Made by a program: the position numbers and the translations under genes
Assembly (NCBI RefSeq): GCF_014202315.1
Contig: NZ_JACHGN010000005.1
Coordinates: forward strand, 124,001-188,000
Length of the DNA: 64,000 nucleotides
Source: Thermocatellispora tengchongensis
Lineage (GTDB): Bacteria; Actinomycetota; Actinomycetes; Streptosporangiales; Streptosporangiaceae
Direction of reading: 5' to 3'
Notes under the pieces: generated by a model
Databases searched by the model: none
Told to the model about the DNA's origin: nothing
What the model saw: only the letters and a program-made list of their open reading frames with translations
Part shown: in pieces, positions 1-64,000 of the stretch
How the letters are laid out: every line of letters begins with the position of its first letter
Position numbering within the stretch: the first letter of the stretch is position 1

Positions 1-55
1 CTGTCTCGGCGCTCTCGGTGCCGCGGTGGGAGGGGGCGGGGCGGGTGCCGGTCAT
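1..55 (-). CDS. 5' end of an element gene running off the left edge
   Basis: Only the first 18 codons (MTGTRPAPSHRG...) are inside the window and the frame is open to the edge. The ATG lies nine bases after an AAAGG ribosome-binding site. It continues the leftward gene series of the conjugative element. In actinomycete elements of this type a replication initiator often lies near traB, so that is one possibility, but 18 residues cannot show it. Confidence 0.55.
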   Translation of the reverse strand, partial: MTGTRPAPSHRGTESAET

Positions 56-74
56 ATTGGAGTGCCTTTCGGGG

Positions 75-386
75 TCAGTGCGTGGCGGTGAGCTGGGTGG
101 ACAGGTGGGCTCCGGTGGCGGTGACGAACGCGAAGCCGTTGCTGGTGGGGCGGAACCGGTCCAGCAGGATGCGGCAGGTGGTGCCGCGCATGTCGCGCGG
201 GTTGCCGCGTAGGGGGTAGTCGGCGGGGAGGTTCAGGGCGCGCTGTACCTCGTGGGAGTTGGTCAAGGTGGTGCAGACGGCGTACGGGCCGTCGATGGCC
301 TCAACCACAACGGTTCGGCCCAGGGCGCGCTGGTCGGCCCAGACGCTCCCGGGGGTGACGGCGTGCACGGCGTGGATCTTGGACAT
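75..386 (-). CDS. small conserved-looking element protein, unknown function
   Basis: A 103-residue protein without signal peptide, membrane segment or recognisable catalytic motif. The ATG follows AAAGGA at a normal distance. The central part (VVVEAIDGPYAVCTTLTN) followed by a basic stretch (RGTTCRILLDRFRP) suggests a small beta-rich fold that might bind nucleic acid, but this is a guess. It lies between the off-edge gene and a small zinc-finger membrane protein, all leftward, and probably belongs to the post-traB part of the element. I do not recognise the family. Confidence 0.6.
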   Translation of the reverse strand: MSKIHAVHAVTPGSVWADQRALGRTVVVEAIDGPYAVCTTLTNSHEVQRALNLPADYPLRGNPRDMRGTTCRILLDRFRPTSNGFAFVTATGAHLSTQLTATH

Positions 387-458
387 GGAAGAGGGTTCCT
401 TTCGGATATGGGTGTTGAGGGTGGCGCGTCGCGCGGAGATGCGGGGGCGCTGTCGAGG

Positions 459-713
459 TCAGCGGATGTTGAGCAGGCGGGCGCCGAGGCGGATCTTTCG
501 GCCGGTGCCGACGCAGTCGGGGCAGTAGCCGAAGGAGTGGGCGAACAGGCGGCTACGGCGCTGGCCGGTGCCCTTGCAGCGCCGGCAGTCGGTGTAGGGA
601 TGGCGCTTGAGGCTGAACCGGTAGGCCACCGCGCAGGCGAGCGCGAGGACGGTCAGGACGGTCAGGCAGACGGCGATGGTGGCCAGGGCGGTGATCAGGG
701 GAGGGGTGGGCAT
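459..713 (-). CDS. small membrane protein with DnaJ-like CxxCxGxG pair
   Basis: Eighty-four residues. A single hydrophobic segment occupies about residues 8-31 (ITALATIAVCLTVLTVLALA). It is followed by a basic loop and two zinc-knuckle motifs of the DnaJ central-domain type, CRRCKGTG and CPDCVGTG, separated by about 14 residues. The four cysteines probably bind one zinc on the cytoplasmic side of the membrane. A soluble 44-residue protein of the same motif type is encoded at 8644-8778, so the element carries the fold twice. Function is unknown; a chaperone-like or nucleic-acid-contacting role in the transfer apparatus is possible. Confidence 0.65.
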   Translation of the reverse strand: MPTPPLITALATIAVCLTVLTVLALACAVAYRFSLKRHPYTDCRRCKGTGQRRSRLFAHSFGYCPDCVGTGRKIRLGARLLNIR

Positions 714-774
714 GGGCGTTCTCCAGACGCAAGGGCCGGGACGGTGGCATGGGACGATCGCCGGGCGGCGGGGC

Positions 775-898
775 GTGACAGGAGCGGGGTGTCACGGCTA
801 GGGGCCGGGGGTGAGAGTCACAGGTCAGCGGGGGTGTGACAGCGTGACAGCAGCCCCGTGACAGGAGCCGTGACAGCGGGCGTGACAGCCCGTGACAA
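775..898. repeat. GTGACAG direct-repeat array, candidate clt transfer locus
   Basis: Six copies of GTGACAG start at 775, 836, 844, 858, 870 and 882, and a variant GTGACAA starts at 892, all in one orientation. A palindromic GTGTCAC lies at 789-795. No gene covers 714-1013. TraB-type translocases of Streptomyces plasmids bind short direct repeats in a non-coding clt region beside the tra gene. This array lies directly 3' of traB, which is the expected place. Seen: the repeats and their position. Inferred: recognition by TraB. Confidence 0.6.
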
Positions 899-1013
899 GA
901 TCATCGGCGGGGCGGTCGCGCGTCCCACGCGCAGCCGCGCGCACGTGACCGCGGGGCGGCTTTCCGGGTCGGCGCCGGGGCCGCCCCTTCGGCGCGGGGT
1001 GTGGCGTGGGCCG

Positions 1014-3302
1014 CTAGGCGGCGCGGTTGTAGCCGTCGCGGTCCAGCGGGCTCAGATCGGTGATGGTGTAGGTGCGGACGCTGCCCGACTTGGCCACGGC
1101 CAGCACGCCGCGCTCGGTCAGGTCGGTCAGCACCTTGTAGATCCAGCCGCGTCCGTTGCCGGTCTGGCGGCGTACCGCGGTCAGGTCCTCATCGGTGGCG
1201 GTGAAGGTCGGCCGGCCGTGCTGGTGCCGGTGCCGCAGCCAGGCATAGACCAGGTCGCGGGCGTCGGCGGGGTGCATCTTGGCCGGCGGGGTGGCCGCGT
1301 GCAGGGAATCGGCCTCCTCAGGCGTGGGCTCGGTGACGGGATCGTCGGGGCCGGCGGTCAGGGACGGGTCGGGGTCCTCGGTGCGGGCCAGCGCCTCGGT
1401 GACCACGTCCCCGGTCGCGCGCAGGTGCTCGATGAGGTCGGTGGCGCTCTGGCCGGCCTGCACCAGGACGGGCCGGTCATCGCCGCCGGGCACGGCCGGG
1501 CCGACGATGTTCTTGCGTTCCAGGGCCTCCAGCAGACGCAGGCAGTCCTGCCAGGCGATACGCAGTTTGCGCTGCAACATGGCCGGTGAGGCGTGCTGGG
1601 TGGAAATGACCAGCTCGGCGGCGTCGGCGAGCAGTTCGGCGAAGTCGGCGGCGAACTCCTCCTGCTCATCGTGCACCGCCGGCTCAACCTCGCGCGGCGC
1701 CGTACCACCCGACACCGCCACCACCGGGCGCGGCGCGGGTGCGGTGGGCCGGGCCAGGGCGGCGGTGAACGGGTCCACCTGCTTGGCGGCGGCGGGGTAG
1801 GCCGCGGCGTGGGCGGCCATCGCGGAGCGGGCCTCGCGGCTGTCACGGCCCCAGGTGTAGGTGCGCAGCGGCATCGCGTAGTGCGTGGTGCGGATGCCGC
1901 GGGCATCCAGCAGCGCCATGCCGGGGTAGTGGTCCTCCCACTCGTGCGGCGCCACATCCGCCTTGCGCTGCCGCGCCGAGACGCCGTACTTGACATCGTC
2001 GGGGTCGGAAAGGCCGAAGCACATCTTGGCCATCTGGGAGCGGAACAGGGTCGGGATCTGGGTGTAGTCCGCGCGCTGCAACGACAGCAGGACGCTGCCG
2101 CCCGCCGAGCGGATCTCCTTCAGAATCTCCCCCAAGCGTTCCTCATCCTGCGCGCCGATCTCGCTGACCAGCTTGGCGATCTCCTCGATGTGCAGGTACC
2201 AGTACGTCAGCCCGCATCCGGGCTCCCAATCGCTGTAGCCGTGCTCGGCCAGCCACTTGGTGCGCTGCGGGATCGCCTTGTGCATCGCGCGGATCAGCTC
2301 CACCGCGCCGGCCTTGGTGGTCTCGAACCGGTGCAGTCCCTCGCGCAGCGGCCCCATCGTCTGATCGTCCTTGGAGATGTCGATTGAGAACACCGCCGCG
2401 TCGTGGCGGGTGATGACCTCCCCGAAGATATTCCACGCCCCGCCGATGCTCTTGCCGGACCCGGTGCGGCCCATGATCTGCAAGTGGTGGCCTACGAACC
2501 GGTATTCGACGGGGTCGCCGTCCTGGTAGACACCGATGCGCAACGGCTTGTCGATGGAGGCACCGGGGTGGGAGGGGCCAGGCCAGGGGATCGGCCGGCG
2601 GATGGTGGTGGGGTCGGAGACCGTCATGTACGCCCGATCGGCGCGATCGTCGTCGCGGGCCACGGTCACGCTGCCGGGCGGCAGTTGCATGCCCGACTCC
2701 AGGCGATCGGTGGCCTTGATGGCGTCCTCGGCGGTCTTCTCCCCCGGCGGTAGCTGCATCTGGCCCTTGACCTTGTGGTCGGTGACCTCGATCGCCCGCA
2801 CCCGCGCCCCCTTCAAACCGGCCTGCTCTTTGGCCCGGTTGAACAGCGTGCCCAGCGCGTCCCCGCCGCCGCTGTCCTCCTCGCCGGTGGTGCGGCGGAT
2901 GACGGTGCGGATGTTCCACGAGATCGCCAGGGTGGCGCCGCCGAAGAACAACGCGCCGTGCGTGATCGGCGCATCCAGGCCGGTGATGGTGGCGGTGGTG
3001 AACCACGCGCTCGCCGCCGCGGTGGTGACGGTGGCGTGCACGCGTCCGATCAGGCGCCGCTGGTGGCTCACGGCCCAGGTCAGCGCCGTGAGCACGGTAG
3101 AGCCGAGGGTGCAGCCGACCGCCGCCCACGTCACCGCGGGCGGCTGACCCCACCACACGTGCGACAACGCGCCGGCGGCGGCCTCGATGCCCAGCACGGC
3201 CCACGGCGGGACCAGCACACCGACCTTGGAGACCGCCGAGGCAACCAGGCGGTCCATCGTCGCCTCCTGCACCAGTTGCAGGGACGGCTGCTTGCGTGAC
3301 AT
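1014..3302 (-). CDS. traB: TraB-type FtsK-like conjugative DNA translocase
   Basis: This is the motor of actinomycete conjugation, which moves double-stranded DNA between hyphae. The 762-residue protein has two to four hydrophobic segments in residues 20-135, then an FtsK-type ATPase with Walker A GRTGSGKS near residue 280 and a Walker B-like segment YLHIEEIAKL near 375. The C-terminus (about 675-755) looks like a winged helix, as expected for the domain that reads clt repeats. The ATG overlaps the upstream stop as TGATG; a GTG one codon earlier is also possible. It is the last gene of the coupled transfer operon, and the GTGACAG array lies just beyond its stop codon. Confidence 0.92.
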   Translation of the reverse strand: MSRKQPSLQLVQEATMDRLVASAVSKVGVLVPPWAVLGIEAAAGALSHVWWGQPPAVTWAAVGCTLGSTVLTALTWAVSHQRRLIGRVHATVTTAAASAWFTTATITGLDAPITHGALFFGGATLAISWNIRTVIRRTTGEEDSGGGDALGTLFNRAKEQAGLKGARVRAIEVTDHKVKGQMQLPPGEKTAEDAIKATDRLESGMQLPPGSVTVARDDDRADRAYMTVSDPTTIRRPIPWPGPSHPGASIDKPLRIGVYQDGDPVEYRFVGHHLQIMGRTGSGKSIGGAWNIFGEVITRHDAAVFSIDISKDDQTMGPLREGLHRFETTKAGAVELIRAMHKAIPQRTKWLAEHGYSDWEPGCGLTYWYLHIEEIAKLVSEIGAQDEERLGEILKEIRSAGGSVLLSLQRADYTQIPTLFRSQMAKMCFGLSDPDDVKYGVSARQRKADVAPHEWEDHYPGMALLDARGIRTTHYAMPLRTYTWGRDSREARSAMAAHAAAYPAAAKQVDPFTAALARPTAPAPRPVVAVSGGTAPREVEPAVHDEQEEFAADFAELLADAAELVISTQHASPAMLQRKLRIAWQDCLRLLEALERKNIVGPAVPGGDDRPVLVQAGQSATDLIEHLRATGDVVTEALARTEDPDPSLTAGPDDPVTEPTPEEADSLHAATPPAKMHPADARDLVYAWLRHRHQHGRPTFTATDEDLTAVRRQTGNGRGWIYKVLTDLTERGVLAVAKSGSVRTYTITDLSPLDRDGYNRAA

Positions 3303-3676
3303 CACAGATCGACCTTCCCCTTGTACTCCTTGCGGTTCTCGGCGCGTCTCTCGGTCATGGCCTCCAGGAACTCCTGCCGGAACTGCATGTTGAACTTGAC
3401 CGCCTCAGCCGAGATGCCCTGAGCCAGCTCCCGGGCGTCGGCCAGGTGCCGGGCCACACGCCACGCGCGGGCGCGCACGTCGATGCCCAGCAACAGCGGG
3501 TGGCCCTTGAGCTGGCTCATCGCCGACTCGGCGGTGGATTCGGCCGTATCCAGCTCACGCGCCAGATCGTGCGCGAAACGCTGGGTGGCGACGGTGTAGG
3601 CGGCGATCTTCGCCGCGACCTTGCCGTGGAACTCGATGCCTGCGATCTCATCGAGCCGGGTCTGTCCGGTGCCCAT
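3302..3676 (-). CDS. transfer-operon protein, paralogue of the next gene
   Basis: A 124-residue, largely helical, charged protein. The start was set at MGTGQTRLDE because GAGGAGG lies eight bases upstream; the open frame extends further but into unlikely sequence. It shares a pattern with the neighbouring 103-residue product: GIEF, then AMS(Q/S)(L/M)KGHxLLxGxD, then RAxRVAxxLxxARxLA. The two genes therefore arose by tandem duplication. No membrane segment is present. The stop overlaps the traB start, so its level is tied to TraB. Function is unknown; a TraB accessory protein is plausible from position only. Confidence 0.75.
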   Translation of the reverse strand: MGTGQTRLDEIAGIEFHGKVAAKIAAYTVATQRFAHDLARELDTAESTAESAMSQLKGHPLLLGIDVRARAWRVARHLADARELAQGISAEAVKFNMQFRQEFLEAMTERRAENRKEYKGKVDL

Positions 3677-3695
3677 CCATGGCCTCCTCTCAGGG

Positions 3696-4007
3696 TCAGG
3701 GCAGGAAGTGCTTGCGGTAGCTGCGGGGGAAGCGCTCGCCCTGCTCAGCCAGCGCCGCGGCAAGGTCACGGGCGCGCTTGAGCCGCTTGGCCACCCGGCG
3801 GGCGCGGACCTTAGAATCCAGGCCGAACAGCAGCATGTGACCCTTCATGCTGGACATCGCCGCCTCGGCATCCACCGCGGCGATCTCCAGTTCGAGGCCC
3901 CAGCGTTCGGCCAGCGCGGTCAGTTGCCTGCCGTAGTTCGTGAACGCCTCCCCCAGGGAGCCGGTGAACTCGATGCCGGACAGTTCGGTGATGTTGCGGG
4001 TGCTCAT
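3696..4007 (-). CDS. transfer-operon protein, tandem paralogue
   Basis: A 103-residue product starting MSTRNITELSGIEF. Its TGATG junction with the preceding gene fixes the start at 4007. It carries the same core as the gene at 3302-3676 (GIEF, AMSSMKGHMLLFGLD, RARRVAKRLKRARDLA) and ends in a basic tail. It is predicted soluble and helical. It may form a homo- or hetero-oligomer with its paralogue. I do not recognise a named family. Confidence 0.75.
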   Translation of the reverse strand: MSTRNITELSGIEFTGSLGEAFTNYGRQLTALAERWGLELEIAAVDAEAAMSSMKGHMLLFGLDSKVRARRVAKRLKRARDLAAALAEQGERFPRSYRKHFLP

Positions 4008-4297
4008 CAGCGCCACACCTTCCGGTCAGGGTCGTCAACGACTTGGGCGGGCGCCGCCCCGGTGACCCAGGTGCGGCACTCGGCGGCCAGCAGGGCGAAC
4101 AAGCGCCGCACCGCGGGGATCAGGGGGCGAACCCCGATCCGCGCAGTCAGGTACGCATCAGCCGCGGTGACCAGCAGGACCAGCGCGGCGAGCAGCATCA
4201 GCAGGGCGGTGCGCAGACGCGCGAGCGGGCGCGCCCGCGCGGGCGGGGCGGCGTCGGTGATGACGTAGACGATGCGCGGGGCGCCGACCATCGCCAT
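4007..4297 (-). CDS. small membrane protein of the transfer operon
   Basis: Ninety-six residues, starting MAMVGAPRIVYV at an ATG that overlaps the upstream stop as TGATG, with GGAGG upstream. One strong hydrophobic helix (LLMLLAALVLLVTAADAYLT, about residues 34-53) is followed by an amphipathic or second hydrophobic stretch (LIPAVRRLFALLA) and a soluble tail. Small hydrophobic Spd proteins are typical of the intramycelial-spread genes beside traB in Streptomyces plasmids. That is the likeliest role by context. The sequence gives no specific domain. Confidence 0.7.
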   Translation of the reverse strand: MAMVGAPRIVYVITDAAPPARARPLARLRTALLMLLAALVLLVTAADAYLTARIGVRPLIPAVRRLFALLAAECRTWVTGAAPAQVVDDPDRKVWR

Positions 4298-4572
4298 CAC
4301 CGCCTCCGCTTGCGGCAACGGCGGGCGGCCACGCCCCGCCGGCCGGGAGTGGGGATGGCGCGTTCGCCGGCCAGACGGGCAGCGGCCAGCGCCGGCACCT
4401 TACGCAGCGACGGGCCGGCCAGCAGTCCCGCCACGACGCCCGCCAGCCACATCGCCATCTCGCGCGGCCAGGCGGTGAAGCACACCACCGCCAGCCCCGC
4501 GGCGAGGGACACCACGGCGATCGTGATCAGGGTGCTGATCAGCGTGTCGGCGACGGCGTTGCGGCGGCTCAT
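4297..4572 (-). CDS. small two-helix membrane protein, Spd-like by context
   Basis: Ninety-one residues. The start at MSRRNAVADT is set by the TGATG overlap with the preceding gene. There are two predicted membrane helices, about residues 11-34 (LISTLITIAVVSLAAGLAVV) and 41-58 (MWLAGVVAGLLAGPSL), followed by a very arginine-rich C-terminus (RRCRKRRR) that should stay in the cytoplasm. It overlaps the following gene by TGATG too. The size, hydrophobicity and position match spread (Spd) proteins of actinomycete conjugative elements, but no domain is recognised. Confidence 0.7.
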   Translation of the reverse strand: MSRRNAVADTLISTLITIAVVSLAAGLAVVCFTAWPREMAMWLAGVVAGLLAGPSLRKVPALAAARLAGERAIPTPGRRGVAARRCRKRRR

Positions 4573-5564
4573 CAGGCCACCTCCCCACCGGCGGCGGGTC
4601 CGCCATGACGGGCGGCCTCGGCGGCGAGTGCGTCGCGCACGGCGCGGGCGTCGTCCATGCCGCACCGCAACGCCCGCTGGATCTTGTAGGCACTGGGACT
4701 CGGCGGAAGCTCGCCGGCCGCGATCAGCGCGCGGGTTCGCGCAAGGTGCTCGTTCTCCGCGGGAGAGGTTCGCCTTACCGGATCACCGGCGTTGCCGCTG
4801 TACGTAAGGCCGGTAAGGCCGCGGGTGTCGCGGTCGTGGTCCAGCCCGGCGAACGCGGCCAGGATGATCGGCAGCGCGGTGACGATGGCCACCGCGACGA
4901 TCGGCCCCAGGATGTGCAGCACCAGCCGCGAGAGCGAGAAGTCCTCGGCGACGCCGGGCAGGTACGGCCAGGCGTTCATGCCCAGCGTCAGCGCGAGGAA
5001 CAGCCACTCGATCCGCACCAACGCCGGCGAGGTGATCGGCTGGCCCCGGGTGCCCATGTAGGCGCGGGCACCCACCACGACCAGCAGCGCCAGGGACAGG
5101 AACGGCTCCACCAACCAGGCGAACAGCCATCCCGGCGACCACGCCGGCGCGCCATCGGCGGCGAAGCGCTGCACGCCCGCGGTGGACCAGGCCAGCGCCA
5201 GCGTCAGCGACACCATCGCGACCGTGACCAGCAGCCGCCGCATCCGCGCGGCCTGCCACGCCCGCATCGCCGGATCGCGGGCCAGCTCATGCAGCCGGGC
5301 GGCCTCGTAGGCGGCCTTACGGCGCCGGCGCACCTTGACCGTGTCCAGCAGGAACGGCGTGTCATCACCTTGCAACGCGGCCAGCGCGCGGGCCTCGGCC
5401 ACCTCGGCGCGCAGCCGCTGCACGCGCCTGGTGTCCCCGCTCGGTGCCACCGGGCGGGGTGAAGGCGCGGGCGGTGCGTGTGCGGCGACGTGGCGTTCCA
5501 GGTCGGCCAGGCCGCGGGAGATGTCCTCGGGGGACGGCTCAGGGGTCGGGGTCGTGATGCTCAT
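4572..5564 (-). CDS. DUF2637-like polytopic membrane protein of conjugative elements
   Basis: A 330-residue protein. The N-terminal 100 residues are soluble and rich in Ala, Pro and Arg. Four hydrophobic segments follow at about 107-133, 145-168, 183-202 and 213-240 (ILGPIVAVAIVTALPIILAA). The soluble C-terminal 90 residues include SPSAYKIQRALRCGMDDARA, which resembles a helix-turn-helix-like module. This architecture fits the DUF2637/SpdB-like proteins next to TraB in actinomycete integrative elements, thought to help plasmid spread through the mycelium. The start ATG follows GAAAGGAGG. It begins the chain of overlapping genes that ends in traB. Confidence 0.75.
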   Translation of the reverse strand: MSITTPTPEPSPEDISRGLADLERHVAAHAPPAPSPRPVAPSGDTRRVQRLRAEVAEARALAALQGDDTPFLLDTVKVRRRRKAAYEAARLHELARDPAMRAWQAARMRRLLVTVAMVSLTLALAWSTAGVQRFAADGAPAWSPGWLFAWLVEPFLSLALLVVVGARAYMGTRGQPITSPALVRIEWLFLALTLGMNAWPYLPGVAEDFSLSRLVLHILGPIVAVAIVTALPIILAAFAGLDHDRDTRGLTGLTYSGNAGDPVRRTSPAENEHLARTRALIAAGELPPSPSAYKIQRALRCGMDDARAVRDALAAEAARHGGPAAGGEVA

Positions 5565-5577
5565 CGGGCACCTCCTT

Positions 5578-5739
5578 TCATGTGGTCTTGGGGGCGTGGA
5601 TGCACAGGTAGAGCCGGACGTGGGCGGGGTCGCGACGCGAGGGGTAGGGGCCGCGGGCCGCGTCGATGGTGAAGACGGCGCGCAGGGCCAGAGCGACCGC
5701 GGTCACCTCGGCGGGCTCGCCGATCAGGCGCACGTTCAT
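5578..5739 (-). CDS. 53-residue element protein, unknown
   Basis: A short gene (MNVRLIGEPAEVTAVALALR...) whose ATG overlaps the stop of the upstream gene in an ATGA junction. It is followed after 13 bases by the DUF2637-like gene. The pattern NVRLIGEP...VTAVALALRAVF with a charged end suggests a small alpha/beta fold. The overlap and strand agreement are the main evidence that it is expressed. No family recognised. Confidence 0.6.
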   Translation of the reverse strand: MNVRLIGEPAEVTAVALALRAVFTIDAARGPYPSRRDPAHVRLYLCIHAPKTT

Positions 5740-6119
5740 GCCGCGGCCTCCTGAGCGCAGTCCAGGCACGTGCCCAGGTGCCGCGGCAGGACGTAACCGG
5801 CGTCGCGCTCGCACACCGGGCAGGTGCGGCGGGCGGCGTTGGCCTTGGCCAGGGCGGCGCGCTGGGCGGGGGTGGCGGTGCGCTTGGGCAGCGCGAACCG
5901 CACGTCGTACAGGTAGGCGGCACGGACGCCGCCGCGGGCGCGGTAGCGGCGTGAGGCCCAGAGCACCTGTGCCTGTACGCCCTGACCGCCGGGACGCAGT
6001 CCCTCGGCGGCGAGTTGACGCATCGTCAGCAGGTGCGGCGGGGCCATCCGCCACGGGTAGGTCGGGACGCCGTACCGGGCGCCGGCCGGGTCCCAGAAGC
6101 GGGCGCGGATGCGGCTCAC
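5736..6119 (-). CDS. RRQRL-motif zinc-binding protein
   Basis: A 127-residue protein that I recognise as the RRQRL-motif zinc-binding family found in actinomycete conjugative elements. It has the N-terminal motif LLTMRQLAAEGLRPGGQ, then LWASRRYRARG...AAYLYDVRFALPKR, and a C-terminal zinc site with CPVC near residue 102 and CLDC near 120. Usual family length is similar. It is probably cytoplasmic and DNA- or RNA-associated, but its biochemical role is not known to me. Both ends overlap neighbours, so it is translationally coupled. Confidence 0.8.
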   Translation of the reverse strand: MSRIRARFWDPAGARYGVPTYPWRMAPPHLLTMRQLAAEGLRPGGQGVQAQVLWASRRYRARGGVRAAYLYDVRFALPKRTATPAQRAALAKANAARRTCPVCERDAGYVLPRHLGTCLDCAQEAAA

Positions 6120-6307
6120 GGCCGGCCCCCCTCAAAGGCTCGCGTCAGCTCCAGCAGCCTCGACAGCATCTCGCCGAGCGCCCGATACCGGGGCGTGTCC
6201 TCGGCGGGAAGCCGGTACCCGTGCGCTTCCAGCACCTTCCAAACGTCGTACACCAGTCCCCAGGTGAAGCGGGCGTCGTCGTCGGCCATCTCGCCGGTAT
6301 GGCTCAT
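6116..6307 (-). CDS. 63-residue helical element protein
   Basis: The product starts MSHTGEMADDDARFTWGLVY and continues with VWKVLEAHGYRLPAEDTPRY, ending EGGRP. It is predicted mostly helical and acidic at the N-terminus. Its ATG overlaps the upstream stop as TGATG and its stop overlaps the RRQRL gene start. Without these couplings it would be hard to call. No function or family recognised. Confidence 0.6.
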   Translation of the reverse strand: MSHTGEMADDDARFTWGLVYDVWKVLEAHGYRLPAEDTPRYRALGEMLSRLLELTRAFEGGRP

Positions 6308-6576
6308 CACGCACCTCCACTCGGCGGAGCGGTCGCAGCGCAGGCGGTGAAGTTCGTGCGCCGGACGTGTCTGAGGACGGCCGGGCCGTCCGGATCGGCG
6401 GCCAGCAGGTAGCGCGGCGTGTGGGGGATGCGATTCCAGGCCGCGAAGTCGCAAGCGTCATCGCAGGCATCGCATGTGCAGATGTCGGCTACGAAGTAGC
6501 ATCCGTGCGCCTCGCTCACCGATCCGTGGTAGACGACCTTGGCCCCGACCTGGATAGGGTTTACGGCGGCCGACAT
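6307..6576 (-). CDS. 89-residue Cys/Asp-cluster protein
   Basis: The product begins MSAAVNPIQVGAKVVYHGSV, which resembles the start of a small KOW/Tudor-like beta barrel. It then has a metal-binding-like cluster CTCDACDDACDF (residues 33-44) and ends VLRHVRRTNFTACAA. The four clustered cysteines and aspartates suggest zinc or another metal. The start ATG overlaps the stop of the preceding gene (TGATG), and its own stop overlaps the next start. Function is unknown. Confidence 0.62.
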   Translation of the reverse strand: MSAAVNPIQVGAKVVYHGSVSEAHGCYFVADICTCDACDDACDFAAWNRIPHTPRYLLAADPDGPAVLRHVRRTNFTACAATAPPSGGA

Positions 6577-7106
6577 CACGCCACCTCCGTGCGCGGGCGC
6601 TGATCCAGCAGGTGTGCGGCGAAGTAGCGAACAACATCGGCCAGAACGGGCTCGCTCAGCATGCTCAGCCACCAATCCGGCTGGGTGTCCTTGGGAATCC
6701 GCATGGCCTGGCACAGGTCGGCGAAGGTGCCGACGCGAATCCGGGTCGGCAGCCCGTAGGCCGCCTCCAGGTCGGCGGCCAGGGCGGTGCGGTCGTGGTA
6801 GCCCCGGATGTCCAGGAACGAGCCGCCCGGGGTGATGACCCCCACGTGCGTCCACTCCCAGGCATCCGCACGCCGCCGCTCGACCAGGCCGAACGGCCAG
6901 CCGGTAGCCTCGCGCAGGGCCGCTGCCAGCAGCCAGCAATAGCCCCAGGCGAAGAACTCGTCGGCGTTGTCATCGATCACGCCGGGGCGTAGGACAACGC
7001 GCGTGAGGCCACGGCGGGTGGTGGGCTTGGCCGGTGCGAACACCACCTCCACCTCACCGAAGGGCCGACCGGCGGCGGCCCTGTCCAGGTGCGGATAGCG
7101 GCTCAT
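6576..7106 (-). CDS. possible papain-like (Cys-His-Asp) protein of the element
   Basis: A 176-residue soluble protein. GYCWLLAAALREATGWPFGL places a cysteine at residue 57 at the start of a helix. EWTHVGVITPGG puts a histidine at 87 and SFLDIRGYHD puts an aspartate at 99. This order and spacing, C then H then D in a strand-turn context, resembles papain- or transglutaminase-like domains seen in actinomycete plasmids, phages and toxins. Catalysis is an inference. The gene overlaps whiB at its 5' end and the next gene at its 3' end, so it is a core operon member rather than an isolated toxin. Confidence 0.65.
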   Translation of the reverse strand: MSRYPHLDRAAAGRPFGEVEVVFAPAKPTTRRGLTRVVLRPGVIDDNADEFFAWGYCWLLAAALREATGWPFGLVERRRADAWEWTHVGVITPGGSFLDIRGYHDRTALAADLEAAYGLPTRIRVGTFADLCQAMRIPKDTQPDWWLSMLSEPVLADVVRYFAAHLLDQRPRTEVA

Positions 7107-7480
7107 CAGGCCACCTCGCGCGGCGACCACGCCACCGGGTCGGCGGGGCCGGGTAGGGAGGCGATCTCCTCGGCGGTCAGCCCCGCCCACACGCCCACCT
7201 CGGGGCGCGTGTCCAGGGCGTAGAACAGGCACGACGCCCACACCGGGCAGTCCGCGCACACCTCACGCGCCACCTGCACGCGCGCCTCCCGCTCCTCGGC
7301 GGACTCGTCGGCGAACAGGTCCGGGCCGGTGTGCAACTCGGGATCGAACATGCACGCGGCGTTCTCGGCCAGGTGCCGCGGCATTCCGGCGGTGACGGCG
7401 GCCAGCAGGATCAGCGCGGCGCGGTCCCGCGCAGGCGCCGGCGTCTTCGCTCGGAGAGGCGAGCCGACTTCATGGGGCAT
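7106..7480 (-). CDS. WhiB-family iron-sulfur transcription factor
   Basis: A 124-residue WhiB-like protein. The four cluster-binding cysteines are C43 (in AACMFDPELH), C75, C78 and C84 (VCADCPVWASC), followed by the turn motif GVWAG at 96-100. The family binds a [4Fe-4S] cluster and works with the principal sigma factor. The C-terminal basic DNA-contacting tail seen in many WhiB proteins is weak here (WSPREVA). It is the first gene of the overlapping transfer operon, so it probably regulates element functions. The start ATG follows AAGGAG by about ten bases; a shorter form is possible. Confidence 0.88.
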   Translation of the reverse strand: MPHEVGSPLRAKTPAPARDRAALILLAAVTAGMPRHLAENAACMFDPELHTGPDLFADESAEEREARVQVAREVCADCPVWASCLFYALDTRPEVGVWAGLTAEEIASLPGPADPVAWSPREVA

Positions 7481-7571
7481 GATGGTTGGGCTCCTTCACT
7501 GGGAGTGGGGGCGCGCCCGGTGCGGCGGGTCTTGGCGGATTGGCCGCCCGGTGCGCGCCCGTCTCGCTTGG

Positions 7572-7736
7572 TCAAGCAGGCTTCGGCTTGGAGACGTAGG
7601 CGCCGCCGGGGATGCGGACGAACCGCGTGCCGGCGTCCTTGTGGATCAGGTGCAATCCGGCGGTGCGGTCACAGGTCAGGGACTCACTGCCGTCGTAGGC
7701 GATGAACTCGATGCCGCACTTCTCCTTGTCGGTCAT
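7572..7736 (-). CDS. 54-residue protein, first of two leader-element minigenes
   Basis: The product is MTDKEKCGIEFIAYDGSESL continuing to GGAYVSKPKPA. AAGGA lies seven bases before the ATG. The sequence IEFIAYDGSE resembles IQFYSPDGSE of the 54-residue product at 7863-8027. The genes have the same length and each is preceded by a tRNA-minihelix-like element, so they may be distant duplicates. The protein is predicted small and beta-rich with two cysteines. Function unknown. Confidence 0.6.
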   Translation of the reverse strand: MTDKEKCGIEFIAYDGSESLTCDRTAGLHLIHKDAGTRFVRIPGGAYVSKPKPA

Positions 7737-7789
7737 GCCGTGTCCTTGGTCCTTTCGGCGAGGGGAGATACCGGCCGGTTGACCGGAGT

Positions 7790-7831
7790 GCCCTGGCGGG
7801 GAGTCGAACCCCGCCTTGCGACCATCAGGGC
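7790..7831 (-). other. tRNA-minihelix-like element, copy 1
   Basis: Read on the minus strand, 42 bases fold as GCCCTG...CAGGGC (six pairs), a ten-base linker containing ATGGTCG, and a T-arm with canonical loop TTCGACT inside a GGCGGGG/CCCCGCC stem. There is no D-arm, anticodon arm or CCA end. It lies 53 bases upstream of the 54-codon gene starting at 7736, in the same sense. It could be a transcribed leader structure, a relic tRNA or a terminator without a U-tract. Confidence 0.55.
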
Positions 7832-7862
7832 GGCAAGAGGATCAGTTCGGGCGGATGTCGGG

Positions 7863-8027
7863 CTAGCAGTCCCAGCAGGGCCACGGGCCGATGCCGTAGA
7901 CGATGACGGTGCGTTGACGCAGGTCACGGCGCAGGTGCCGCATGGCCGCGATCCATCTCGGGCAGTCGCCCGTGTAGGTCTCGCTACCGTCCGGGCTGTA
8001 AAACTGAATGGCCTTGCGCCGCTTCAC
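7863..8027 (-). CDS. 54-residue basic protein, second leader-element minigene
   Basis: A GTG start (VKRRKAIQFYSPDGSETYTG) lies eight bases after GAAGGAG. The protein is basic in the middle (RWIAAMRHLRRDLRQR) and ends IVYGIGPWPCWDC, with three cysteines in total. It has the same length and the same F-x-Y/S-x-DGSE segment as the product at 7572-7736. The second minihelix-like element stands 36 bases upstream. It could bind nucleic acid given its charge, but no family is recognised. Confidence 0.6.
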   Translation of the reverse strand: MKRRKAIQFYSPDGSETYTGDCPRWIAAMRHLRRDLRQRTVIVYGIGPWPCWDC

Positions 8028-8063
8028 GATCCGAACTCCTTCAGGTGTGGCGATGACAGCAGC

Positions 8064-8104
8064 GCCCCGGCGGGGAGTCGAACCTCGCCTACGACCATCG
8101 GGGC
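8064..8104 (-). other. tRNA-minihelix-like element, copy 2
   Basis: This is the second copy, 41 bases, read on the minus strand. GCCCCG...CGGGGC replaces the GCCCTG...CAGGGC helix of copy 1, a compensatory T-A to C-G change. The linker again contains ATGGTCG, and the T-loop TTCGACT is identical. The T-stem GGCGAGG/CCCCGCC has one A-C mismatch. It precedes the 54-codon gene starting at 8027. Covariation between two copies argues that the fold is maintained. Confidence 0.55.
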
Positions 8105-8120
8105 AGTTGAGATCCGCGGA

Positions 8121-8294
8121 CTAACCGACGTTGCCGACAAAAGTGGCCAACGCATCGGCCACCGTCATCAGCCCGTTGAACGCGCTGGTAGCCAGGCTCG
8201 CGGCCCTTTCGGGCTGTCGGACAACGAACACCAGAACGAGGCCCAGCAGAGCGAACAGCAGTAGGCGGCGCACTGGCTTGCGGTCGGAGTACAC
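8121..8294 (-). CDS. 57-residue single-span membrane protein
   Basis: A GTG start (VYSDRKPVRRLLLFALLGLV) follows AAAGGAGGG by eight bases, the strongest ribosome-binding site in this stretch. Residues 10-25 form a hydrophobic membrane helix after a basic N-terminus, so the C-terminal half (ERAASLATSAFNGLMTVADA) is predicted outside. It could be a small spread or holin-like protein. It is separated from its neighbours by hairpins and is probably expressed on its own. Function unknown. Confidence 0.62.
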   Translation of the reverse strand: MYSDRKPVRRLLLFALLGLVLVFVVRQPERAASLATSAFNGLMTVADALATFVGNVG

Positions 8295-8339
8295 GAGTGG
8301 GTCCCTCCTTTCATGGCAGCCTGCGGGTTCAACCCCAGT

Positions 8340-8378
8340 CAGGGGCGGGGCATGGCCCGGCACCGGCCTCCGCCCCTG
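8340..8378 (-). terminator. hairpin after the 59-residue gene
   Basis: CAGGGGCGG (8340-8348) and CCGCCCCTG (8370-8378) form a nine-pair stem with further pairing in the loop. It begins immediately after the stop codon of the leftward gene at 8379-8558. There is no U-tract, which is common for actinomycete terminators. Confidence 0.5.
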
Positions 8379-8558
8379 TCAGGCGGCGGCGGGGACTAGG
8401 CCGGAGCGGTGGCAGATGCTCGCGTGGTCGTGCACGTACTGGACGGTGTCGGTGCCGAACTCGCCGCAGCCGCCGCACTCGTACTCGGCCTGGGTGTCGG
8501 TCTCGGGCGTGTAGGTCACCAGGCACCCGCCCTGGGTGCAGATGGTGATCTCGGTCAT
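8379..8558 (-). CDS. 59-residue zinc-ribbon-like protein
   Basis: The product MTEITICTQGGCLVTYTPET continues with EYECGGCGEFGTDTVQYVHD and HASICH. Cysteine pairs at 7/12 and 28/31 plus a C-terminal Cys-His give a small zinc-ribbon appearance. The ATG is preceded by GGAGG at a short distance. The gene lies in the series of mini-genes upstream of whiB and reads the same way. Small zinc ribbons of this size usually bind nucleic acids or proteins. No specific family is recognised. Confidence 0.62.
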   Translation of the reverse strand: MTEITICTQGGCLVTYTPETDTQAEYECGGCGEFGTDTVQYVHDHASICHRSGLVPAAA

Positions 8559-8598
8559 CGGGTCCTCCGTGGTGGCGGGAGCTGTTGCTCCGCACGCC

Positions 8599-8623
8599 CG
8601 CCCGGCCGGGGAAGGGCCGGGCG
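8599..8623 (-). terminator. hairpin after the 44-residue zinc-finger gene
   Basis: CGCCCGGCC (8599-8607) pairs with GGCCGGGCG (8615-8623) over a seven-base loop. It lies 21 bases past the stop of the leftward gene at 8644-8778. A second, stronger GC hairpin (GGCGGGCCGG/CCGGCCCGCC, 8851-8879) lies upstream of that gene. Confidence 0.45.
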
Positions 8624-8643
8624 AGCACGCGCAACATCAGCAG

Positions 8644-8778
8644 CTACTTGAGGAGCACGCTGCCGACGCCCTTGCAGACCGCGCACACCTTGATGAGCGG
8701 GGTGAGGTGGTCGCGCCCCGAGCCCTTGCACGAAGCGCACTTGACGACGTGGCCCTCGGGCTTCTGGTTGTCGCTCAT
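8644..8778 (-). CDS. 44-residue DnaJ-type zinc-finger miniprotein
   Basis: The whole protein is one zinc module. CASCKGSG and CAVCKGVG are separated by 11 residues, matching the paired CxxCxGxG motifs of the DnaJ cysteine-rich domain. GAAGGAG lies a few bases before the ATG. It is the soluble counterpart of the membrane-anchored finger encoded at 459-713. In DnaJ two such pairs hold one zinc; here one pair set is present, enough for a single zinc. Its role in the element is unknown. Confidence 0.68.
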   Translation of the reverse strand: MSDNQKPEGHVVKCASCKGSGRDHLTPLIKVCAVCKGVGSVLLK

Positions 8779-9133
8779 GGTGATCTCCTTCGATGTGGTG
8801 GTCTTGCGTGCCCGCCCGGGACTCGCACCCAGGGGTCTGCTGGTCGGGCTGGCGGGCCGGGCGAGAGGTCCGGCCCGCCGGTGAGACAGGACGCGTGAGC
8901 GATGCGCGGGTCATCGCCCGCGCGGGCCGCCTTATTCGGTGGGAGGCGGTGGCCCATATGCAGTTCCCAAGAAGCGAGTGCGACAGCCCGTTGGCGCGCG
9001 GCGTGAGCCGCCTTCCCAGGTCTTCCGGCTGCGCGATGAACCACCTTAAGGCAGTCCATCTGTCTCATGACAGTAGGCCGTGCGCGGGCGAGCGTCAACC
9101 CACTGCCTCAAGGCAGTTGAGTACGCTGACCGT
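8779..9133. promoter_or_regulatory. divergent control region of the conjugative element
   Basis: No gene is seen here. The region separates the leftward mini-gene and transfer genes from the rightward gntR gene. It holds a GC-rich hairpin (8851-8879), a CCTTAAGG-centred palindrome with the half-site AAGGCAGT (9048-9055), and the full dyad at 9102-9117. The shared AAGGCAGT half-site suggests that one regulator acts at two places. Confidence 0.5.
9102..9117. promoter_or_regulatory. palindromic operator of the gntR gene
   Basis: ACTGCCT-CA-AGGCAGT is a perfect seven-base inverted repeat. It lies 17 bases before the GTG start, between a likely -35 region and the TACGCT -10 hexamer at 9122-9127. 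That position suits repression. A GntR-type protein made from the adjacent gene is the natural candidate to bind it. Confidence 0.6.
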
Positions 9134-9520
9134 GTGGCACTTGATCAGAACCGGGCAGATGAGCCCAAGACGCATGCGAGTCAGAAGCTCGCAGCAATCA
9201 TTCGCAGGGAGATCGAGGGCGGGCAGCTACAGGTAGGCGAGAAGCTGCTCTCTTACAGGAAGCTGGCGGAGAGGTACGACGTGGCCCAGAACACGGCGCA
9301 AGCGGCTGTGAGGCTTCTTCAGGCCGAGGGTTGGGTGACAGTGAAGCCGGCGAGCGGTGCCTACGTGCGCGATCGGACGGCAGCGCCCCTCGCTAGCACC
9401 CCTGAACAGCTCCGCACGGAGCTTGCTGAAGTGCGGCAGGAACTCAGGGAAACGAAGAGGCGACTGACTCTTACCGAAGATCGGGTTTCTAGCCTGATTG
9501 AGCGGCTTTCGGACGATTGA
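9134..9520 (+). CDS. GntR-family regulator, probably autoregulated
   Basis: A 128-residue protein. The N-terminal winged helix (about residues 10-80) has the GntR pattern LAAIIRREIEGGQLQVGEKL, then LAERYDVAQNTAQAAVRLLQ and EGWVTVKPASGAYV. The C-terminal 40 residues form a heptad-like coiled coil (LRTELAEVRQELRETKRRL) instead of a ligand domain, as in short KorSA/YtrA-like regulators. The GTG start lacks a ribosome-binding site, and TACGCT lies 7-12 bases upstream, so the mRNA is probably leaderless. KorSA-type GntR proteins repress replication and transfer genes of actinomycete integrative elements, which is the likely role here. Confidence 0.82.
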   Translation: MALDQNRADEPKTHASQKLAAIIRREIEGGQLQVGEKLLSYRKLAERYDVAQNTAQAAVRLLQAEGWVTVKPASGAYVRDRTAAPLASTPEQLRTELAEVRQELRETKRRLTLTEDRVSSLIERLSDD

Positions 9521-9677
9521 GAGAATTTCGGTTCTCACCTTTCTCGCGTCTTTCTGTGTTGAGGTAGACCTCGCCGGGGCGCTCCGGCTTGACTGGACAA
9601 GAACAAGACTGCCCCGGGGAAGGGACGCGCTACAGCGCGCACTCGGGGGCGCACATGTGCACTTCGTGAGGAGCGCC

Positions 9678-11060
9678 ATGCCGGTCAGGTCTGTGAACGA
9701 CAAGTTGGCTCGGTTGATCAACGAAGCCGGTTACTCACACAAGTCGTTCGCCCGCGCGGTTCGAGACACCTCGTCCGAAGCAGGCACACCTATTGGATGC
9801 GACCACACATCTGTCAGCCGGTGGCTCAACGGCGTCAAGCCACGTGCGGATGCGGCCCAAGTGATCGTCACGACGTTGAGCCGCGCACTCGGGCGGGCGG
9901 TGACACTGGCTGACGCCGGGCTCGCCGCGGCTGAGCGGCTACCGCTGGATCTGGGACTCTCTGTCCCTCAGGCTGCCGAAGACGGCATCGAGACGGTATC
10001 CCGACTGTGGCAGGCAGATCTCAACGAGGCTTCTGTCGTCCTACGGGAGCAAGTCAACCCCGCCGCGTGGAACGAAGCTTCCCTGACCTGGCTGCTATCC
10101 CCATCCATTACGCCGGCGCAGGTACGGGATGGTCGCCGAGTCGGCCAATCGGACGTTCAGCGTTTTCAGGCAACCATTGGCCTATTCACCCAGATGGATA
10201 ATCGCTTTGGCGGTGGGCACGCAAGGCACGCACTGATTCAATATCTATCGAGCGACGCCCCGCAACTACTGAAAGGAAACTTCAACGAGACTACTGGACA
10301 CATCCTCTTCTCCGCCGTCGCAGAAGCGACACTGTTAGCGGCCTGGATGTCTTACGACAGCGGCTTGCACAGTCTGGCTCAGCGCTACTTCATTCAGGCT
10401 CTATCGCTAGCAAGAGCGGGTGACGACCGCCTCTTGGCTGCGAGCATCCTAGATGCCATGAGTCACCAGGCGACGTTCATGGGCCGATTTCGTGAGGCAG
10501 CCAATTTGGCACAGGCTGCGCGTCAAGGCACCCGAGGCATTGCTACGCCAACGCTAACAGCCCATTTCCTAGCCATGGAGGCTCGTGCACTCGCCCGACT
10601 TGGAGATGCCCGCGCATGCGATAGAGTCCTCTCGCAAGCAGTAACAGAGTTTGAGCGTCGCAACCCAGACAACGACCCTGAATGGATTCGATACTTTGAT
10701 GACGCGGAGCTAGCAGCCGAATTCGGGCACTGCTTAAGAGACCTCGGCAGGCCGGTGAACGCCACACAGTACGCAACTCAGTGCTTAGGCAGCATAGACG
10801 GCGAGACGTATCAGCGTAGTGACTTCTTCGCAACCATGGTGCTCGCCGATGCCCACTTGGCCGCTGGAGACGCAGAACAGGCATGCACGGTCGCGCTTAA
10901 AGCACTCCGGCTAGGTGACCAACTTCGTTCGTCAAGATGCCTTGCCTACGTGCAAGAATTCTCGAAACGACTGGCCCCCGCAGCATCGTCGAGCGCTCTG
11001 CGGGGGTTTCAGGAGGAAGCTATACAATTTTCACTGTGGCAACAGATCGCGTATCAGTAA
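9678..11060 (+). CDS. XRE-like helix-turn-helix protein with TPR domain
   Basis: A 460-residue protein starting MPVRSVNDKL after GAGGAG. The N-terminal 80 residues form a divergent HTH (KSFARAVRDTS...CDHTSVSRWLNGVKPR), and residues 200-450 consist of helical tetratricopeptide-like repeats (for example YDSGLHSLAQRYFIQALSLA). This architecture is common for actinomycete regulators of development and secondary metabolism such as NsdA-like proteins. Codon usage is visibly less G+C-biased than in the surrounding genes, suggesting separate acquisition. It converges on and overlaps by seven bases the kinase-like gene at 11054-12001, with which it may form one cargo module. Confidence 0.78.
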   Translation: MPVRSVNDKLARLINEAGYSHKSFARAVRDTSSEAGTPIGCDHTSVSRWLNGVKPRADAAQVIVTTLSRALGRAVTLADAGLAAAERLPLDLGLSVPQAAEDGIETVSRLWQADLNEASVVLREQVNPAAWNEASLTWLLSPSITPAQVRDGRRVGQSDVQRFQATIGLFTQMDNRFGGGHARHALIQYLSSDAPQLLKGNFNETTGHILFSAVAEATLLAAWMSYDSGLHSLAQRYFIQALSLARAGDDRLLAASILDAMSHQATFMGRFREAANLAQAARQGTRGIATPTLTAHFLAMEARALARLGDARACDRVLSQAVTEFERRNPDNDPEWIRYFDDAELAAEFGHCLRDLGRPVNATQYATQCLGSIDGETYQRSDFFATMVLADAHLAAGDAEQACTVALKALRLGDQLRSSRCLAYVQEFSKRLAPAASSSALRGFQEEAIQFSLWQQIAYQ

Positions 11061-12001
11061 GGCTCCCAATTGCGCAGGCCAGTTGCCCCACTCTTCAGAT
11101 CATCGATACGCTTTCTAACCTCGGCTGCAACTCGCTCGTCTTGGGCTGCTTTTTGACTCAGCCACGTCACCATCAGGAATTCACGAATGTCGGCGAGCAC
11201 AGTATAGCCGTCCCACGCCATGACATCGAAGCCATAGATTTGGGCGAACGCCTCATACTCCTCGCGAGTATGCCAACCAAACCGCTCATAGTACAGGGCG
11301 GTGAGAACCAGGTCCCATTCGCGAGGGCCAATAGCCACGCCATCGAGGTCAATAAGCTTGGGGTGACCCTCACGGTCGCGAATCACATTCCCTACGCTGG
11401 CATCACCGTGAATGACACCGGACGACAAGGAGAAGGAGAGACCGGAATACGCTTCACGCAGTTTCACCAGCCTACTCCGAAGATATTCATCATCTTCGGG
11501 GGTGAACCACCCGTTTGAGTTGATGCGGCGCTCCACCCTGGAAAAGGGATCGAGGGGCTTGAGACCGAGAGCCCCAGCAGGGGCGTCAAGCTCATGCAGC
11601 TTAACGAGAAGTTCGGCCACATCTGCCGGCGTACCGTAATCCTCTACATCGGTAAGACTTTCCCAGAAGGTCACCGCGTGGTCGGCGATGATGCATGGTT
11701 GTTCGATTCGAAGGGCACGGATAGCGGGGAAGTCGATTTCGGCCAGCCATCGAGATACCGCTACCTCTTTCCGCACATCGGCGAGGTAGGCGAGCGTGCG
11801 CGACACCCTGACGATGACAGGCTCTCGAAGTCGATATACGGCATTCTCCCCCAGTCTGATCAACTCTGCCCCTTGGGGGTCCAAGCCAGCGCGAGCACAC
11901 GCGCGCTCCATCGTTGCGCGACTCGTCTCGGCGGTGAAGTCCTCAGAGCCTCGCGCTGCGGGCTGGGTCTCTGCCATACGTTTGACGCTACCGTTCGCCA
12001 T
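11054..12001 (-). CDS. aminoglycoside-phosphotransferase-fold kinase
   Basis: A 315-residue protein of the APH/choline-kinase fold. The catalytic loop is VIHGDASVGNVI (HGDxxxxN type) and the metal-binding motif is KLIDLDGVAIGPREWDL. The N-lobe includes LGENAVYRLREPVIVRVSRT. The start ATG (MANGSVKR) follows AGGAG by six bases; a longer upstream frame is unlikely. Targets of this family range from antibiotics to metabolites and proteins, and the substrate cannot be told. It is lower in G+C than its neighbours and lies beside the attachment site, so it is probably element cargo. It overlaps the convergent XRE/TPR gene. Confidence 0.82.
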   Translation of the reverse strand: MANGSVKRMAETQPAARGSEDFTAETSRATMERACARAGLDPQGAELIRLGENAVYRLREPVIVRVSRTLAYLADVRKEVAVSRWLAEIDFPAIRALRIEQPCIIADHAVTFWESLTDVEDYGTPADVAELLVKLHELDAPAGALGLKPLDPFSRVERRINSNGWFTPEDDEYLRSRLVKLREAYSGLSFSLSSGVIHGDASVGNVIRDREGHPKLIDLDGVAIGPREWDLVLTALYYERFGWHTREEYEAFAQIYGFDVMAWDGYTVLADIREFLMVTWLSQKAAQDERVAAEVRKRIDDLKSGATGLRNWEPY

Positions 12002-12216
12002 GAGATCTCCTAACGAAGTCCGTATCGCGCCACCGAGATGGGCCAGGGAACGACGAAGGCGCTTCGCCGCACGTCTCGCTCCCGGAACGCGCTCTCGCCC
12101 CTCAGAAGCGCTCTCATCCTTGATCATTACCCAATGCTTCCCCGGCGACATCGCAACATCGCGCGTCGTGCCGGGTTGTACCACGTCAGCGACATTGCCA
12201 AGGGCTGTAGCACACT

Positions 12217-12264
12217 CGACTCATAATCCGTAGGTCGTGGGTTCAAGTCCCACCCGCCCTACCA
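12217..12264 (+). repeat. 3' fragment of a CAT-anticodon tRNA gene, element attachment site
   Basis: The anticodon loop CTCATAA, variable loop, T-arm (GTGGG TTCAAGT CCCAC), acceptor strand CCGCCCT and encoded ACCA are all present up to 12264. The sequence upstream (AGGGCTGTAGCACACTCGA) cannot make the acceptor, D-arm or anticodon 5' strands. This is therefore the duplicated 3' half left when an element integrates into a tRNA-Met gene. The complete tRNA should lie at the left end of the element, outside the window. Confidence 0.82.
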
Positions 12265-12681
12265 CGTGCCACCCGGAACACCCTCCCTCATCTGGGCATA
12301 CGTCTGTACGGCGTCACCCGTCCCCATGCAGCCGACACCAGCCAGAAGCAGCCGGATGCCACCCCTCGCGGAACATACGCGGGATGGAACCGGCCCTCGT
12401 CTCCCCTGGTCAGAGCAGGAAAAGCAGAAGGACCCCGGAGCGTTCCGGGGTCCTTGACCTCTGTTGTCGATCATGCGGTGAGTGCCCGCGAGATCCGCCC
12501 GTGTGCGACCTCACGTTGCCCGCCACGTCCAACGGCCACCGCGGGAAGATCGTCTGGTACGGCACGGAACAGGTCCCGCTGCCGGACGCCGGACCCCGGC
12601 CGATCACGACCGGCTCTTACGGCGGTTCGCTCGTTCTGGCCGCGTGGTCCGGTTCGGCCGTGCCATCGGGGGACGGTCATC
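12265..12681. other. intergenic stretch after the attachment site
   Basis: No confident gene. The forward frame from about 12501 to 12650 reads like protein (DLTLPATSNGHRG, then KIVWYGTEQVPLPDAGP) but has no proper start and runs into unrelated sequence. It may be a fragment of a decayed gene. A strong hairpin lies at 12431-12454. Confidence 0.35.
12431..12454 (+). terminator. GC hairpin downstream of the tRNA fragment
   Basis: GGACCCCGGA and TCCGGGGTCC form a perfect ten-pair stem with loop GCGT, followed by TTGACC. It was probably the terminator of the original tRNA transcription unit. A closely similar hairpin occurs at 49721-49747. Confidence 0.65.
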
Positions 12682-14397
12682 GTGACGGATGCGGGGAGGC
12701 GTCCTGCTCTTCTACGTTCTGTGCCCGTGTGTTCGACAAGAGCGCGGTTGAGCCCGCGGGTGCTCGCGGGGGTCATGACGGCCCTCGCCTTGACGGCTGT
12801 GTCCACGGTGAATCTGCCCCGCCCCGCGCGGGCGGTGGCGAGCTCGGCCGAGGAGAAGGTGGACTTTCCGGTGCCGCTGGTGGAGATGCTGGCACCGGGC
12901 GGACGGGGACGGTTGTACACGCTTTCGACGGAGGAGGCGTCGCTGGCGGCCGAACGGCACGGGTTCAGGCGGCAGCCGACCCGGGCCGGTTATCTGTGGC
13001 GGAACTCGTTCCAAGGTGCGCGGGCGGTGCACCGGCTGCGGCTGGTGGGAACGTCGACGTACCTGCTGAGCGTTTCCGACGCCGAAAGGGATGACCTGGT
13101 CGCGGACGGCCGGTTCGTGGACGAGGGCGTCATGGGGTACGTCGCGGCCGAGCAGCGGCCCGGCGCCGAGCGACTGCTCCGCTTCGCCAACTCCTACGAG
13201 TGGCGGGTCGCTGTGGAGAGCGAGGCCGACCGGCTCAAGGCCCTGGGGTATCGGGTGGACGGGCCCATGGGATGGGTTCATCCGGAGTGGATCAGGGCGG
13301 GGGCGATCTACTTCGGCTCCTGGAATCCGTCCAGTGACATGGTGATCGGCGCGACGAAGACCTGGTACCAGCGCGACGGCGACTGGTGGGGCGGCGTGCG
13401 CGACTACTACGGCCGTGACCCGGGCGTTGAGCCGTCGAAGTACAACGTGTGGAAGGACGAGGACTTCTCCAACCTCAAACCGTCCATCGGCTACTACGAC
13501 GACTCCGAACCGGAGACCCTGGAGAAACACATCACCCAGGCGTCGTCGGCCGGCCTCAGCTTCTTCCAGTTCTACTGGTACTGGAACTCCGAGGACCGGC
13601 AGCCCCGGCCCGACGTCGCCATCGAGGCGTTCAAGGCGGCCCGCAACAGCGCCGCCATGGATTTCGCCGTCACCATCTGCGCCCATCCCTCGGGCGATCT
13701 GCGCATCCCGCGGAGCGACCACACCGCCGCGGCGGAGGCGCTCGTCGGCCGGTACCTGAACGAGCCCAACTACCTGCGCGCCAACGACGGCCGGCTGATC
13801 GTCGGGCTGTGCGACCACACGGGGCTGACCGGCGACGGGACGGCCGGCGCCGGCGATGTGCGGGCGTTCGTGGCGGCCCTGCGCGAACGGGCCAGGACGG
13901 ACCTGAACGAGGAGATCCTGGTGCTGTCCAACTGGGAGATGCACGTCGGCACCGACCCGGCGGTCTTCGGCGCCGACGGCTCCTACTGCGGGGTCCGCTA
14001 CGACCACCAGCCCAGTTACGTGTCATACGTTCAGGAGATGGCAGGCTACTTCGCCGCCGCCCCGCGCACCTTCATGCGGTGCGCGGCCTCCGACTTCGAC
14101 GAGCGGCCCCGCTACCCGCATCTCATCCAGGACCCGGACAAGATCCGCTGGTACCGGGACCAGACGATCGAGTTGTTCCGCCAGGGCGTCGGCCGGATAC
14201 GCACCGACATCGCACGGTCCACCCGCCTGTCCCCGATCGACAACCTGGTCGGTTTCTACGCCTGGAACGAGTGGCACGAGGGCGGCATCATCGAGCCCAA
14301 CGTCCGCGACGGCTGCGCCTACCTCGACGTCATCCGATCCGAGCTGCGCCTCACCGGCGGACAGGGCTGCGTGGCGTCGGGAATCGCTCCTTCCTGA
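12682..14397 (+). CDS. secreted WbsX/GH99-like protein with N-terminal lectin-like domain
   Basis: A protein of about 571 residues from the GTG at 12682; the exact start is uncertain. A signal peptide (VLAGVMTALALTAVS...ARA) occupies roughly residues 29-50. Residues 75-210 form a beta-trefoil-like DUF5648 region (LYTLSTEEASLA, GYLWRNSFQGARAVHRL, RVDGPMGWVHPEW). Residues 215-560 match the WbsX or GHL-type TIM barrel: YYDDSEPETLEKHI, GLSFFQFYWYWNSEDRQPRP and FYAWNEWHEGGIIEPN. WbsX-like barrels act on glycans and are often annotated as glycosyltransferases, although the fold is that of GH99 hydrolases. Secretion favours polysaccharide degradation. It is a stand-alone gene. Confidence 0.72.
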   Translation: MTDAGRRPALLRSVPVCSTRARLSPRVLAGVMTALALTAVSTVNLPRPARAVASSAEEKVDFPVPLVEMLAPGGRGRLYTLSTEEASLAAERHGFRRQPTRAGYLWRNSFQGARAVHRLRLVGTSTYLLSVSDAERDDLVADGRFVDEGVMGYVAAEQRPGAERLLRFANSYEWRVAVESEADRLKALGYRVDGPMGWVHPEWIRAGAIYFGSWNPSSDMVIGATKTWYQRDGDWWGGVRDYYGRDPGVEPSKYNVWKDEDFSNLKPSIGYYDDSEPETLEKHITQASSAGLSFFQFYWYWNSEDRQPRPDVAIEAFKAARNSAAMDFAVTICAHPSGDLRIPRSDHTAAAEALVGRYLNEPNYLRANDGRLIVGLCDHTGLTGDGTAGAGDVRAFVAALRERARTDLNEEILVLSNWEMHVGTDPAVFGADGSYCGVRYDHQPSYVSYVQEMAGYFAAAPRTFMRCAASDFDERPRYPHLIQDPDKIRWYRDQTIELFRQGVGRIRTDIARSTRLSPIDNLVGFYAWNEWHEGGIIEPNVRDGCAYLDVIRSELRLTGGQGCVASGIAPS

Positions 14398-14414
14398 CAC
14401 CTGCGGTGGCCGCG

Positions 14415-14438
14415 GGCCGGGGGCGCGAGCGCCCGGCC
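14415..14438. terminator. bidirectional hairpin between convergent genes
   Basis: GGCCGGGGGCGC and GCGCCCGGCC form a nearly complete GC stem with a short loop, in the 58-base gap between the rightward WbsX-like gene and the leftward binding-protein gene. Confidence 0.5.
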
Positions 14439-14455
14439 TGAGCCGGGCTCCGGCT

Positions 14456-15425
14456 TCACCGGTTCAGGCGGGGCAGAACCCGGTCGATGGCGTAGGGGAT
14501 GGACAGGACCGAGGGGAAGGCCAGCGCGTGGCTCTCGGCCGGGGTGAGCGGCAGGTAGCCGCCGTTGCGGACGGAGTTCAGCCTCGCGAACAGGGCCGTG
14601 GTCTCGATCGCCCGCCGTTCGTGCTCATCCCGGAAGGTGATCAGGGTGTAGCCGGCGTCGATGAGCTCCAGCCGTTCCCTGCTGACGCCGGCCATGCCCG
14701 CCGGGCCCGATTCGGGCAGGGCGGCGACTAGCGCGGGCAGCGCCAGGCCGAAGCCGGCGAGGAACCGCACCAGCACGTCGTCCCGCGCGCACTTCGTGAC
14801 GACCTGGTCCCCGGCGAACGAGCTGAACGTGAAGGTTCTCCCGCGCAGCCGCGTGGCCCGCCGTCGCACGTCGCCGAGCCGGTCCTCCAGGTCCCGGACG
14901 AGGCGTTCCGCCTGTGCCTGCCGGCCCAGTGCCCGCCCGATCCGTCGCGTGGTGGTCTGCCAGGTGTCGGCGTTGGGGCCGTTCACGTACGCCAGGACCG
15001 GGGCGATGCGCCGGAGCAGGTCATGGTGGTCGGCCAGGCGGTAGTGGTTCGTGGCGAGGATGAGGTCGGGGGTCAGCGCGGATGCGTTCCACCGGTGGTT
15101 CCGTCCCCGCCTGAATGAGCTCGGGCCGCGCCGCGCCGACGGCTCGCGCGAGCCACGGCTCCATCCCGCTGGGATCGCTGAGCGACCGCTGGACAACGAG
15201 GGGGACGACGCCGAGGGCGACGGCCGTGTCGGCGTCCTTGCCGAAGCCGAGCGCCACGATCCGCACGGGCCGTGCCGGAATCTCGGTCGCCCCGAACGCC
15301 CCGGCGATCCGCGCGAACGGTCCCGTGCCCGCCACCTGGTCACCTGCCCCGGCACATCCAGCGAGACCGAGCAGGGCCCCTGCTCCCGCGGCGATGAGCG
15401 CGCGGCGGCTCGGCACCGGTGACAT
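14456..15425 (-). pseudogene. siderophore-binding lipoprotein, frameshifted
   Basis: A FecB/FhuD-type substrate-binding protein of an iron-siderophore ABC importer, split by a frameshift. The first frame (from ATG 15425 after AAAGGA) has a Tat-like signal SRRALIAAGAGALLG with lipobox LAGC. It then reads ARPVRIVALGFGKDADTAVA and ELIQAGTEPPVERI. The second frame resumes with ALTPDLILATNHYRL and continues through the periplasmic-binding fold to YAIDRVLPRLNR. One extra C near 15079-15082 explains the change. No permease or ATPase gene is adjacent. Either this is a true pseudogene or a sequencing error; the rest of the protein is well preserved, so the lesion is recent. Confidence 0.8.
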
Positions 15426-15461
15426 GGCTGTCCTTTCCGGAGGTGGACGGTGCGATGGAGG

Positions 15462-16106
15462 TCAGGCCGTCAGCGCCGCTTCGATGGCGCTCACGGTCTC
15501 CGGCGAGATGCCGGCACCGGACGCCCATCCTCGGGCGCCGCCGTAGTCCGCTTCGAGCGCGTCGAGGAAGGCGGTGATCGGCTCCTGGGAGCACTCGTAG
15601 AACTCCGGCGCGAGTGGCCGGGCGCGATGCCGGGCCAGGAGCCGGGGCAGGTTGCCCGCGGTGCGGAGATAGTCCTCGACGATCACGGATCGTGGCACGT
15701 CGGCCAGGCGGAGCGCCAGCGCGATGACCACGCCCGTGCGGTCCTTGCCTGCCGTGCGATGGACCAGGGTCGGCCGTTCGAGCAGCACGGCCAGAGCTTT
15801 GACGGCCAGCGGCAGGTTCCGGTCGTGGCAGAGCCTGCCGGCGTAGTCGGCGGGCAGCGAGGGGAAGATCCCGACGTCGAGCAGGGGTATGTTGACGTGG
15901 GCCACCCCCGGGAGTGCCACGCGGGCCGGGGCCGTGTCCAGGGGGTGCCGCAGGTCGAGGACGCAGCCGATGCGCAGCTCGTCGGTCAGGTGCTCGATGT
16001 CCGACGGGGTCAAGTCGTCCGGGGCGTCGCTGCGGAAGAGCCGGCCCGGCACGATCCGGCCGGGTGACCCCGAAGCGACGTCCCGGAAGTTGCACAGGCT
16101 GTTCAC
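15462..16106 (-). CDS. tyrosine-phosphatase-family protein lacking the catalytic cysteine
   Basis: A 214-residue protein of the low-complexity Ser/Tyr phosphatase family (MptpB/Y_phosphatase3-like). It shows NFRDVASGSPGRIVPGRLFRSDAP, the general-acid region VLDLRHPLDTAPA and the P-loop HRTAGKDRTGVV. The family signature is HCxxGKDRTG; here the nucleophilic cysteine codon is CGC (Arg) instead of TGC. The protein should therefore be catalytically dead unless the base is an error. The GTG start overlaps the stop of the upstream phosphotransferase-like gene (GTGA), so the two were one operon. Since that neighbour is also broken, shared decay is the simplest reading. Confidence 0.8.
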   Translation of the reverse strand: MNSLCNFRDVASGSPGRIVPGRLFRSDAPDDLTPSDIEHLTDELRIGCVLDLRHPLDTAPARVALPGVAHVNIPLLDVGIFPSLPADYAGRLCHDRNLPLAVKALAVLLERPTLVHRTAGKDRTGVVIALALRLADVPRSVIVEDYLRTAGNLPRLLARHRARPLAPEFYECSQEPITAFLDALEADYGGARGWASGAGISPETVSAIEAALTA

Positions 16107-17762
16107 CGCTCGTGCCCGCCGAGCGAGATCGTGCCCCGCGAGCCGTCCACCGTGATCACCTGACCGTCGCGGATCCTCGTGGTCGCGCCGGCCGCGCCCA
16201 CGACAGCGGGGATGCCGTACTCCCGGGCGACCGTCGTGCCGTGGGAGATCATCCCGCCCGTCTCGGTGACCAGGGCGGCGGCGTTGAGGAAGAGCGGTGT
16301 CCAGCCCGGGTCCCTCGAAGGGCACACGAGGACCTCGCCCGGTTCGATCCGGGCGGTTTCGGGGTCGTGCACGATCCTGGCCGGCCCGGACGCGATGCCG
16401 GACGAGCCGGCCAGGCCGTGCAGGAAGACGCCACCGCCGGCGCTCGCGGGGCGGTACTCGGGGATGGTGCCGTCCGACAGGACGACGGAGGGTACCTGGC
16501 TGCGGCTCATCTCCTGCGTGTAGACCGCCCGCCGCTCGCGCACCTTGGCCCGATGACCGCTGTCCCCGTCCCCGGACGCGTCGAAGCCGGTGTCCGCGGC
16601 GTCCACGTAGCTGATCAAGGTGCCGAAGACGGGAGTGGGGTCGTCGGCCCAGCGGGGCAGCCCGAGGTCCATCTCGGCGGCCACCCGGCAACCGTAGCGG
16701 GTGAGGAAGGCGCGCATTCCCCTCTGCAGAGAATCGGGCAGCTCCCCGCGCTGGTACGCCTTCGCCAGCCTCCCGGCGTCGCGCTCGGCGACGACGGCGC
16801 GTGCGGCCGGGTCGGTCCTGGCCGTCATCGCCAGCCGCCACAGCGCCAGATCCATCTCCGTGGTCGGGTTGGCGGGCAGGCCGCGGAAGCAGGCGTTGAT
16901 CTCCTCCGGGCCGGCGAATCCGTCGAGCAGACGGGCGGCGAGCCGCTGCGCCAGGCCGCCCGCGGTGTTCGCCGCGCGGGGCAGGTCGGCCTCGATGTGG
17001 CAGATCATCTTGTGGTTGGCCTCGATCCAGCGCAGCCGCTCGGCGGGTTCCGCGTGCTGGGGGCCGATCAGCGCGCGCACGTGCTGTTCCGCCCGCCGCC
17101 GTACGCGGACGCGGGCCAGTGCCGGACGCCACCGCCTCACCCACGCCCCGCACCGCTTCGGCGACCATTTCGGACCTGTGGCCCGTCACCGGGTTGAGTG
17201 TGTGCAGGACGCCCGCTGTCCTGGCTCGCACCATGCGCTGCACGACGACCCCGATGGCGGCGGCACGATGATCCACGCCGTGTGCCGTGCGGTACCGGAC
17301 GGCGCGGTCCGACCAGAGCGAGGCCCAGCAGCGCCTGACCGCCGCCAGCACCTCCTCGATGCCGGTGACATGCAGGAACGTGTCGTACTGCCCGGCGAAG
17401 CTGGCCTCGGCCAGGTCCTCGCTCGGGGAGGACGAACGCACCGCGACCTCAGCGTCCTCGCCCATCGCGCGGTAGGCGTGCGCGATGGCCCTGGTCAGTT
17501 CCCCGGGCGGCTCCGCCGCCAGGATCGCCGCCCGGATGGAGCGTGCCGTCTCCTCGTCCGCGGACCCGCCGTTCAGGAGAGCCGCCACCTGTCCTGCGCA
17601 GGCGGAGTCGTAGGCGGCGGTGGTGATGACGAACCCGTCGGGGACGCTGAAGCCCAGCCCGAGCATGGCCGCCAGGTTCACGGCCTTGTTCCCGGCCCGT
17701 CCGGCATCCGGAACCGTCAGTTCTCGCAACGTCACCACGCTGCGGGTGTCCGTGACAACCAA
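16103..17762 (-). pseudogene. rifampin-phosphotransferase/PEP-synthase-like gene, deleted and frameshifted
   Basis: The 5' part (frame from 17762) is the ATP-grasp half of a PEP/pyruvate-binding enzyme: GNKAVNLAAMLGLGFSVPDG, AVRSSSPSEDLAEASFAGQY, QRMVRARTAGVLHTLNPVTG, ending near GVGEAVASG. The frame then changes near 17130-17150, and the 3' part (LIGPQHAEPAERLRWIEANH...) continues to the PEP-utiliser domain with its swivelling-histidine motif GGMISHGTTVAREYGIPAVV. Together the parts give about 555 residues against about 850 for rifampin phosphotransferases. Roughly 300 residues, including the end of the ATP-binding domain, are missing. The enzyme cannot work. A MerR-type dyad lies just upstream. 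Confidence 0.8.
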
Positions 17763-17810
17763 CTGATCGACACTCCTTCGCTGGTCGATGGGCAGGCATC
17801 ACGATGCATC

Positions 17811-17826
17811 CTCAACTCGGGTTGAG
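17811..17826. promoter_or_regulatory. MerR-type operator dyad
   Basis: CTCAAC-TCGG-GTTGAG is a perfect inverted repeat of the kind found in MerR-regulated promoters. It lies 49 bases upstream of the phosphotransferase-like pseudogene and about 110 bases from the end of the truncated merR gene, so it probably served this broken pair. Confidence 0.5.
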
Positions 17827-17935
17827 TGCAAGCCGCCGCGTGCGGTCACCGCGGTGAGTCCGGCGGCGAGCAGGCAGCAGGTGACGCCCGGCATCGACGT
17901 GAAGGATCACGTGCCCGCGGGCGCGGGTCCGGCCG

Positions 17936-18238
17936 TCATCGCGGTGCGGGCGCTTGGACGCCCGCTCTGAACTCGGGGCAGTCCTCCAGCGATGGGCCGT
18001 GCGGGCACTGCTTCAGATGGCCGAGGTACCGCCTGGCGGTGGCCAGGCGTTCCATCTGGGCGTCGATGTCGGCGATCCGCGCGTCCACGATCTCCCGCCA
18101 GTTGTCGGCCCGCGACAGCAGCGCGGCTATCTCGTCGATCCCCATGAGGCCGCTCTGCCGCCATAGCCGGATCAACGCCACCCGGTAGACCTGCGCGGTG
18201 TCGTAGAACCGCTGCCCCGACCGCCGGTGCGGGATCAC
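17936..18238 (-). pseudogene. MerR-family regulator lacking its N-terminal HTH
   Basis: One hundred residues remain: IPHRRSGQRFYDTAQVYRVA, then GIDEIAALLSRADNWREIVD and the C-terminal coiled coil ending CPHGPSLEDCPEFRA, typical of actinomycete MerR proteins. A normal family member has about 30 more residues in front (the first helices of the winged HTH up to RYYxxxGL). Upstream of the remaining GTG there is an in-frame TGA after only a few codons and no such sequence. The head is therefore gone, and the protein could not bind DNA normally. Confidence 0.72.
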
Positions 18239-18260
18239 CAGCCCGCGTCAGCGGCCCTCA

Positions 18261-21026
18261 TCAGCGGTCGTCCTCCTCGAACAGGTCGAGGCCGCGCAAC
18301 TGCGACCGGGACGAGATGCCCAGCTTCGGGAAGATCTTGTACAGGTGGTGGCTCACCGTCCTCACCCCCAGGAACAGCCGGGCGCCGATCTCCTTGTTGG
18401 TGAGCCCCTGCGCGGCGAGCCTGGCCACCTGCCACTCCTGCGGCGTGAGCGCCGCCCCCCGCGCGACCGGCGCCGGCTCACCACCACAACTGCGCAACTC
18501 CGCCCTCGCCTGAGCGGCCCACGGCCGCGCGCCCAAACGCTCGAACTGCTCAAGTGCCTGCCTCAACGACACCCGCGCATCGCGGACCCGGCGATGGCGG
18601 CGCAGCCACTGCCCGTGCAGCAACGCCGTACGGGCGTACTCGAAAGGGCGATGATCCGCACCCGGAATCGACAGAGCGGCACGGAAGTCCTCATCAGCCC
18701 GGTCGATGTCACCGGCCAGCAGAGCGCGACAGCGGTGCAGACAGGCCCTCGCCAACGGCGTGCCGGTCGTGGCCGTGCGCCGCTCGTGCTCGGTGGCCAG
18801 CCGTGCCGCTTCACCGGTGAGCCCCGCCCGGACGTGCGCCTCCACCGTGTCGCCGATCGCCAGCGCGCTGACCTGCTCGTGATGCCGCGCGGAACCGGCC
18901 AGGTGCAGGGAGCGCAACGTGGCCGCGGCCGACTCGGGCCGGCCGTGCGCCAGGTCGCGCAGCCCCAGAGCCCACGTCGCCTGCGCGGCGGCGAGCCGGT
19001 TGCGGACCGGCGCGGCCAGCTCCAGGGCCCGCCGGGCATGCCGGCCGCAGTCGGCACGCCCACCGCGCGCGGCGGCCAGCAGCGCCAGCATGGCCGCCGC
19101 ATCGGCGGCCCGCGGACGCTGGTTCACCTCGCCGGCCACCTCGTACGCCTGCATCGCGTGCTCCTCGGCCTCCGCCCACAGCCCGAGCCGGTACTCCAGC
19201 TCGGCCAGCCAGCACAGCGGGATCGCGATGATCGCCCGCATGCCCGCATCCATCAGGTGATCGCACGCCACCAGACCGAACTCGCGCGCCTGGCTCGGAT
19301 CAGGTCCGCGCCAGTTGATCGCCATGGCGTACAACCAGCTGTGCGCGTTGGAAGGATGGATCGCGGCGGGCGCCCGATCGAACACCCACCACGGGTCCGC
19401 CGTCGCAGGGTCGGGCAGACCTCGGACGGCGGCGGCAAGCAGCAGGCCATAGCGCTGATAGCCGCCGGGCAGTTCGGCGAGCCGGTCGGCGGCAGCGGCG
19501 GCCCAGGGCAACCGGTCGGTGTAGACGGCGGTCTCCAGCGCGATGAACAACATCTCCGCCGCGTGATCGGCGGACTTGCCCGCCAGTTCGGCCGCCGTGC
19601 GCGTCGCGTAGTCGTAGGCGGTGACCTGATCGCCGCTGTAGAACTCGACCAGCCCCCGCAGGCGTACCATCTCCTGCTCGGTGCCCGGATCGGCGAGGCT
19701 GCGGTCGGCGGCGGCGAGCAGCGACCGGGCATAACGGTCGTGCCCGGACTTCCACGCCGCGTAGGCGGCCAGGGTCAGCCGGCGCACCCGTTCGGCTGGC
19801 TGGGAGCTGAGCAGGGCGGCCTGGTGCAACGTCGATGCGGTGGCGGCCATCCCGCCGCGCGCGGTCATCTCGTGGGCGTCCCGTTCGAGTTCGGCCGCCA
19901 GCGCGTCGTCCGGATCGACCGCGGCCAGCGCGCGGTGCCGCCGCGCCCGCCCGTTCTCACCGCGCGCGGCCAGCACCGACGCCAGAGCGGCGTGCGCGGC
20001 GCGCCGTCGCCCGGCGGAGGCGCTCTGGTAGGCGGCCGAGCGGATCAGCGGATGACGGAACCGCAGCTCGTGGCCGAACACGTCGATCAGTCCGGCCCGT
20101 TCCGCCGCGTCCAGGGCGTCCTGCGGCGCTCCCAGCCCGGCGGTGGCGGCCAGCACCACGCTCACCCGTCCGGACTCCTCGGCCGCCGCCACGAGCAGAG
20201 CGTCGTGCGCCTGCTCCGGTAGCGAGCCCAGTCGCCGCACGAACATCGCCCGCAGCGTCGCGTCCAAGGGGACCGTCCCGGTCAGGAGCGACACCGGCAC
20301 GAGCCGTTCCCAGTCGCCGGCACGGGCCAGCGTGGTCAGCGCCAGCGGGTTGCCGCCGGTGGCCTGCGTCAGGACGTCGATGGTGGGGCGGTCCACCTCC
20401 CATCCGGCGGCCTGCGCCAGCCGGGCCACCACCTCAGCGTCCAGGCCGTGCAGCCGGATCTCCGCCAGGTCCGCGGTCTCCAGCTCCGCTTCACCCGGAT
20501 CTTGTACGGCGATCAGCATGCCGGCTCCGGTGCCGGTCAGCCGCCTGGCGGCGAACAGCAGCACAGCCGTGGAGGCGCGGTCGAGAGCGTGCGCGTCGTC
20601 CGCCACGACCACGACCGGGCCGGCCTCCGACAGCCGCCGGAGCAGCGCGGTGAACGCCGCGCACACCAGCAGTTCGGTGGTCTGCCCGCGCCGCAGGCCG
20701 AGCGCGCAGCGCAGGGCCTGCGCCTGCTCCTCCGGCAGCAGGTCCAGGCTGTCCAGGACGGGTGCGAGGAGCTGATGCAAGCCGCTGAAGGCCAACCTGA
20801 TCTCCGACTCGACGCCCGCCGTCACGAGAAACGTGAGCCCCTGCCCGGCCCGCCGCCGGGCCTCGCGCAGCAGCGCGCTCTTCCCCACCCCCGCCTCGCC
20901 CCGGATCACCAGGGCACCGCCGCGCCCTCTGTGGACCTGGTCGAACAACCGCCCGATCCGCTGCAGCTCCTCGTCCCGCCCGAAGATCGTGTGGTCCGCG
21001 TTGATAGGACATCCGTTCCTTGTCAC
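18261..21026 (-). CDS. LAL-type LuxR regulator with AAA ATPase domain
   Basis: A 921-residue large ATP-binding regulator of the LuxR family. The N-terminal AAA domain has Walker A GEAGVGKS near residue 45 and a Walker B-like VVVVADDAHALD near 143. The middle 450 residues are helical, TPR-like repeats. The C-terminal HTH is LTPQEWQVARLAAQGLTNKE, then LFLGVRTVSHHLYKIF. Such proteins activate secondary-metabolite or sugar genes after binding a ligand. The GTG start has only a weak ribosome-binding site. It has no clear partner operon; its neighbours are the MerR stub on one side and an RNA ligase, divergent, on the other. Confidence 0.88.
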   Translation of the reverse strand: MTRNGCPINADHTIFGRDEELQRIGRLFDQVHRGRGGALVIRGEAGVGKSALLREARRRAGQGLTFLVTAGVESEIRLAFSGLHQLLAPVLDSLDLLPEEQAQALRCALGLRRGQTTELLVCAAFTALLRRLSEAGPVVVVADDAHALDRASTAVLLFAARRLTGTGAGMLIAVQDPGEAELETADLAEIRLHGLDAEVVARLAQAAGWEVDRPTIDVLTQATGGNPLALTTLARAGDWERLVPVSLLTGTVPLDATLRAMFVRRLGSLPEQAHDALLVAAAEESGRVSVVLAATAGLGAPQDALDAAERAGLIDVFGHELRFRHPLIRSAAYQSASAGRRRAAHAALASVLAARGENGRARRHRALAAVDPDDALAAELERDAHEMTARGGMAATASTLHQAALLSSQPAERVRRLTLAAYAAWKSGHDRYARSLLAAADRSLADPGTEQEMVRLRGLVEFYSGDQVTAYDYATRTAAELAGKSADHAAEMLFIALETAVYTDRLPWAAAAADRLAELPGGYQRYGLLLAAAVRGLPDPATADPWWVFDRAPAAIHPSNAHSWLYAMAINWRGPDPSQAREFGLVACDHLMDAGMRAIIAIPLCWLAELEYRLGLWAEAEEHAMQAYEVAGEVNQRPRAADAAAMLALLAAARGGRADCGRHARRALELAAPVRNRLAAAQATWALGLRDLAHGRPESAAATLRSLHLAGSARHHEQVSALAIGDTVEAHVRAGLTGEAARLATEHERRTATTGTPLARACLHRCRALLAGDIDRADEDFRAALSIPGADHRPFEYARTALLHGQWLRRHRRVRDARVSLRQALEQFERLGARPWAAQARAELRSCGGEPAPVARGAALTPQEWQVARLAAQGLTNKEIGARLFLGVRTVSHHLYKIFPKLGISSRSQLRGLDLFEEDDR

Positions 21027-21231
21027 TCAATCTTCACGCCCTGTGGATGCGAGATCATAAGCGGGATCGCTCACAAGCCACTCACACGCCGCTCGCATGC
21101 CGTCCTCCTGTGGCCGGCCTCCCGGCCGGCTTCATGGCCTCCTCCCGTGAGGCATCGCCCCGGTACAGAATGCCCGCGGTGCCGGCATAAACCGGTTCCG
21201 GGGACATCGGAGGGAGATGGAGACTTCTGCC

Positions 21232-22170
21232 ATGCGGCATCTGCCTTTCCCGAAGATTCCCGTTGCGTCGCGCGCCGTCGTCGCCTTCAACGGCGAGTGG
21301 ATCGCGACCGAGAAGATTCACGGAGCGCAACTGGTCATCGCCTTCGACGGCCGTGAATTCCATATCGGCAAACGCAAAGCCTGGCTGGGCGGGGAGGAAG
21401 CGTTCTTCGGCTGGCAACTGCTGCGCGGCCAACTGGAACAAGCGGCCAGGACGGCTTTGTCGCTGGGCGGCAGCGCCGTACGCATCTATGGAGAACTGTA
21501 CGGCGGCCACTATCCGCACGCCGACGTCGTCCCGGTGCCCGGGGTCAGTGCGGTGCAAACGGGGGTCTGGTACAGCCCGGACCTGCGTTTCGCGCTCTTC
21601 GACGTACTGCGGCACGAGGGCCCGGACGACACCGGCGTCTTGCTGCCGTACGCCGACGTGGCAGCCGTGGCGTCGTCGGCCGGGCTCGATGTGGTGCCGC
21701 TGCTCGGCAGAGGGCCCCGCCACGAGCTGGACGCCCTGCCTCTGCGGTTCCCCACCCGGGTGCCGCGTCTGCTCGGGCTGCCGGACATTCCGGGAAACCA
21801 TGCGGAAGGGATCGTCATGCGTCCTGATGTCTCCGCTCCGGCCCAGCGACGTCCCATCATCAAGATGAAAATCGAAGAGTTCGACGAATTGCGCTTCGAT
21901 GAGAGCCGGCCCTGGAACCCGCACACGCGCCTTTCCCTGGATGATCTGCGAAGACTCGCTCACGCCATGGTGAACAAGCCCCGCCTGGACAGCGCGCGGT
22001 CGAAGACGGGGCCCGGGTCCTTCCATGAGTTCGTGGACGAGGTCGTGCTCGACGTCATGGTCGATCTGACCGACGCCTTTCCCGCAGCCATGGCGGCCCT
22101 CGACGGTGCTGCGGAGGACGAGCTGAACGCCCACCTGAGGGACACGGTCCGGGCGAGCTGCCGCGAGTGA
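21232..22170 (+). CDS. Rnl2-type RNA ligase family protein
   Basis: A 312-residue nucleotidyltransferase-fold ligase. Motif I is EKIHGAQLVIAF with the lysine that would be adenylylated. Motif III is RIYGELYGG, motif IV is EGIVMRP and motif V is IIKMKIEEF. This set is that of T4 Rnl2-like RNA ligases, which seal RNA nicks through ligase-AMP. A family-like C-terminal helical extension follows. The start MRHLPFPKIP was chosen because GGAG stands nine bases upstream; an ATG five codons earlier is possible. No RNA-repair partner (kinase-phosphatase, RtcB, Hen1) lies nearby. It is transcribed alone, divergent from the LAL gene. Confidence 0.82.
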   Translation: MRHLPFPKIPVASRAVVAFNGEWIATEKIHGAQLVIAFDGREFHIGKRKAWLGGEEAFFGWQLLRGQLEQAARTALSLGGSAVRIYGELYGGHYPHADVVPVPGVSAVQTGVWYSPDLRFALFDVLRHEGPDDTGVLLPYADVAAVASSAGLDVVPLLGRGPRHELDALPLRFPTRVPRLLGLPDIPGNHAEGIVMRPDVSAPAQRRPIIKMKIEEFDELRFDESRPWNPHTRLSLDDLRRLAHAMVNKPRLDSARSKTGPGSFHEFVDEVVLDVMVDLTDAFPAAMAALDGAAEDELNAHLRDTVRASCRE

Positions 22171-22241
22171 CTCACTCCGCGACCGCGCGACCGGCGATGG
22201 GCCTGCCCAGCGCCCGCCTGCGCACCGCCGTCGGCCTTCGG

Positions 22242-22739
22242 CTACGGACGGAGATCGACCCAGGCCGCCACCTCGTCGCCGGTCTGGGTCAGGGTGGCGC
22301 CCAGACCGGCGAGGATCTCGCGCATGGGGGTGTTGCCGGCGGTCGTGCTCGCGAACAGCCGGCGGGCGCCGCGAGCGCGTGCGAGGCCGACGAGCTGCCT
22401 GAGCACGGCGGTACCCACGCCCTGGCCCCGGTGCGAACGCCCGATCCAGATGCCGGCCTCCACGGCGTCGCGGGCGTCGTCCAGCGGGCACAGCCTGGCG
22501 GCGCCGGCCGCGCGGCCGGTGACCAGGATCACGTAGGTGTCCTCCACGGGTTCGGGCGCCAGCGCCCTCGACCGGTGGAAGCGCAGGAAGGCCCGACGCC
22601 GCTCGCCCGTCCATCCCCCGGGGCCCTCCACCGGAGGCATCACCTCAAGCGGATCCGCGTCGGCCACCGCGCATTCCAGCAGTTCCGGCAGCAGGCTCTC
22701 GTCCAGCCGCGGCAGCTTCACGTCCGGCCGGAGGCTCAC
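22242..22739 (-). CDS. GNAT-family N-acetyltransferase
   Basis: A 165-residue acetyltransferase. The acetyl-CoA loop is RGQGVGTAVLRQLV, preceded by AGIWIGRSH and followed by RLFASTTAGNTPMREILAGLG, which is the RimJ/RimL-like pattern for acting on amino groups. The GTG start overlaps the stop of the hydrolase gene as GTGA; an ATG six codons upstream inside that gene is an alternative. Being coupled to the dienelactone-hydrolase-like gene suggests co-expression. The substrate cannot be predicted. Confidence 0.78.
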   Translation of the reverse strand: MSLRPDVKLPRLDESLLPELLECAVADADPLEVMPPVEGPGGWTGERRRAFLRFHRSRALAPEPVEDTYVILVTGRAAGAARLCPLDDARDAVEAGIWIGRSHRGQGVGTAVLRQLVGLARARGARRLFASTTAGNTPMREILAGLGATLTQTGDEVAAWVDLRP

Positions 22740-23473
22740 GACGGCTGCCGGAGGCATTCGGCGAGGAACCGCTCCAGGCTCCACCAGGCACGCTCTGCGG
22801 ACTGCCGGCTGTACTGGATGCCGAGCTCCGGGCTGTTCGCCTGCTCGGCCATGAAGGAGTGGAAGGTGTGGCCGAACACCTGGAACTGCCAGTCGGCGCC
22901 GGCCGCGGTGAGCTCGGCCGCGAGCGCCGTGACGTCCTCCGGCCTGGCGAAGGGGTCCTCCCAGCCGTGATAGACGGCGACCTTGCACGAGGTCGGCCGC
23001 GGCGTCCAGCCCGGCGGCGGCGTCAGCACCCCGTGGAAGCTCGCCACCCCTCGTACCGCGGCGCCGGTCCTGGCCATGTCCAGCACGCACAGCCCGCCGA
23101 AGCAGAACCCGATCGCCGCCAGCCGGGAGGCGTCCACCTCGGGCAGTTCGGCCACCGTGGAGACCACCGTGGCCAGGCGGTCCGCCAGCATCGCCCGGTC
23201 CTCCAGGAACGGTCTCATGAGCGCGTCGAACTCCTCCGGCGTGGAGCCGCTGACGCCCTTGCCGTACAGATCCATGACGAACGCCTGATACCCCCAGGGC
23301 AGCAGCCGCATGGCCATCTCGACCAGGACGTCGCTCCTGCCCTCCGCGCCGTGGCACACCAGCACGGTCGGCGCAGGCGCAGGGGTCGCATCCCCACGCA
23401 GCAGCAGCCCTTCCATCACCGCCGAACCGTGACGGTACTCGACAGGCACGGTGACCACGGCACCGGTCTGCAT
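22736..23473 (-). CDS. dienelactone-hydrolase family protein
   Basis: A 245-residue alpha/beta hydrolase of the DLH family. The nucleophile is a cysteine in GFCFGGL (about residue 124), the acid is the aspartate of GWEDPFA, and the histidine is in FGHTFHSFM. The N-terminal strand TVLVCHGAEGRSD forms the oxyanion side. Such enzymes cleave lactones or other small esters in the cytoplasm. The start follows an AGGAG at 12 bases. It forms a two-gene unit with the acetyltransferase. Confidence 0.82.
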   Translation of the reverse strand: MQTGAVVTVPVEYRHGSAVMEGLLLRGDATPAPAPTVLVCHGAEGRSDVLVEMAMRLLPWGYQAFVMDLYGKGVSGSTPEEFDALMRPFLEDRAMLADRLATVVSTVAELPEVDASRLAAIGFCFGGLCVLDMARTGAAVRGVASFHGVLTPPPGWTPRPTSCKVAVYHGWEDPFARPEDVTALAAELTAAGADWQFQVFGHTFHSFMAEQANSPELGIQYSRQSAERAWWSLERFLAECLRQPS

Positions 23474-23591
23474 GTTCTCGGTACTCCTCTCGTTCCTTGC
23501 CCGGTGAACGGCGGGCGGGACGTGTTGGTGGTGGTGCGCGCTCTCACCACGCTCACATGCGGACGACCTGGCGCCGGCGCCTCTCGTCGGC

Positions 23592-24401
23592 TCACGGCTT
23601 CGGAACGGCCTGGTGGATGAAGCTCATGAGGATGTCCGCGATGACCGCAGGGGCGGTCTGGTGCAGGCTGTGCCCGACCCCGTCCACGGTGCGGACGGTG
23701 CCACCGTGCTCCCGCACCAGCATCGCGTCCCGCTCACTCGACAGGGCCAGCACCGCTGGATCCCCGCGCAACAGCGACACCGGCCCCGGCACCGCCTCCA
23801 GCCAGTCGCCGGAACGGTCGAGACAGCCGTACACGCCTTCGCGATCGTCGAGAAGCGCATCGAGGAAGGCCGGGTCGTGGCGGTGCAGGGAGTAGGCCAT
23901 GCCGGTGAGGTACGGATGATCGAGGCCGAACAGCTCGGCATAGGTCCGCTCCCCCGCACTCTCGGCGCCGAGCAGCCCGAGCAGCTCGGACTCGGGACGA
24001 CCGCACCAGTCCCGCCAGCGGCGCAACCGCTCGGAGCTCTGCTCCACAAGCCGGTACATGGCCTGCGCGGACAGCGGCGCATCACCGATGACCAGGCCGG
24101 CGAACGCCTCCCGGCAGGCCGCGGCGGTGGCCAGGGCGACCTGACCACCATAGGAGTGGCCGTACCACCACGCCGGGCCGTCCAGCTCGGCCCTCGCCCA
24201 CTCGGCCAGCACCGCCGCGACACCCTCCACGTCGTAGCGGCCGGGCGGCGAGTCGCCGTGACCAGGCAGGTCGACGGCCCACCACCGGACATGGGGCGAC
24301 AACATGAACAGCAGTTCGGCGCCCATCCGCCAGGAACCGGAACCGCCGTGCACGAAAACCAGCCGGGGGCCACCCTGGCCGCCCTTGCGGACCGCGATCA
24401 C
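23592..24401 (-). CDS. alpha/beta hydrolase
   Basis: A 269-residue hydrolase. It shows LVFVHGGSGSWRMG (oxyanion), VDLPGHGDSPPG, the nucleophile elbow GHSYGGQVA with serine near 102, an acid in the SERDAM region and the histidine in GVGHSLHQTAP. Family members include esterases, lipases and C-C hydrolases, and the substrate is unknown. The GTG start overlaps the stop of a truncated tetR frame (GTGA), so the pair was an autoregulated operon with the operator at 24649-24673. Confidence 0.8.
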   Translation of the reverse strand: MIAVRKGGQGGPRLVFVHGGSGSWRMGAELLFMLSPHVRWWAVDLPGHGDSPPGRYDVEGVAAVLAEWARAELDGPAWWYGHSYGGQVALATAAACREAFAGLVIGDAPLSAQAMYRLVEQSSERLRRWRDWCGRPESELLGLLGAESAGERTYAELFGLDHPYLTGMAYSLHRHDPAFLDALLDDREGVYGCLDRSGDWLEAVPGPVSLLRGDPAVLALSSERDAMLVREHGGTVRTVDGVGHSLHQTAPAVIADILMSFIHQAVPKP

Positions 24402-24622
24402 GGCCTCATCTCCTCAAGTGATGGAGTGCGAAGCGGCCGGCTGGACAGGGCCGGACTGCGGAGCCCGCCCGCCAGGTCGCGCATGGACAGGCCGTCGAGG
24501 CCCTCGGCGCCGAGGACGGCCACGGCCTCGGCCACGATCTTCGCCTGGCCGGGACGGCGATCCCCGGCCGGCTGTGGCCGCCGCAGCCACACCGAACCCA
24601 TCTTGCCCGCACGGCTGGTCAT
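24398..24622 (-). pseudogene. TetR-family regulator stub
   Basis: Seventy-four residues, of which only the first DNA-binding helices are TetR-like: KIVAEAVAVLGAEGLDGLSM then RDLAGGLRS. The recognition helix (usually ending ALYRHV) is lost, the frame goes into PALSSRPLRTPSLEEMRP and stops. The whole ligand-binding domain of about 140 residues is absent. The palindrome upstream is likely its former operator. A fragment of another hydrolase lies just beyond. Confidence 0.65.
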
Positions 24623-24648
24623 GAGCGCAGCCTAGCGCCGTTATTAAG

Positions 24649-24673
24649 CAGTGTTCAAGTCAGCTGAACACTG
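24649..24673. promoter_or_regulatory. TetR-type operator
   Basis: CAGTGTTCA and TGAACACTG are perfect nine-base inverted repeats with a seven-base spacer, 26 bases upstream of the tetR stub and in front of the oppositely oriented hydrolase fragment. The size and symmetry are typical of a TetR dimer site. As the regulator is truncated, the site may now be empty or used by another repressor. Confidence 0.6.
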
Positions 24674-24696
24674 TTCAGGGGCGCGCCGGCATTCCG

Positions 24697-24869
24697 CTCA
24701 TGACGTGCGCGCGGATCACCGCCATGCGCGTCGGCGCCCGCCACCTGCCGTTCCCCGGCAGCGGCCACACTGTGGACGCACCGGAACGCCTGAACGCCGT
24801 TCTCGCCGGCTTCTGGGACGAGGCGGAGGGAGCCGCTCAGGGCCCTGGGGTGATGAAGCCGGACTCGTA
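24697..24869 (+). pseudogene. C-terminal fragment of an alpha/beta hydrolase
   Basis: The frame reads RAGIPLMTCARITAMRVGAR, then HLPFPGSGHTVDAPERLNAV and LAGFWDEAE. This is the typical C-terminus of an alpha/beta hydrolase around the catalytic histidine (PGSGHTV) and final helix. No start or N-terminal domain is present, and the 3' end overlaps the response-regulator gene on the other strand. It is a remnant of a gene once divergent from tetR. Confidence 0.5.
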
Positions 24870-25484
24870 GGCCGCGATGACGGCCTGCGTGCGGTCTCGG
24901 GCGTTCAGTTTGGTGAGAAGGTTACCGATGTGGGTCTTGACGGTACCGACGGTGATGTACAGCCGCTCGGCGATCTCTGAGTTGGTCAGGCCCTGCGCCA
25001 TCAGGCGCAGAACGTCCGCCTCGCGTTCGGTCAACTGCCGGCTGATGGCGAGAGGGCGGCGTGGACGGTACCGGGCGGCCAGTTCACGGATACTGGCCGG
25101 GAACAGCAGGGTGTCGCCGAGAGCGGCCACCCGGACCGCGTGCACGATCTGCTCGGGCTCCGCGCGTTTGAGCAGGAAACCCGTGGCGCCCGCGCACAGG
25201 GCCCGATAGACGTATTGGTCGCTGTCGAAGATGGTGAGGAGCAGGATCCTCGGCGGCTGCCGCTCGATGTCCAGGATGAGTTCCGTGGCGTCCAGGCCGT
25301 CCAGCTCGGGCATTCGGACGTCCATGAGCAGCACGTCCGGGCGGAGACGGCCGGCCAGTTCGACGGCCTGCCGTCCGTTCTCCGCTTCGCCCACCACGCA
25401 GATGTCAGGCTCGGCGTCGAGAATCTTGCGAAGAACCGTTCTGATCATCGGCTCGTCGTCGGCGACGACGACACGGGTCGTCAT
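24837..25484 (-). CDS. NarL/FixJ-type response regulator
   Basis: A 215-residue regulator. The receiver domain has the acidic pair VVVADDEPMI, phosphoacceptor aspartate in VLLMDVRMPELDG (residue 55), the Thr of LLLTIFD and the Lys of FLLKRAEP. The C-terminal LuxR HTH is LTEREADVLRLMAQGLTNSE, then LYITVGTVKTHIGNLL. The start MTTRVVV overlaps the end of the kinase gene by ATGA, so it forms a classical kinase-regulator operon. The target is unknown; the divergent S33 peptidase at 26931 is a candidate by position. Confidence 0.9.
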   Translation of the reverse strand: MTTRVVVADDEPMIRTVLRKILDAEPDICVVGEAENGRQAVELAGRLRPDVLLMDVRMPELDGLDATELILDIERQPPRILLLTIFDSDQYVYRALCAGATGFLLKRAEPEQIVHAVRVAALGDTLLFPASIRELAARYRPRRPLAISRQLTEREADVLRLMAQGLTNSEIAERLYITVGTVKTHIGNLLTKLNARDRTQAVIAAYESGFITPGP

Positions 25485-26749
25485 CGGGGGACCGCCAGGG
25501 GCAGCCGGATGGCGAGCAGCCACTGGGAGCCTTTCGCTCCGGCGGTCAGGTCGCCGCCGAGCGCGAGCACTTGATGGCGCATCGACGTCAGGCCCATCCC
25601 TGGCGGGACCGGCCGCTGATTCGTGGACAGCGGGTTGACGCACTCGATGGTGATCGCTGTCTCGTCGATGGTCACGCGCAGCTCCGTGACGCCGGGCCCG
25701 CCGTGCCGGAGAACATTGGTCAGCGCCTCTTGAACGACGCGGTAGCCCACCCGGGAGACCGCGGCCGGCAGCCGAGCCGCATCGCCGATCACCGTGTGGC
25801 GGACGGTCAGCCCCCCCGCGGTGACAGGGCCGATCAGCTTGTCCAGGTCGGTCAGCGCGCCATGCGGCACGGTCGGTGCCGGTGTCGTGCCGTCCTTCAG
25901 GAGGGACAGCACGTGGTCGAGGTCGCTCAGTGCGCTGCGACTGGTCTGCTGGATCGACTTGAGCATCTCACGGACGAACTCCGGATCCGTGTCGAGCAGC
26001 CGTTCGGCGCCTCCCGCTTGCATGAGGGTGACCGTCAGCGCATGACCCACCGAGTCGTGCACCTCCTTCGAGAGCCGGCTGCGAGCGGCCAGGTCCGCGG
26101 CGATCAGGCGCTCGGCGGCCAGCAGCTCCGCGCTGGACGGGCCGAGCAGGGGCCGGACCAGACGGTCCGCCAGCGCGCCGGCCGCCCCGACCAGGCAGCC
26201 CAGCGCCAGGACACCGATCAACGCCGTCCCGGCGAGGAGCATGAAGTCGAGCGGCCCGCGAAGACTCCACGGCGCGAGGTCATGCCCCGCGGGGCCGCTC
26301 AACCAGGCGGGCACCGAGGCGATGACGCTCAACGTGACGAGGAACGCCACCGCGACAGCGGCACCGAGGAAGACGTGGAGCACATGCCAGACTCCGGCCC
26401 GCAACCGCGTCTGCCACCGCACGCTCCGGGACGGTACCGGCTCGAAGCGGACGCGGAGGAGAACACGAACCACCCGCAGCTCGGCCCGGCGTACGGCGGG
26501 TACCAGCCCGGCGGCGAACGCCAGCGCGCCGGCGGCCAGGACGGCCTGGACGAGAACGAGCTGCACGAGGCCCGCCGTCGCCGGCTGCTCGTCGAGCCGC
26601 CAGGGGGCCGCGACCAGTGCCGCACCGGCCAGCAGGTACGCGCCGCACGACGCCGCGCCGAGCGCCAGGAGCAGGCCCCGCCGAAGGGTCCTGTCCGCGG
26701 TATGCGAGCGGAACAACCGAAACAGGGAGAAGGAGGGCGACCGGGGCAC
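25481..26749 (-). CDS. HisKA_3-type sensor histidine kinase
   Basis: A 422-residue membrane kinase. There are four to five hydrophobic segments in residues 25-205. The dimerisation/phosphoacceptor box is LSKEVHDSVGHALTVTLMQA with the histidine near 239. The ATPase domain carries VVQEALTNVLRHG (N box) and GMGLTSMRHQVLALGG (G box). The GTG start (VPRSPSFSLF) is the best guess, since upstream residues look non-coding. No extracytoplasmic sensor domain is evident, so it may sense a membrane signal. It is paired with the response regulator downstream. Confidence 0.87.
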   Translation of the reverse strand: MPRSPSFSLFRLFRSHTADRTLRRGLLLALGAASCGAYLLAGAALVAAPWRLDEQPATAGLVQLVLVQAVLAAGALAFAAGLVPAVRRAELRVVRVLLRVRFEPVPSRSVRWQTRLRAGVWHVLHVFLGAAVAVAFLVTLSVIASVPAWLSGPAGHDLAPWSLRGPLDFMLLAGTALIGVLALGCLVGAAGALADRLVRPLLGPSSAELLAAERLIAADLAARSRLSKEVHDSVGHALTVTLMQAGGAERLLDTDPEFVREMLKSIQQTSRSALSDLDHVLSLLKDGTTPAPTVPHGALTDLDKLIGPVTAGGLTVRHTVIGDAARLPAAVSRVGYRVVQEALTNVLRHGGPGVTELRVTIDETAITIECVNPLSTNQRPVPPGMGLTSMRHQVLALGGDLTAGAKGSQWLLAIRLPLAVPR

Positions 26750-26930
26750 CCCCTCATCCTGCCCGGTACCGGCCGTCTCCCGACTCCGCCCAGCGCAGGA
26801 TGCCCGCCTACAACTTCCGGCAGAGGGACTCCGTCTGGCGACAGAAGCGGAAGAGGCCCCGCGTCCGGAAGCCTTGCCGTCTGCGCATCCGTCGAAGCAT
26901 CCGTCGAACCTGCTCGGGAGGGCACCGGAG

Positions 26931-28463
26931 ATGGCACGACCGTTGGGACGAGAGAACAGGCACGCGAGATGGCGATGCCTGGTGGCAGGGCTGACGCTGA
27001 CGACCGCCGTGAGCGCGATGGGCACCGCGCCCACCGCGGCCGCGGCCGAGGCCGCGGCCGCCCCCGCGCGCTGGCGGGCGTGCGCGGAGCCCGCTCCGCA
27101 GCAGGCACCGCTACAGTGCACGACGATCTCGGTACCGCTGGACCACCGGATACCCCACGGCCCCAAGATCGACATTGCCGTCTCCCGGCTGGCCGCCCGC
27201 GACCAGGCCGAACGCAGGGGGGTGCTGCTGATCAATCCGGGCGGGCCTGGCATCGCCGGGCTGGGCGCACCGGCGCTGGTGTCGGGAAATCCGGCGCTCA
27301 AGGACGTCGCGGAGCACTACGACCTGGTCGGGTTCGACCCGCGCGGCACGGGCGCCAGCAGCCCCATCGACTGCGGACTCGACGACCGGCAAGTGCGCCA
27401 GGCACAACTGCCGTGGCCTCAACCCGGGGGGTTCGACGCCGACGCCGCGCTCGCCCGGGCGACAGCACAAGCCTGCGTCAGGCGTGCCGGTGCGATGCTT
27501 CCGCATCTGACCACGGAGAACACGGCACGTGACATCGACGCCATCCGCTCCATGCTGGGCGAGCGGAAGATCTCCTACCTGGGAGTCTCGTACGGCACCT
27601 ACCTCGGTGCGGTTTACGCCACTCTGTTCCCCACCCGCGTCGACAAGCTCGTGCTGGACAGTGTCATGGCACCGGAGGGCCCCTCCTACCGTACGGTCCG
27701 CTCTACGGCGCAGGCCGTGGACGCGCGCTTCACCGACCTGGCGGCGTGGCTGGCGGAGCGGCACGCCACGTACTCTCTTGGAGAGACCGAGCACCAGGTG
27801 CGCGCGCGCATCCTCGCGCTGCTGCGGCGGCTCGCGAAGCAGCCGGAGAAGGTCGGGGACGTCGAGGTCACGCCGGCCTCACTGCGGTCCCTGCTGTACA
27901 TGACCTTCGCCGCGCCGGACGCGTCGCTGTTTCCCGACACGGCGGGCGTCGTGGGATATCTGACCGGCGCACCTGGAGCGCCCCCGGAGGCCACCGTGGC
28001 TCAGCGGCTCGCCCGAGCCACCATGGTCCCGCCGACCGGCTCGGCCACCGCGTCGGCGATGCTCGCGGTGACGTGCGCCGGCCGGTGGCCACGCGATCCC
28101 GCCGCCTACCGGCGTGACTCGCTCAGCGAAGCGCGCGCCTTTCCGGTGACCGGCGGGGGCTTGTCCAACATCCGCCCGTGTGCGTACTGGCCCGGCGCCC
28201 CCGGGCAGGGGCAGGTCCCGAGGATCGGCGGAAGGCCCGTCGAGGTGCTGATGCTGCAGAACCTGCGAGATCCTGTGACGCCTTACGCAGGCGCTGTGCG
28301 GATGCGGCTGGCGCTCGGGGCACGCACCCGCCTGGTCACCGTCGACGCCGCCGGTCACGGGGTCGCGGACCTGTGCGCGGTGAGCGCGGCATCGGCTTGG
28401 CTCGTGGACGGCACGCTGCCGCGCGAGGACGTGCGCTGCCCGGGGAGAAGCAAAGCCACATGA
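26931..28463 (+). CDS. secreted S33-family exopeptidase (TAP-like)
   Basis: A 510-residue alpha/beta hydrolase of the tripeptidyl-aminopeptidase type found in streptomycetes. The signal peptide is residues 1-43 (CLVAGLTLTTAVSAMGTAPTA). It shows NPGGPGIAG, then GFDPRGTGASSPIDC, nucleophile GVSYGTYLGAVYA (serine near 217), acid in LRDPVTPYAG and histidine in DAAGHGVADLC, with the C-terminal TAP-like cap. It removes N-terminal peptides from extracellular substrates. GGAGGG lies eight bases upstream of the ATG. It is divergent from the two-component operon and could be controlled by it. Confidence 0.87.
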   Translation: MARPLGRENRHARWRCLVAGLTLTTAVSAMGTAPTAAAAEAAAAPARWRACAEPAPQQAPLQCTTISVPLDHRIPHGPKIDIAVSRLAARDQAERRGVLLINPGGPGIAGLGAPALVSGNPALKDVAEHYDLVGFDPRGTGASSPIDCGLDDRQVRQAQLPWPQPGGFDADAALARATAQACVRRAGAMLPHLTTENTARDIDAIRSMLGERKISYLGVSYGTYLGAVYATLFPTRVDKLVLDSVMAPEGPSYRTVRSTAQAVDARFTDLAAWLAERHATYSLGETEHQVRARILALLRRLAKQPEKVGDVEVTPASLRSLLYMTFAAPDASLFPDTAGVVGYLTGAPGAPPEATVAQRLARATMVPPTGSATASAMLAVTCAGRWPRDPAAYRRDSLSEARAFPVTGGGLSNIRPCAYWPGAPGQGQVPRIGGRPVEVLMLQNLRDPVTPYAGAVRMRLALGARTRLVTVDAAGHGVADLCAVSAASAWLVDGTLPREDVRCPGRSKAT

Positions 28464-28547
28464 CGGCAGAGAACCGGGCGGCCGTCGTGCACGTGAGCGC
28501 TCGCCGGGCCCCAGGCCGGCCACTGGACGTGGAACGACCCGGCCCGG

Positions 28548-29999
28548 CTATTCCGCCGGCGCGCTCACGCGAGAGGTCCGCGCCGGCGGCGGCTCGGCGG
28601 GCCGATCACCGGGGGAGCCGCCTGCCCGCGTGACCGTCCTGGCGCCGGTCACCGCCAGCGCGACCGCGCCGGCCGCCACCACGCCCGCCGCGGTCAGGTA
28701 CGCCGCGTGGTACCCGCCGAGCGTGTCCGGCACCGCGCCGGCCACGGCCGCCAGGGCCGCGACGCCCAAGGCCGAGCCCACCTGCTGCGCCGTCACGTTC
28801 ACCGCGCCCGCCACCCCGTGCCTGTCCTGGGGGACGCCGGTCAGCGAGGCGGAGGTGAGAGCCGTGAAGGCCAGCCCCTGGCCCGCGCTCATGACCGCGA
28901 TGCCGGGGAACACGTGCAGCCAGTACCGCCCGTCGGGCGGCGTCACCGCCCACAGCGCGGTGCCCGCGGCGATCAGCAGCAGGCCGAAGACGAGCAGCCG
29001 GCCCTGCCCGACGCGGACGAGCACCCGTCCGGCCACCGACGACGTCGCGATGACCACGATGCTCATCGGCACGACCGCCAGGCCCGACTGCAGGGGCGTG
29101 TAGCCGAGCATCCCCTGCAGGTACATGGGCGCGAAGAACAGCACGCCGGCCACCGCCACGTAGAACAGCAACGCGCCGGCGGCGCCCATCCGCACGTGAG
29201 AAGAGCGGAACAGCGTGAACGGCAGCAGCGGGTCGGCCGCCCGGCGCTCGCGCCAGGTGAACGCGGCGAGCGCTCCGACGGCGAGGGCCAGCGCGAGCAG
29301 CGTACCGGGGTCGGTCCAGCCCATCTCGCCGCCGCGGGTCACGCCGTACACACCCAGCAGCAGGCCGACCGTGACGGCGGCCGCTCCGGGCGCGTCCAGG
29401 GGCTGCGCGCGGCGGCGGCCTCGCGGAAGGAACATCCGGCAGGCGGCCAGGGTCAAGGCGGCCGGCACGGCGATCACGGCGAAGACCGAGCGCCAGCCGA
29501 GCCAGGTCGTCAGGAAACCGCCCAGCACCAGCCCCGCGGCGAAGGCGCAGGCGCCGACGGAGGCGTACACGGCCAGCGCGCGGTCGCGTTCGCCGCCCTC
29601 GGGGAAGATCTCGGTCAGCAGCGCCAGCCCGGCGGGGACGGACAACGCCGCGCCCACGCCCTGCAAGGCGCGGGCGGCGACCAGCACCGCCATGGCCGGC
29701 GCGAGACAGGCCAGCAGCGAGCCGGCCGCCAGCAGCCCCATGCCCAGCGCGAACGTCAGGCGGCGGCCGAACACGTCGGCCACCCTGCCACCGAACAACA
29801 GGAACCCGGCGAAGGCCACCGAGTAGGCGGTCAGCGCCCACTGCAACGCGCCGGGCCCCAGCCCGAAGTCATGACCGATCTCCGGAAGGGCCGCGTTGAC
29901 CACGGCTCCGCTGGCCACGTCGAGCCCCTGGGCCAGGGCCAGCACGACGAGAGCGGCCTGGCGCGAAACCGTCGTAGGACGATGACGAGATATGGACAT
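28548..29999 (-). CDS. MFS drug/solute exporter, DHA2 (EmrB/QacA) type
   Basis: A 483-residue transporter with 14 predicted helices. It has motif A GGRVADVFGRRLTF between helices 2 and 3, motif C-like GLVLGGFLTTWLGWRSVFAV in helix 5, and LNAAL-type starts (VVNAALPEIGHDFGLGPGAL). It exports drugs or metabolites using the proton gradient. The ATG at 29999 follows GGTGAGG by seven bases. It is divergent from a LysR-type gene with a LysR box in the 86-base gap, so it is very probably its target. Confidence 0.9.
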   Translation of the reverse strand: MSISRHRPTTVSRQAALVVLALAQGLDVASGAVVNAALPEIGHDFGLGPGALQWALTAYSVAFAGFLLFGGRVADVFGRRLTFALGMGLLAAGSLLACLAPAMAVLVAARALQGVGAALSVPAGLALLTEIFPEGGERDRALAVYASVGACAFAAGLVLGGFLTTWLGWRSVFAVIAVPAALTLAACRMFLPRGRRRAQPLDAPGAAAVTVGLLLGVYGVTRGGEMGWTDPGTLLALALAVGALAAFTWRERRAADPLLPFTLFRSSHVRMGAAGALLFYVAVAGVLFFAPMYLQGMLGYTPLQSGLAVVPMSIVVIATSSVAGRVLVRVGQGRLLVFGLLLIAAGTALWAVTPPDGRYWLHVFPGIAVMSAGQGLAFTALTSASLTGVPQDRHGVAGAVNVTAQQVGSALGVAALAAVAGAVPDTLGGYHAAYLTAAGVVAAGAVALAVTGARTVTRAGGSPGDRPAEPPPARTSRVSAPAE

Positions 30000-30047
30000 G
30001 GCCAAACCTCACCAACAGGGCGTCCCCGCTGTCCAAGACCTGTTGCC

Positions 30048-30062
30048 ATGCGCAGAACGCAT
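30048..30062. promoter_or_regulatory. LysR-type binding box
   Basis: ATGCG-CAGAA-CGCAT is a perfect inverted repeat of T-N11-A type between the divergent MFS and lysR genes. A second, wider repeat CAACAGG (30013-30019) and CCTGTTG (30039-30045) flanks the transporter start. Together they suit the recognition and activation sites of a LysR regulator. Confidence 0.65.
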
Positions 30063-30085
30063 AGATCGATTACCGTTGAGGCGTC

Positions 30086-30976
30086 ATGGATGTGGACACC
30101 AGAGCGTTGAAATACTTCATCGCCGTGGCGGAGGAGCTGAGCTTCAGCCGGGCCGCCGCCCGCCTCTACGTGTCGCAGCCCTCGCTCAGCAGGCAGATCC
30201 AGCGGCTGGAGAACGACCTGCGCACCCCGCTGTTCCAGCGCACCAGCCGTGACGTGCGGCTGACCCCGGCGGGCCAGGCGCTGCTCCCGGCCGCGAAGGA
30301 CCTGATCGAGCAGTGGACGGACGCCTTCCGGCAGGCGCGTGTCACCGCCGCGGCCCACGACCGGGTGCTGCGCATCGGCTTTCAGGCCACCGGGGCGGGC
30401 AAACTCGGCACGAGGGCCAGGGCCCTGTTCGAGGAACGCCATCCCGGCGTGTCCGTCGAGCCGCGCAGCTTCGACTGGGCGGGCGAGGTGGCGGCGCTGC
30501 GCGAGGGCCTGGTGGACGTCGCCTACGTCTGGCTGCCGGCCGACACCCGCGGCCTCACCTGCACGGTGATCGCGACGGAGCCCCGCGTGCTCGGCCTGCA
30601 CAGCGGGCATCCGCTGGCCAGCCGGAAGAGCCTGACCATCATGGAGATCGCCGACGTGCCGCTCGTATGGACGCGCAAGGCGCCCCGCTTCTGGGTGGAC
30701 TGGTGGGCGGTCAACCCCCGCCCCGACGGCTCGGAACCTCGATGGGGGCCCGAGAACGACAACCCGGAGGAGCAGCTCGAACACGTCGCCGCCGGGGTGG
30801 CCGGAGCCATCGCGCCGAGGTCCATGGCCTGGTACTACGCCCGTCCCGACATCACCTGGGTCCCGCTGACGGACGTGGAGCCGCTGCGGATCGCCCTGGC
30901 CTGGCCCGAGCGCGGGGCGAGCGACCTCGTGCCCCCCTTCGCCGCCGTCGTCCGCGAACTGACGGCCACCGCGTAG
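30086..30976 (+). CDS. LysR-family transcriptional regulator
   Basis: A 296-residue regulator. The N-terminal HTH has LKYFIAVAEELSFSRAAARL, YVSQPSLSRQIQRLENDL and LFQRTSRDVRLTPAG. The two-lobed effector domain spans about residues 90-295. Such proteins usually activate a divergent gene on binding a small ligand and repress themselves, which fits the divergent MFS exporter and the shared box. The ATG follows TTGAGG. Nothing in the sequence tells the ligand. Confidence 0.9.
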   Translation: MDVDTRALKYFIAVAEELSFSRAAARLYVSQPSLSRQIQRLENDLRTPLFQRTSRDVRLTPAGQALLPAAKDLIEQWTDAFRQARVTAAAHDRVLRIGFQATGAGKLGTRARALFEERHPGVSVEPRSFDWAGEVAALREGLVDVAYVWLPADTRGLTCTVIATEPRVLGLHSGHPLASRKSLTIMEIADVPLVWTRKAPRFWVDWWAVNPRPDGSEPRWGPENDNPEEQLEHVAAGVAGAIAPRSMAWYYARPDITWVPLTDVEPLRIALAWPERGASDLVPPFAAVVRELTATA

Positions 30977-30985
30977 ACGCCCGGC

Positions 30986-31023
30986 CGCTTCGCCGGCCGC
31001 GCGTGCACGCGGCCGGCGAAGCG
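30986..31023. terminator. perfect 16-bp hairpin between convergent genes
   Basis: CGCTTCGCCGGCCGCG and CGCGGCCGGCGAAGCG are exact inverted repeats with loop CGTGCA. They stand ten bases after the lysR stop and 120 bases from the end of the leftward lyase gene, so one structure may serve both directions. Confidence 0.75.
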
Positions 31024-31145
31024 ACATCCCTCGCCCGCCCGCGAAGGCGGGCGCGGGAGCGGGCGTTGCGATGCGGTGGCCCACAGCCCCGTCCAAGGCC
31101 GGTGCCGCGCACCGTGGGCGGCGCGCCCGCCCGCGGTGCGAGTCC

Positions 31146-33086
31146 TCACCCCACAGGCGCTCCGAAGTACGCCGCCCAGCCGGAGCTGATGGCGGTGCCC
31201 GAGCCGAACTTGTTGCCGCCCCTGCCGTTCCAGACGGTCAGCACTCCGGTCTCCGCGTGCACGGCGCCGATGTCGGTACGGCCGTCCTTGTTGACGTCTC
31301 CCAGCGACATCAAGGTGGCGGCGTAGGGCCCCCAGCTGGGGCCGATCTCGATGGCACCGGTGAAGTCGTTCGCGCCTTCGCCGTTCCAGATGTGGAGTTT
31401 GTTGGTGTCCTTCCTGACGGCCATCAGGTCGCTGATCCCATCGCCGTCGAAGTCGCCGCCGATCGGCCGGGTGTAGGCGGTCCAGCCGCCGCCGACGGTG
31501 ATGCCCGGGCCGAACTGGTTGGCGCCCTTGCCGTTCCAGATGGTCAGCTTTCCGGTCTCCGCGTGCACGGCGCCGATGTCGGTACGGCCGTCCTCGTTGA
31601 TGTCTCCCAGCGACATCAGGGTGTCGGCGTACGGTTGCCAGCCGGAGCCGAGTTCGACGAAGCCGGTGAACTCGTTGGCGCCTTCGCCGTTCCAGATGTG
31701 GAGTTTGTTGGTGTCCTTCCTGACGGCCATCAGGTCGCTGATCCCATCGCCGTCGAAGTCACCGGCGATCGGCCTGCTGTAGGCGGTCCAGCCGCCGCCG
31801 ACGGTGGTCGCCGGGCCGAACTTGTTGTCTCCTTCGCCGTTCCAGATGGTCAGCCTTCCGGTGGCGGTCGAGAAGAGGTCGCCCACGCCGTCGGCGTCGA
31901 AGTCCGGGGTGGCCGACGCGCCCACCCCCGCGTAGTGCGGGTTCTGGGCGTGCGTGAGGGTCTCCCAGCCCAGGAAGTGCGACACTCCGGCGGGACGGTT
32001 CTCCTCGATCCACCGCGTGGCGTAGGGGATGTCGTCATATCCGAGCCGGTGGTGCAGTGCGTTGTACGCGACCTCAAGGGGCGCCCCGAGGCCGAGCTCG
32101 ACCTTTCCTCCGCACAGCCACGACGGCACCGTCCCGCCCAGTTCCAGACGGGCGTGGAAGTCCATCGCGAACCGCAGCCGGTGCTTGGCCGTGGCGTACA
32201 GGTCAACGCCCTGGAGCCGGGCCGTCTCCGCGACGTGGGAGATGGCGGCGAGACCCCATCCGGTGTGCCCGAAATCGCGGCAGGTCTCCTGAGTCAACCC
32301 GTCCACGAACGTGGTCTGCCCGTGCCAGTAGTCGATGATCTCGGCTTTGGTGTTGTAGTCGCTCTTCGGCGGCGCCTTGGGCAGTGAGCCGTCCGTCGTG
32401 AGGTAGATGTAGGCGGGCAACCGGCCGCGCCAGGTGCTGATCGCCTTGTCGAAGGAGACGCGGTCGTCGAGGTGCACGGCGATGCCGATGGCGGCATCGG
32501 TCATGATCAGTTCCCAGTTGCCGTTGTTGTTGGGCCGCCCCGCGATCAGGATCGGGAGGTACACCGTGCGGAGCTTGCCGGCGAACCGGCCCGCCTGGGT
32601 CCAGCCGGAGTAGGTGTGCTTGATCAGCTCGGCGGCGCGGGAGAAGTTGGCGCCCGCCCAGCCGGTCTGCAGCGGTGCGTTGTCCCCGGTGTGCCCGGTG
32701 ATCACGGCCGACCAGGCGTCCATGATCTGGATCGCCTTCTCGGCGTAGCGGGCGTCCTTGGAGAGATACCACCGCAGGGCGAGCGTGTAGGCCGCCATCG
32801 CGTCCTTGCGCTCGTCCGAGCACCCGTGGTCGGGATTCGACACGGGCCCGCAGTTCACGACGGCGCGTGGCTTGGGCGTGTAGGAGAGCGAGGCGTAGGG
32901 GCTGGCCTGCAGGGCGCTCCAGGCGGACTTCCACGGCTCGTTACCGAGGTTGGCCCTGACGAAATCGAGCTGAGCCCGGCTGACCAGCACGCCGGGGTGC
33001 TTGAACACGGCCGCCTGCGCGGGCTGCGGAACGGCCAACGCGGCGACCACGAGCGCGAAGACGGCGACAAAGCGAGCGAGACGCAC
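31146..33086 (-). CDS. secreted alginate-lyase-like protein with FG-GAP repeats
   Basis: A 646-residue secreted protein. The signal peptide is residues 1-25 (FVAVFALVVAALAVPQPAQA). Residues 30-370 match the alginate-lyase (PL5-like) all-helical barrel: HPGVLVSRAQLDFVRANLG, AEKAIQIMDAWSAVITGHTG, the NNNGNWELIMTDA active-site strip and HTGWGLAAISHVAETARLQG. Residues 385-646 are FG-GAP/VCBS calcium-binding blades (FDADGVGDL, FDGDGISDL, INEDGRTDI, VNKDGRTDI). The GTG start follows AAAGGA. It is divergent from the two-component operon at 33273, which likely controls it. The substrate is probably an acidic polysaccharide, not proven to be alginate. Confidence 0.82.
   Translation of the reverse strand: MRLARFVAVFALVVAALAVPQPAQAAVFKHPGVLVSRAQLDFVRANLGNEPWKSAWSALQASPYASLSYTPKPRAVVNCGPVSNPDHGCSDERKDAMAAYTLALRWYLSKDARYAEKAIQIMDAWSAVITGHTGDNAPLQTGWAGANFSRAAELIKHTYSGWTQAGRFAGKLRTVYLPILIAGRPNNNGNWELIMTDAAIGIAVHLDDRVSFDKAISTWRGRLPAYIYLTTDGSLPKAPPKSDYNTKAEIIDYWHGQTTFVDGLTQETCRDFGHTGWGLAAISHVAETARLQGVDLYATAKHRLRFAMDFHARLELGGTVPSWLCGGKVELGLGAPLEVAYNALHHRLGYDDIPYATRWIEENRPAGVSHFLGWETLTHAQNPHYAGVGASATPDFDADGVGDLFSTATGRLTIWNGEGDNKFGPATTVGGGWTAYSRPIAGDFDGDGISDLMAVRKDTNKLHIWNGEGANEFTGFVELGSGWQPYADTLMSLGDINEDGRTDIGAVHAETGKLTIWNGKGANQFGPGITVGGGWTAYTRPIGGDFDGDGISDLMAVRKDTNKLHIWNGEGANDFTGAIEIGPSWGPYAATLMSLGDVNKDGRTDIGAVHAETGVLTVWNGRGGNKFGSGTAISSGWAAYFGAPVG
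31225..31890. repeat. 306-bp near-identical tandem repeats inside the lyase gene
   Basis: The phrase beginning CCGTTCCAGA recurs at 31225, 31531 and 31837, exactly 306 bases apart. Long blocks between copies are identical, including a stretch of more than 60 bases coding FDGDGISDLMAVRKDTNK. Each unit encodes 102 residues, two FG-GAP blades. Such identity means recent duplication or gene conversion, and copy number may vary. Confidence 0.8.
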
Positions 33087-33272
33087 AGGAGTCCTTTCAC
33101 AACAGAGGGCGCCTATTTCGTCAGCCGCCTGCTCGGGGTGTCAAGATTCGCGTGCCGCGAAGGCGGCTCCGGCATACCCGCCGCATACCACTGCCGGGGG
33201 CACGGGGTGGAGGAAGCCCGGCGTGTACCTTCGCCGAGCCTGACCATGACGGGGATCGGTTGATTACGGCGG

Positions 33273-34457
33273 ATGGGAGGGGGCGTACTCGCTAGACTGA
33301 TCACCGGCCGGCGGGGCGAGAGGTGGCGGTTGACTGGGGAAGCGACACGGCTGCTGGTGCGTTTCGGCCGCCGTTACGCCGCCGCTGTTCGCCTGGCGAC
33401 GCTGGTGCCGATCTGCGCGATCGCAGTGTCCCGTGCCTCACCCGAGCACGTGGCGGCCACGGCGTCCGTGGTCGTCGTCGCGGCGGCGTGGACCTGCGGC
33501 TACGCGTGGTGGCTGCGTGCGGGCCGTGGGACCGTACCGGTGGCCCTCGACGTGGCCGTCCTGCTGGGCCTGTTCGCGAGCATCTGGTGGACCGGCGCCG
33601 TCGAGGACCGCAACACCGGGTGGCTGCGGCTCCTGGTCACCTTCGCCTGCGTGACGTGCCAGTGGCACACCTCCCCCCTGACGGGCGGCGTGGCGGCGCT
33701 GGCGGCCGGGGGCGGGGCGGTGGTCCTCCTCATCGCGGCGGGAGCGATGGACGTGGACGCGAGCCTGGTCAGCGGGACGATGCAGGCGATACCGGCGGCA
33801 GCACTGTCCAGGGCGGCCTGGGTGCTCGTCCACCACGCCGCCCGGCAGGCCGACCGCATGGCGGCCGAGGCCGCGAAGGCGCGCGGCGAGGCGTTGGTGG
33901 CCGCGGGCGTCCGTGCCGGAGAACGCGAGTTCGCCAACTCCCTGCACGACACCGCGGCGACGACCCTGCTGATGGTCGGCACCGGTCAGGTGCGCTCGGA
34001 CGCCGACTGGCTGGCCCGGCAGGCGCGGCGCGATCTGGACCGGCTGCGCTCGGGGAGCGGCCCGCCGCCGGAGGAGGCCGACCTCGTCGAGCTGCTGCGC
34101 GCCGACCTCGATGCCACGCACCTGACCGTGGACTTCGACTCCCCCGCGCGGCTCCGGCTGCCGTTCGGCGTGGCCAGGGCGATCGCCGACGCGGCGGGTG
34201 AGGCCCTGAACAACGTACGCCGCCACGCGGGCACGACGCGGGCGACCGTCCGGCTCAGCGGCGACGCGCGGGCGCTGCGGCTCGACATCGCCGACCAGGG
34301 GAAGGGATTCTCGGCGGCGGACGTGCCCGTCACCCGGCGCGGCCTGCGCGAGTCGGTGTCCGGAAGGATGGAGCGGGTCGGCGGCACGGCCACGATCACC
34401 TCCGCCGTGGGCGAGGGCACCCTCGTCCGGCTCGAATGGCGTGCCGGCGATGGGTGA
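33273..34457 (+). CDS. sensor histidine kinase of the lyase locus
   Basis: A 394-residue kinase. There are about five hydrophobic helices in residues 30-190 and a coiled segment at 190-215. The phosphoacceptor box is REFANSLHDTAATTLLMVG with the histidine near 223, and the ATPase domain has AIADAAGEALNNVRRHAG (N box) and DIADQGKGFSAADV (G1). The start GTG/ATG region is ambiguous; the frame MGGGVLARLI is given. It overlaps the next gene, a second kinase-like membrane protein, in an ATG-GG-TGA junction. No sensor domain outside the membrane is visible. Confidence 0.85.
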   Translation: MGGGVLARLITGRRGERWRLTGEATRLLVRFGRRYAAAVRLATLVPICAIAVSRASPEHVAATASVVVVAAAWTCGYAWWLRAGRGTVPVALDVAVLLGLFASIWWTGAVEDRNTGWLRLLVTFACVTCQWHTSPLTGGVAALAAGGGAVVLLIAAGAMDVDASLVSGTMQAIPAAALSRAAWVLVHHAARQADRMAAEAAKARGEALVAAGVRAGEREFANSLHDTAATTLLMVGTGQVRSDADWLARQARRDLDRLRSGSGPPPEEADLVELLRADLDATHLTVDFDSPARLRLPFGVARAIADAAGEALNNVRRHAGTTRATVRLSGDARALRLDIADQGKGFSAADVPVTRRGLRESVSGRMERVGGTATITSAVGEGTLVRLEWRAGDG

Positions 34458-35571
34458 CGCCGCCGAAGAGGTGACGCGGACGCAGTTGCGGCGCGGCCTG
34501 CGGATCGCGACGTCGCTCGTCGCCATGGCGACCGTGTTCGGGCTCGGAGGGTCCAACATACTGCGCCACCTGGAGGAGTACGACTCACCGCTCACGCAGT
34601 GGGCCGCCTTCGCGGCGCTCGCGGCCGTGCTCGGCGGCGAAGCCCTGCTGATCGTCCGCGGGCGATCGTGGAACCGGCTGCGCGGGCCCGCCATCGCCGT
34701 CGTGCTCGCCGCGTCGGCGCTGTCGTACGTGACCCTGCCCGATGGCCGCACCTCGACCGGCCCGGACTGGATCTTCGGCGCGGCCAACTGGGCCGGCCTC
34801 GTCGTGCTGCTCGACCGTCCCCTGCGCAGCGTCGCGCTGTTCCTGCTGGCCCACGAGCTGACCGCCCTGCTCAACCTGCTCCTGCTCGACGACCCCAGCC
34901 TGCCGGACATGGCCAGGTTCTGCACCGGCTCGGTGACCGTGATCGGCTTCCCGCTGTGCGTGGCCGTGGTGGCGTCCATCCTGAGCGGCCTCAGCGCGAG
35001 GGCGGCGGCCGCGCGCGAGGAGGTCGAACGGGTACGCGTCTCCGAAGCCGTCGCCGCGGAGTCGCACCGCCGCAGGCAGCAGCGCTTCGCCGAACTGTCG
35101 GTGACCACGGTCCCGCTGCTGGAAGGGCTCGCCGACGGCTCGCTGCGCCCCGAGGACCCTGCGGTCCAGCGGCGGTGCGCCATCGAGGCGGCCCGGATGC
35201 GCAGGCTGTTCGCCGAGGCCGACACCGTCGCGAACCCTCTGTTGCACGAGCTGCGCCACTGCATCGACGTGGCGGACCGCAAGGGCGTCGTGGTGGAACT
35301 GGACGCCCGCGGCCAATGGCCCGAACCGCCGGTGGCGGTCCGGCGCGATCTCACCGAGGCGGTGCTCGTCGCCCTCGCCACCGCCGCCTCCCACGCGCGG
35401 GTCACGGTCATGGGCGGCGCCGGGCTGGTGTCGGTCAGCGTGGTCGCCGACTGCGGTGAGATCGACGTGCCGAAGCCGGCGACGCCCGGCGTACGGGTCG
35501 AGGCGTTGCACAACGACGATACGGTCTGGATGGAGGCGCAATGGCAGCCGAACCGCCGGCTGACGAGCTGA
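34450..35571 (+). CDS. membrane histidine-kinase-like protein without phosphoacceptor histidine
   Basis: A 373-residue protein with five or six hydrophobic segments in residues 15-195, then a helical region (AREEVERVRVSEAVAAESHR...). The C-terminal domain resembles a degenerate HATPase: VAVRRDLTEAVLVALATAAS occupies the N-box position but lacks the asparagine, and no G boxes are visible. The phosphoacceptor position reads QRFAELSVTTVPLLEGLADG, with no histidine. It is thus a pseudokinase that may form a heterodimer with the kinase encoded just upstream. It starts inside the preceding stop overlap, and its end overlaps the response-regulator gene by 31 bases. Confidence 0.75.
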   Translation: MGDAAEEVTRTQLRRGLRIATSLVAMATVFGLGGSNILRHLEEYDSPLTQWAAFAALAAVLGGEALLIVRGRSWNRLRGPAIAVVLAASALSYVTLPDGRTSTGPDWIFGAANWAGLVVLLDRPLRSVALFLLAHELTALLNLLLLDDPSLPDMARFCTGSVTVIGFPLCVAVVASILSGLSARAAAAREEVERVRVSEAVAAESHRRRQQRFAELSVTTVPLLEGLADGSLRPEDPAVQRRCAIEAARMRRLFAEADTVANPLLHELRHCIDVADRKGVVVELDARGQWPEPPVAVRRDLTEAVLVALATAASHARVTVMGGAGLVSVSVVADCGEIDVPKPATPGVRVEALHNDDTVWMEAQWQPNRRLTS

Positions 35572-36224
35572 TCACCGTGGTGATCGTGGACGACCACGCG
35601 GCCATAGCCGCCGGCGTGCGCGCGTGGTGCTCCCAGGCGGTGCCGCCGATCGAGCTGATCGACGCCGGAGACCGGCTCGCCGACGCCTGGACCGGCCCCG
35701 GCGCCGCCGCCGACGTGGTCATCTTCGATCTGGAGCTCGTGCCCCGCCGGCCCGACTTCGGCGAGCTGCGCAGGCTGGTCGACAGCGGCAGGCGCGTCAT
35801 CGTGTACTCCCAGCACACCGACGACGCGACCGCGATCAAGTGCGTGGACCTGGGCGCGCTGGCGTACCTGACCAAACGCGAGGGGCCCGAGCACCTGGTG
35901 CCCGCCATCCGGGCCGCCGCGCGCGGCGAGCCGTACACGGCGCCGTCGCTCTCCGGCGCCCTGGCCTGCGACGACGCCCCCGGCCGGCCGCGCCTGTCGC
36001 AGCGCGAGACCGAGGTGCTGCGGGCGTGGTTCGTGTCCTCGTCCAAGGACCTCGTCGCCGCCAAGCTCAACATCACGGTCAAGACCGTCGACACCTACAT
36101 CGCGCGGGTACGGGTGAAGTACGCCAACGTGGGACGGGCCGCCCGTACCAAGAGCGAACTCGTCAGCCGCGCGCTCGACGACGGTCTCATCACGCTGGCC
36201 GAGCTCAACGAGACCTCGTTGTAG
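35541..36224 (+). CDS. response regulator of the lyase locus
   Basis: A 227-residue NarL-type regulator. The receiver has acidic pair VVIVDDHAAI, phosphoacceptor aspartate in DVVIFDLEL (about residue 64), Ser/Thr in VIVYSQHTDD and Lys in AYLTKREGP. The HTH is LSQRETEVLRAWFVSSSKDL, then LNITVKTVDTYIARVRVKYA, with an atypical spacing before the recognition helix. It overlaps the pseudokinase gene, so all three are translated together. The divergent lyase gene and the downstream lyase gene (87 bases after) are the likely targets. Confidence 0.87.
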   Translation: MAAEPPADELITVVIVDDHAAIAAGVRAWCSQAVPPIELIDAGDRLADAWTGPGAAADVVIFDLELVPRRPDFGELRRLVDSGRRVIVYSQHTDDATAIKCVDLGALAYLTKREGPEHLVPAIRAAARGEPYTAPSLSGALACDDAPGRPRLSQRETEVLRAWFVSSSKDLVAAKLNITVKTVDTYIARVRVKYANVGRAARTKSELVSRALDDGLITLAELNETSL

Positions 36225-36311
36225 GGCGTTCACCTGACACGACGGCACCTGTCCCTTCCGTAAGGTGGCGACGCCCGATGATCGCCGTCCCGGCCCGAGG
36301 AGATATCCAAG

Positions 36312-37145
36312 GTGTTCGTGTCCCTGAAACCGATGTCCGTGGCGATGGCCGCGCTCACCGTCGTCGGCCTCGCGCCGGTGAACGCCCACGCGTCGGCCGC
36401 CCTCCGATTCGGTTACGAGAACGGCACCAAGTCCTCCGGGCAGCCGAAACTGGGATTCAACGAGTGCTGCCAGACCTCGATCCAGGTCGATGACCTGCCG
36501 AGGACCGGCAGGTACGCGATCCGCAGCCATCTGAAGTACGGCGACAAGATGGTCGCCGGCGGCACCAGAGCCGAAAGCCACACCCTCGACATCAAGGACA
36601 CCCATTTCCGGTCTGGTGAGACGGTCTACTACGGGTTCAGCATCTACCTCGCGAGCACCTGGCAGAACGACTCAAGAGAAGACATCGTGTTCCAGTGGAA
36701 GCCCTGGCGCGACAAGTGTGAGACCGACAAATCCCCCAGCGCCTTCCTCAGCGTGCAGCCCTCCGGAAAATGGCGGCTGAGGGTGAACTCCGACGGCAGT
36801 CCCTGTTCCACGGCCGATACCGTCCACAAGACGAGCTTCGACCTCGCCGAGGTGAAACCCGGGCAGTGGCACGACTTCGTCTTCAAGTTCAAGTGGAGCC
36901 ACGACAGCCAGGGCAGCATCGACGGCTGGTACCAGACCCACAAGAACCCCGGCTGGCGCAAGGTCGTGACCGCCACGGGCCCCAACACCTTCAACGACGA
37001 TGCCACCACGCAGGGCTACCTGAAGTGGGGCATCTACAAGCCCGCCTGGAACACCGGCCCGACCGAGGTCGAGAGCCGCACGGTCTTCCACGACAACATC
37101 ACCGTGGGCACGTCCTTCAGCGAAGTCAACCCGGCGGCCGGCTAG
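36312..37145 (+). CDS. secreted polysaccharide lyase-like protein (heparin-lyase-I fold)
   Basis: A 277-residue secreted protein. The signal peptide is residues 1-28 (MAALTVVGLAPVNAHA). The mature part is a beta-jelly-roll of the polysaccharide-lyase family used for PL20-like enzymes: FGYENGTKSSGQPKLGFNEC, SHLKYGDKMVAGGTRAESH, GETVYYGFSIYLASTWQND, FQWKPWRD and KPGQWHDFVFKFKWSHDSQG. The GTG start follows GAGGAG. Two cysteine pairs suit an exported protein. It stands directly behind the kinase-regulator operon, forming with the divergent lyase a plausible extracellular polysaccharide-degrading set. The exact substrate is unknown. Confidence 0.78.
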   Translation: MFVSLKPMSVAMAALTVVGLAPVNAHASAALRFGYENGTKSSGQPKLGFNECCQTSIQVDDLPRTGRYAIRSHLKYGDKMVAGGTRAESHTLDIKDTHFRSGETVYYGFSIYLASTWQNDSREDIVFQWKPWRDKCETDKSPSAFLSVQPSGKWRLRVNSDGSPCSTADTVHKTSFDLAEVKPGQWHDFVFKFKWSHDSQGSIDGWYQTHKNPGWRKVVTATGPNTFNDDATTQGYLKWGIYKPAWNTGPTEVESRTVFHDNITVGTSFSEVNPAAG

Positions 37146-37279
37146 CTCTCCTCACCACCGCTCGCGACAGAGCCGGCCACGTTCCCGATGGCGGCCCGAC
37201 GATCGCCACCGGGCACCCGGAGGCCGCCCGCACTCGCACCCTCCCCGCCCGTGTCGCCAAGGTCTGGGCAGCCTAGGCC

Positions 37280-37600
37280 ACCTCCGAGGACCACGGCCAG
37301 TAGGGTGCGCGGCGGGGGCGGCGGGGGCGCAGCACGAACCAGGCGTCGCGCTCGGGCCGTCTTCGTCGGTAAGGCCGCCGTGGGCCTGGGCGATCTGCCG
37401 GGCGACCGGCAACCCGAGCCCGGCGCCGCCGGGATCGCGAGCGCGGGAACCTCCAAGCGCGTGAAGCGCCGAAGATCGTCGATCGCCTCGCGGCGGCCGG
37501 TGACGCCCGCGTCCAGCCGAGCCACCCGCAGCAGGTCCCCGATCAGGGACTGCATGCGCTCCACCGATTGGGCGCGCCCAACGCCCTGGTTCGCGCGACC
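37280..37600 (-). pseudogene. scraps of a sensor histidine kinase
   Basis: Two fragments in different minus frames. SVERMQSLIGDLLRVARLDA (near 37510-37570) is the end of a HisKA box of the OmpR-type kinase class. GGAGLGLPVARQIAQAHGGL (near 37380-37440) is the G2 region of its ATPase domain. Between them about 80 residues are missing, and there is no N-terminus. The gene is destroyed. Confidence 0.6.
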
Positions 37601-37687
37601 GTCGCCGTTCGGCTGCGCCGGCCTTGCCCACGCCCCAAGATCGCGTCGTGGCACAACCCCTGATCTGGTGGGCGCGGCGAGGACGCC

Positions 37688-37785
37688 GCGGTTGAGGCTC
37701 ACCCACCGGCATGGTGCCGGCGCGACGGTGATCGCGGTGGTGGGAGAGGCGGATCTCACCACCAGCGCTCAGCTTGAGGCCACAT
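37688..37785 (+). pseudogene. N-terminal fragment of a STAS anti-anti-sigma factor
   Basis: The frame reads LRLTHRHGAGATVIAVVGEA, then DLTTSAQLEA. This is the first strand and helix of a SpoIIAA-type STAS domain (VVGExDxTTsaxLxa). It breaks off before the phosphorylated serine region, in front of an 18-bp tandem repeat. No ATG is present. A remnant. Confidence 0.55.
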
Positions 37786-37828
37786 CGCCAAGACGCGCCG
37801 CACCCCCCGATGAGCCGCTGGTGCCGGC

Positions 37829-37900
37829 CAAGTCGGCCGGGCCTGGCAGGTCGGCCGAGCCTAGCAGGTCGGCCGGGCCTGGCAGGTCGGCCGGGCCGGG
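37829..37900. repeat. four 18-bp tandem repeats
   Basis: Units CAGGTCGGCCGGGCCTGG start at 37829 (with CAAG), 37847 (two changes), 37865 and 37883 (last three bases differ). The array lies in non-coding, degenerate DNA directly after the STAS fragment. From 37901 to 38364 I see no gene, only a hairpin CGTCTGG/CCAGACG at 38117-38135. Confidence 0.75.
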
Positions 37901-38364
37901 CACCACGGCGCCGGTGGCGGCCACGCGTGGCGCTGGTCGGTGGCGCTTCGGGCGTGCTCGCGCGCGGTGCGGGCGAGGGCCTCGGCGAGCCGGGCCACCT
38001 CGGCCCTCCCACCCGGCCAGGGCCCACCAGACCGGGATACCGGCGATCTCGGCGGGCGCCTGGTGCTGCTCAGCCGGGATGCGCGCGGTGGTGACCAGCT
38101 CCCCAGGCGACGCTTTCGTCTGGGATTGCCAGACGAATTTCCTGGTCAGTCACAGGAAGGTCGTCAAGGCAAATCAGGAAAAGTAAACCCCGGCATGCCG
38201 AGCATGGTGGGCCCGGCGCGAAGGTGTTCGAGCGTGTGGAGACGCGACCCATCAGCGATGGGCCGTTGCGACAAGGAGTCGCAGTGCGGCGTAGGCGGGG
38301 AAACCCCACGTGGCCTTGCCGCCCCGGCGGCCGGCTCCTCTAATAGGCCAGGGCGTACTCACGG

Positions 38365-38796
38365 TTACTTGTAGGTCCACTCGGCCTTGCAGCGATACTT
38401 GCCGTCGAAGAACGTCGTGCGGTAGGTGTAGTTCTTTCGCAGCGGGACACCGCGGCTGTAGTGCGTCTGGCCCGATCCCTTGTTGACCGATTCGCTCTTC
38501 ATTCCGACGCCGTTCTTCAGCTCCTTGAACTCGCCGGTACGCCCCTTGGTCATGCGGCCCCAGACGTACGTCTTGCCGTTATAGGTGCCGGTGCGGACCT
38601 GGCAGTTCAGGCCTGCCGGACCGGACCAGACCGTGTCGGTGTCCCTGGTCTTCACGTTGCTCGCCTTACTGGGGTCCGAAAGAATGTCGGAGGCCTGCGC
38701 GCCGGGCGCGTGCACAGTCAGCCCGACGGCGGCGACGGCAAGGCCGCTCACAATGGCAGTGGTCCACCGGAACTTGTTCATCAGTGCGGATTTCAC
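38365..38796 (-). CDS. small secreted protein of unknown function
   Basis: A 143-residue protein with a signal peptide (WTTAIVSGLAVAAVGLTVHA, cleavage near AQAS, residue 36). The mature part of about 107 residues is basic and beta-rich: DTVWSGPAGLNCQVRTGTYN, GKTYVWGRMTKGRTGEFK and TYRTTFFDGKYRCKAEWTYK, with one cysteine pair (C65, C137). The GTG start follows AGGA by five bases. Streptomycete-type secreted proteins of this size often are enzyme inhibitors or cell-wall proteins, but no family is recognised. It is monocistronic within a region of decayed genes. Confidence 0.65.
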   Translation of the reverse strand: MKSALMNKFRWTTAIVSGLAVAAVGLTVHAPGAQASDILSDPSKASNVKTRDTDTVWSGPAGLNCQVRTGTYNGKTYVWGRMTKGRTGEFKELKNGVGMKSESVNKGSGQTHYSRGVPLRKNYTYRTTFFDGKYRCKAEWTYK

Positions 38797-38885
38797 GTTT
38801 TTCCTAGGGTCGGTTTACATCGGCGGCCCCGAGCATAGGAAACGGCGGTATACCAACGGTATGTCGGACGACCGCGACGGATGGC

Positions 38886-38950
38886 GCGATCCTGTGGATC
38901 CACGGCGGCGGGTTCATCTTCGGCGCCCCGCGTCTGGGCGTCGCCGTACG
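38886..38950 (+). pseudogene. HGGGF fragment of an HSL-type esterase
   Basis: The frame reads AILWIHGGGFIFGAPRLGVA. This is the oxyanion-hole motif HGGGF of the hormone-sensitive-lipase family with its flanking strand. About 20 residues survive, without start, nucleophile or C-terminus. The end of the gene at 38982 on the other strand follows immediately. Confidence 0.5.
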
Positions 38951-38981
38951 TCCGGCCGCTTGAGCAGCGCGTTGTCAGCGT

Positions 38982-40499
38982 TCATTCCAGGCCGGCGAGG
39001 AAGGTGGTGGCCAGCCGCGTCACGGCCCGGCGCGCGACGGAGGACTCGAAGATCGGCTCCTGGTAGCCTGCGACGCCGACGAGGCCGCCGCCCGTCGTCG
39101 TCCCTCTGAAGGTGAACTCGACCGTGCGGTCGCCGATCAGCACCTTGATCAGGATCTCCTGCAGGGGATCCTCCTCCGGCCGGTTCGGCCTGGTGGTGGA
39201 GGAGATGACGGCGAACGCCTGCTCCCCGAGCCCGGACAGCGCCTGGCGAGGCTCGTAGTCGGTGTGGATGTTGCCGTCGCCGATACCGCCCTTGGCGGAG
39301 TAGCGGTCGTACTTCTTGGCATCTCGGTCGAACTGGAACTTCGACTCGCTGCTGCCGCCACCCCAGTCGACCAGGTGGACGCGGAACTCGCCGCCCCGGG
39401 CGGTGAACTTCTGCCCGGGCTCGTGCTCGACCGCCTCGTGGATGCTCCACGTGCAGGTGGTCTGCCGGATCCTGCCGGCATTGCCTCCGACGGACGGTCC
39501 CTCGGCGGCGGGGAAGAACGCCGACTCCAGGTCCTTCGCGGTCAGGATCGCGCACGGCCCGTCCAGCTTCGCCTCCCCGGCGTCCTTGGCCATTTCCGCG
39601 GTGATGACCTCGGTGACCTTGCCTGCCGCGGCCCGCACCTCGTCGCCGGAGGGGTATTGGACGCCGGTCCGGTTGCTGCCGCCGTACACGACCTCGATCA
39701 GCCAGGGCCCCTGCCGGACGTACACGCCGGCCTTGAGGCCGCTGCGTCCGAGCGAGGTCTGGCTGTAGGAGGCGTCGCCGTATCGCAGCTCCCTGAGCTC
39801 TCCGAACGCCGAGCCGGAGGTCCTTGCGTCGGTTCGCCTGCCCTCTCGGACATTGACCCGCCGTTCGTGCTCTTCCTTGTTCCTGTCGAATCGGTACTTG
39901 GCGTACTCGATCGCGTTCTGGCTCTCGGTGCTCTGGGCCGCGACCGAGATGCTCAGGGTCCGATGGCCGATGACACCGTTGCCGACGTCCATCTTGTTGT
40001 TGCTCCACGTGCAGGCCGCCTGCTTCTCGGCTTCGGTGGCGGCCCGGGTGGACGCGTCCTTCCTGCCGTACGTGCCGTCGCTGACCAGACTCCTACGGAG
40101 GTCATCCGGAACCGCGGCGCAGAGCTGGTCGCCGCTGATCGGCCGCAGTTTCACCGCCTGGACCGTCGGCGATGGCGACCGGACCGGCTGACGCCGGTCG
40201 CCGGTGGAGCTCAGGGGCGGTCCGGGTTCGCCGCCACGGGTGCGCAGGAGGATCCAGCCTCCGACCGCCAGCCCACCGATCAGCAGGAGGACGACGAGCA
40301 CGGCGACGCCGGCGATCAGCCATCCCTTCGAGCCGCCGCCGCGCGGGGGTGGCGGCCACTGCCCTCCAGGCCCGCCCGGCCCTGGCCCGCCCGGCATCGG
40401 CCCTCCCGGCATCGGCCCTCGCGGCGGCGGTCCTCCCGGTGGGATCGGCGGAAAGCCACCAGGATGCCGAGCGCGAGGTGGCGGAAATGGGGTGGACAT
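38982..40499 (-). CDS. proline-rich membrane-anchored protein with two DUF3558-like domains
   Basis: A 505-residue protein. Residues 1-57 are Pro/Gly repeats (PGGPMPGGPGPGG), cytoplasmic and perhaps binding a partner. A membrane helix follows at 61-84 (LIAGVAVLVVLLLIGGLAVG). The extracellular part has two similar modules: LCAAVPDDLRRSLVSDG...ACTWSNN and CAILTAKDLESAFFPAAEGP...TCTWSIHEAVEHEPG. Each has a cysteine followed by CTW, the DUF3558 pattern. The ATG follows AGAGG. Proteins of this layout in actinomycetes are of unknown function and are often found with protein kinases or secretion genes. No such partner is adjacent here. Confidence 0.72.
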   Translation of the reverse strand: MSTPFPPPRARHPGGFPPIPPGGPPPRGPMPGGPMPGGPGPGGPGGQWPPPPRGGGSKGWLIAGVAVLVVLLLIGGLAVGGWILLRTRGGEPGPPLSSTGDRRQPVRSPSPTVQAVKLRPISGDQLCAAVPDDLRRSLVSDGTYGRKDASTRAATEAEKQAACTWSNNKMDVGNGVIGHRTLSISVAAQSTESQNAIEYAKYRFDRNKEEHERRVNVREGRRTDARTSGSAFGELRELRYGDASYSQTSLGRSGLKAGVYVRQGPWLIEVVYGGSNRTGVQYPSGDEVRAAAGKVTEVITAEMAKDAGEAKLDGPCAILTAKDLESAFFPAAEGPSVGGNAGRIRQTTCTWSIHEAVEHEPGQKFTARGGEFRVHLVDWGGGSSESKFQFDRDAKKYDRYSAKGGIGDGNIHTDYEPRQALSGLGEQAFAVISSTTRPNRPEEDPLQEILIKVLIGDRTVEFTFRGTTTGGGLVGVAGYQEPIFESSVARRAVTRLATTFLAGLE

Positions 40500-40690
40500 G
40501 ACCTCTCCAATAGACCAGCAGTTGTCCGGCGGCGCGTGTCCTGGTACACCGCGAGGGCTTCGGAGAATCGGCAGGCCCGGTACGGCCCCAGCATCGACTG
40601 GGCGCGAGAACGTTCCCGTAGCGGGTGGGCCTCGGCATGGGCGGTGAGCACCGGCACCACCGCGTGGTGCTCACCAGCCGCCAGGCGCAC
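40500..40690 (-). pseudogene. BTAD-domain fragment of a SARP/AfsR-type regulator
   Basis: The frame reads VRLAAGEHHAVVPVLTAHAE, then AHPLRERSRAQSMLGPYRAC and RFSEALAVYQDTRRRTTAG. This is the central part of a bacterial transcriptional activator domain (TPR-like), with substitutions such as C for G in YRACR. The N-terminal OmpR-type DNA-binding domain and the rest of BTAD are absent. Confidence 0.6.
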
Positions 40691-40772
40691 CGCGCGGCCT
40701 CGCCGCGATTGATCGCCAGTTTACGAAGGCACAGGACGGGCCGGTGTCAGGCGAACGCCTTACAACGAGGTA

Positions 40773-40982
40773 TCAGCGGCCGGTGGATCCGTCGAGCTGC
40801 TCGCGGAGGATGTCGGCGTGGCCAGCCTGGCGGCCGGTCTCTTCGATCATGTGCGCCAGGACCTGTCGCATTGACGGGTCCGGCCCTAGGGGGCGGGGGC
40901 GCGGGCCGGGAAGGGCCAGGTCCGGGCAGGCGTCGATGACCTGGTTCGCCTGCTCGATGGTCTCGCGGTAGTCGGCGAACAC
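40773..40982 (-). pseudogene. C-terminal remnant of a DinB/DUF664 protein
   Basis: Sixty-nine residues: FADYRETIEQANQVIDACPD, then VLAHMIEETGRQAGHADILR and EQLDGSTGR. This is the end of a mini-DinB four-helix protein, including the last metal-ligand motif HMIEETxRxAGHAD. The first two helices with the other metal histidine (about 90 residues) are missing. Confidence 0.65.
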
Positions 40983-40997
40983 ATCATGGCCTAGCCC

Positions 40998-41354
40998 TCA
41001 TCCCTGACGGGGCTCGGTCGAAAGGACCCGGGATGAGGTGATACCTCGCCGTTGCCGCCGCCCTGCGAGGGAACCGGTGAGGTCGGCGACGGTCGTGGAG
41101 GCGTCGAGCCCTGGATGCACGAGGGCGCAGGCGATGGCATCGTGGGCGTGGTACGGACGGTACCGGTCATATGCGCTCGATGCCGCCGCGCGTACCTCCT
41201 CCGCGGAGGGCTCGCCGGCACGTGCCAGGGCCAGTCGGGCGAGCTTGCTCGGCGTACTGGGGTCGAGGGGCCGCACGGAGATCGCGGGATCGGCGACCTC
41301 CCAGACGCGGAACACGCAGTCGCGCGGATCCAGTTCCGCCGGCCACTCCGCCAC
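40998..41354 (-). CDS. hypothetical protein, possibly disrupted near its start
   Basis: A 118-residue frame from a GTG: AEWPAELDPRDCVFRVWEVA, then PSKLARLALARAGEPSAEEV and HAHDAIACALVHPGLDAST. The amino-acid composition looks coding. Upstream the same frame continues protein-like (LDGDRRTAWWLEDEGQ) back to ATG GAG AAG GTG CGG, with AGGAAGG before it, but is cut by a TGA. TGG at that place would give an uninterrupted longer protein. So either translation starts at 41354, or the gene has a nonsense mutation at codon six. Family unknown. Confidence 0.5.
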   Translation of the reverse strand: MAEWPAELDPRDCVFRVWEVADPAISVRPLDPSTPSKLARLALARAGEPSAEEVRAAASSAYDRYRPYHAHDAIACALVHPGLDASTTVADLTGSLAGRRQRRGITSSRVLSTEPRQG

Positions 41355-41491
41355 CTGCCCCTCATCCTCCAGCCACCACGCCGTCCGCCGGTCGCCGTCC
41401 AGTCACCGCACCTTCTCCATGTCACCGCCTTCCTGTCGTACTGGGCGTAGCTGAGGAGCTGAAGGGGGCTCACTTCCGCGACAATCGTCAC

Positions 41492-42088
41492 ATGATCGAT
41501 CACTACCGCGATCTCTTCGAGCGGCAGCAGTGGCTTGAGGACGGACTCTGCTGGATCGTGGTGCAACCCCTCGACGAAGAGATCACCGTGGACGATCTGC
41601 TGTGGCGGCTGAACGGAGGCCGTGATCCCGAGGAACGCACCATGGCGTATCCCAGGGAGGAGGCATTCGAGGAGGGCGTGCCCGTGCTCTTCGTCTACGA
41701 GGGCCCAGGGGCCTGGGGTTTCCTCGAATTCTCCCATGGCTTCGCCACGCCGGATCACATCCTCGCCGAACTCAGCAAGGAGTCGCGCGTGTGGATGACG
41801 ACCTGGCACTTCAAGGGGGGACACACGATCCTCTACGCCGCCGACGGCAAGATCAGGGCGCGGCTGCGTGACTTCATCTTCGCCGAGCACATCATCCAGG
41901 AGGGTGATCAGAGCGTTCTGGCCGGTTTTCACGCCATGCTCGACCGCCTCGACCGGGAGGATTACCGCGGCAAGCGCAGTGCGGCGTTCGCCTTCATCGA
42001 GGCGTCCACGGGCGTGGGCCTTGAGGGCGACTGGCTGGATGTGGAAGAGGCGCCCGTCATCATCCTTGACAACTGGAACCCGGCCTGA
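41492..42088 (+). CDS. DUF6461-like hypothetical protein
   Basis: A 198-residue acidic soluble protein: MIDHYRDLFERQQWLEDGLC, then IVVQPLDEEITVDDLLWRLN, GPGAWGFLEFSHGFATPDHI and WHFKGGHTILYAADGKIRAR. The pattern of an early Trp-x-x-x-x-Leu-Cys strand, an E-x-x-x-x-L-x-R helix and a later G-x-x-F-x-x-E segment resembles DUF6461 proteins, frequent and often multicopy in Streptosporangiales genomes. Immunity-like functions have been supposed for relatives, without proof. There is no clear ribosome-binding site before the ATG. Confidence 0.6.
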   Translation: MIDHYRDLFERQQWLEDGLCWIVVQPLDEEITVDDLLWRLNGGRDPEERTMAYPREEAFEEGVPVLFVYEGPGAWGFLEFSHGFATPDHILAELSKESRVWMTTWHFKGGHTILYAADGKIRARLRDFIFAEHIIQEGDQSVLAGFHAMLDRLDREDYRGKRSAAFAFIEASTGVGLEGDWLDVEEAPVIILDNWNPA

Positions 42089-42209
42089 ATCGCAGCGTCC
42101 ATCGGACTCGTGGCGGGGAGCGGCGGCGATGCGAGGACCCCGCAAGGGCGTCCTCGGGGGCATCGGATGCCGGGAGGGGTGGCGGGTTCCGGCCCTTGCG
42201 GGAGACGGT

Positions 42210-42243
42210 GCGGCTTCGGGGGTGTGTCATGCCCCGAAGCCGC
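42210..42243. terminator. 12-bp hairpin between convergent genes
   Basis: GCGGCTTCGGGG (42210-42221) pairs exactly with CCCCGAAGCCGC (42232-42243). It lies 36 bases after the end of the leftward glucanase gene and serves it, and perhaps the rightward gene ending at 42088. Confidence 0.7.
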
Positions 42244-42279
42244 ACGCTCGTACGCCGGGTGTGGTGGATCGGCGTGGGC

Positions 42280-45200
42280 CTACTGGCCGTTGATCACGAA
42301 GCCTGAGCCCGGCTCCCTGACGATGTCGCCGGTCGCGGAGTTCGTGATGGTGACGTTGGTCAGCGTCGCGCTGCCGCGGGCGCTGCTCTGGGCCAGGATG
42401 CCGGCGCCGTTGTTGGACCTGTCGATGCGGACGTTCGTGATGGCGACGTTCGGCATGTTGCCGCCGCCCGACTTGAACTGGATGCCGTCGTACGTCGAGT
42501 CGGAGATGTCGGTGTCGCGGATGGTCACGCCGGTGATGTCCCGGTTCTGGGCGTAGAGGGTGATGGCGCCGAACTTCTGGGCCTCGCCCCAGAAGACGCC
42601 GCCGCAGCGGTGGAGCGCGTTGCCGGCGATCAGGGTCTGGCCGGAGAACGGCAGCGGGTTGTGGTCGGTGGCGAGCATGATGCCGGGGTAGTTCATGGTG
42701 TCGTAGATCAGGTTGTTCTCGATCTTGTTGTCGTAGCCGCCGTAGATCGCGATGCCGTTCGCGCGCCACGGGAGCTGGATGGTGTTGTTGACGAAGGTGT
42801 TGTCGTGGGCGATGTCCACCGACGGGTCCTTCACGAACGGGTTGGCCCACACGGCCAGGGAGTCGTCGCCGGTGGTGCGGAAGGTGGAGTTGTACACGCG
42901 CGAGTTGCGCGTGCCGTTGCTGAAGTTGATGCCGTCGGCGTACGTGTTGCGGATGCGCATGCCGCTGAACTGCAACCCGTCGGCAGGGCCCCACAGCTCG
43001 GGGATGTTGTCGTAGTCGCGGCCGACCCAGACGCCCACGTTCGCGTGCTCGATCCACACGTTGGCGATCTTCGTGTTCTTGCCGAAGCGCCCGTTCAGGC
43101 CGACTCCGCCCTCGGCGCCGCCGGGGCCGCCCCGGATACGGCCGGAGCCGAAGATGGCCAGGTCGGAAATCTGGACGTTGTCGTCGATGTCGAAGCCGAA
43201 GTTCCCTTCGTGCGGGTGGTTGATGCTTCCCGTCGCCAGGTGCGGCTCGGTCAGGGTGTAGAGCTGGGAGTGCCACATGCCGGCGCCGCGGATCGTGACG
43301 TTGCGGATGCCGACCTGGTTGTACTGGCCGCGGTTCAGCGGGTCGTCGGTGAGGATCTTCTTCTCCTGCCGCCACTGGCCCGGCGGGATCCACACGCAGT
43401 TGATGACGCCGTTCTGGTCGTCCGTGACCGCCCGCTGGATGGCGGCCGTGTCGTCGTTGCCGTCGTCGGGCACGGCGCCGTACTCGGTGATGGAGGTGCA
43501 TTCGGCAGGGCGCTCGGACGGGGGCGCGACCTGCTCCAGGTCGATCAGGTCGATGATGTAGAAGGCGGCGGTGTCGTCGGCGTCGCGCTGGATCCGGAAC
43601 TTGGTGCCGGGCGGGTACGAGCGTGACAGGAGCGCGTGCGACTCGTCGAACAGGCGGCGGGCGTCGGCCTGCGGGGTGTTGGTCAGCGCCTCCGGGTCGT
43701 CGCTGGTGCCGTACAGCCAACTGTGCCGGGACGACAGGGTGAGCTTGCGGACGAAGGTCCCGTCGGCGTACAGGCTGATCGTGGCCTCGATGCCGCCACC
43801 GCCCGGCGCGTCCGGGATCGAGTTGCGCACCACGATCGAGTTGGCCTGGTTCCTGGAGGTGAACTCGACGTACTGGCCGGTGCTGTTCAGCCGGACAGAC
43901 TTGCGGCCCGAGGACTCGGTGGCGAAGTTGGTGTGCCCGTACGTGCGCAGCGGGTCGCTCTGCAGCAAAGTGCCCTGGTAGACGGCGGATTCGGCCTCGT
44001 ACTCGACGTACGGCACCGAGGCGCCGCGGCCGACGGCGATCTGCTGCGAATGCGTGTTGTTGTCCTCGTCGGTCTCGTCCACGGCGTCGGTGGCGTCGGC
44101 GGTGGCGGTGATGGTGGCGCCGCCGCTGGTGGCGGTCCAGCCGCCGCCGACGGCCACGTTGGCCGTCGCGCCCGCGGCGATCGGCGGCGTCTGGGTGTCG
44201 AGCGTGGTGCCGCCGACCGCGACCCGGGTGACCGTGGTGGCCCCGGTCGTGCTGGTGCCGCGGTTCTTCACGGCCACGGTGAAGGTGACCCGCTCCCCGA
44301 TGGCGGGGTTCGGCGGAGTGGCGCTGACGCCGACGATCTGCAGGTCGGGCCCGGGCGCCTCGGCGACCTCCAGGGACGCCGGCGCGGTGAAGGTGTTGTT
44401 GCTCTCGTTCTGCTCGACGACCTCGCCCTCCTCATCGGCCTTGGCCGAGAGCTGGTACGTTCCGGGCCTCCTGGTCCCGATGTTCACGGACACGCTGGTG
44501 GACGCGCCCGCGGCCAGCGCGCCCACGGCGGCGGTGCCCACCTTGGTGGCGCCGGCGTAGAAGTTGACCGAGGTCGCGGCGGAGGCGGCGGTGCCGGCGT
44601 TCTTGACCGTGCTCGACAGCGTGATCGCGGTCGTCGCGGTCGGCGAGGCGGGGCTCCAGGTGAGGTTCGTCACGGTGAGGTCGGGGTTGGCCGCGGGGGT
44701 GCCGAAGATCTGGAACTCCGCGATCTGCCCGCCGGGGGCGCCCGTGTTGGCCGTGATCTGGAGCCGTACGTCGGCGGCCTTGGCCGTCACCGGGATCGTC
44801 ACCGTGTTGCCCGTCGCCGGGTCGAAGGTGTAGGTGGCCTGCGGGACGAGGGTCGTGAAGGCGGTGGCGCTCTGCTCGCGGCCGAGCACCTGGATGGTCT
44901 GGGTGCGCCGGGCCCAGACCGGGTCGGGGTTCAGCTTGAGCGTGATGGAGGTGAGGTCGGCGTTCGCGCCGAGCTGCGCGGTGAGCGTGCCGGGGTAGGC
45001 CGCGCCCTCCCAGTAGGTCTGTACGTTGTCGTCGTTGGCGTTGGCGGCCACGTAGCTCTGGGTGTGGGAGGAGGCGGCCATCGCCTTGCCCAGAGCCAGG
45101 TTGGTCCCGCCCCCGGGGTTGCCGAGCGGGCTGCCCCACACCTCGAACTCCGAGAGCTGGCCCGCCGGCCAGCCGGAGTTGGCGGTGATCTGCAGCCGGA

Positions 45201-45600
45201 CGTACCGGGTGGTCGTGGTGCCGAAGGTGATGGTGGCGGCCGGATCGAAGGTGTGGGTGGCCGAGGCGGCGATCGTGCTGAACGTGGAGCCGTTCGTGCT
45301 GCCCTGGACGGACAGCGTCTGCGTACGGACGGGCCAGCCGGAGGGCAGCTTGAGCACCAGCTTGCTCACGCTCGCACTGGCGCCCAGATCGACCTGGACC
45401 CACTGCGGGAAGGCGTTGTTGGCCGACTCCCAGTAGGTGGCCTGGTTGCCGTCGGTCACGTTGGCGGCGCGATAGACGTCGGTGAAACTGCCGGCGGTGG
45501 CGGACCTGCCGGCGGCGAGGTTGGTGTCGGCGGCTGCATGGGCGGGCGGTGCGACGAGGAGTCCGATGAGTAACGCAAGGGCGGCTAGCAGTGCTCTCAT
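42280..45600 (-). CDS. secreted GH87-like alpha-1,3-glucanase (mycodextranase) candidate
   Basis: A 1106-residue multidomain secreted enzyme. Signal peptide 1-23 (RALLAALALLIGLLVAPPAH). Two discoidin/F5-8C-like domains follow, about 25-155 (NLAAGRSATAGSFTDVYRAA) and 165-300 (NLALGKAMAASSHTQSYVAA). Two CARDB domains lie at about 305-420 and 425-530 (PDLTVTNLTWSP, PDLQIVGVSATP). A CBM35/6-like beta-sandwich follows at 535-680 (YVEYEAESAVYQG). The C-terminal right-handed beta-helix (700-1106) starts ITEYGAVPDDGNDDTAAIQR and includes TTGDDSLAVWAN and GIMLATDHNPLP. The layout matches GH87 enzymes of bacilli and actinomycetes, which attack fungal alpha-1,3-glucan. The ATG follows GAAGGG. Confidence 0.75.
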   Translation of the reverse strand: MRALLAALALLIGLLVAPPAHAAADTNLAAGRSATAGSFTDVYRAANVTDGNQATYWESANNAFPQWVQVDLGASASVSKLVLKLPSGWPVRTQTLSVQGSTNGSTFSTIAASATHTFDPAATITFGTTTTRYVRLQITANSGWPAGQLSEFEVWGSPLGNPGGGTNLALGKAMAASSHTQSYVAANANDDNVQTYWEGAAYPGTLTAQLGANADLTSITLKLNPDPVWARRTQTIQVLGREQSATAFTTLVPQATYTFDPATGNTVTIPVTAKAADVRLQITANTGAPGGQIAEFQIFGTPAANPDLTVTNLTWSPASPTATTAITLSSTVKNAGTAASAATSVNFYAGATKVGTAAVGALAAGASTSVSVNIGTRRPGTYQLSAKADEEGEVVEQNESNNTFTAPASLEVAEAPGPDLQIVGVSATPPNPAIGERVTFTVAVKNRGTSTTGATTVTRVAVGGTTLDTQTPPIAAGATANVAVGGGWTATSGGATITATADATDAVDETDEDNNTHSQQIAVGRGASVPYVEYEAESAVYQGTLLQSDPLRTYGHTNFATESSGRKSVRLNSTGQYVEFTSRNQANSIVVRNSIPDAPGGGGIEATISLYADGTFVRKLTLSSRHSWLYGTSDDPEALTNTPQADARRLFDESHALLSRSYPPGTKFRIQRDADDTAAFYIIDLIDLEQVAPPSERPAECTSITEYGAVPDDGNDDTAAIQRAVTDDQNGVINCVWIPPGQWRQEKKILTDDPLNRGQYNQVGIRNVTIRGAGMWHSQLYTLTEPHLATGSINHPHEGNFGFDIDDNVQISDLAIFGSGRIRGGPGGAEGGVGLNGRFGKNTKIANVWIEHANVGVWVGRDYDNIPELWGPADGLQFSGMRIRNTYADGINFSNGTRNSRVYNSTFRTTGDDSLAVWANPFVKDPSVDIAHDNTFVNNTIQLPWRANGIAIYGGYDNKIENNLIYDTMNYPGIMLATDHNPLPFSGQTLIAGNALHRCGGVFWGEAQKFGAITLYAQNRDITGVTIRDTDISDSTYDGIQFKSGGGNMPNVAITNVRIDRSNNGAGILAQSSARGSATLTNVTITNSATGDIVREPGSGFVINGQ

Positions 45601-45892
45601 GGGGGGTGGCCCTTCAGGTAAGGCGATTGCCCGCACCATAAGATGTCAAGCAGATGGCCGCAATATTTCGATGAGATTGCGCAAAGAAGCTACGTCAGAG
45701 TGCGCGAGAATTCTCACACCTTCTCCCAGCGTGGGCGCCATGAACCGGGCCTGCGCAGGACTGCGGCGGAGCGCAAGGGACGACGTCGCCTGAGCGCAAG
45801 AAGCCCGCAAGAATTGCGCTCCGCGCGGCCTCATCTTGCGTGAAGGTGGGCCCGCTCAGCGGGGGTGGCGGGCCGGCACGGCGGCGCGGCCG

Positions 45893-46597
45893 TCAGACCT
45901 GGTGCTCGACCCGGTGCCGGATGTACTCGTCGGGGTGCGTACGCGCGATGTGGACGGCGGCCGAGACGAGGTCCCTGAGCTCGGGCGGGTAGCGGCTGGG
46001 GTCGAGGTCGAGCCCCGGAAGGATGCAGCGGCGCAGGTCGAGGTCCTCGTTGGCGACGAATTCCCGAAGCGCCGCCTCGCGCCACCGCATTCTCAGGTCT
46101 TCCAGCGCGTCGTACTCCCTCTGGCTCTCCTCGGTGGCTTTGCGCGCGGCGAAGTCAGCGGCCCCCCGGTATCTCAGCGAAGGCTGCGCCCAGTACCAGG
46201 CGCGGGCGGCGCCGGCCTTCTCGGAGTTCGTACCGCCGCGCAGCACCTCCACAAGGGCGGCCTGCACTCTGCGACGCCCGAAGTACGCGACCGCAGGCTC
46301 GACGAACCGGCGGTTGAAGCTGGGATTGGGATCGTAGACGGCGGCCAGGATCAGCGCGTCGAAGACCGCCTCCGGCGCCTCGCCGGCCGCGGACAAGCCC
46401 TGTGAGACGGCCGCCCGGGCGGCGTGTTCCCACTCGAACGAATTCGCGGGCGTCTCGGCCGGCACCTCCTCGCCGATGAGACGCAGCAACGCGGCCACGT
46501 GCCGGTGGAAGGCCGGACGCTGATCTTCGACCCGCCCCGGCAGGGCCATGAACAGGCGTGGCTTCTTCGCGTCGTCCTCGCCCTCGCGATGGTTCAC
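45893..46597 (-). CDS. helical-repeat (HEAT-like) hypothetical protein
   Basis: A 234-residue, almost all-helical soluble protein: HRHVAALLRLIGEEVPAETP, EHAARAAVSQGLSAAGEAPE, YFGRRRVQAALVEVLRGGTN and RMRWREAALREFVANEDLDL. The regularly spaced paired helices suggest HEAT-like repeats, a protein-protein interaction scaffold. The GTG start was chosen because CTGGAGG lies five bases before it; the open frame extends 72 codons further without a convincing start. Divergent from the PAS/GAF phosphatase gene. Function unknown. Upstream of the glucanase gene, 45601-45892 holds no gene. Confidence 0.6.
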   Translation of the reverse strand: MNHREGEDDAKKPRLFMALPGRVEDQRPAFHRHVAALLRLIGEEVPAETPANSFEWEHAARAAVSQGLSAAGEAPEAVFDALILAAVYDPNPSFNRRFVEPAVAYFGRRRVQAALVEVLRGGTNSEKAGAARAWYWAQPSLRYRGAADFAARKATEESQREYDALEDLRMRWREAALREFVANEDLDLRRCILPGLDLDPSRYPPELRDLVSAAVHIARTHPDEYIRHRVEHQV

Positions 46598-46917
46598 ATC
46601 GACCTCCAGCCTGTTCCCGAGGCCCCTGCCGCATCCGGGACCCGCTTCGCTGATCCATACTCGCCGACCGCCGCGGGGACCGCGCGACTCCGCGCCGGCC
46701 CGCTCGATCCCGGCCGGCCGCTCCTGTGTACGGATCACGTATCGGGGCAGATCCTTCAGGGCCTCACCGTCAGGCGAGGCCCACCGAAACCGGCCCGAGC
46801 CCATGGCGGTCACGCCGCGCCCCGGCCCCGCGCGACCGCCGTCATCACCCGGAGCCGCCCTCCAGGCCCACCGGCCGTCTCCGGCCGGGAGCGCACGTCT
46901 ACAGCGGAAGGAACGGC
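46598..46917. other. divergent intergenic region
   Basis: This 320-base stretch separates the leftward HEAT-like gene and the rightward phosphatase gene. It stays open on the minus strand in frame with the HEAT-like gene, but the translated sequence is arginine- and glycine-rich and looks non-coding. No clear operator or hairpin was seen. Confidence 0.4.
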
Positions 46918-48642
46918 ATGATCGGGAACGCGGCCGGTGGCCAGGGCCGAGAATGGGCGGCGCGGCCGGAGTTCTGGCGGGAGGTGTTCGACCACCTCAG
47001 CGCCGGGCTGGCCGTGCTGGACCCCTGCGGCCGGATCGTCGCGGTCAACCTCGCGGCCGGAGAACTCCTGGGGCGCACCGCGTCCGCGATGACGGGGCAG
47101 GACTTTCACAGCCTGCTGCACCACCACACGAACGGCGCCGCCATTCCGGACAAGCACTGCCGGCTGCTCATGGCGCTCACCCGGCGCATGCCGTCCAGCG
47201 CCGAGACGGACAGCTTCCTGAGCGGTGACGGACGTCCCATCCCCGTCTCCTGGTTCAGCTCTCCCCTGACCAGGAACGGCCACGTGCTCGGCACGACCGT
47301 GCTGTTCACCGGCGACACGACCGGCAGGGAGACGGAGGAGGGCCTTGCGGCGCACGTGATCGCCCTGGAGGACCTCGCGGACCGGCTGACCCTGGCGGCG
47401 GAGATCGCCACGGCCCTGGCCCAGACCCTGGACACCGAGGAGGCCATCGCCCGGCTGGGGCGCCTGCTGGTACCGCGCCTGGCCGACTGGCTCGCCATCG
47501 ACCTGCGCAGGAAAGAGGGGATCCGAAGGGTGGCGGTGGTCGGCCCGGAGGACCGCGACGGCGATCAGAAGGCATGGCGGGGGCTTCTCCCGGCGGCGGA
47601 CGAACACTCCCGTTCCGCCCTGGTGCGGGTGTTGCGCGGCGGCGGCCCGGTGCTGCTGGGGCCGAAAGAGATCGCCACCCCGCCCGACTCGCCGTTGGCG
47701 GCCGTCCAAACCGGATTCCTCCAGGCGCTCGGCGCCGTCTCGGCGGTCATCGTGCCCTTGGGCACCGCCCAGCAGGTCACGGGGGCCCTCACCCTGGCCC
47801 GTACCGGCGACCCGCCCTTCGACGCCACGGAGGTGGCCCTGATCGGCGACATCGGCCGTCGCGTCGGCCTGGCCATCGACAACACCCTTCTGTTCGGCCG
47901 CCAGCGCGAGATCGCCGAGGCCATGCAGCGCAACCTGCTCATCGCCCTGCCGCAGCCCGGCCGGCTGCGCATGGCCGCCCGCTACCAGCCCGCCGCGGCC
48001 GGCTCACAGGTGGGCGGCGACTGGTACGACGCCTTCCCCCTGCGCGACGGCGCCACCGCGCTGGTCATCGGCGACGTCGTCGGCCACGACCTGGCCGCCG
48101 CGGCGGGCATGGCCCAACTGCACGGCATGCTGCGTTCTCTGGCCTGGGATCGGATGCGACCGCCCAGTGCCATCATGGACCGCCTCGACGAGGCCATCCC
48201 CGTCATCACCAACGTCCCCATGGCCACCGCGATCTACGCCCGCGTCGAGGGCCCGGAGGAGGGGCCCTGGCGGTTGCGATGGACCAGCGCCGGTCACCCC
48301 CCGCCCCTCCTGATCACCCGCGAGGGACGCGCCGAATACCTGGAACAGGGACAGGGCCTGCTGCTGGGCACCGGCCTGGACGGCGCGAGCCGGCCGGACG
48401 CGACGATCCCCCTGCCTCCCGGCTCCACCCTGTTCCTCTACACCGACGGCCTGATCGAAGTCCCCGGCACCGAACTGGACACCAGCCTGCTTGGTCTTCG
48501 CCGCCATGCCGCCGCCCTCGCCCGCCATTCCCTGGACGACTTCTGCGACCAGATCCTCGCCCGCATGCCCGCCGGCACCATGGACGACATCGCCATGCTG
48601 GCCGTGCGCGTCCCGGCCGCCGCGCCTCCCGGCCGCCGGTAG
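46918..48642 (+). CDS. PAS-GAF-SpoIIE protein phosphatase
   Basis: A 574-residue cytoplasmic PP2C-type phosphatase. A PAS domain covers about 18-130 (FDHLSAGLAVLDPCGRIVAV), a GAF domain about 150-325 (ATALAQTLDTEEAIARLGRL; IGRRVGLAIDNTLLFGRQRE) and the SpoIIE/PP2C catalytic domain about 345-565. The metal-binding motifs are VGGDWYDAFPL, VIGDVVGHDLAAAAGMAQL, LYTDGLIEVPG and MDDIAMLAVRV. Such proteins dephosphorylate STAS anti-anti-sigma factors in sigma-B-like partner switching. GGAAGGA precedes the ATG. No STAS or anti-sigma kinase gene lies next to it; only a broken STAS fragment at 37688 is in the window. Confidence 0.9.
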   Translation: MIGNAAGGQGREWAARPEFWREVFDHLSAGLAVLDPCGRIVAVNLAAGELLGRTASAMTGQDFHSLLHHHTNGAAIPDKHCRLLMALTRRMPSSAETDSFLSGDGRPIPVSWFSSPLTRNGHVLGTTVLFTGDTTGRETEEGLAAHVIALEDLADRLTLAAEIATALAQTLDTEEAIARLGRLLVPRLADWLAIDLRRKEGIRRVAVVGPEDRDGDQKAWRGLLPAADEHSRSALVRVLRGGGPVLLGPKEIATPPDSPLAAVQTGFLQALGAVSAVIVPLGTAQQVTGALTLARTGDPPFDATEVALIGDIGRRVGLAIDNTLLFGRQREIAEAMQRNLLIALPQPGRLRMAARYQPAAAGSQVGGDWYDAFPLRDGATALVIGDVVGHDLAAAAGMAQLHGMLRSLAWDRMRPPSAIMDRLDEAIPVITNVPMATAIYARVEGPEEGPWRLRWTSAGHPPPLLITREGRAEYLEQGQGLLLGTGLDGASRPDATIPLPPGSTLFLYTDGLIEVPGTELDTSLLGLRRHAAALARHSLDDFCDQILARMPAGTMDDIAMLAVRVPAAAPPGRR

Positions 48643-48669
48643 CTCCCGCTCTCCACCTGCGGACGCCCG

Positions 48670-49059
48670 TCAGGTCTGGACGGCGCGGATCTCCGTCACG
48701 GTGAACGCGTCGGCGATGTGCCGGTTCTCCAGGAGGAACCCGACCAGTCCCGCAATCGCCTCCGGGCCCGTGGCGGCGCGTGCCTGGCCGGTGAGGAGGT
48801 AGACCAGGGGGGTGGACGGCTGGTCGAGCGCGAAGCGGCGGCCGTGGCGGCGTACGTCCTTCAACGTCTTGATCGGCATCGGCCGCGGCGAGGTGAACCA
48901 CACCGCGATCTGCCACAGCGGCAGCGCCGGGTCGGCCTCGCCCGAGGCGTGGTAGCAGGCCACACACCCCTGCCCGGCGTGGCGCCCGTGGGGGCAGGTC
49001 CACCGGGCGGCCTCGGCGGCGAGTTGGTCGCGAACGCTCGCCTTCGCCGCCTCGGTCAC
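48670..49059 (-). CDS. hypothetical protein with CxHx(n)CxxC zinc-like site
   Basis: A 129-residue protein: [20 protein letters not shown], then [40 protein letters not shown] and [19 protein letters not shown] and CVACYH probably bind a zinc. The rest is an alpha/beta domain without known motifs. The GTG start has GAGGG nine bases upstream. The gene stands alone between the phosphatase (convergent) and ynfA (divergent). Family not recognised. Confidence 0.6.
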
Positions 49060-49289
49060 GCGGCGACGCCCTCGTCCCGGCTCCGCCACAAGGCCCACCG
49101 CGTGCCCCTGTCGCGCCTGCCCCGCGGAACGGGGGTGACCGGTGGATGGTGGTTCGGCATCGGATGTGCCACCTGTCTCGGCGTGGAGGGCGGACTGTGT
49201 CCGGGGCCCTGCCGGCATGCGCAGTGTCCCGGGCGACCCACCCTACGCCGCCCGCCCCGCCGACCGGGCACGCGTACGCACCTGGTGCA

Positions 49290-49631
49290 ATGGCCGCCAT
49301 GACGATCGCCCGTTCTCTGGTGTTGTTCGCCGTGGCCGCGTTGTTCGAGATCGGCGGCGCCTGGCTGGTCTGGCAGGGCGTGCGCGAACAGCGCGGCCTG
49401 ATCTGGATCGGCGCCGGCGTGATCGCCCTGGGCCTGTACGGGTTCGTCGCCACCCTGCAACCGGACGCCCACTTCGGCCGCATCCTGGCCGCCTACGGCG
49501 GTGTGTTCGTCGCCGGCTCACTGGTGTGGGGCATGATCGCCGACGGGTTCCGCCCCGACCGGTGGGACGTCATCGGCTCGCTGCTGTGCCTGGCCGGCGT
49601 CCTGGTGATCATGTACGCGCCACGCGCATGA
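49290..49631 (+). CDS. YnfA (UPF0060) small membrane protein
   Basis: A 113-residue protein with four hydrophobic helices, the size and pattern of YnfA/UPF0060. It begins [20 protein letters not shown], and the family signature [34 protein letters not shown] and [20 protein letters not shown] is clear. YnfA proteins resemble small multidrug-resistance transporters and have been reported to export dyes in enteric bacteria. A second ATG three codons later is possible. It ends before a strong bidirectional terminator. Confidence 0.88.
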
Positions 49632-49720
49632 CACGCCCCCGCCCCAGGCCGGGGAATCACGCCGCGAATATCCGCGGATAAGGGGACGGCCGTTGTTTTC
49701 GGGTGTGCCGGAAACGACGC

Positions 49721-49747
49721 AAGGACCCCGGGTGGCCCGGGGTCCTT
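49721..49747. terminator. perfect bidirectional hairpin
   Basis: AAGGACCCCGGG and CCCGGGGTCCTT are exact 12-base inverted repeats with loop TGG, between convergent ynfA and the phosphodiester-glycosidase gene. The A-run and T-run at the ends suit termination both ways. The stem closely resembles the hairpin at 12431-12454. Confidence 0.8.
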
Positions 49748-49765
49748 GGGATTCGTCGCGGCCGG

Positions 49766-51334
49766 TTACGGGCGGACGAGGATGACGTTGCCGAGGGAGC
49801 GCTGGCCGGTGGCGTCGGAGGGGCGGTTCACGATGCCGGTGCCGGAGGTGACCATGACGCTGGAGCCGCCGCCGTCGAGGTTCATCGCCTCGCGGGCGCC
49901 GAGGAGCTTCATGAGCTCGCCGGTCTGCGCGATGCCCAGGCCCTCGCTGTAGCCGTCCTGCCGGCCGTCCACCACGACCAGCATGAGCCGGCCCTGGGCG
50001 TCCATGCCGATCATGGAGCGCGGGTTGCTGCGGAGGGCCCAGTTGTAGGTGAAGGTCTGGTCGGCGCCCTCGCGGATCAGGCCGTCGGCCGCGGCGTTCA
50101 CCGAGACCTTGCCGTCCTGGACGAGGGTCGGGCCGACCTGGAGGATCGTGGTGTCGGGGGTCAGGGCCACGCGGCGGCCCCGGCTGTCCTCGACGCGCTC
50201 GGTCACGTGCAGCCGCTCGCCGACCTCCACGTGCTCAACCAGCCAGGTCGCGCTGTCGCCGATGGCCTGGACGGTGGTCCCGCCGACGGGGATGGGCGCG
50301 CCGCGGGAGGCGTTCACCGCCGTCACCTTGCCGGCGGCGTCCAGTACGGCCTCCGCTCCCGCGCCGGTGGGCGGGGTGCCCCATTCGGGGGTGAACAGCA
50401 CGAGTTCGCTGCTGTCGGTGCACTTCAGGTCGTGCTGCGGCTTCTCGGTGGGCAGGTCGCCGCCCACGCCGCCGCAGTTCCAGATCTCGCCGGGGAGCCG
50501 GTTGACGCCGTCGATCTCGGCGCTGTCGCGGCCGGCTCGCAGGGTGACGTGGGCGGTGTAGGCGTCCACGTCCACCGCACGGCCACCCTTGGTGATCTTG
50601 ATGCCGCCGCGGCCCTGGGTGGCCGAGCCGATCAGCTTGCCGTCCTTGACGTACATGCCGCCGGGCGCGCTGTTGTAGAACCACTGCGCGTTGATCCCCG
50701 CCACGGCGCCGGCCGCCTGGGCCAGGTCGGTCAGCTTCTCCGTGCCGTTCAGCGCCGGGCCGAAGTCGGTGCCGACCGTGCCGCCGAACTCGCGGAAGTC
50801 CACGCGGAGCACGTGCACCTTCTGGGGCGCCCCGGGGTCGGTGCCGTCCTGCGCGGTGTAGCGGGTGCCGCCCGCGAACCCGGCCGCCCTGATCCTGGAC
50901 AGCGCGGCCGACGCCTCGGCGCTGGTGGCGTACTTGCCGACCCGGACGGTCCAGCCGAGCGTGCCCGCCGCGTGGTCGGCGAACGCGGGTGAGGAGACCT
51001 CTTCGAGCCTCGGCTCGAAGCCCTTGTCCCGGACCGCCGCGGCGACGCGGTCGGCGATCTCCTTCGCCCCCAGCGCGGTGTTGGCCGTGTTCAGCGGCCC
51101 GCCGGCCGTGGCGGGCAGGTACACGTGGACCGTCCAGTAGTCGTCGGCGTCCTTCTTGCCCAGCGACATCGAGGTCAGCGTCACCCCGGGCGCCACGGTG
51201 GTGGTCACCGGCGGCGCGCTCAGCGGCAGCTTGCCGCCGAAGAAGGAGTCCTGCGGGGTGGCCGCCGCGGCGGGCGCGTTCACGGCCAGTACGGTCACGA
51301 CCGCCGCCAGCGCGGAGAAGGTGGTCCGGCGCAT
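49766..51334 (-). CDS. secreted phosphodiester glycosidase (NAGPA domain) with SPOR-like domain
   Basis: A protein of about 522 residues. The signal peptide is near 1-26 (TTFSALAAVVTVLAVNAPAA). A SPOR-like module follows at about 90-170 (WTVRVGKYATSAEASAALSR), which may bind denuded peptidoglycan. The NAGPA domain covers about 180-520, with GINAQWFYNSAPGGMYVKDG, the metal/substrate motif MNLDGGGSSVMV and final VILVRP. NAGPA domains remove GlcNAc from phosphodiesters and in bacteria may act on teichoic or exopolymer linkages. GAGGA before the second ATG of MRTYMRRT supports the chosen start. Confidence 0.85.
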   Translation of the reverse strand: MRRTTFSALAAVVTVLAVNAPAAAATPQDSFFGGKLPLSAPPVTTTVAPGVTLTSMSLGKKDADDYWTVHVYLPATAGGPLNTANTALGAKEIADRVAAAVRDKGFEPRLEEVSSPAFADHAAGTLGWTVRVGKYATSAEASAALSRIRAAGFAGGTRYTAQDGTDPGAPQKVHVLRVDFREFGGTVGTDFGPALNGTEKLTDLAQAAGAVAGINAQWFYNSAPGGMYVKDGKLIGSATQGRGGIKITKGGRAVDVDAYTAHVTLRAGRDSAEIDGVNRLPGEIWNCGGVGGDLPTEKPQHDLKCTDSSELVLFTPEWGTPPTGAGAEAVLDAAGKVTAVNASRGAPIPVGGTTVQAIGDSATWLVEHVEVGERLHVTERVEDSRGRRVALTPDTTILQVGPTLVQDGKVSVNAAADGLIREGADQTFTYNWALRSNPRSMIGMDAQGRLMLVVVDGRQDGYSEGLGIAQTGELMKLLGAREAMNLDGGGSSVMVTSGTGIVNRPSDATGQRSLGNVILVRP

Positions 51335-51784
51335 GTACGTCCTCATCTCAAGAGAAATATGTGCTCGTGCAGTTAATGAGTTGCGGATGGCCCGAAATCG
51401 AACGCGAGGCGTTTCCCGTGAAGCACCGGGGTGAACAGCTCCGCCGACCCGTTGTACGGCGATTAGTCACAAATCGATAACCCACAACAGAGGCCGCCAG
51501 GCGATGATCACGGGTTATGGCGCAGCGTTTGATCCGCGATGGCGCGGCTCCTGGCGCGGTGGTGAGCGGGGAGCCGGGCCTCGGCTAGTAGAGGGGCGGG
51601 CGAGGAAGTTCGGGCGCAGTGTGCCGTTCGGGGTCCGGCTGGACGCACTCGCCCACGCCGAACGGCACTCGGGGCAGGAGGTGAGGGAATGAGCCAGCGC
51701 CCCGCTCCCCGGCGCCGTTGAGGAGGTTTCGCGGCGCCGTACGTACCTTTCAGCGGCAGATTTCCGGTTCCGGGAGGTACGTGA
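51335..51784. promoter_or_regulatory. divergent intergenic region between two secreted-protein genes
   Basis: No convincing gene. An A+T-richer stretch at 51343-51380 is the probable promoter of the glycosidase gene. GGGAGG at 51772-51777 is the ribosome-binding site of the protease at 51785. A 62-codon forward frame (51504-51692) has no ribosome-binding site and an unlikely composition. Confidence 0.4.
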
Positions 51785-52813
51785 ATGCACCGCAGACTCG
51801 CCCTCGTCTCCGCCGTCGCGCTCGCCCTGGCAGGGGCCCTGGTCCCCACCGGCGCGGCGCGGGCGGTGACCGGCCCCGAGCCCGTCGGGTGGTCGGCCAC
51901 GGACTCGTGGCCGGAGCGCAGGTCCGTCCTGCAGTACTGGACGCCGCGGCGGATGCTGGCCGCCCAGCCGATGGGGGCGCCCGCGCCGCGGCGGAACTCC
52001 GGGTCGAGCGCGCCGACGCAGGGCACGCCGTGGGCGACCCGGGGCGTCTCGGCCGCCGGCACGCAGGGCACGCCGTGGACGGTCCGCCCCGCCTCCACCG
52101 GCGGGCGCCTGGCCCGGGTGCCGAACAGCCCCGGGCTGCGCTGGGATGACGGTGGAACGGTGGTGCGCACCACCGGGCGGGTGTTCTTCACCACCGCGGA
52201 CGGGCGCAACTCCTCCTGTTCCGGGACCGCGGTGACCAGCGCCAACGAGAGCGTCGTGATGACCGCGGGGCACTGCGTGAAGCTGAACGGGGCGTTCCAC
52301 CGCAACTGGGTGTTCGTCCCGGCCTTCGACGACGGGCGGCGGCCGTTCGGCACCTGGGTGGCGACCTGGCTGATGACCACGCCGCAGTGGAACGCGCGCG
52401 AGGACATCAACTTCGACGTCGCCGCCGCCGTCGTCGCGCCGCTGGACGGGCGGACCCTCACCGACGCCGTGGGCGGGCAGGGGGTGGCGTTCAACCAGCC
52501 CAGGCGGCGGCAGATGTACTCCTTCGGCTACCCGGCCGCCGCGCCGTTCGACGGCTCGGACCTGATCTACTGCAGCGGGCGCGCCTTCGACGACCCCGTC
52601 TCCACCAGGGACCTGGGGCTGCGCTGCGACATGACCGGCGGCGCGAGCGGCGGCCCGTGGTTCCAGGGGTTCGAGGAGTCCACCGGGCTCGGCTGGCTGA
52701 ACTCGGTCAACAGCTTCAAGTACGACGGCGCCCCGCAGTTCATGTTCGGCCCCTTCTTCGGCGACGAGGCGATGGCCGTCTACCGGGCCGCCCAGAACGC
52801 CGACGCGGCCTGA
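51785..52813 (+). CDS. secreted trypsin-like serine protease
   Basis: A 342-residue secreted protein. Signal peptide 1-27 (LALVSAVALALAGALVPTGA), then a linker/propeptide of about 95 residues with two TQGTPW repeats, and an S1-type domain from about 125. The catalytic residues are H in VMTAGHC, D in NFDVAAAVV and S in TGGASGGPW. It resembles the glutamyl-endopeptidase/V8-like trypsin group of actinomycetes. Extracellular proteolysis is the likely job. It converges with the streptogrisin-like gene, with a shared hairpin in the 58-base gap. Confidence 0.87.
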   Translation: MHRRLALVSAVALALAGALVPTGAARAVTGPEPVGWSATDSWPERRSVLQYWTPRRMLAAQPMGAPAPRRNSGSSAPTQGTPWATRGVSAAGTQGTPWTVRPASTGGRLARVPNSPGLRWDDGGTVVRTTGRVFFTTADGRNSSCSGTAVTSANESVVMTAGHCVKLNGAFHRNWVFVPAFDDGRRPFGTWVATWLMTTPQWNAREDINFDVAAAVVAPLDGRTLTDAVGGQGVAFNQPRRRQMYSFGYPAAAPFDGSDLIYCSGRAFDDPVSTRDLGLRCDMTGGASGGPWFQGFEESTGLGWLNSVNSFKYDGAPQFMFGPFFGDEAMAVYRAAQNADAA

Positions 52814-52820
52814 GCGTGAA

Positions 52821-52854
52821 GCCGCCGCCGGGTGGGTGGGAGCCCGGCGGCGGC
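52821..52854. terminator. hairpin between two convergent protease genes
   Basis: GCCGCCGCCGGG (52821-52832) pairs exactly with CCCGGCGGCGGC (52843-52854). It lies eight bases past the stop of the rightward protease gene and 17 bases from the stop of the leftward one. Confidence 0.7.
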
Positions 52855-52871
52855 TGTGGGGGGTGGCGGCG

Positions 52872-54347
52872 TTACGGGCGGGTGATGCCGAGGGTGTAGG
52901 AGCCGCTGCCGCTGTAGGCGTGGACGCGGTAGCGGTAGTAGCCGGCGGTGCCGTTGTAGGTCACGGTCTCGTCGGGGGCGGCGGTGGTGCCGCTGGCGAC
53001 GGTGGTCCAGGCGGAGCCGTTCCAGCGCTGGAGGTACAGGTCGAAGTCGACGCCGGCCGGGCCGTCCAGGCAGGCGCGGTGGGTGCCGCTCGTGGTGGAC
53101 TGGTAGTAGGAGTTGTTCGGCTGGTAGGCGTTGGCGCCGCTGCTCAGCGAGCCGGTGTAGGTGTTCTGGTAGCCGGTGCAGCCGGGCGGCGGAGGCTCGG
53201 AGTCACCGGTGGTGAGGGTCAGGCCGTACGTGGTCAGGATCTCGTTGACCGGCTGGAAGTACGTCGTGCCGCCGACGCTGCAGTTGCCGGAGCCGCCGGA
53301 GGTGACGCCCTGGGCCTGGCTGCCGGAGATGAAGGAGCCGCCGGAGTCGCCGGGCTCGGCGCAGACGCTGGTGCGCACGACCTGGTTCACGGTGCCCTGG
53401 GGGTAGGTCACGCTGGTGTTGCGCTGCTGGATGGTGCCGCAGTGCCACTGGGTGGTGGAGCCGGAGCGGCACACCGAGGAGCCGGCGGGTGCCTCGGTGG
53501 AGCCCGCGACCTCGACGATGCCGTTGCCGTAGGCGTTCACGACGCCCACGGGGGTCCAGTTGGAGTTCACCGCGACCCAGGCGTAGTCGTTGCCGGGGAA
53601 CGAGGAGCCCTGGAAGGTGCCCTGGGCCACCCGGTTGTGGCCGGTGGTGCTCGCGCCGGTGGAGCCGCAGTGGCCGGCCGTGACGAAGCCGCCGGTCGAG
53701 CCCCTGGTCACCGAGAAGCCGACGGAGCAGCGGGAGCTGCCGTTGATGTAGTACGCGTCGCCGCCGCGCACGTCGTACAGGGGGGTGGGCTGCTCGGTGG
53801 TGGTCTCGATCCGGACGGCGGCGCGGTCGGCGCCACTGGCCGCGACGAACGCCTCGCCGGCCGCGGTGTCCCTGGCCGCGACCACGACGACGTTGGCGAC
53901 CTCGTCCACGTACCACAGCGGGACCGACGCGGCGTGCGCGGACGCCTTGTCCAGCTTGTCCTTGACCGCGGTCAGCTCGGCGAGGCTGCGCGCGACCACC
54001 TTGGCCTGGGCGCCGGCGGCGGTGATGTCGGCGGTCGCGGCGGCGTCGGTGGTGGCGACCACGAGCGCGCCGGTGCCGGTGACCCAGGAGCCGCCGAAGC
54101 GGTCCTTGAGCTTGTTGCGCAGCTTGGGCTCGGTGCGCATGGCCCTGGCCTCGTTGGCGAGGCGGGCCTCGGCCTGCTCGGCGGTGAGGCCGAGGTCGCG
54201 CTGCATGGCCTCGACCATCCCGCGCGGGGGCTTGGCGGCGGACTGACCGGCGGCGGTCACGGGATCGGCCGTGGCCGGGCTGCCGGTGAGCACGATCGCG
54301 GTGCTCGCGACCACGGCGCCCATGATCAACAGGCGTGTCCGGATCAT
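52872..54347 (-). CDS. streptogrisin/alpha-lytic-type protease with PPC domain
   Basis: A 491-residue preproprotease. Signal peptide 1-27, then an alpha-lytic-protease pro-domain at about 40-190 (MVEAMQRDLGLTAEQAEARL; LWYVDEVANVVVVAARD). The S1E catalytic domain covers about 195-375 with H in FVTAGHCGS, D in PGNDYAWVAV and S in CAEPGDSGGSFISG. A Pro linker follows and a C-terminal PPC-like beta domain at about 390-491 (DLYLQRWNGSAWTTVASG). The pro-domain folds the enzyme and is removed by autolysis. CCGAGGAG precedes the ATG. A palindrome lies about 75 bases upstream. Confidence 0.92.
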   Translation of the reverse strand: MIRTRLLIMGAVVASTAIVLTGSPATADPVTAAGQSAAKPPRGMVEAMQRDLGLTAEQAEARLANEARAMRTEPKLRNKLKDRFGGSWVTGTGALVVATTDAAATADITAAGAQAKVVARSLAELTAVKDKLDKASAHAASVPLWYVDEVANVVVVAARDTAAGEAFVAASGADRAAVRIETTTEQPTPLYDVRGGDAYYINGSSRCSVGFSVTRGSTGGFVTAGHCGSTGASTTGHNRVAQGTFQGSSFPGNDYAWVAVNSNWTPVGVVNAYGNGIVEVAGSTEAPAGSSVCRSGSTTQWHCGTIQQRNTSVTYPQGTVNQVVRTSVCAEPGDSGGSFISGSQAQGVTSGGSGNCSVGGTTYFQPVNEILTTYGLTLTTGDSEPPPPGCTGYQNTYTGSLSSGANAYQPNNSYYQSTTSGTHRACLDGPAGVDFDLYLQRWNGSAWTTVASGTTAAPDETVTYNGTAGYYRYRVHAYSGSGSYTLGITRP

Positions 54348-54420
54348 GAGGTCTCCTCGGATCGGGGGGTGCCGTCACCGTACGGCCCACCCGATCCCGA
54401 GGGGATCTATCAGTTGTCCT

Positions 54421-54435
54421 ATAACGCGGCGTTAT
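54421..54435. promoter_or_regulatory. ATAACGC palindrome upstream of the protease gene
   Basis: ATAACGC-G-GCGTTAT is a perfect seven-base inverted repeat with a one-base centre, 74 bases before the protease start. It lies in A+T-richer DNA that probably holds the promoter, so an operator is likely; the regulator is unknown. Confidence 0.5.
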
Positions 54436-54473
54436 GGGCGGGCACGAGCGCCACCCGTCCCCGCCGGCCCGGC

Positions 54474-55028
54474 TCAGCCGGAGAGGGCCACGCCCCCGCC
54501 CGGCAGCCCCGCCCGGTCGGGCACCACCCGGGGCAGCCCGCGCAGCCACGCCTCGATGTCGCCCGGCCACCACCGCCCGGCCGACAGATGGCCCAGCTCC
54601 TCGGTGACCGCCGCCGCCGACGGCCGCACCGGCACCACCCGCACGGGCGCGGCCCCGGCCATCACCCCGAGCCACCAGTGCCGCCAGGTCTCGGTCATCG
54701 AGTCGGGCTCCAGCACCAGGTAGTAGTCGGGCAGCACCAGCCGCTCGGCCCGCAACTCGCCGATCGCGGCCTCGATGGCCACCTCCAGGGTCCCGACCGG
54801 CGCGGTGCCGTCGAAGAACCCCGCCCACGCCGCGGCCACCTCACCCAGCGGATCGGCGTCGTGCACGACGTACGTCGCCGCCGACCGCGCCGCGACCTCC
54901 ATCACCTCGGCCACCCGCTGCTCCCGCCGCGGGATCGCCCGCACGTTGTGCAGCCCGTCCAGCCCGGCGACCACGTCCGCGGCCCCGTCGCCCACCACCA
55001 CGACCACCGTACTGCTCAACCGCCGCAT
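54474..55028 (-). CDS. hypothetical protein divergent from NADAR gene
   Basis: A 184-residue soluble protein. It opens with a Rossmann-like strand-turn (MRRLSSTVVVVVGDGAADVV), continues ATYVVHDADPLGEVAAAWAG, LVLPDYYLVLEPDSMTETWR and HWWLGVMAGAAPVRVVPVRP, and ends in a loop rich in Gly and Pro. The last part resembles a small NTPase- or nucleotidase-like alpha/beta domain without a P-loop. It is separated by only 65 bases from the divergent NADAR gene, so the two may share control. Family not recognised. Confidence 0.62.
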   Translation of the reverse strand: MRRLSSTVVVVVGDGAADVVAGLDGLHNVRAIPRREQRVAEVMEVAARSAATYVVHDADPLGEVAAAWAGFFDGTAPVGTLEVAIEAAIGELRAERLVLPDYYLVLEPDSMTETWRHWWLGVMAGAAPVRVVPVRPSAAAVTEELGHLSAGRWWPGDIEAWLRGLPRVVPDRAGLPGGGVALSG

Positions 55029-55093
55029 ATCAGGAATCCTATGCCGCCGATATGGGCGCGCATTCTGTCGGCGGGGTCTGCCATCGTGGAGGC

Positions 55094-55663
55094 ATGGCGG
55101 ACGTGATCGAGTCACCGCGGTCGGTCGAGCAGGCCGTCGCGGCCGAGCGGGCCGGGGTGCGGCTGCGGTATCTGTGCTTCTGGGGGCACCGGGCCCGGCG
55201 CGAAGGCGAGATCGGGGCGTGGTGCCTGAGCCAGTGGTGGCCGGTGGAGTTCGAGGAGGACGGACGGGTGTTCCGCTCCGCCGAGCACTACATGATGGCG
55301 CACAAGGCGCTGCTGTTCGGCGATGAGGAGGCCGCGGCCCAGATCCTGGCGGCCGGCCATCCCGGCGAGGCCAAGAAGCTGGGGCGCGGGGTGCGCGGGT
55401 TCGACGAGCGCGTGTGGGCCGAGCACCGCTACGACATCGTGGTGCGGGGCAACGTCGCCAAGTTCGGGCAGCACGAGGAGCTGCGCGAGTTCCTGCTCGG
55501 CACCCGCGGACGGGTGCTGGTCGAGGCCAGCCCCGTGGACCGCATCTGGGGCATCGGCCTGGCCGCCGACGACGAGCGCGCCGCCTCCCCCGCCACCTGG
55601 CGCGGCCTCAACCTGCTCGGGTTCGCCCTGATGGACGCCCGCGACCGGCTCGCGAGCGCGTGA
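55094..55663 (+). CDS. NADAR-family protein (YbiA-like N-glycosidase)
   Basis: A 189-residue protein with the NADAR/YbiA domain. It shows CFWGHRARREGEIGAWCLSQ, WWPVEFEEDGRVFRSAEHYM, MAHKALLFGDEEAA, KKLGRGVRGFDERVWAEHRY and NPR-like end VEASPVDRIWGIGLAADDER. The family hydrolyses N-glycosidic bonds of ADP-ribose-related or riboflavin-precursor substrates, and some members remove guanine-linked ADP-ribose from nucleic acids. GGAGG lies too near the ATG for an ideal site. No ADP-ribosyltransferase gene is recognisable beside it. Confidence 0.87.
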   Translation: MADVIESPRSVEQAVAAERAGVRLRYLCFWGHRARREGEIGAWCLSQWWPVEFEEDGRVFRSAEHYMMAHKALLFGDEEAAAQILAAGHPGEAKKLGRGVRGFDERVWAEHRYDIVVRGNVAKFGQHEELREFLLGTRGRVLVEASPVDRIWGIGLAADDERAASPATWRGLNLLGFALMDARDRLASA

Positions 55664-55938
55664 CACCCGGTCCGGGGCGGCTCACCCGGCGGGGCCCACT
55701 CGCCCTGCCACTTGGTGAAGGTCTGGTCGGCGATCCGCCCCGGCCCGTACGCCGCCGCCCGCGCGGTCTCGCCCGCCGACGGGCGGCTGCACCGCTGGGT
55801 GATCGGCCCGGCCGCCCGCACGGTCACGGCGCGGTCCGTGATGGGCCGCCCGCATTTGAGTAGGGCCGTACTCATGTGTCCGGGTGCGGGGCCGCGGCAC
55901 AGTGGGGAGCATGGGACTTCTCCGTACACTCCCGGCCG

Positions 55939-57033
55939 ATGCCTGAGGTCCGGCCGCTCACCGGGCGGGACCCGGAGCGGGTCGGCGGGTACGTGCTGTG
56001 CGGCGTGCTCGGTGAGGGCGGGCAGGGCACGGTGTATCTCGGGCGGGCGCCCTCGGGGACGTGGGTGGCGGTGAAGGTGTTGCACGGCTGGCTGGCCGGG
56101 CGGCCGGAGGCGCGCAGGCGGTTCATGCGGGAGCTGGACGCGGTCCGCCGGGTCGCGCCGTTCTGCACGGCGAAGGTGCTGGACGTGAACCTGTTCGGCG
56201 AGCGGCCGTACATCGTGAGCGAGTACATCCCGGGCACGTCGCTGGAGGAGCTGGTCGCCGCCGAGGGGCCGCGCACCGGGTCGGGGCTGGAGCGGCTGGC
56301 GGTGGCGACGCTGACCGCGCTGGCCGCGATCCACCGGGTGGGGATCGTGCACCGCGACTTCAAGCCGCGCAACGTGATCCTGGGGCCCGAAGGGCCGGTG
56401 GTGATCGACTTCGGCATCGCGCACCACCTGGAGTACACCACGGTGCACTCGGCGGTGACGGGGACTCCGGCGTACATGGCGCCGGAGCAGTTCGAGGGAC
56501 GGCAGGCCGGGGCGCCGGCCGACCTGTTCGCCTGGGCCTGCACGATGGTGTACGCCGCGACGGGACGCCCGGCCTTCGGAGGCGCGAGCGTACCGGCGAT
56601 CATGCACGCGATCGTGACCCGCGAGCCCGACCTGTCCGGCGTCCCGGGCGAGCTGCGCCCGTTGCTCGCCTCGTGCCTGGACAAGCGGCCCGAGGTCCGG
56701 CCGACGGCCGCCGCCGCGCTCAGGCGGCTCACCGGCGACGCGACCAGGGCCATGCCGGCGCCGGGCGTCCTTCCGGCGACGGCGACGGCGGAGGAGGAGG
56801 GGGACGTGCCGACCATCCCCGGCGGGCGGGCCGCGGCGGCCGGGACTCCGCCGCGGTCCGCGGGGGCGACGCTGCCGCCGGAGGACTGGCCCAGGCGGCG
56901 CACCGGCCGGCGCCGGCGTACGGTCGTGATCCTGGCGGCGGTGCTGCTCGCGATCACGGCCGCGCTCGTGCCGCTCGCCCTGCGGGACGGAGCCCCCTCC
57001 CCCGCGCCCGGCTCCTCCCCGGCCCGTACGTAG
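55939..57033 (+). CDS. membrane Ser/Thr protein kinase, probably leaderless mRNA
   Basis: A 364-residue PknB-type kinase. The domain runs from about 18 to 275 with G-loop LGEGGQGTVY, ATP lysine in VAVKVL (K46), catalytic loop HRDFKPRNVIL, DFG, activation-segment GTPAYMAPEQ and PADLFAWACT. A Pro/Ala linker and a basic stretch lead to one membrane helix (VVILAAVLLAITAALVPLAL), with just 16 residues outside, so there is no sensor domain. TACACT lies nine to fourteen bases before the ATG and no ribosome-binding site is present, suggesting a leaderless transcript. Between 55664 and 55938 no real gene is seen. Confidence 0.9.
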   Translation: MPEVRPLTGRDPERVGGYVLCGVLGEGGQGTVYLGRAPSGTWVAVKVLHGWLAGRPEARRRFMRELDAVRRVAPFCTAKVLDVNLFGERPYIVSEYIPGTSLEELVAAEGPRTGSGLERLAVATLTALAAIHRVGIVHRDFKPRNVILGPEGPVVIDFGIAHHLEYTTVHSAVTGTPAYMAPEQFEGRQAGAPADLFAWACTMVYAATGRPAFGGASVPAIMHAIVTREPDLSGVPGELRPLLASCLDKRPEVRPTAAAALRRLTGDATRAMPAPGVLPATATAEEEGDVPTIPGGRAAAAGTPPRSAGATLPPEDWPRRRTGRRRRTVVILAAVLLAITAALVPLALRDGAPSPAPGSSPART

Positions 57034-57043
57034 CCGGTGCGGG

Positions 57044-57856
57044 TCAGGCGCCGCGGCGGGCGCGGACCTCGGTGCCGCGACGCCAGATCAGCGGGTTGAG
57101 GTCGAGCGGGGGCGGCGGGTCCGGGAGGGAGGCCAGGACCTCGTCCCGGGCGATCGACGCGGCGCTGACACGGCGCCGGAAGTCGGTGAATATCTGGACT
57201 TCGCCGTCGGGGTAGTGGGTCAGGACTTCCTGCGGGTGGTAGTCGCAGTTCGACGTGCCCCGGTTGAGATTGCGAGGCAGGAAGGCCGCGTCCAGGGCCC
57301 ACTCGCGCAGGAGGTCCGGGGCGGCGCGCACCACGATCATGCCGCCGACGCGTTCGACGGCGGCGCCGCAGCGGTTCAGCGAGCGCCGCCACTGCCACGG
57401 GACCGCCTCCTGGCGGGCCACTTCCGCCTCCAGGCCCCAGGTGTGCCACTTGACGCTGCCGTGCGGGCGGTGGCGGCGGTCGGCCACGCGGCGGCGCAGC
57501 GCGCGGGCGGCGTCGCGGGTGAGCGTGGTGAGCTGAGCCGGGACCAGCGCGATGGGGTCGGCGGGCTCGGCGTCGAAGGGGTTTCGCGTCAGGTGGGGCG
57601 GGCCGATGACGACCAGGGTGCCGGGGCGGCGCTGGTAGGACAGGCCCCACAGCAGGCGGGCGAGCAGGCGCGCGCCGTGCGGGTCGGACAGGATGTGCCA
57701 GGTGTCGTGGTAGCGGTTGGTGGACAGGCGCGCCCGGACCCCGGGGCGCAGGGTGATCATCTCGTACGCGCGTCCGTCGGCGCGCACCTCGTGCCGGTGC
57801 AGCTTGAGCCGGTCGCCGTCGGCGTGGGCGGCGGCGGGCCGTGGCGACTTAGGCAC
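57044..57856 (-). CDS. hypothetical protein convergent with the kinase gene
   Basis: A 270-residue soluble, basic protein: LHRHEVRADGRAYEMITLRP, YHDTWHILSDPHGARLLARL, QRRPGTLVVIGPPHLTRNPF, WGLEAEVARQEAVPWQWRRS and THYPDGEVQIFTDFRRRVSA. No catalytic motif or membrane segment stands out. It is well formed in codon usage and ends ten bases from the kinase stop, leaving no room for a terminator. The GTG start follows GAGGATGACGG. Unknown family, perhaps confined to Streptosporangiales relatives. Confidence 0.62.
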   Translation of the reverse strand: MPKSPRPAAAHADGDRLKLHRHEVRADGRAYEMITLRPGVRARLSTNRYHDTWHILSDPHGARLLARLLWGLSYQRRPGTLVVIGPPHLTRNPFDAEPADPIALVPAQLTTLTRDAARALRRRVADRRHRPHGSVKWHTWGLEAEVARQEAVPWQWRRSLNRCGAAVERVGGMIVVRAAPDLLREWALDAAFLPRNLNRGTSNCDYHPQEVLTHYPDGEVQIFTDFRRRVSAASIARDEVLASLPDPPPPLDLNPLIWRRGTEVRARRGA

Positions 57857-57989
57857 CCGTCATCCTCGCGATCCCTCCTCTGTGTGGCGTCGATTCGCGG
57901 ATCTTCATGGAAGCGGGAGCGGGCCGCCGGGCACAACCGGTTTTCCCCGCCGCGCGGCGCGGCGGCGGCGCGGCGGGGAGGACCCGGCG

Positions 57990-59657
57990 TCAGGCGTGGG
58001 CGTAGACCTCCTTGGCGCGGGTCTCGGAGACCTGGCCGTCCAGGACGTCCGCCCGTACGGCCCCGGGGTCGCGCTCGGCGGGCGGGCCGAAGCCGCCGCC
58101 CCCGCCGGTCGCGCACCGGATGACGTCACCCGCCTTGAGCCTCAGGCCGTTGCACTTGAGCAGGCGGCGCTCGTCCTCGCGGCCCGGGTTGATCACGACC
58201 TCCGGGGGCGCCGCGTCGTGCCCGCCGAACAGGCCCCACGCGGGCGTGGTGGAGCGCTCGAACCACAGCGACACCGTGCAGTCGTGCAGCGCCGTGTACT
58301 CGCGTACGACACCGTTGCCGCCGCGGAAGCGCCCGGCGCCGCCGGAGTCGGGCCTGATCTCGTAGGTGCTGATCCGGAACGGGTAGCGGGTCTCGAACAC
58401 CTCGATCGGGATGTCCTTCAGCGAGCCGTTCACGTTGTTGATCAGCGCGGTCTCGCCGTCGGAGCCGTCCCAGGCCCCCCAGCCGCCGAGCGTGGCCTCC
58501 AGGCTGACGTAGTCGCGGCGCGTACGCGGGTCGCGGCCGGCCAGCAGCACGATCATCGAGTCGCCGTGGCTGGCGCCCGCGACCTTCTCCGGCAGCGCCG
58601 GGGCCAGGGCCCGCGCCACCATGTCGATGAGCAGGCCGAGGTGGGAGAAGTACCACTGGCAGGCGGCCGGGGCCACCGCGCCGAACACCGAGCCCTCGCG
58701 CACCTGCACGGTCATCGGCCGGAACGAGCCGCCGTTGCCGGGCACGTCCGGGCTGACCAGCAGCTTGTAGCCGACCCGGCAGGCCGAGACGGTCTGCGAG
58801 ACGCCGCAGTTGACCGGGCCCACGGTCTGGTCGGCCGAGTCGCGCACGTCGAAGTCGATGTCGGAGCCCGAGACCGTGATCGTCAGCCGCACCGGGACGG
58901 GGGTGTCCAGGTCGATGCCGTCGTTGTCCAGGCAGCCCTCGGCGGTGTAGACGCCGTCGGGGATCGCCGCGATGACCTCGCGCTCCAGCGCCTCGGTCTG
59001 GGCGAAGATCTCGTCGCGGGCGGCGCGGAGCGTGTCCAGCCCCCAGCGCCGCACGATCTCCTCCAGGCGGGCCTGGCCCATCTTGATCGTGGCGATCATC
59101 GCGTGCATGTCGCCGCTGGTCTGGTAGGGGAAGCGGACGTTGGTGGCGATGGTGCTCATCACGCCGGGCACGTCCACGCCGCCCTCGACCAGCTTCTGCG
59201 GGCCGAGCCGCAGGCCCTCCTGGAAGATGTTCACCGAGTCCATCGACCCGCCCGGGTCCTTGGAGCCCACGTCGATCCAGTGGGCGCGGGTCGCGGTGAA
59301 GCCGACCAGCTCCTCGTCCACGAACACCGGGCCGAAGATGGTGACGTCGTTGAGGTGCGTGCCGCCGAGGTAGCTGTCGTTGAGGATCCACACGTCGCCC
59401 GGCCGCCACACCTCGCGGCCGAACTGCTCCTCGGTGGCCTTGGTGCAGGTCTCCAGGTTGCCCAGGAAGATCGGCAGGCCGGCCGACTGGCCGAGCACCT
59501 GGTGCTGGTCGTCCAGCAGCGCGACCACGCAGTCACCGCACTCGTAGATGATCGGCGTGTACGCCGACCGGATCAGGGTGGCGTTCATGTCGTCCGCGGC
59601 CGCGGCCAGCGCGTTGCGGATGATCTCCACGACGACCGGGTCCACCTTCTGACTCAC
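57990..59657 (-). CDS. hyuB: hydantoinase B/oxoprolinase family subunit
   Basis: A 555-residue HyuB-type subunit. It starts VDPVVVEIIRNALAAAADDM, followed by NATLIRSAYTPIIYECGD, VALLDDQHQVLGQSAGLPIF, RPGDVWILNDSYLGGTHLND and ends FRGGNGVVREYTAL...GGGGGFGPPAERDP. Together with HyuA it hydrolyses cyclic amides such as N-methylhydantoin or 5-oxoproline using ATP; which one is used here is not visible. The GTG start overlaps the hyuA stop (GTGA), so the subunits are made together. Full length for the family. Confidence 0.92.
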   Translation of the reverse strand: MSQKVDPVVVEIIRNALAAAADDMNATLIRSAYTPIIYECGDCVVALLDDQHQVLGQSAGLPIFLGNLETCTKATEEQFGREVWRPGDVWILNDSYLGGTHLNDVTIFGPVFVDEELVGFTATRAHWIDVGSKDPGGSMDSVNIFQEGLRLGPQKLVEGGVDVPGVMSTIATNVRFPYQTSGDMHAMIATIKMGQARLEEIVRRWGLDTLRAARDEIFAQTEALEREVIAAIPDGVYTAEGCLDNDGIDLDTPVPVRLTITVSGSDIDFDVRDSADQTVGPVNCGVSQTVSACRVGYKLLVSPDVPGNGGSFRPMTVQVREGSVFGAVAPAACQWYFSHLGLLIDMVARALAPALPEKVAGASHGDSMIVLLAGRDPRTRRDYVSLEATLGGWGAWDGSDGETALINNVNGSLKDIPIEVFETRYPFRISTYEIRPDSGGAGRFRGGNGVVREYTALHDCTVSLWFERSTTPAWGLFGGHDAAPPEVVINPGREDERRLLKCNGLRLKAGDVIRCATGGGGGFGPPAERDPGAVRADVLDGQVSETRAKEVYAHA

Positions 59658-61708
59658 TTGTTCTCCTCTCCGGCGGCACGGACGACCAGCGAGCCGATCG
59701 GGTCCACCGACACGGTGTAGCCGGGCGGCACCACGGTGGTCGCGGTGCTCTCCATGACGATCGCCGGGCCCTCGAAGTCGTGGCCCGCGGCCAGCTCCTC
59801 ACGGCGTACGAGCAGGGTGGGACGCGCGGCGCCGTCGAAGACGACCTCGCGGAGCCGGCTGGGGAAGCCCGCTCCCTCGGCGGCGGCCGGGATCTCCTCG
59901 GCCGCGCCCCGGCCCAGGTCGCCGAACGCGGTGGTGCGCAGCGTGACGAACTCGATCGGCGCGCCCAGGTTGGCGTGGCCGTAGCGGGACTCGTGCTGCT
60001 GGGCGAACCGCTTGGCGATGGTCTCGACGAAGCCCTCGCGGGCCGGCTCGGCCGCGTCTTCGAGCGGCACGGTCAGCGTGTACTCCTGCGCGGCGTACCG
60101 GATGTCCACCGCGTGCTCCACGCGGCGGTTCTCCTCGGGCACGCCCTCCTCGGCCAGGGACGCCAGGCCCTCCTCCGCCATCGCGGCGAGCCTGGCCGCC
60201 ATGTCGGCCGGGTCCAGGTCGGCGTCCAGGAAGAAGTAGGTGTCGGAGAAGTCCTTGCGGATGTCGGTCTGCAGCATGCCCCAGGCGGAGAACGCGCCGG
60301 GGAAGCGCGGCACGACGACCTCGCCGATGCCCAGCTCCCTGGCCAGGAACACCGCGTGCATCGGGCCCGCGCCGCCGAAGGCGACCAGGGTGAACTCCCG
60401 CGGCTCGATGCCCCGCGAGACGGTGATGGTCCGGATGGCCTGGGCCATCTTGGCGTTCGCCACGTCGCAGATGCCCTCGGCCATCGCGACCGTGTCCAGG
60501 CCCAGCGCCTCGCCGAGCCCCGACACGGCGGTGGTCGCCGCGGCGGTGTCCAGCGCCACCGAGCCGCCGGCGAACCACTCCGGGTCGATGCGGCCGAGCA
60601 CCAGGTTGGCGTCGGTGACGGTCGGCTCGGTGCCGCCGCGGCCGTAGCAGGCGGGGCCGGGGGTCGCGCCCGCCGACCGGGGGCCGACGCGCAGGCCGCC
60701 CGCCTCCAGCCAGGCCACCGAGCCGCCGCCCGCGCCGATGGTGTGGATGTTGACCACGCTCATCAGCATCGGCAGGCCCTCGATCTTGGCCTCCGGCGAG
60801 ATGTCCGGCTGCCCGTCGATGACCAGCGACACGTCGAAGGAGGTGCCGCCCATGTCCACGCAGATCAGATTGGGGCGGCCGATCTGGCGGGCCAGCTCGA
60901 CGCCGCCCATCGTGCCGCCGACCGGGCCGGACAGCAGGGTCTGCAGCGGGCGGCGGCGCGCGGACTCGGCGGTGAGGATGCCGCCGGAGGACTGCATGAC
61001 GTGCAGCGGCACCGACAGGCCGCGCTCGGTCAGGTTGGCCTCCAGCCGCTCCAGGTAGCGCCGCACCACCGGCCCGGTGTACGCCTCGACGACGGCGGAG
61101 GACGTGCGCTCGTACTCGCGCCACTCCTTGGCCGCCTCGTGCGACAGCGAGATGGTCACCTCCGGGCCCAGCTCCTCCAGCAGGATCTCCCGGGTGCGCA
61201 GCTCGTGCGCCGGGTCGAGGTAGCTGAACAGGTAGGCGACCGCGATGGCCCCGAACCCGCCGTCGCGGTAGACCTGGGCGGCGCGGCGGACGGCGTCCTC
61301 GTCCAGCGGCTCCAGCTCGGCGCCGGCGGCGTCGAACCGGCCGCCGATCTCCAGGATGTCGCGCAGCGGCACCAGCGGCTCGGGCTTGCGGAAGTGCAGG
61401 TCGTACAGGCGGGTGCGGGGGCCGCGGGCGATGTGGTACGTGTCGCCGGCTCCGGCCGAGGCCAGCAGCAGCACCTTCACCCCGCGCCGCTCCAGGAACG
61501 CGTTGAGGCCCTGGGTGGTGCCGTGGACGGTGAAGGAGATGTCGCCGGGGGAGTCCACCAGCGAGGCCAGGGCGGTGAGCACGCCGTCGGTCAGGTCGTC
61601 GGGGGTGGTGGACGACTTGCCCACCAGGTACCGCCCGGTCGCCTCGTCGTACCCGATGACGTCGGTGAACGTGCCGCCGATGTCCATGGATACCCGGAAT
61701 CGGGCCAT
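59654..61708 (-). CDS. hyuA: hydantoinase A/oxoprolinase family subunit
   Basis: A 684-residue HyuA-type subunit with the actin-like ATPase fold. It has MDIGGTFTDVIGYDEATGRY (phosphate-1 loop), VHGTTQGLNAFLERRG, MQSSGGILTAESARRRPLQT, CVDMGGTSFDVSLV (phosphate-2) and FGGAGPMHAVFLARELG (adenosine loop). Partner of HyuB in ATP-driven opening of a cyclic amide. AAAGGAGC precedes the ATG by six bases. No permease or regulator gene adjoins; the divergent M17 aminopeptidase could act on released amino acids or peptides, but this is only positional. Confidence 0.93.
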   Translation of the reverse strand: MARFRVSMDIGGTFTDVIGYDEATGRYLVGKSSTTPDDLTDGVLTALASLVDSPGDISFTVHGTTQGLNAFLERRGVKVLLLASAGAGDTYHIARGPRTRLYDLHFRKPEPLVPLRDILEIGGRFDAAGAELEPLDEDAVRRAAQVYRDGGFGAIAVAYLFSYLDPAHELRTREILLEELGPEVTISLSHEAAKEWREYERTSSAVVEAYTGPVVRRYLERLEANLTERGLSVPLHVMQSSGGILTAESARRRPLQTLLSGPVGGTMGGVELARQIGRPNLICVDMGGTSFDVSLVIDGQPDISPEAKIEGLPMLMSVVNIHTIGAGGGSVAWLEAGGLRVGPRSAGATPGPACYGRGGTEPTVTDANLVLGRIDPEWFAGGSVALDTAAATTAVSGLGEALGLDTVAMAEGICDVANAKMAQAIRTITVSRGIEPREFTLVAFGGAGPMHAVFLARELGIGEVVVPRFPGAFSAWGMLQTDIRKDFSDTYFFLDADLDPADMAARLAAMAEEGLASLAEEGVPEENRRVEHAVDIRYAAQEYTLTVPLEDAAEPAREGFVETIAKRFAQQHESRYGHANLGAPIEFVTLRTTAFGDLGRGAAEEIPAAAEGAGFPSRLREVVFDGAARPTLLVRREELAAGHDFEGPAIVMESTATTVVPPGYTVSVDPIGSLVVRAAGEENK

Positions 61709-61875
61709 CAACGAGCTCCTTTCTGTGGGCGTCGCGGCGACGGTAGCTCCGGGCGGCCCGGCCGCAGTGTGCACACCGACCAGCGATCCGGGGTGAGACG
61801 GTGCGGCGTGCCCTGCGCGGCCGGCTCGGGGCGCGGGAGACTGGCGCCGCCGAACGGACGATCAGGGGGTGGACG

Positions 61876-63312
61876 GTGCGGGTCGAGACGGGGCCGCGGC
61901 GGGCGGGCGTGCCGGAGGTGCGCGGGGTGTTCGCCGGGGAGGCGCCGGACCTGCCGTGGGGCGGTTTCGCGGGCGCGGCCGGCGAGACGGCGGCGGCGTA
62001 CGAGGGCGGGGCGCCGGTGCTGCTGGCGGGCCTGGGCCCGGAGCGCGAGCTGGACGCCGAGGCGCTGCGCACGGCGGCCACCGCCGCGGCCAGGGCCGTG
62101 CCCGAGGTGCAGACCGACCTGGCCGCCCGCGCCGCCGCCCGGCTGGGCCCGGCCGAGTCCGTACGCGCGACGGTGACCGGCCTGGCGCTGGCCGAGACGC
62201 CGCCCTCCCTGGTGACGCTCACCGGCTGCGGCGACGAGGCGAAGGCGATCAAAGCAGCGGAGGCGACCGAAGCGGCAGAGAGGACCGAAGCGGCAGAGGC
62301 GACCGAATCGGCAGAGGCGATCCAGGCGGCGATCGAGGCCGGCCTGCTCGACGCCGAGGCCGTGCTGCTGGCCCGCGACCTGATCAACCGCCCGCCGGGC
62401 GACCTGATCCCGTCCCGGCTGGCCGAGGAGGCGCACGACGCCGCGGTGCGCGGCGGGCTCGACGCCCGGGTGCTGGACGAGCACGCGCTGCGCGAGCTGG
62501 GCATGGGGGCGCTGCTCGGCATGGGCGCGGGCTCCCCGCACCCGCCGCGCCTGGTGGACCTGCGCTACGAGCCGCCGGGCGCGCGGGCGTCGGTGACGCT
62601 GGTCGGCAAGGGCATCACCTTCGACTCCGGCGGCCTGTCCCTGAAGTCCCCGGCCGCGATGATGGCCATGCGCGGCGACATGACCGGGGCCGCGGTCGTG
62701 CTCGGGGTGATGGCGGTGCTGGCCCGGCGCGGGCTCCCGGTCGCGGTGCGCGGCCTGCTCCCGCTCGCCGAGAACATGATCGGCCCGTACGGCGTGCGCC
62801 CCGGCGACGTGCTGGCCGCCTGCGACGGGCGGCGCATCCAGGTGCTGGACACCGACTTCGAGGGCCGGGTGATCCTGGCCGACGCGCTCGCCCTGGCCGC
62901 CCGCGACCGCCCCGGCGCGATCGTGGACGTCGCCACGCTCACCTACCAGGTGGTCACCGCGCTCGGCCCGGACATCGGCGGCGTGCTCGGCCGCGACCCG
63001 GCGCTCACCGAGCGGGTGCTCGCGGCGGGCGCGGCGGCGGGCGAGCCGCTGTGGCCGCTGCCGTGGGCGCGCCGCTACCGCGACCAGATCTCCTCGCCGT
63101 ACGCCGAGGTGCGCAACTTCCCCGAGGCCGACACCGGGCGGGCGATCACGGCCGCGCTGCTGCTGGGCGAGTTCGTGCCGGAGGAGATCCCGTTCGCGCA
63201 CCTGGACATCACCGGCCCGTCCTGGCGCGGGCCCGCGTCCGGGCGCGGCGCGACGGGGTTCGGCGTGCTCACGCTGACCCGCCTGCTGGAGGCGTTCGCC
63301 CGGGGCGCCTGA
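61876..63312 (+). CDS. M17 leucyl aminopeptidase with repeat insert
   Basis: A 478-residue cytosolic M17 metallopeptidase. The catalytic C-terminal domain has LVGKGITFDSGGLSLKSPAA (metal Lys/Asp), MRGDMTGAAVVLG, and LDTDFEGRVILADAL in place of the usual NTDAEGRL; the metal-binding Asp and Glu and the Arg remain. The N-terminal domain is about 130 residues. Between the two lies an Ala/Glu/Thr-rich stretch (ATEAAERTEAAEATESAE) from an 18-bp DNA repeat. The GTG at 61876 follows AGGGGG; a GTG 25 codons earlier is an alternative start. It releases N-terminal amino acids from peptides. Confidence 0.88.
   Translation: MRVETGPRRAGVPEVRGVFAGEAPDLPWGGFAGAAGETAAAYEGGAPVLLAGLGPERELDAEALRTAATAAARAVPEVQTDLAARAAARLGPAESVRATVTGLALAETPPSLVTLTGCGDEAKAIKAAEATEAAERTEAAEATESAEAIQAAIEAGLLDAEAVLLARDLINRPPGDLIPSRLAEEAHDAAVRGGLDARVLDEHALRELGMGALLGMGAGSPHPPRLVDLRYEPPGARASVTLVGKGITFDSGGLSLKSPAAMMAMRGDMTGAAVVLGVMAVLARRGLPVAVRGLLPLAENMIGPYGVRPGDVLAACDGRRIQVLDTDFEGRVILADALALAARDRPGAIVDVATLTYQVVTALGPDIGGVLGRDPALTERVLAAGAAAGEPLWPLPWARRYRDQISSPYAEVRNFPEADTGRAITAALLLGEFVPEEIPFAHLDITGPSWRGPASGRGATGFGVLTLTRLLEAFARGA
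62263..62334 (+). repeat. 18-bp tandem repeats inside the M17 gene
   Basis: Units GCGACCGAAGCGGCAGAG (62263), AGGACCGAAGCGGCAGAG (62281), GCGACCGAATCGGCAGAG (62299) and a decayed fourth (62317) encode (A/R)TE(A/S)AE hexapeptides. The array adds about 24 residues in frame between the domains of the aminopeptidase and is lower in G+C than the gene around it. Confidence 0.8.
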
Positions 63313-63426
63313 CGGGCACGCCTTCCGTGACCGCGCCTGTCCCCCGGCGGCGCGGGCCCCCCGGATTGTCGGTGCCGGGTCCTACCATCCCTCCCTGACC
63401 GACCGGCACAAGCGAAGGGAGACGAG

Positions 63427-64000
63427 ATGACCATCGCCGTCACCACCCCGACCGGGCATGTGGGATCGCGCGTGGTACGGCTGCTGCTCCAGGCGGGCGT
63501 ACGGCCGAGGGTGCTGGTGCGCGACCCGGCGCGGCTGGACCCCGAGACCCGTGAGCGTGTGGAGGTGCGGCAAGGCGATCTCACCGACGCCGCGTTCGTC
63601 CGCGAGGCGACGGCCGGGGCGCGCACGGTGTTCTGGGTCGATCCGACCCCGCACGTCGCGGAGGAGCCGGTGGAGACCTCGCGGCGCACCGCCGTGGCCG
63701 TCGCCGAGGCGGCCAAGGCCGGAGACGTCGCCAGGCTCGTGCTGCTGAGCAGCATCGGCGCCGAGCGGCGGCACGGCGTGGGCCACATCGACGGGCTGGC
63801 CGCGATCGAGGAGCTGTTCGACGCCTCCGGGGCCGACGTGCTCCACCTGCGCTGCGGCTACTTCTTCACCAACCTGCTCATGGACCTGGAGTCGCTGGCC
63901 GGCGGGGTGCTCACCACGGCGGCCGACCCCGACCGGCCCGTGCCGTGGGTCGATCCGCGCGACATCGGCGACATCGTGGCGGCCCGGCTGCTGAACGACG
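63427..64000 (+). CDS. NmrA-like NAD(P)-binding protein, cut by the right edge
   Basis: The first 191 residues of an atypical short-chain dehydrogenase of the NmrA/azoreductase type. It begins MTIAVTTPTGHVGSRVVRLL with the dinucleotide-binding TGHVG motif. It then has VLVRDPARLDPETRERVEV, GARTVFWVDP, LVLLSSIGAERRHGVGHIDG (no YxxxK) and VLHLRCGYFFTNLLMDLE. These proteins reduce quinones or act as redox-sensing regulators. AAGGGAG lies five bases before the ATG. The gene is open to the end of the window. Confidence 0.85.
   Translation, partial: MTIAVTTPTGHVGSRVVRLLLQAGVRPRVLVRDPARLDPETRERVEVRQGDLTDAAFVREATAGARTVFWVDPTPHVAEEPVETSRRTAVAVAEAAKAGDVARLVLLSSIGAERRHGVGHIDGLAAIEELFDASGADVLHLRCGYFFTNLLMDLESLAGGVLTTAADPDRPVPWVDPRDIGDIVAARLLND

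Follow-up and report, generated by a model that had tools for sequence, protein, structure and literature searches.

The locus described here raises the question of what tRNA-like half-molecules, with an acceptor helix and a T-arm and no anticodon arm, are doing in front of small genes in an actinomycete chromosome. In the window (the whole stretch of 64,000 nt that was analysed), the preliminary description had placed two tRNA-minihelix-like elements, and both were confirmed, on the minus strand. Element 1 (7790–7831, minus strand) is a class I element matched by model R1 with 64.3 bits (E 1.2e-19) and by the structural descriptor with a score of 29.4; read from 7831 to 7790, its sequence is GCCCTG-ATGGTCGCAAG-GCGGGG-TTCGACT-CCCCGC-CAGGGC, with A73-C74 on its 3′ side at 7789–7788. 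Element 2 (8064–8104, minus strand), also of class I (R1 63.7 bits, E 1.9e-19; descriptor 23.5), reads GCCCCG-ATGGTCGTAG-GCGAGG-TTCGACT-CCCCGC-CGGGGC from 8104 to 8064, is followed by G73-C74 at 8063–8062 and has a match in Gordonia phage VanLee. The chance level of the descriptor per 64 kb of shuffled sequence is 0.2 at scores of at least 22, 0.05 at scores of at least 24 and none at scores of at least 26. The two copies share a D-loop-like linker of 10–11 nt (GATGGTCGYA, with an extra A in one copy) and, as had been stated, the T-loop TTCGACT; the T-stem of element 2, however, contains one A.C mismatch that had been missed, and because of it a search that tolerated no mismatch recovered copy 1 only. 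Folded as single sequences with ViennaRNA, the modelling of which does not extend to the pseudoknot, elements 1 and 2 were unexceptional (z −1.0 and +0.2), and this kind of folding gave little information. By themselves the two window copies are weak evidence, and it is their homologues that settle the matter.

A third, related element, overlooked by the preliminary description, lies at 8810–8849 on the minus strand and belongs to class II (model R2 63.7 bits, E 4.7e-13). Its sequence is GCCCG ACCAGCAGACC CCTGGG TGCGAGT CCCGGG CGGGC, followed by A73-C74 at 8809–8808, and over 45 nt it shares 97.8% identity with Actinomyces phage xhp1. Near 8325–8375 no acceptable acceptor/T-arm pairing was found, and no further element was counted there. 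A coding role was also considered, given that the ATG of ATGGTCG opens a short frame overlapping the next start (ATGA, GTGA) in both window copies; it was rejected, as the frames differ by a 1-nt indel and the class II and D-arm variants have no ATG at that place.

The genes around the elements all lie on the minus strand; the 54-aa and 44-aa genes were taken from the list of open reading frames, and the 57-aa gene was read from the sequence. A 54-aa gene with an ATG start (7572–7736) begins 53 nt past element 1 and another with a GTG start (7863–8027) begins 36 nt past element 2, in agreement with the 36–53 bases and the same sense given for two 54-codon genes in the preliminary description. 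The stop of the latter gene lies 31 nt before element 1, and the two proteins are distant paralogues (34% identity, E 5e-5). Element 2 is itself preceded, at a distance of 16 nt from the stop codon, by a 57-aa gene (8121–8294, in the frame of ORF 8121–8363) whose start was picked by the Shine-Dalgarno sequence AAGGAGGG, and element 3 is followed by a 44-aa gene (8644–8778; phrog_9961, E 9e-5). The next gene in the same operon encodes a WhiB-type regulator (7106–7480; Pfam Whib, E 2e-13). The stretch 7501–7574 of the minus strand, which separates the WhiB gene from the last 54-aa gene, forms a very stable hairpin (−43 kcal/mol, z −4.4) and has an 80% match to a Nonomuraea plasmid, where it stands upstream of a NUDIX gene; it is possibly another leader RNA.

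The carrier appears to be mobile. A tRNA-Met 3′ copy at 12201–12261 on the plus strand (61 nt; Rfam tRNA, 35.9 bits) is identical in its 3′ part to the intact host tRNA-Met (G000:C5:115131-115204) and would be the right end (att), and a transfer-like gene of FtsK type lies at 1014–3305 on the minus strand (Pfam FtsK_gamma, E 3e-12). On the basis of the tRNA-Met remnant, the FtsK-type gene and the WhiB gene, we infer that the elements are carried by an integrative element that measures about 21 kb and has entered tRNA-Met in the 11.65-Mb actinomycete genome. No integrase was identified in the part of the integrative element that lies in the window; the gene adjoining the tRNA-Met 3′ copy (11054–12261) is phosphotransferase-like (APH). 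ARAGORN called no tRNA in the window and Rfam called only the one at 12201–12261, so that the three elements were called by neither; on these grounds and in the absence of an anticodon arm, an ordinary or degenerate tRNA gene was rejected.

Homologues proved to be numerous. The collection reached 314 elements of classes I and II; their carriers are phages and integrative elements, for the most part those of actinomycetes. Scanning viral contigs with a pattern yielded 84 stretches, from which 55 sequences were picked for pairing to form alignment A2. Across 84,980 species, scanning yielded 86 stretches, every one from Actinomycetota according to its title, namely from Streptomyces, Nonomuraea, Herbidospora, Streptosporangium, Brachybacterium, Corynebacterium, Microbacterium, Tsukamurella and other genera. 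Within the family of the host, R1 matches occurred in 7 of 121 genomes, three of them strong, including that of the host itself, as mobile DNA would give. Class II, with the linker ACNRGCAGACA, is a sister class that was reached through element 3, and viral records some 50 kb long, Streptomyces phage Endor1 being one, carry 7–10 class II copies each. A third form, found in Gordonia phage VanLee, has a true 4-bp D-arm (GCTC-GGGT-GAGC, GCCC-TGGT-GGGC) and still no anticodon arm. Bacteroides phage BF1-TP2 has one class I element immediately upstream of an Erf-like gene, and the family therefore extends beyond Actinomycetota. Class I elements are also present in the AT-rich viral contigs L016, L018, L025, L028, L042 and L072, and among them are variants with an additional G-1:C73 pair or a lengthened linker; a search by DNA similarity for the hosts of L016 and L028 gave no match. 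In VanLee (L120), the gap 32094–32196 contains a mimic in which GCCCTGGTGGGCACGCAGGAG, a segment of the D-arm, occurs twice, as a natural insertion variant, and this phage, nearly all gaps of which contain a mimic, has a gene for a Ro-like RNA-binding protein at 21192–22808. The partners of Ro, the bacterial Y RNAs, include tRNA-like modules.

The homologues demonstrate that the fold is maintained. In class I, standard pairs make up 96.5% of the pair cells, compared with 66.4% after shuffling, with a covariation score of 0.723 as opposed to 0.154, and double-sided changes are found at all five acceptor pairs and three T-stem pairs; RNAalifold, unaided, returned the same 5+7 structure. All five acceptor pairs are present in 151 of the 158 class I elements that had been selected on linker and T-loop alone. 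All 57 class II sequences pair two nucleotides of the linker with positions 60 and 59 of the T-loop (A-U, G-C, C-G and U-A at the first, C-G and G-C at the second). These positions played no part in selection, and slid controls gave 25–48% paired cells. The equivalent of tRNA position 18 covaries with T-loop position 55 (G/T in 76, A/G in 22 and A/T in 1 of 99 sequences; Fisher 4e-21, a value that overstates independence since the sequences are related); the pair types recur across different hosts and acceptor contexts, and phage Predator (L135) has both forms together. With the T-loop left free, C56 and A58 were constant in 99 of 99 sequences, whereas G19 belonged to the search pattern. In class I, AG at the end of the linker stands opposite CT of the T-loop in 97 of 119 elements. 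The acceptor and T helices would stack to 12 bp in class I and 11 bp in class II, with the acceptor joined to the T-arm by a linker of 10–11 nt in place of an anticodon arm. Given the covariation of the helices, of linker with T-loop and of the 18-55-like pair, the elements fold a tRNA-like elbow and carry its contacts (compare PMC4810234). The compensatory acceptor helix and the tRNA-half mimic in a repeated leader, proposed from two copies, are thus strongly supported, and the conserved helix that homologues were expected to have is present in them and covaries.

The ends of the elements resemble those of pre-tRNAs. Among the 314 elements, R73 is present in 306 and C74 in 309, but C75 in only 23; G1 is kept by 140 of the 154 elements in class I and by 96 of the 99 in class II. 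As a control, C74 is encoded in 41 of 41 host tRNA genes, including 29 of 29 that lack an encoded CCA, and the elements therefore share the short 3′ mark of the host pre-tRNAs. Avoidance of a −1/73 pair gave no signal over the 314 elements. The anatomy of an RNase P substrate is present, with G1, R73 and C74 beside the acceptor/T stack and with the elbow, and the host encodes a class A RNase P RNA and an RNase Z-like protein. Recognition of the elbow is common to many tRNA-binding factors (PMC4810234), and the anatomy alone therefore does not single out RNase P. Of the partners named in the preliminary description, RNase P is now the best candidate, while EF-Tu is an unlikely one, because the acceptors vary freely, with no synthetase identity, and CCA is not encoded.

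The position of the elements is as regular as their structure. For 194 elements, the stop codon of an open frame lies within 120 nt upstream in 86% (median 8 nt) and a start with a Shine-Dalgarno sequence within 120 nt downstream in 78% (median 43 nt); both occur together in 71%, compared with 7% on the antisense strand and 18% at random sites. The distance to the upstream stop peaks near 6–8 nt, the next start is usually about 30–55 nt past the element, all in sense, and at each of the 50 loci with at least two elements only one strand is used. In the small-gene operon of VanLee, 17 of 18 gaps contain a sense element (16 by descriptor, 1 by R1) and none an antisense one, and overlapping genes have no element between them. 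Konstantine has seven elements between genes, and in Nonomuraea aurantiaca, where near-identical copies lie inside one integrative element, five stand in a row; behind one of these class I elements is a gene very similar to the 54-aa gene at 7863–8027. In Endor1, 9 of 13 gaps contain an element, about 33 or 50 nt from the next start. The association with 54-codon genes had been drawn too narrowly: the element is a general separator after a stop codon, among genes of many sizes. Its homologues are not always followed by small ORFs, as had been envisaged, but by genes of any size, and the coincidence of the two 54-codon genes is therefore incidental.

Other signals were noticed in the same operons. 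The four Endor1 (L330) gaps without a mimic (627–685, 1076–1140, 2770–2831 and 5031–5087) have, ahead of the gene that follows, a recurring TGTGACAGTG-like motif, which is perhaps a phage promoter, and promoters and mimics seem to alternate in the gaps of this phage. The leader upstream of the first window element (about 8900–9050, minus strand) resembles one in Nonomuraea aurantiaca (L273:3940-4080) that holds TTTGAGAACTCAACAG, which we take to be like boxA of rRNA leaders. At 21 of 211 loci a motif of this kind occurs in the 1.2 kb ahead of the first element, whereas about 2 such loci are expected from the overall density of the motifs, which suggests rRNA-like antitermination of element-bearing operons.

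We consider it probable that the elements are tRNA punctuation units of phage and integrative-element operons and are processed as pre-tRNAs. The mimics, of about 40 nt, would be transcribed within long polycistronic mRNAs and would fold once the terminating ribosome has left, whereupon the pre-tRNA maturation machinery of the host would take them for pre-tRNAs. The cut by RNase P would fall 5′ of G1, a few bases past the stop codon of the preceding gene; a 3′ nuclease, RNase Z or another, would probably cut after residue 73. In this way one transcript would be divided into several mRNAs that each possess a short leader and a Shine-Dalgarno sequence of their own, and a tRNA-like fragment would be freed, presumably to the benefit of the phage or integrative element. 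Some points run contrary to punctuation: gaps without an element occur in the same operons, the class II stack is 11 bp rather than 12 bp, a −1/73 pair is not avoided, and the elbow is read by other factors besides RNase P. With somewhat less assurance, we also lean towards the wider view that a large RNA family of at least three classes, built on a pseudoknotted minimal elbow, makes an mRNA dicer of the RNase P and RNase Z of the host and so provides systematic operon punctuation in bacteria without functional tRNAs.

The same spacing could be explained without such processing. If the mimic were left uncut, or cut on one side only, it might serve as a rigid tRNA-like block after the stop codon, stabilising or insulating its neighbours by stopping 3′ exonucleases, by capping the 5′ end of the next mRNA or by isolating the translation of the next gene. 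The tight spacing to the upstream stop, with its peak near 6–8 nt, and the fairly fixed distance to the next start of about 33 or 50 nt in Endor1 are in keeping with such a block, for which, however, a plain hairpin would suffice, with no need of G1, R73, C74 and a full elbow; we regard it as unlikely. An uncut mimic might alternatively be a cis-regulatory platform, comparable to an operator or a T-box, on which a tRNA-recognising factor such as the ribosome, a synthetase or a phage protein controls the next gene. Its place 30–55 nt before a Shine-Dalgarno start would suit this role, as would an elbow that is read by many factors (PMC4810234). Nevertheless, no alternative structure or terminator is conserved alongside the mimic, the acceptors vary freely, genes of all kinds follow, and the spacing to the upstream stop is tighter than that to the downstream start, all of which makes such a platform very improbable.

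Full mimicry of the elbow and the several to many copies per genome would also be expected if the released 40-nt RNA acted in trans on a host factor that binds tRNA (RNase P, the CCA-adding enzyme, an enzyme that modifies tRNA or a defence that senses it), whether as decoy or as inhibitor. Such a decoy would not be tied to any particular place, yet the copies occur one per gap, in sense and between genes rather than in arrays, and we consider this quite improbable. The mobile carrier, the paralogy of the two 54-aa genes and the near-identical copies within one integrative element of Nonomuraea aurantiaca might instead point to tRNA relics or to DNA-level recombination boundaries that shuffle gene cassettes, the RNA fold being a leftover. 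This we find scarcely credible, since unrelated phages show compensatory changes in helices and elbow, for which selection on the RNA is required, and the sense orientation is strict. The compensatory changes also led us to reject DNA binding or an attachment site as the main role. Punctuation through processing as pre-tRNAs is the most economical of these readings.

Punctuation by tRNAs is textbook knowledge for mitochondria; in bacteria or phages, to our knowledge, no systematic use of it has been described. What appears to be new is the family, with its fold and its setting, while the mode of action proposed is of a kind already known from mitochondria and mascRNA. In Rfam release 15, no element of the window or of five element-rich loci had a match at the gathering score, and among open PMC papers no description of such phage elements was found, in line with the preliminary description, which knew of no such system. 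The Endor1 paper (PMC7650747) reports tRNA genes for another phage only and mentions no intergenic or non-coding elements, and the part of the 2024 RNase P review that was covered (PMC11143913) mentions nothing like the mimics. Current annotation overlooks the elements, which besides being absent from Rfam release 15 are unannotated in the phage regions inspected gap by gap. If the proposed cutting is true, it accounts for the way in which phages that have dozens of tiny genes and only a few promoters obtain separate mRNAs, and RNase P gains a large class of mRNA substrates that bears on its role in mRNA metabolism. The mimics are moreover natural tRNA-elbow mimics of about 40 nt that are usable as tools.

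Several known systems may be compared with the mimics. Phage substrates of RNase P listed in the 2024 review are M3 RNA, C4 antisense RNA and T4 gene 32 mRNA (PMC11143913). Like the mimics, the cutting of which is proposed here, they are non-tRNA phage RNAs; unlike them, they are single cases with other folds and form no repeated intergenic family. Canonical tRNA (RF00005) shares with the mimics the acceptor/T-stem stack, the T-loop, contacts of the 18-55 and 19-56 type and R73-C74. The mimics differ in having no anticodon arm, usually no D-stem and no ARAGORN call, in pairing the linker to T-loop positions 59-60, and in dividing the stack into an acceptor of 5–6 bp and a T-stem of 6–7 bp, compared with 7 and 5 in canonical tRNA. 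The best-scoring Rfam family for elements 1 and 2 was mascRNA-menRNA (RF01684), the 3′ module of MALAT1 and MEN beta, with 22.5 and 16.9 bits, below the gathering cut-off of 42.5. Mature mascRNA-menRNA is produced by RNase P and RNase Z. It is likewise a tRNA-like unit without a normal anticodon arm inside a longer transcript, whereas the mimics belong to bacterial phages and mobile elements, occur in many copies per genome and have a shorter linker that pairs with the T-loop. In mitochondrial tRNA punctuation, and in the t-elements of plant mitochondria, tRNAs or tRNA-like units between genes mark the cut sites of polycistronic transcripts. Mitochondria use mostly real tRNAs for this purpose, whereas the mimics would be dedicated cutting marks without an anticodon, in bacterial viruses and integrative elements.
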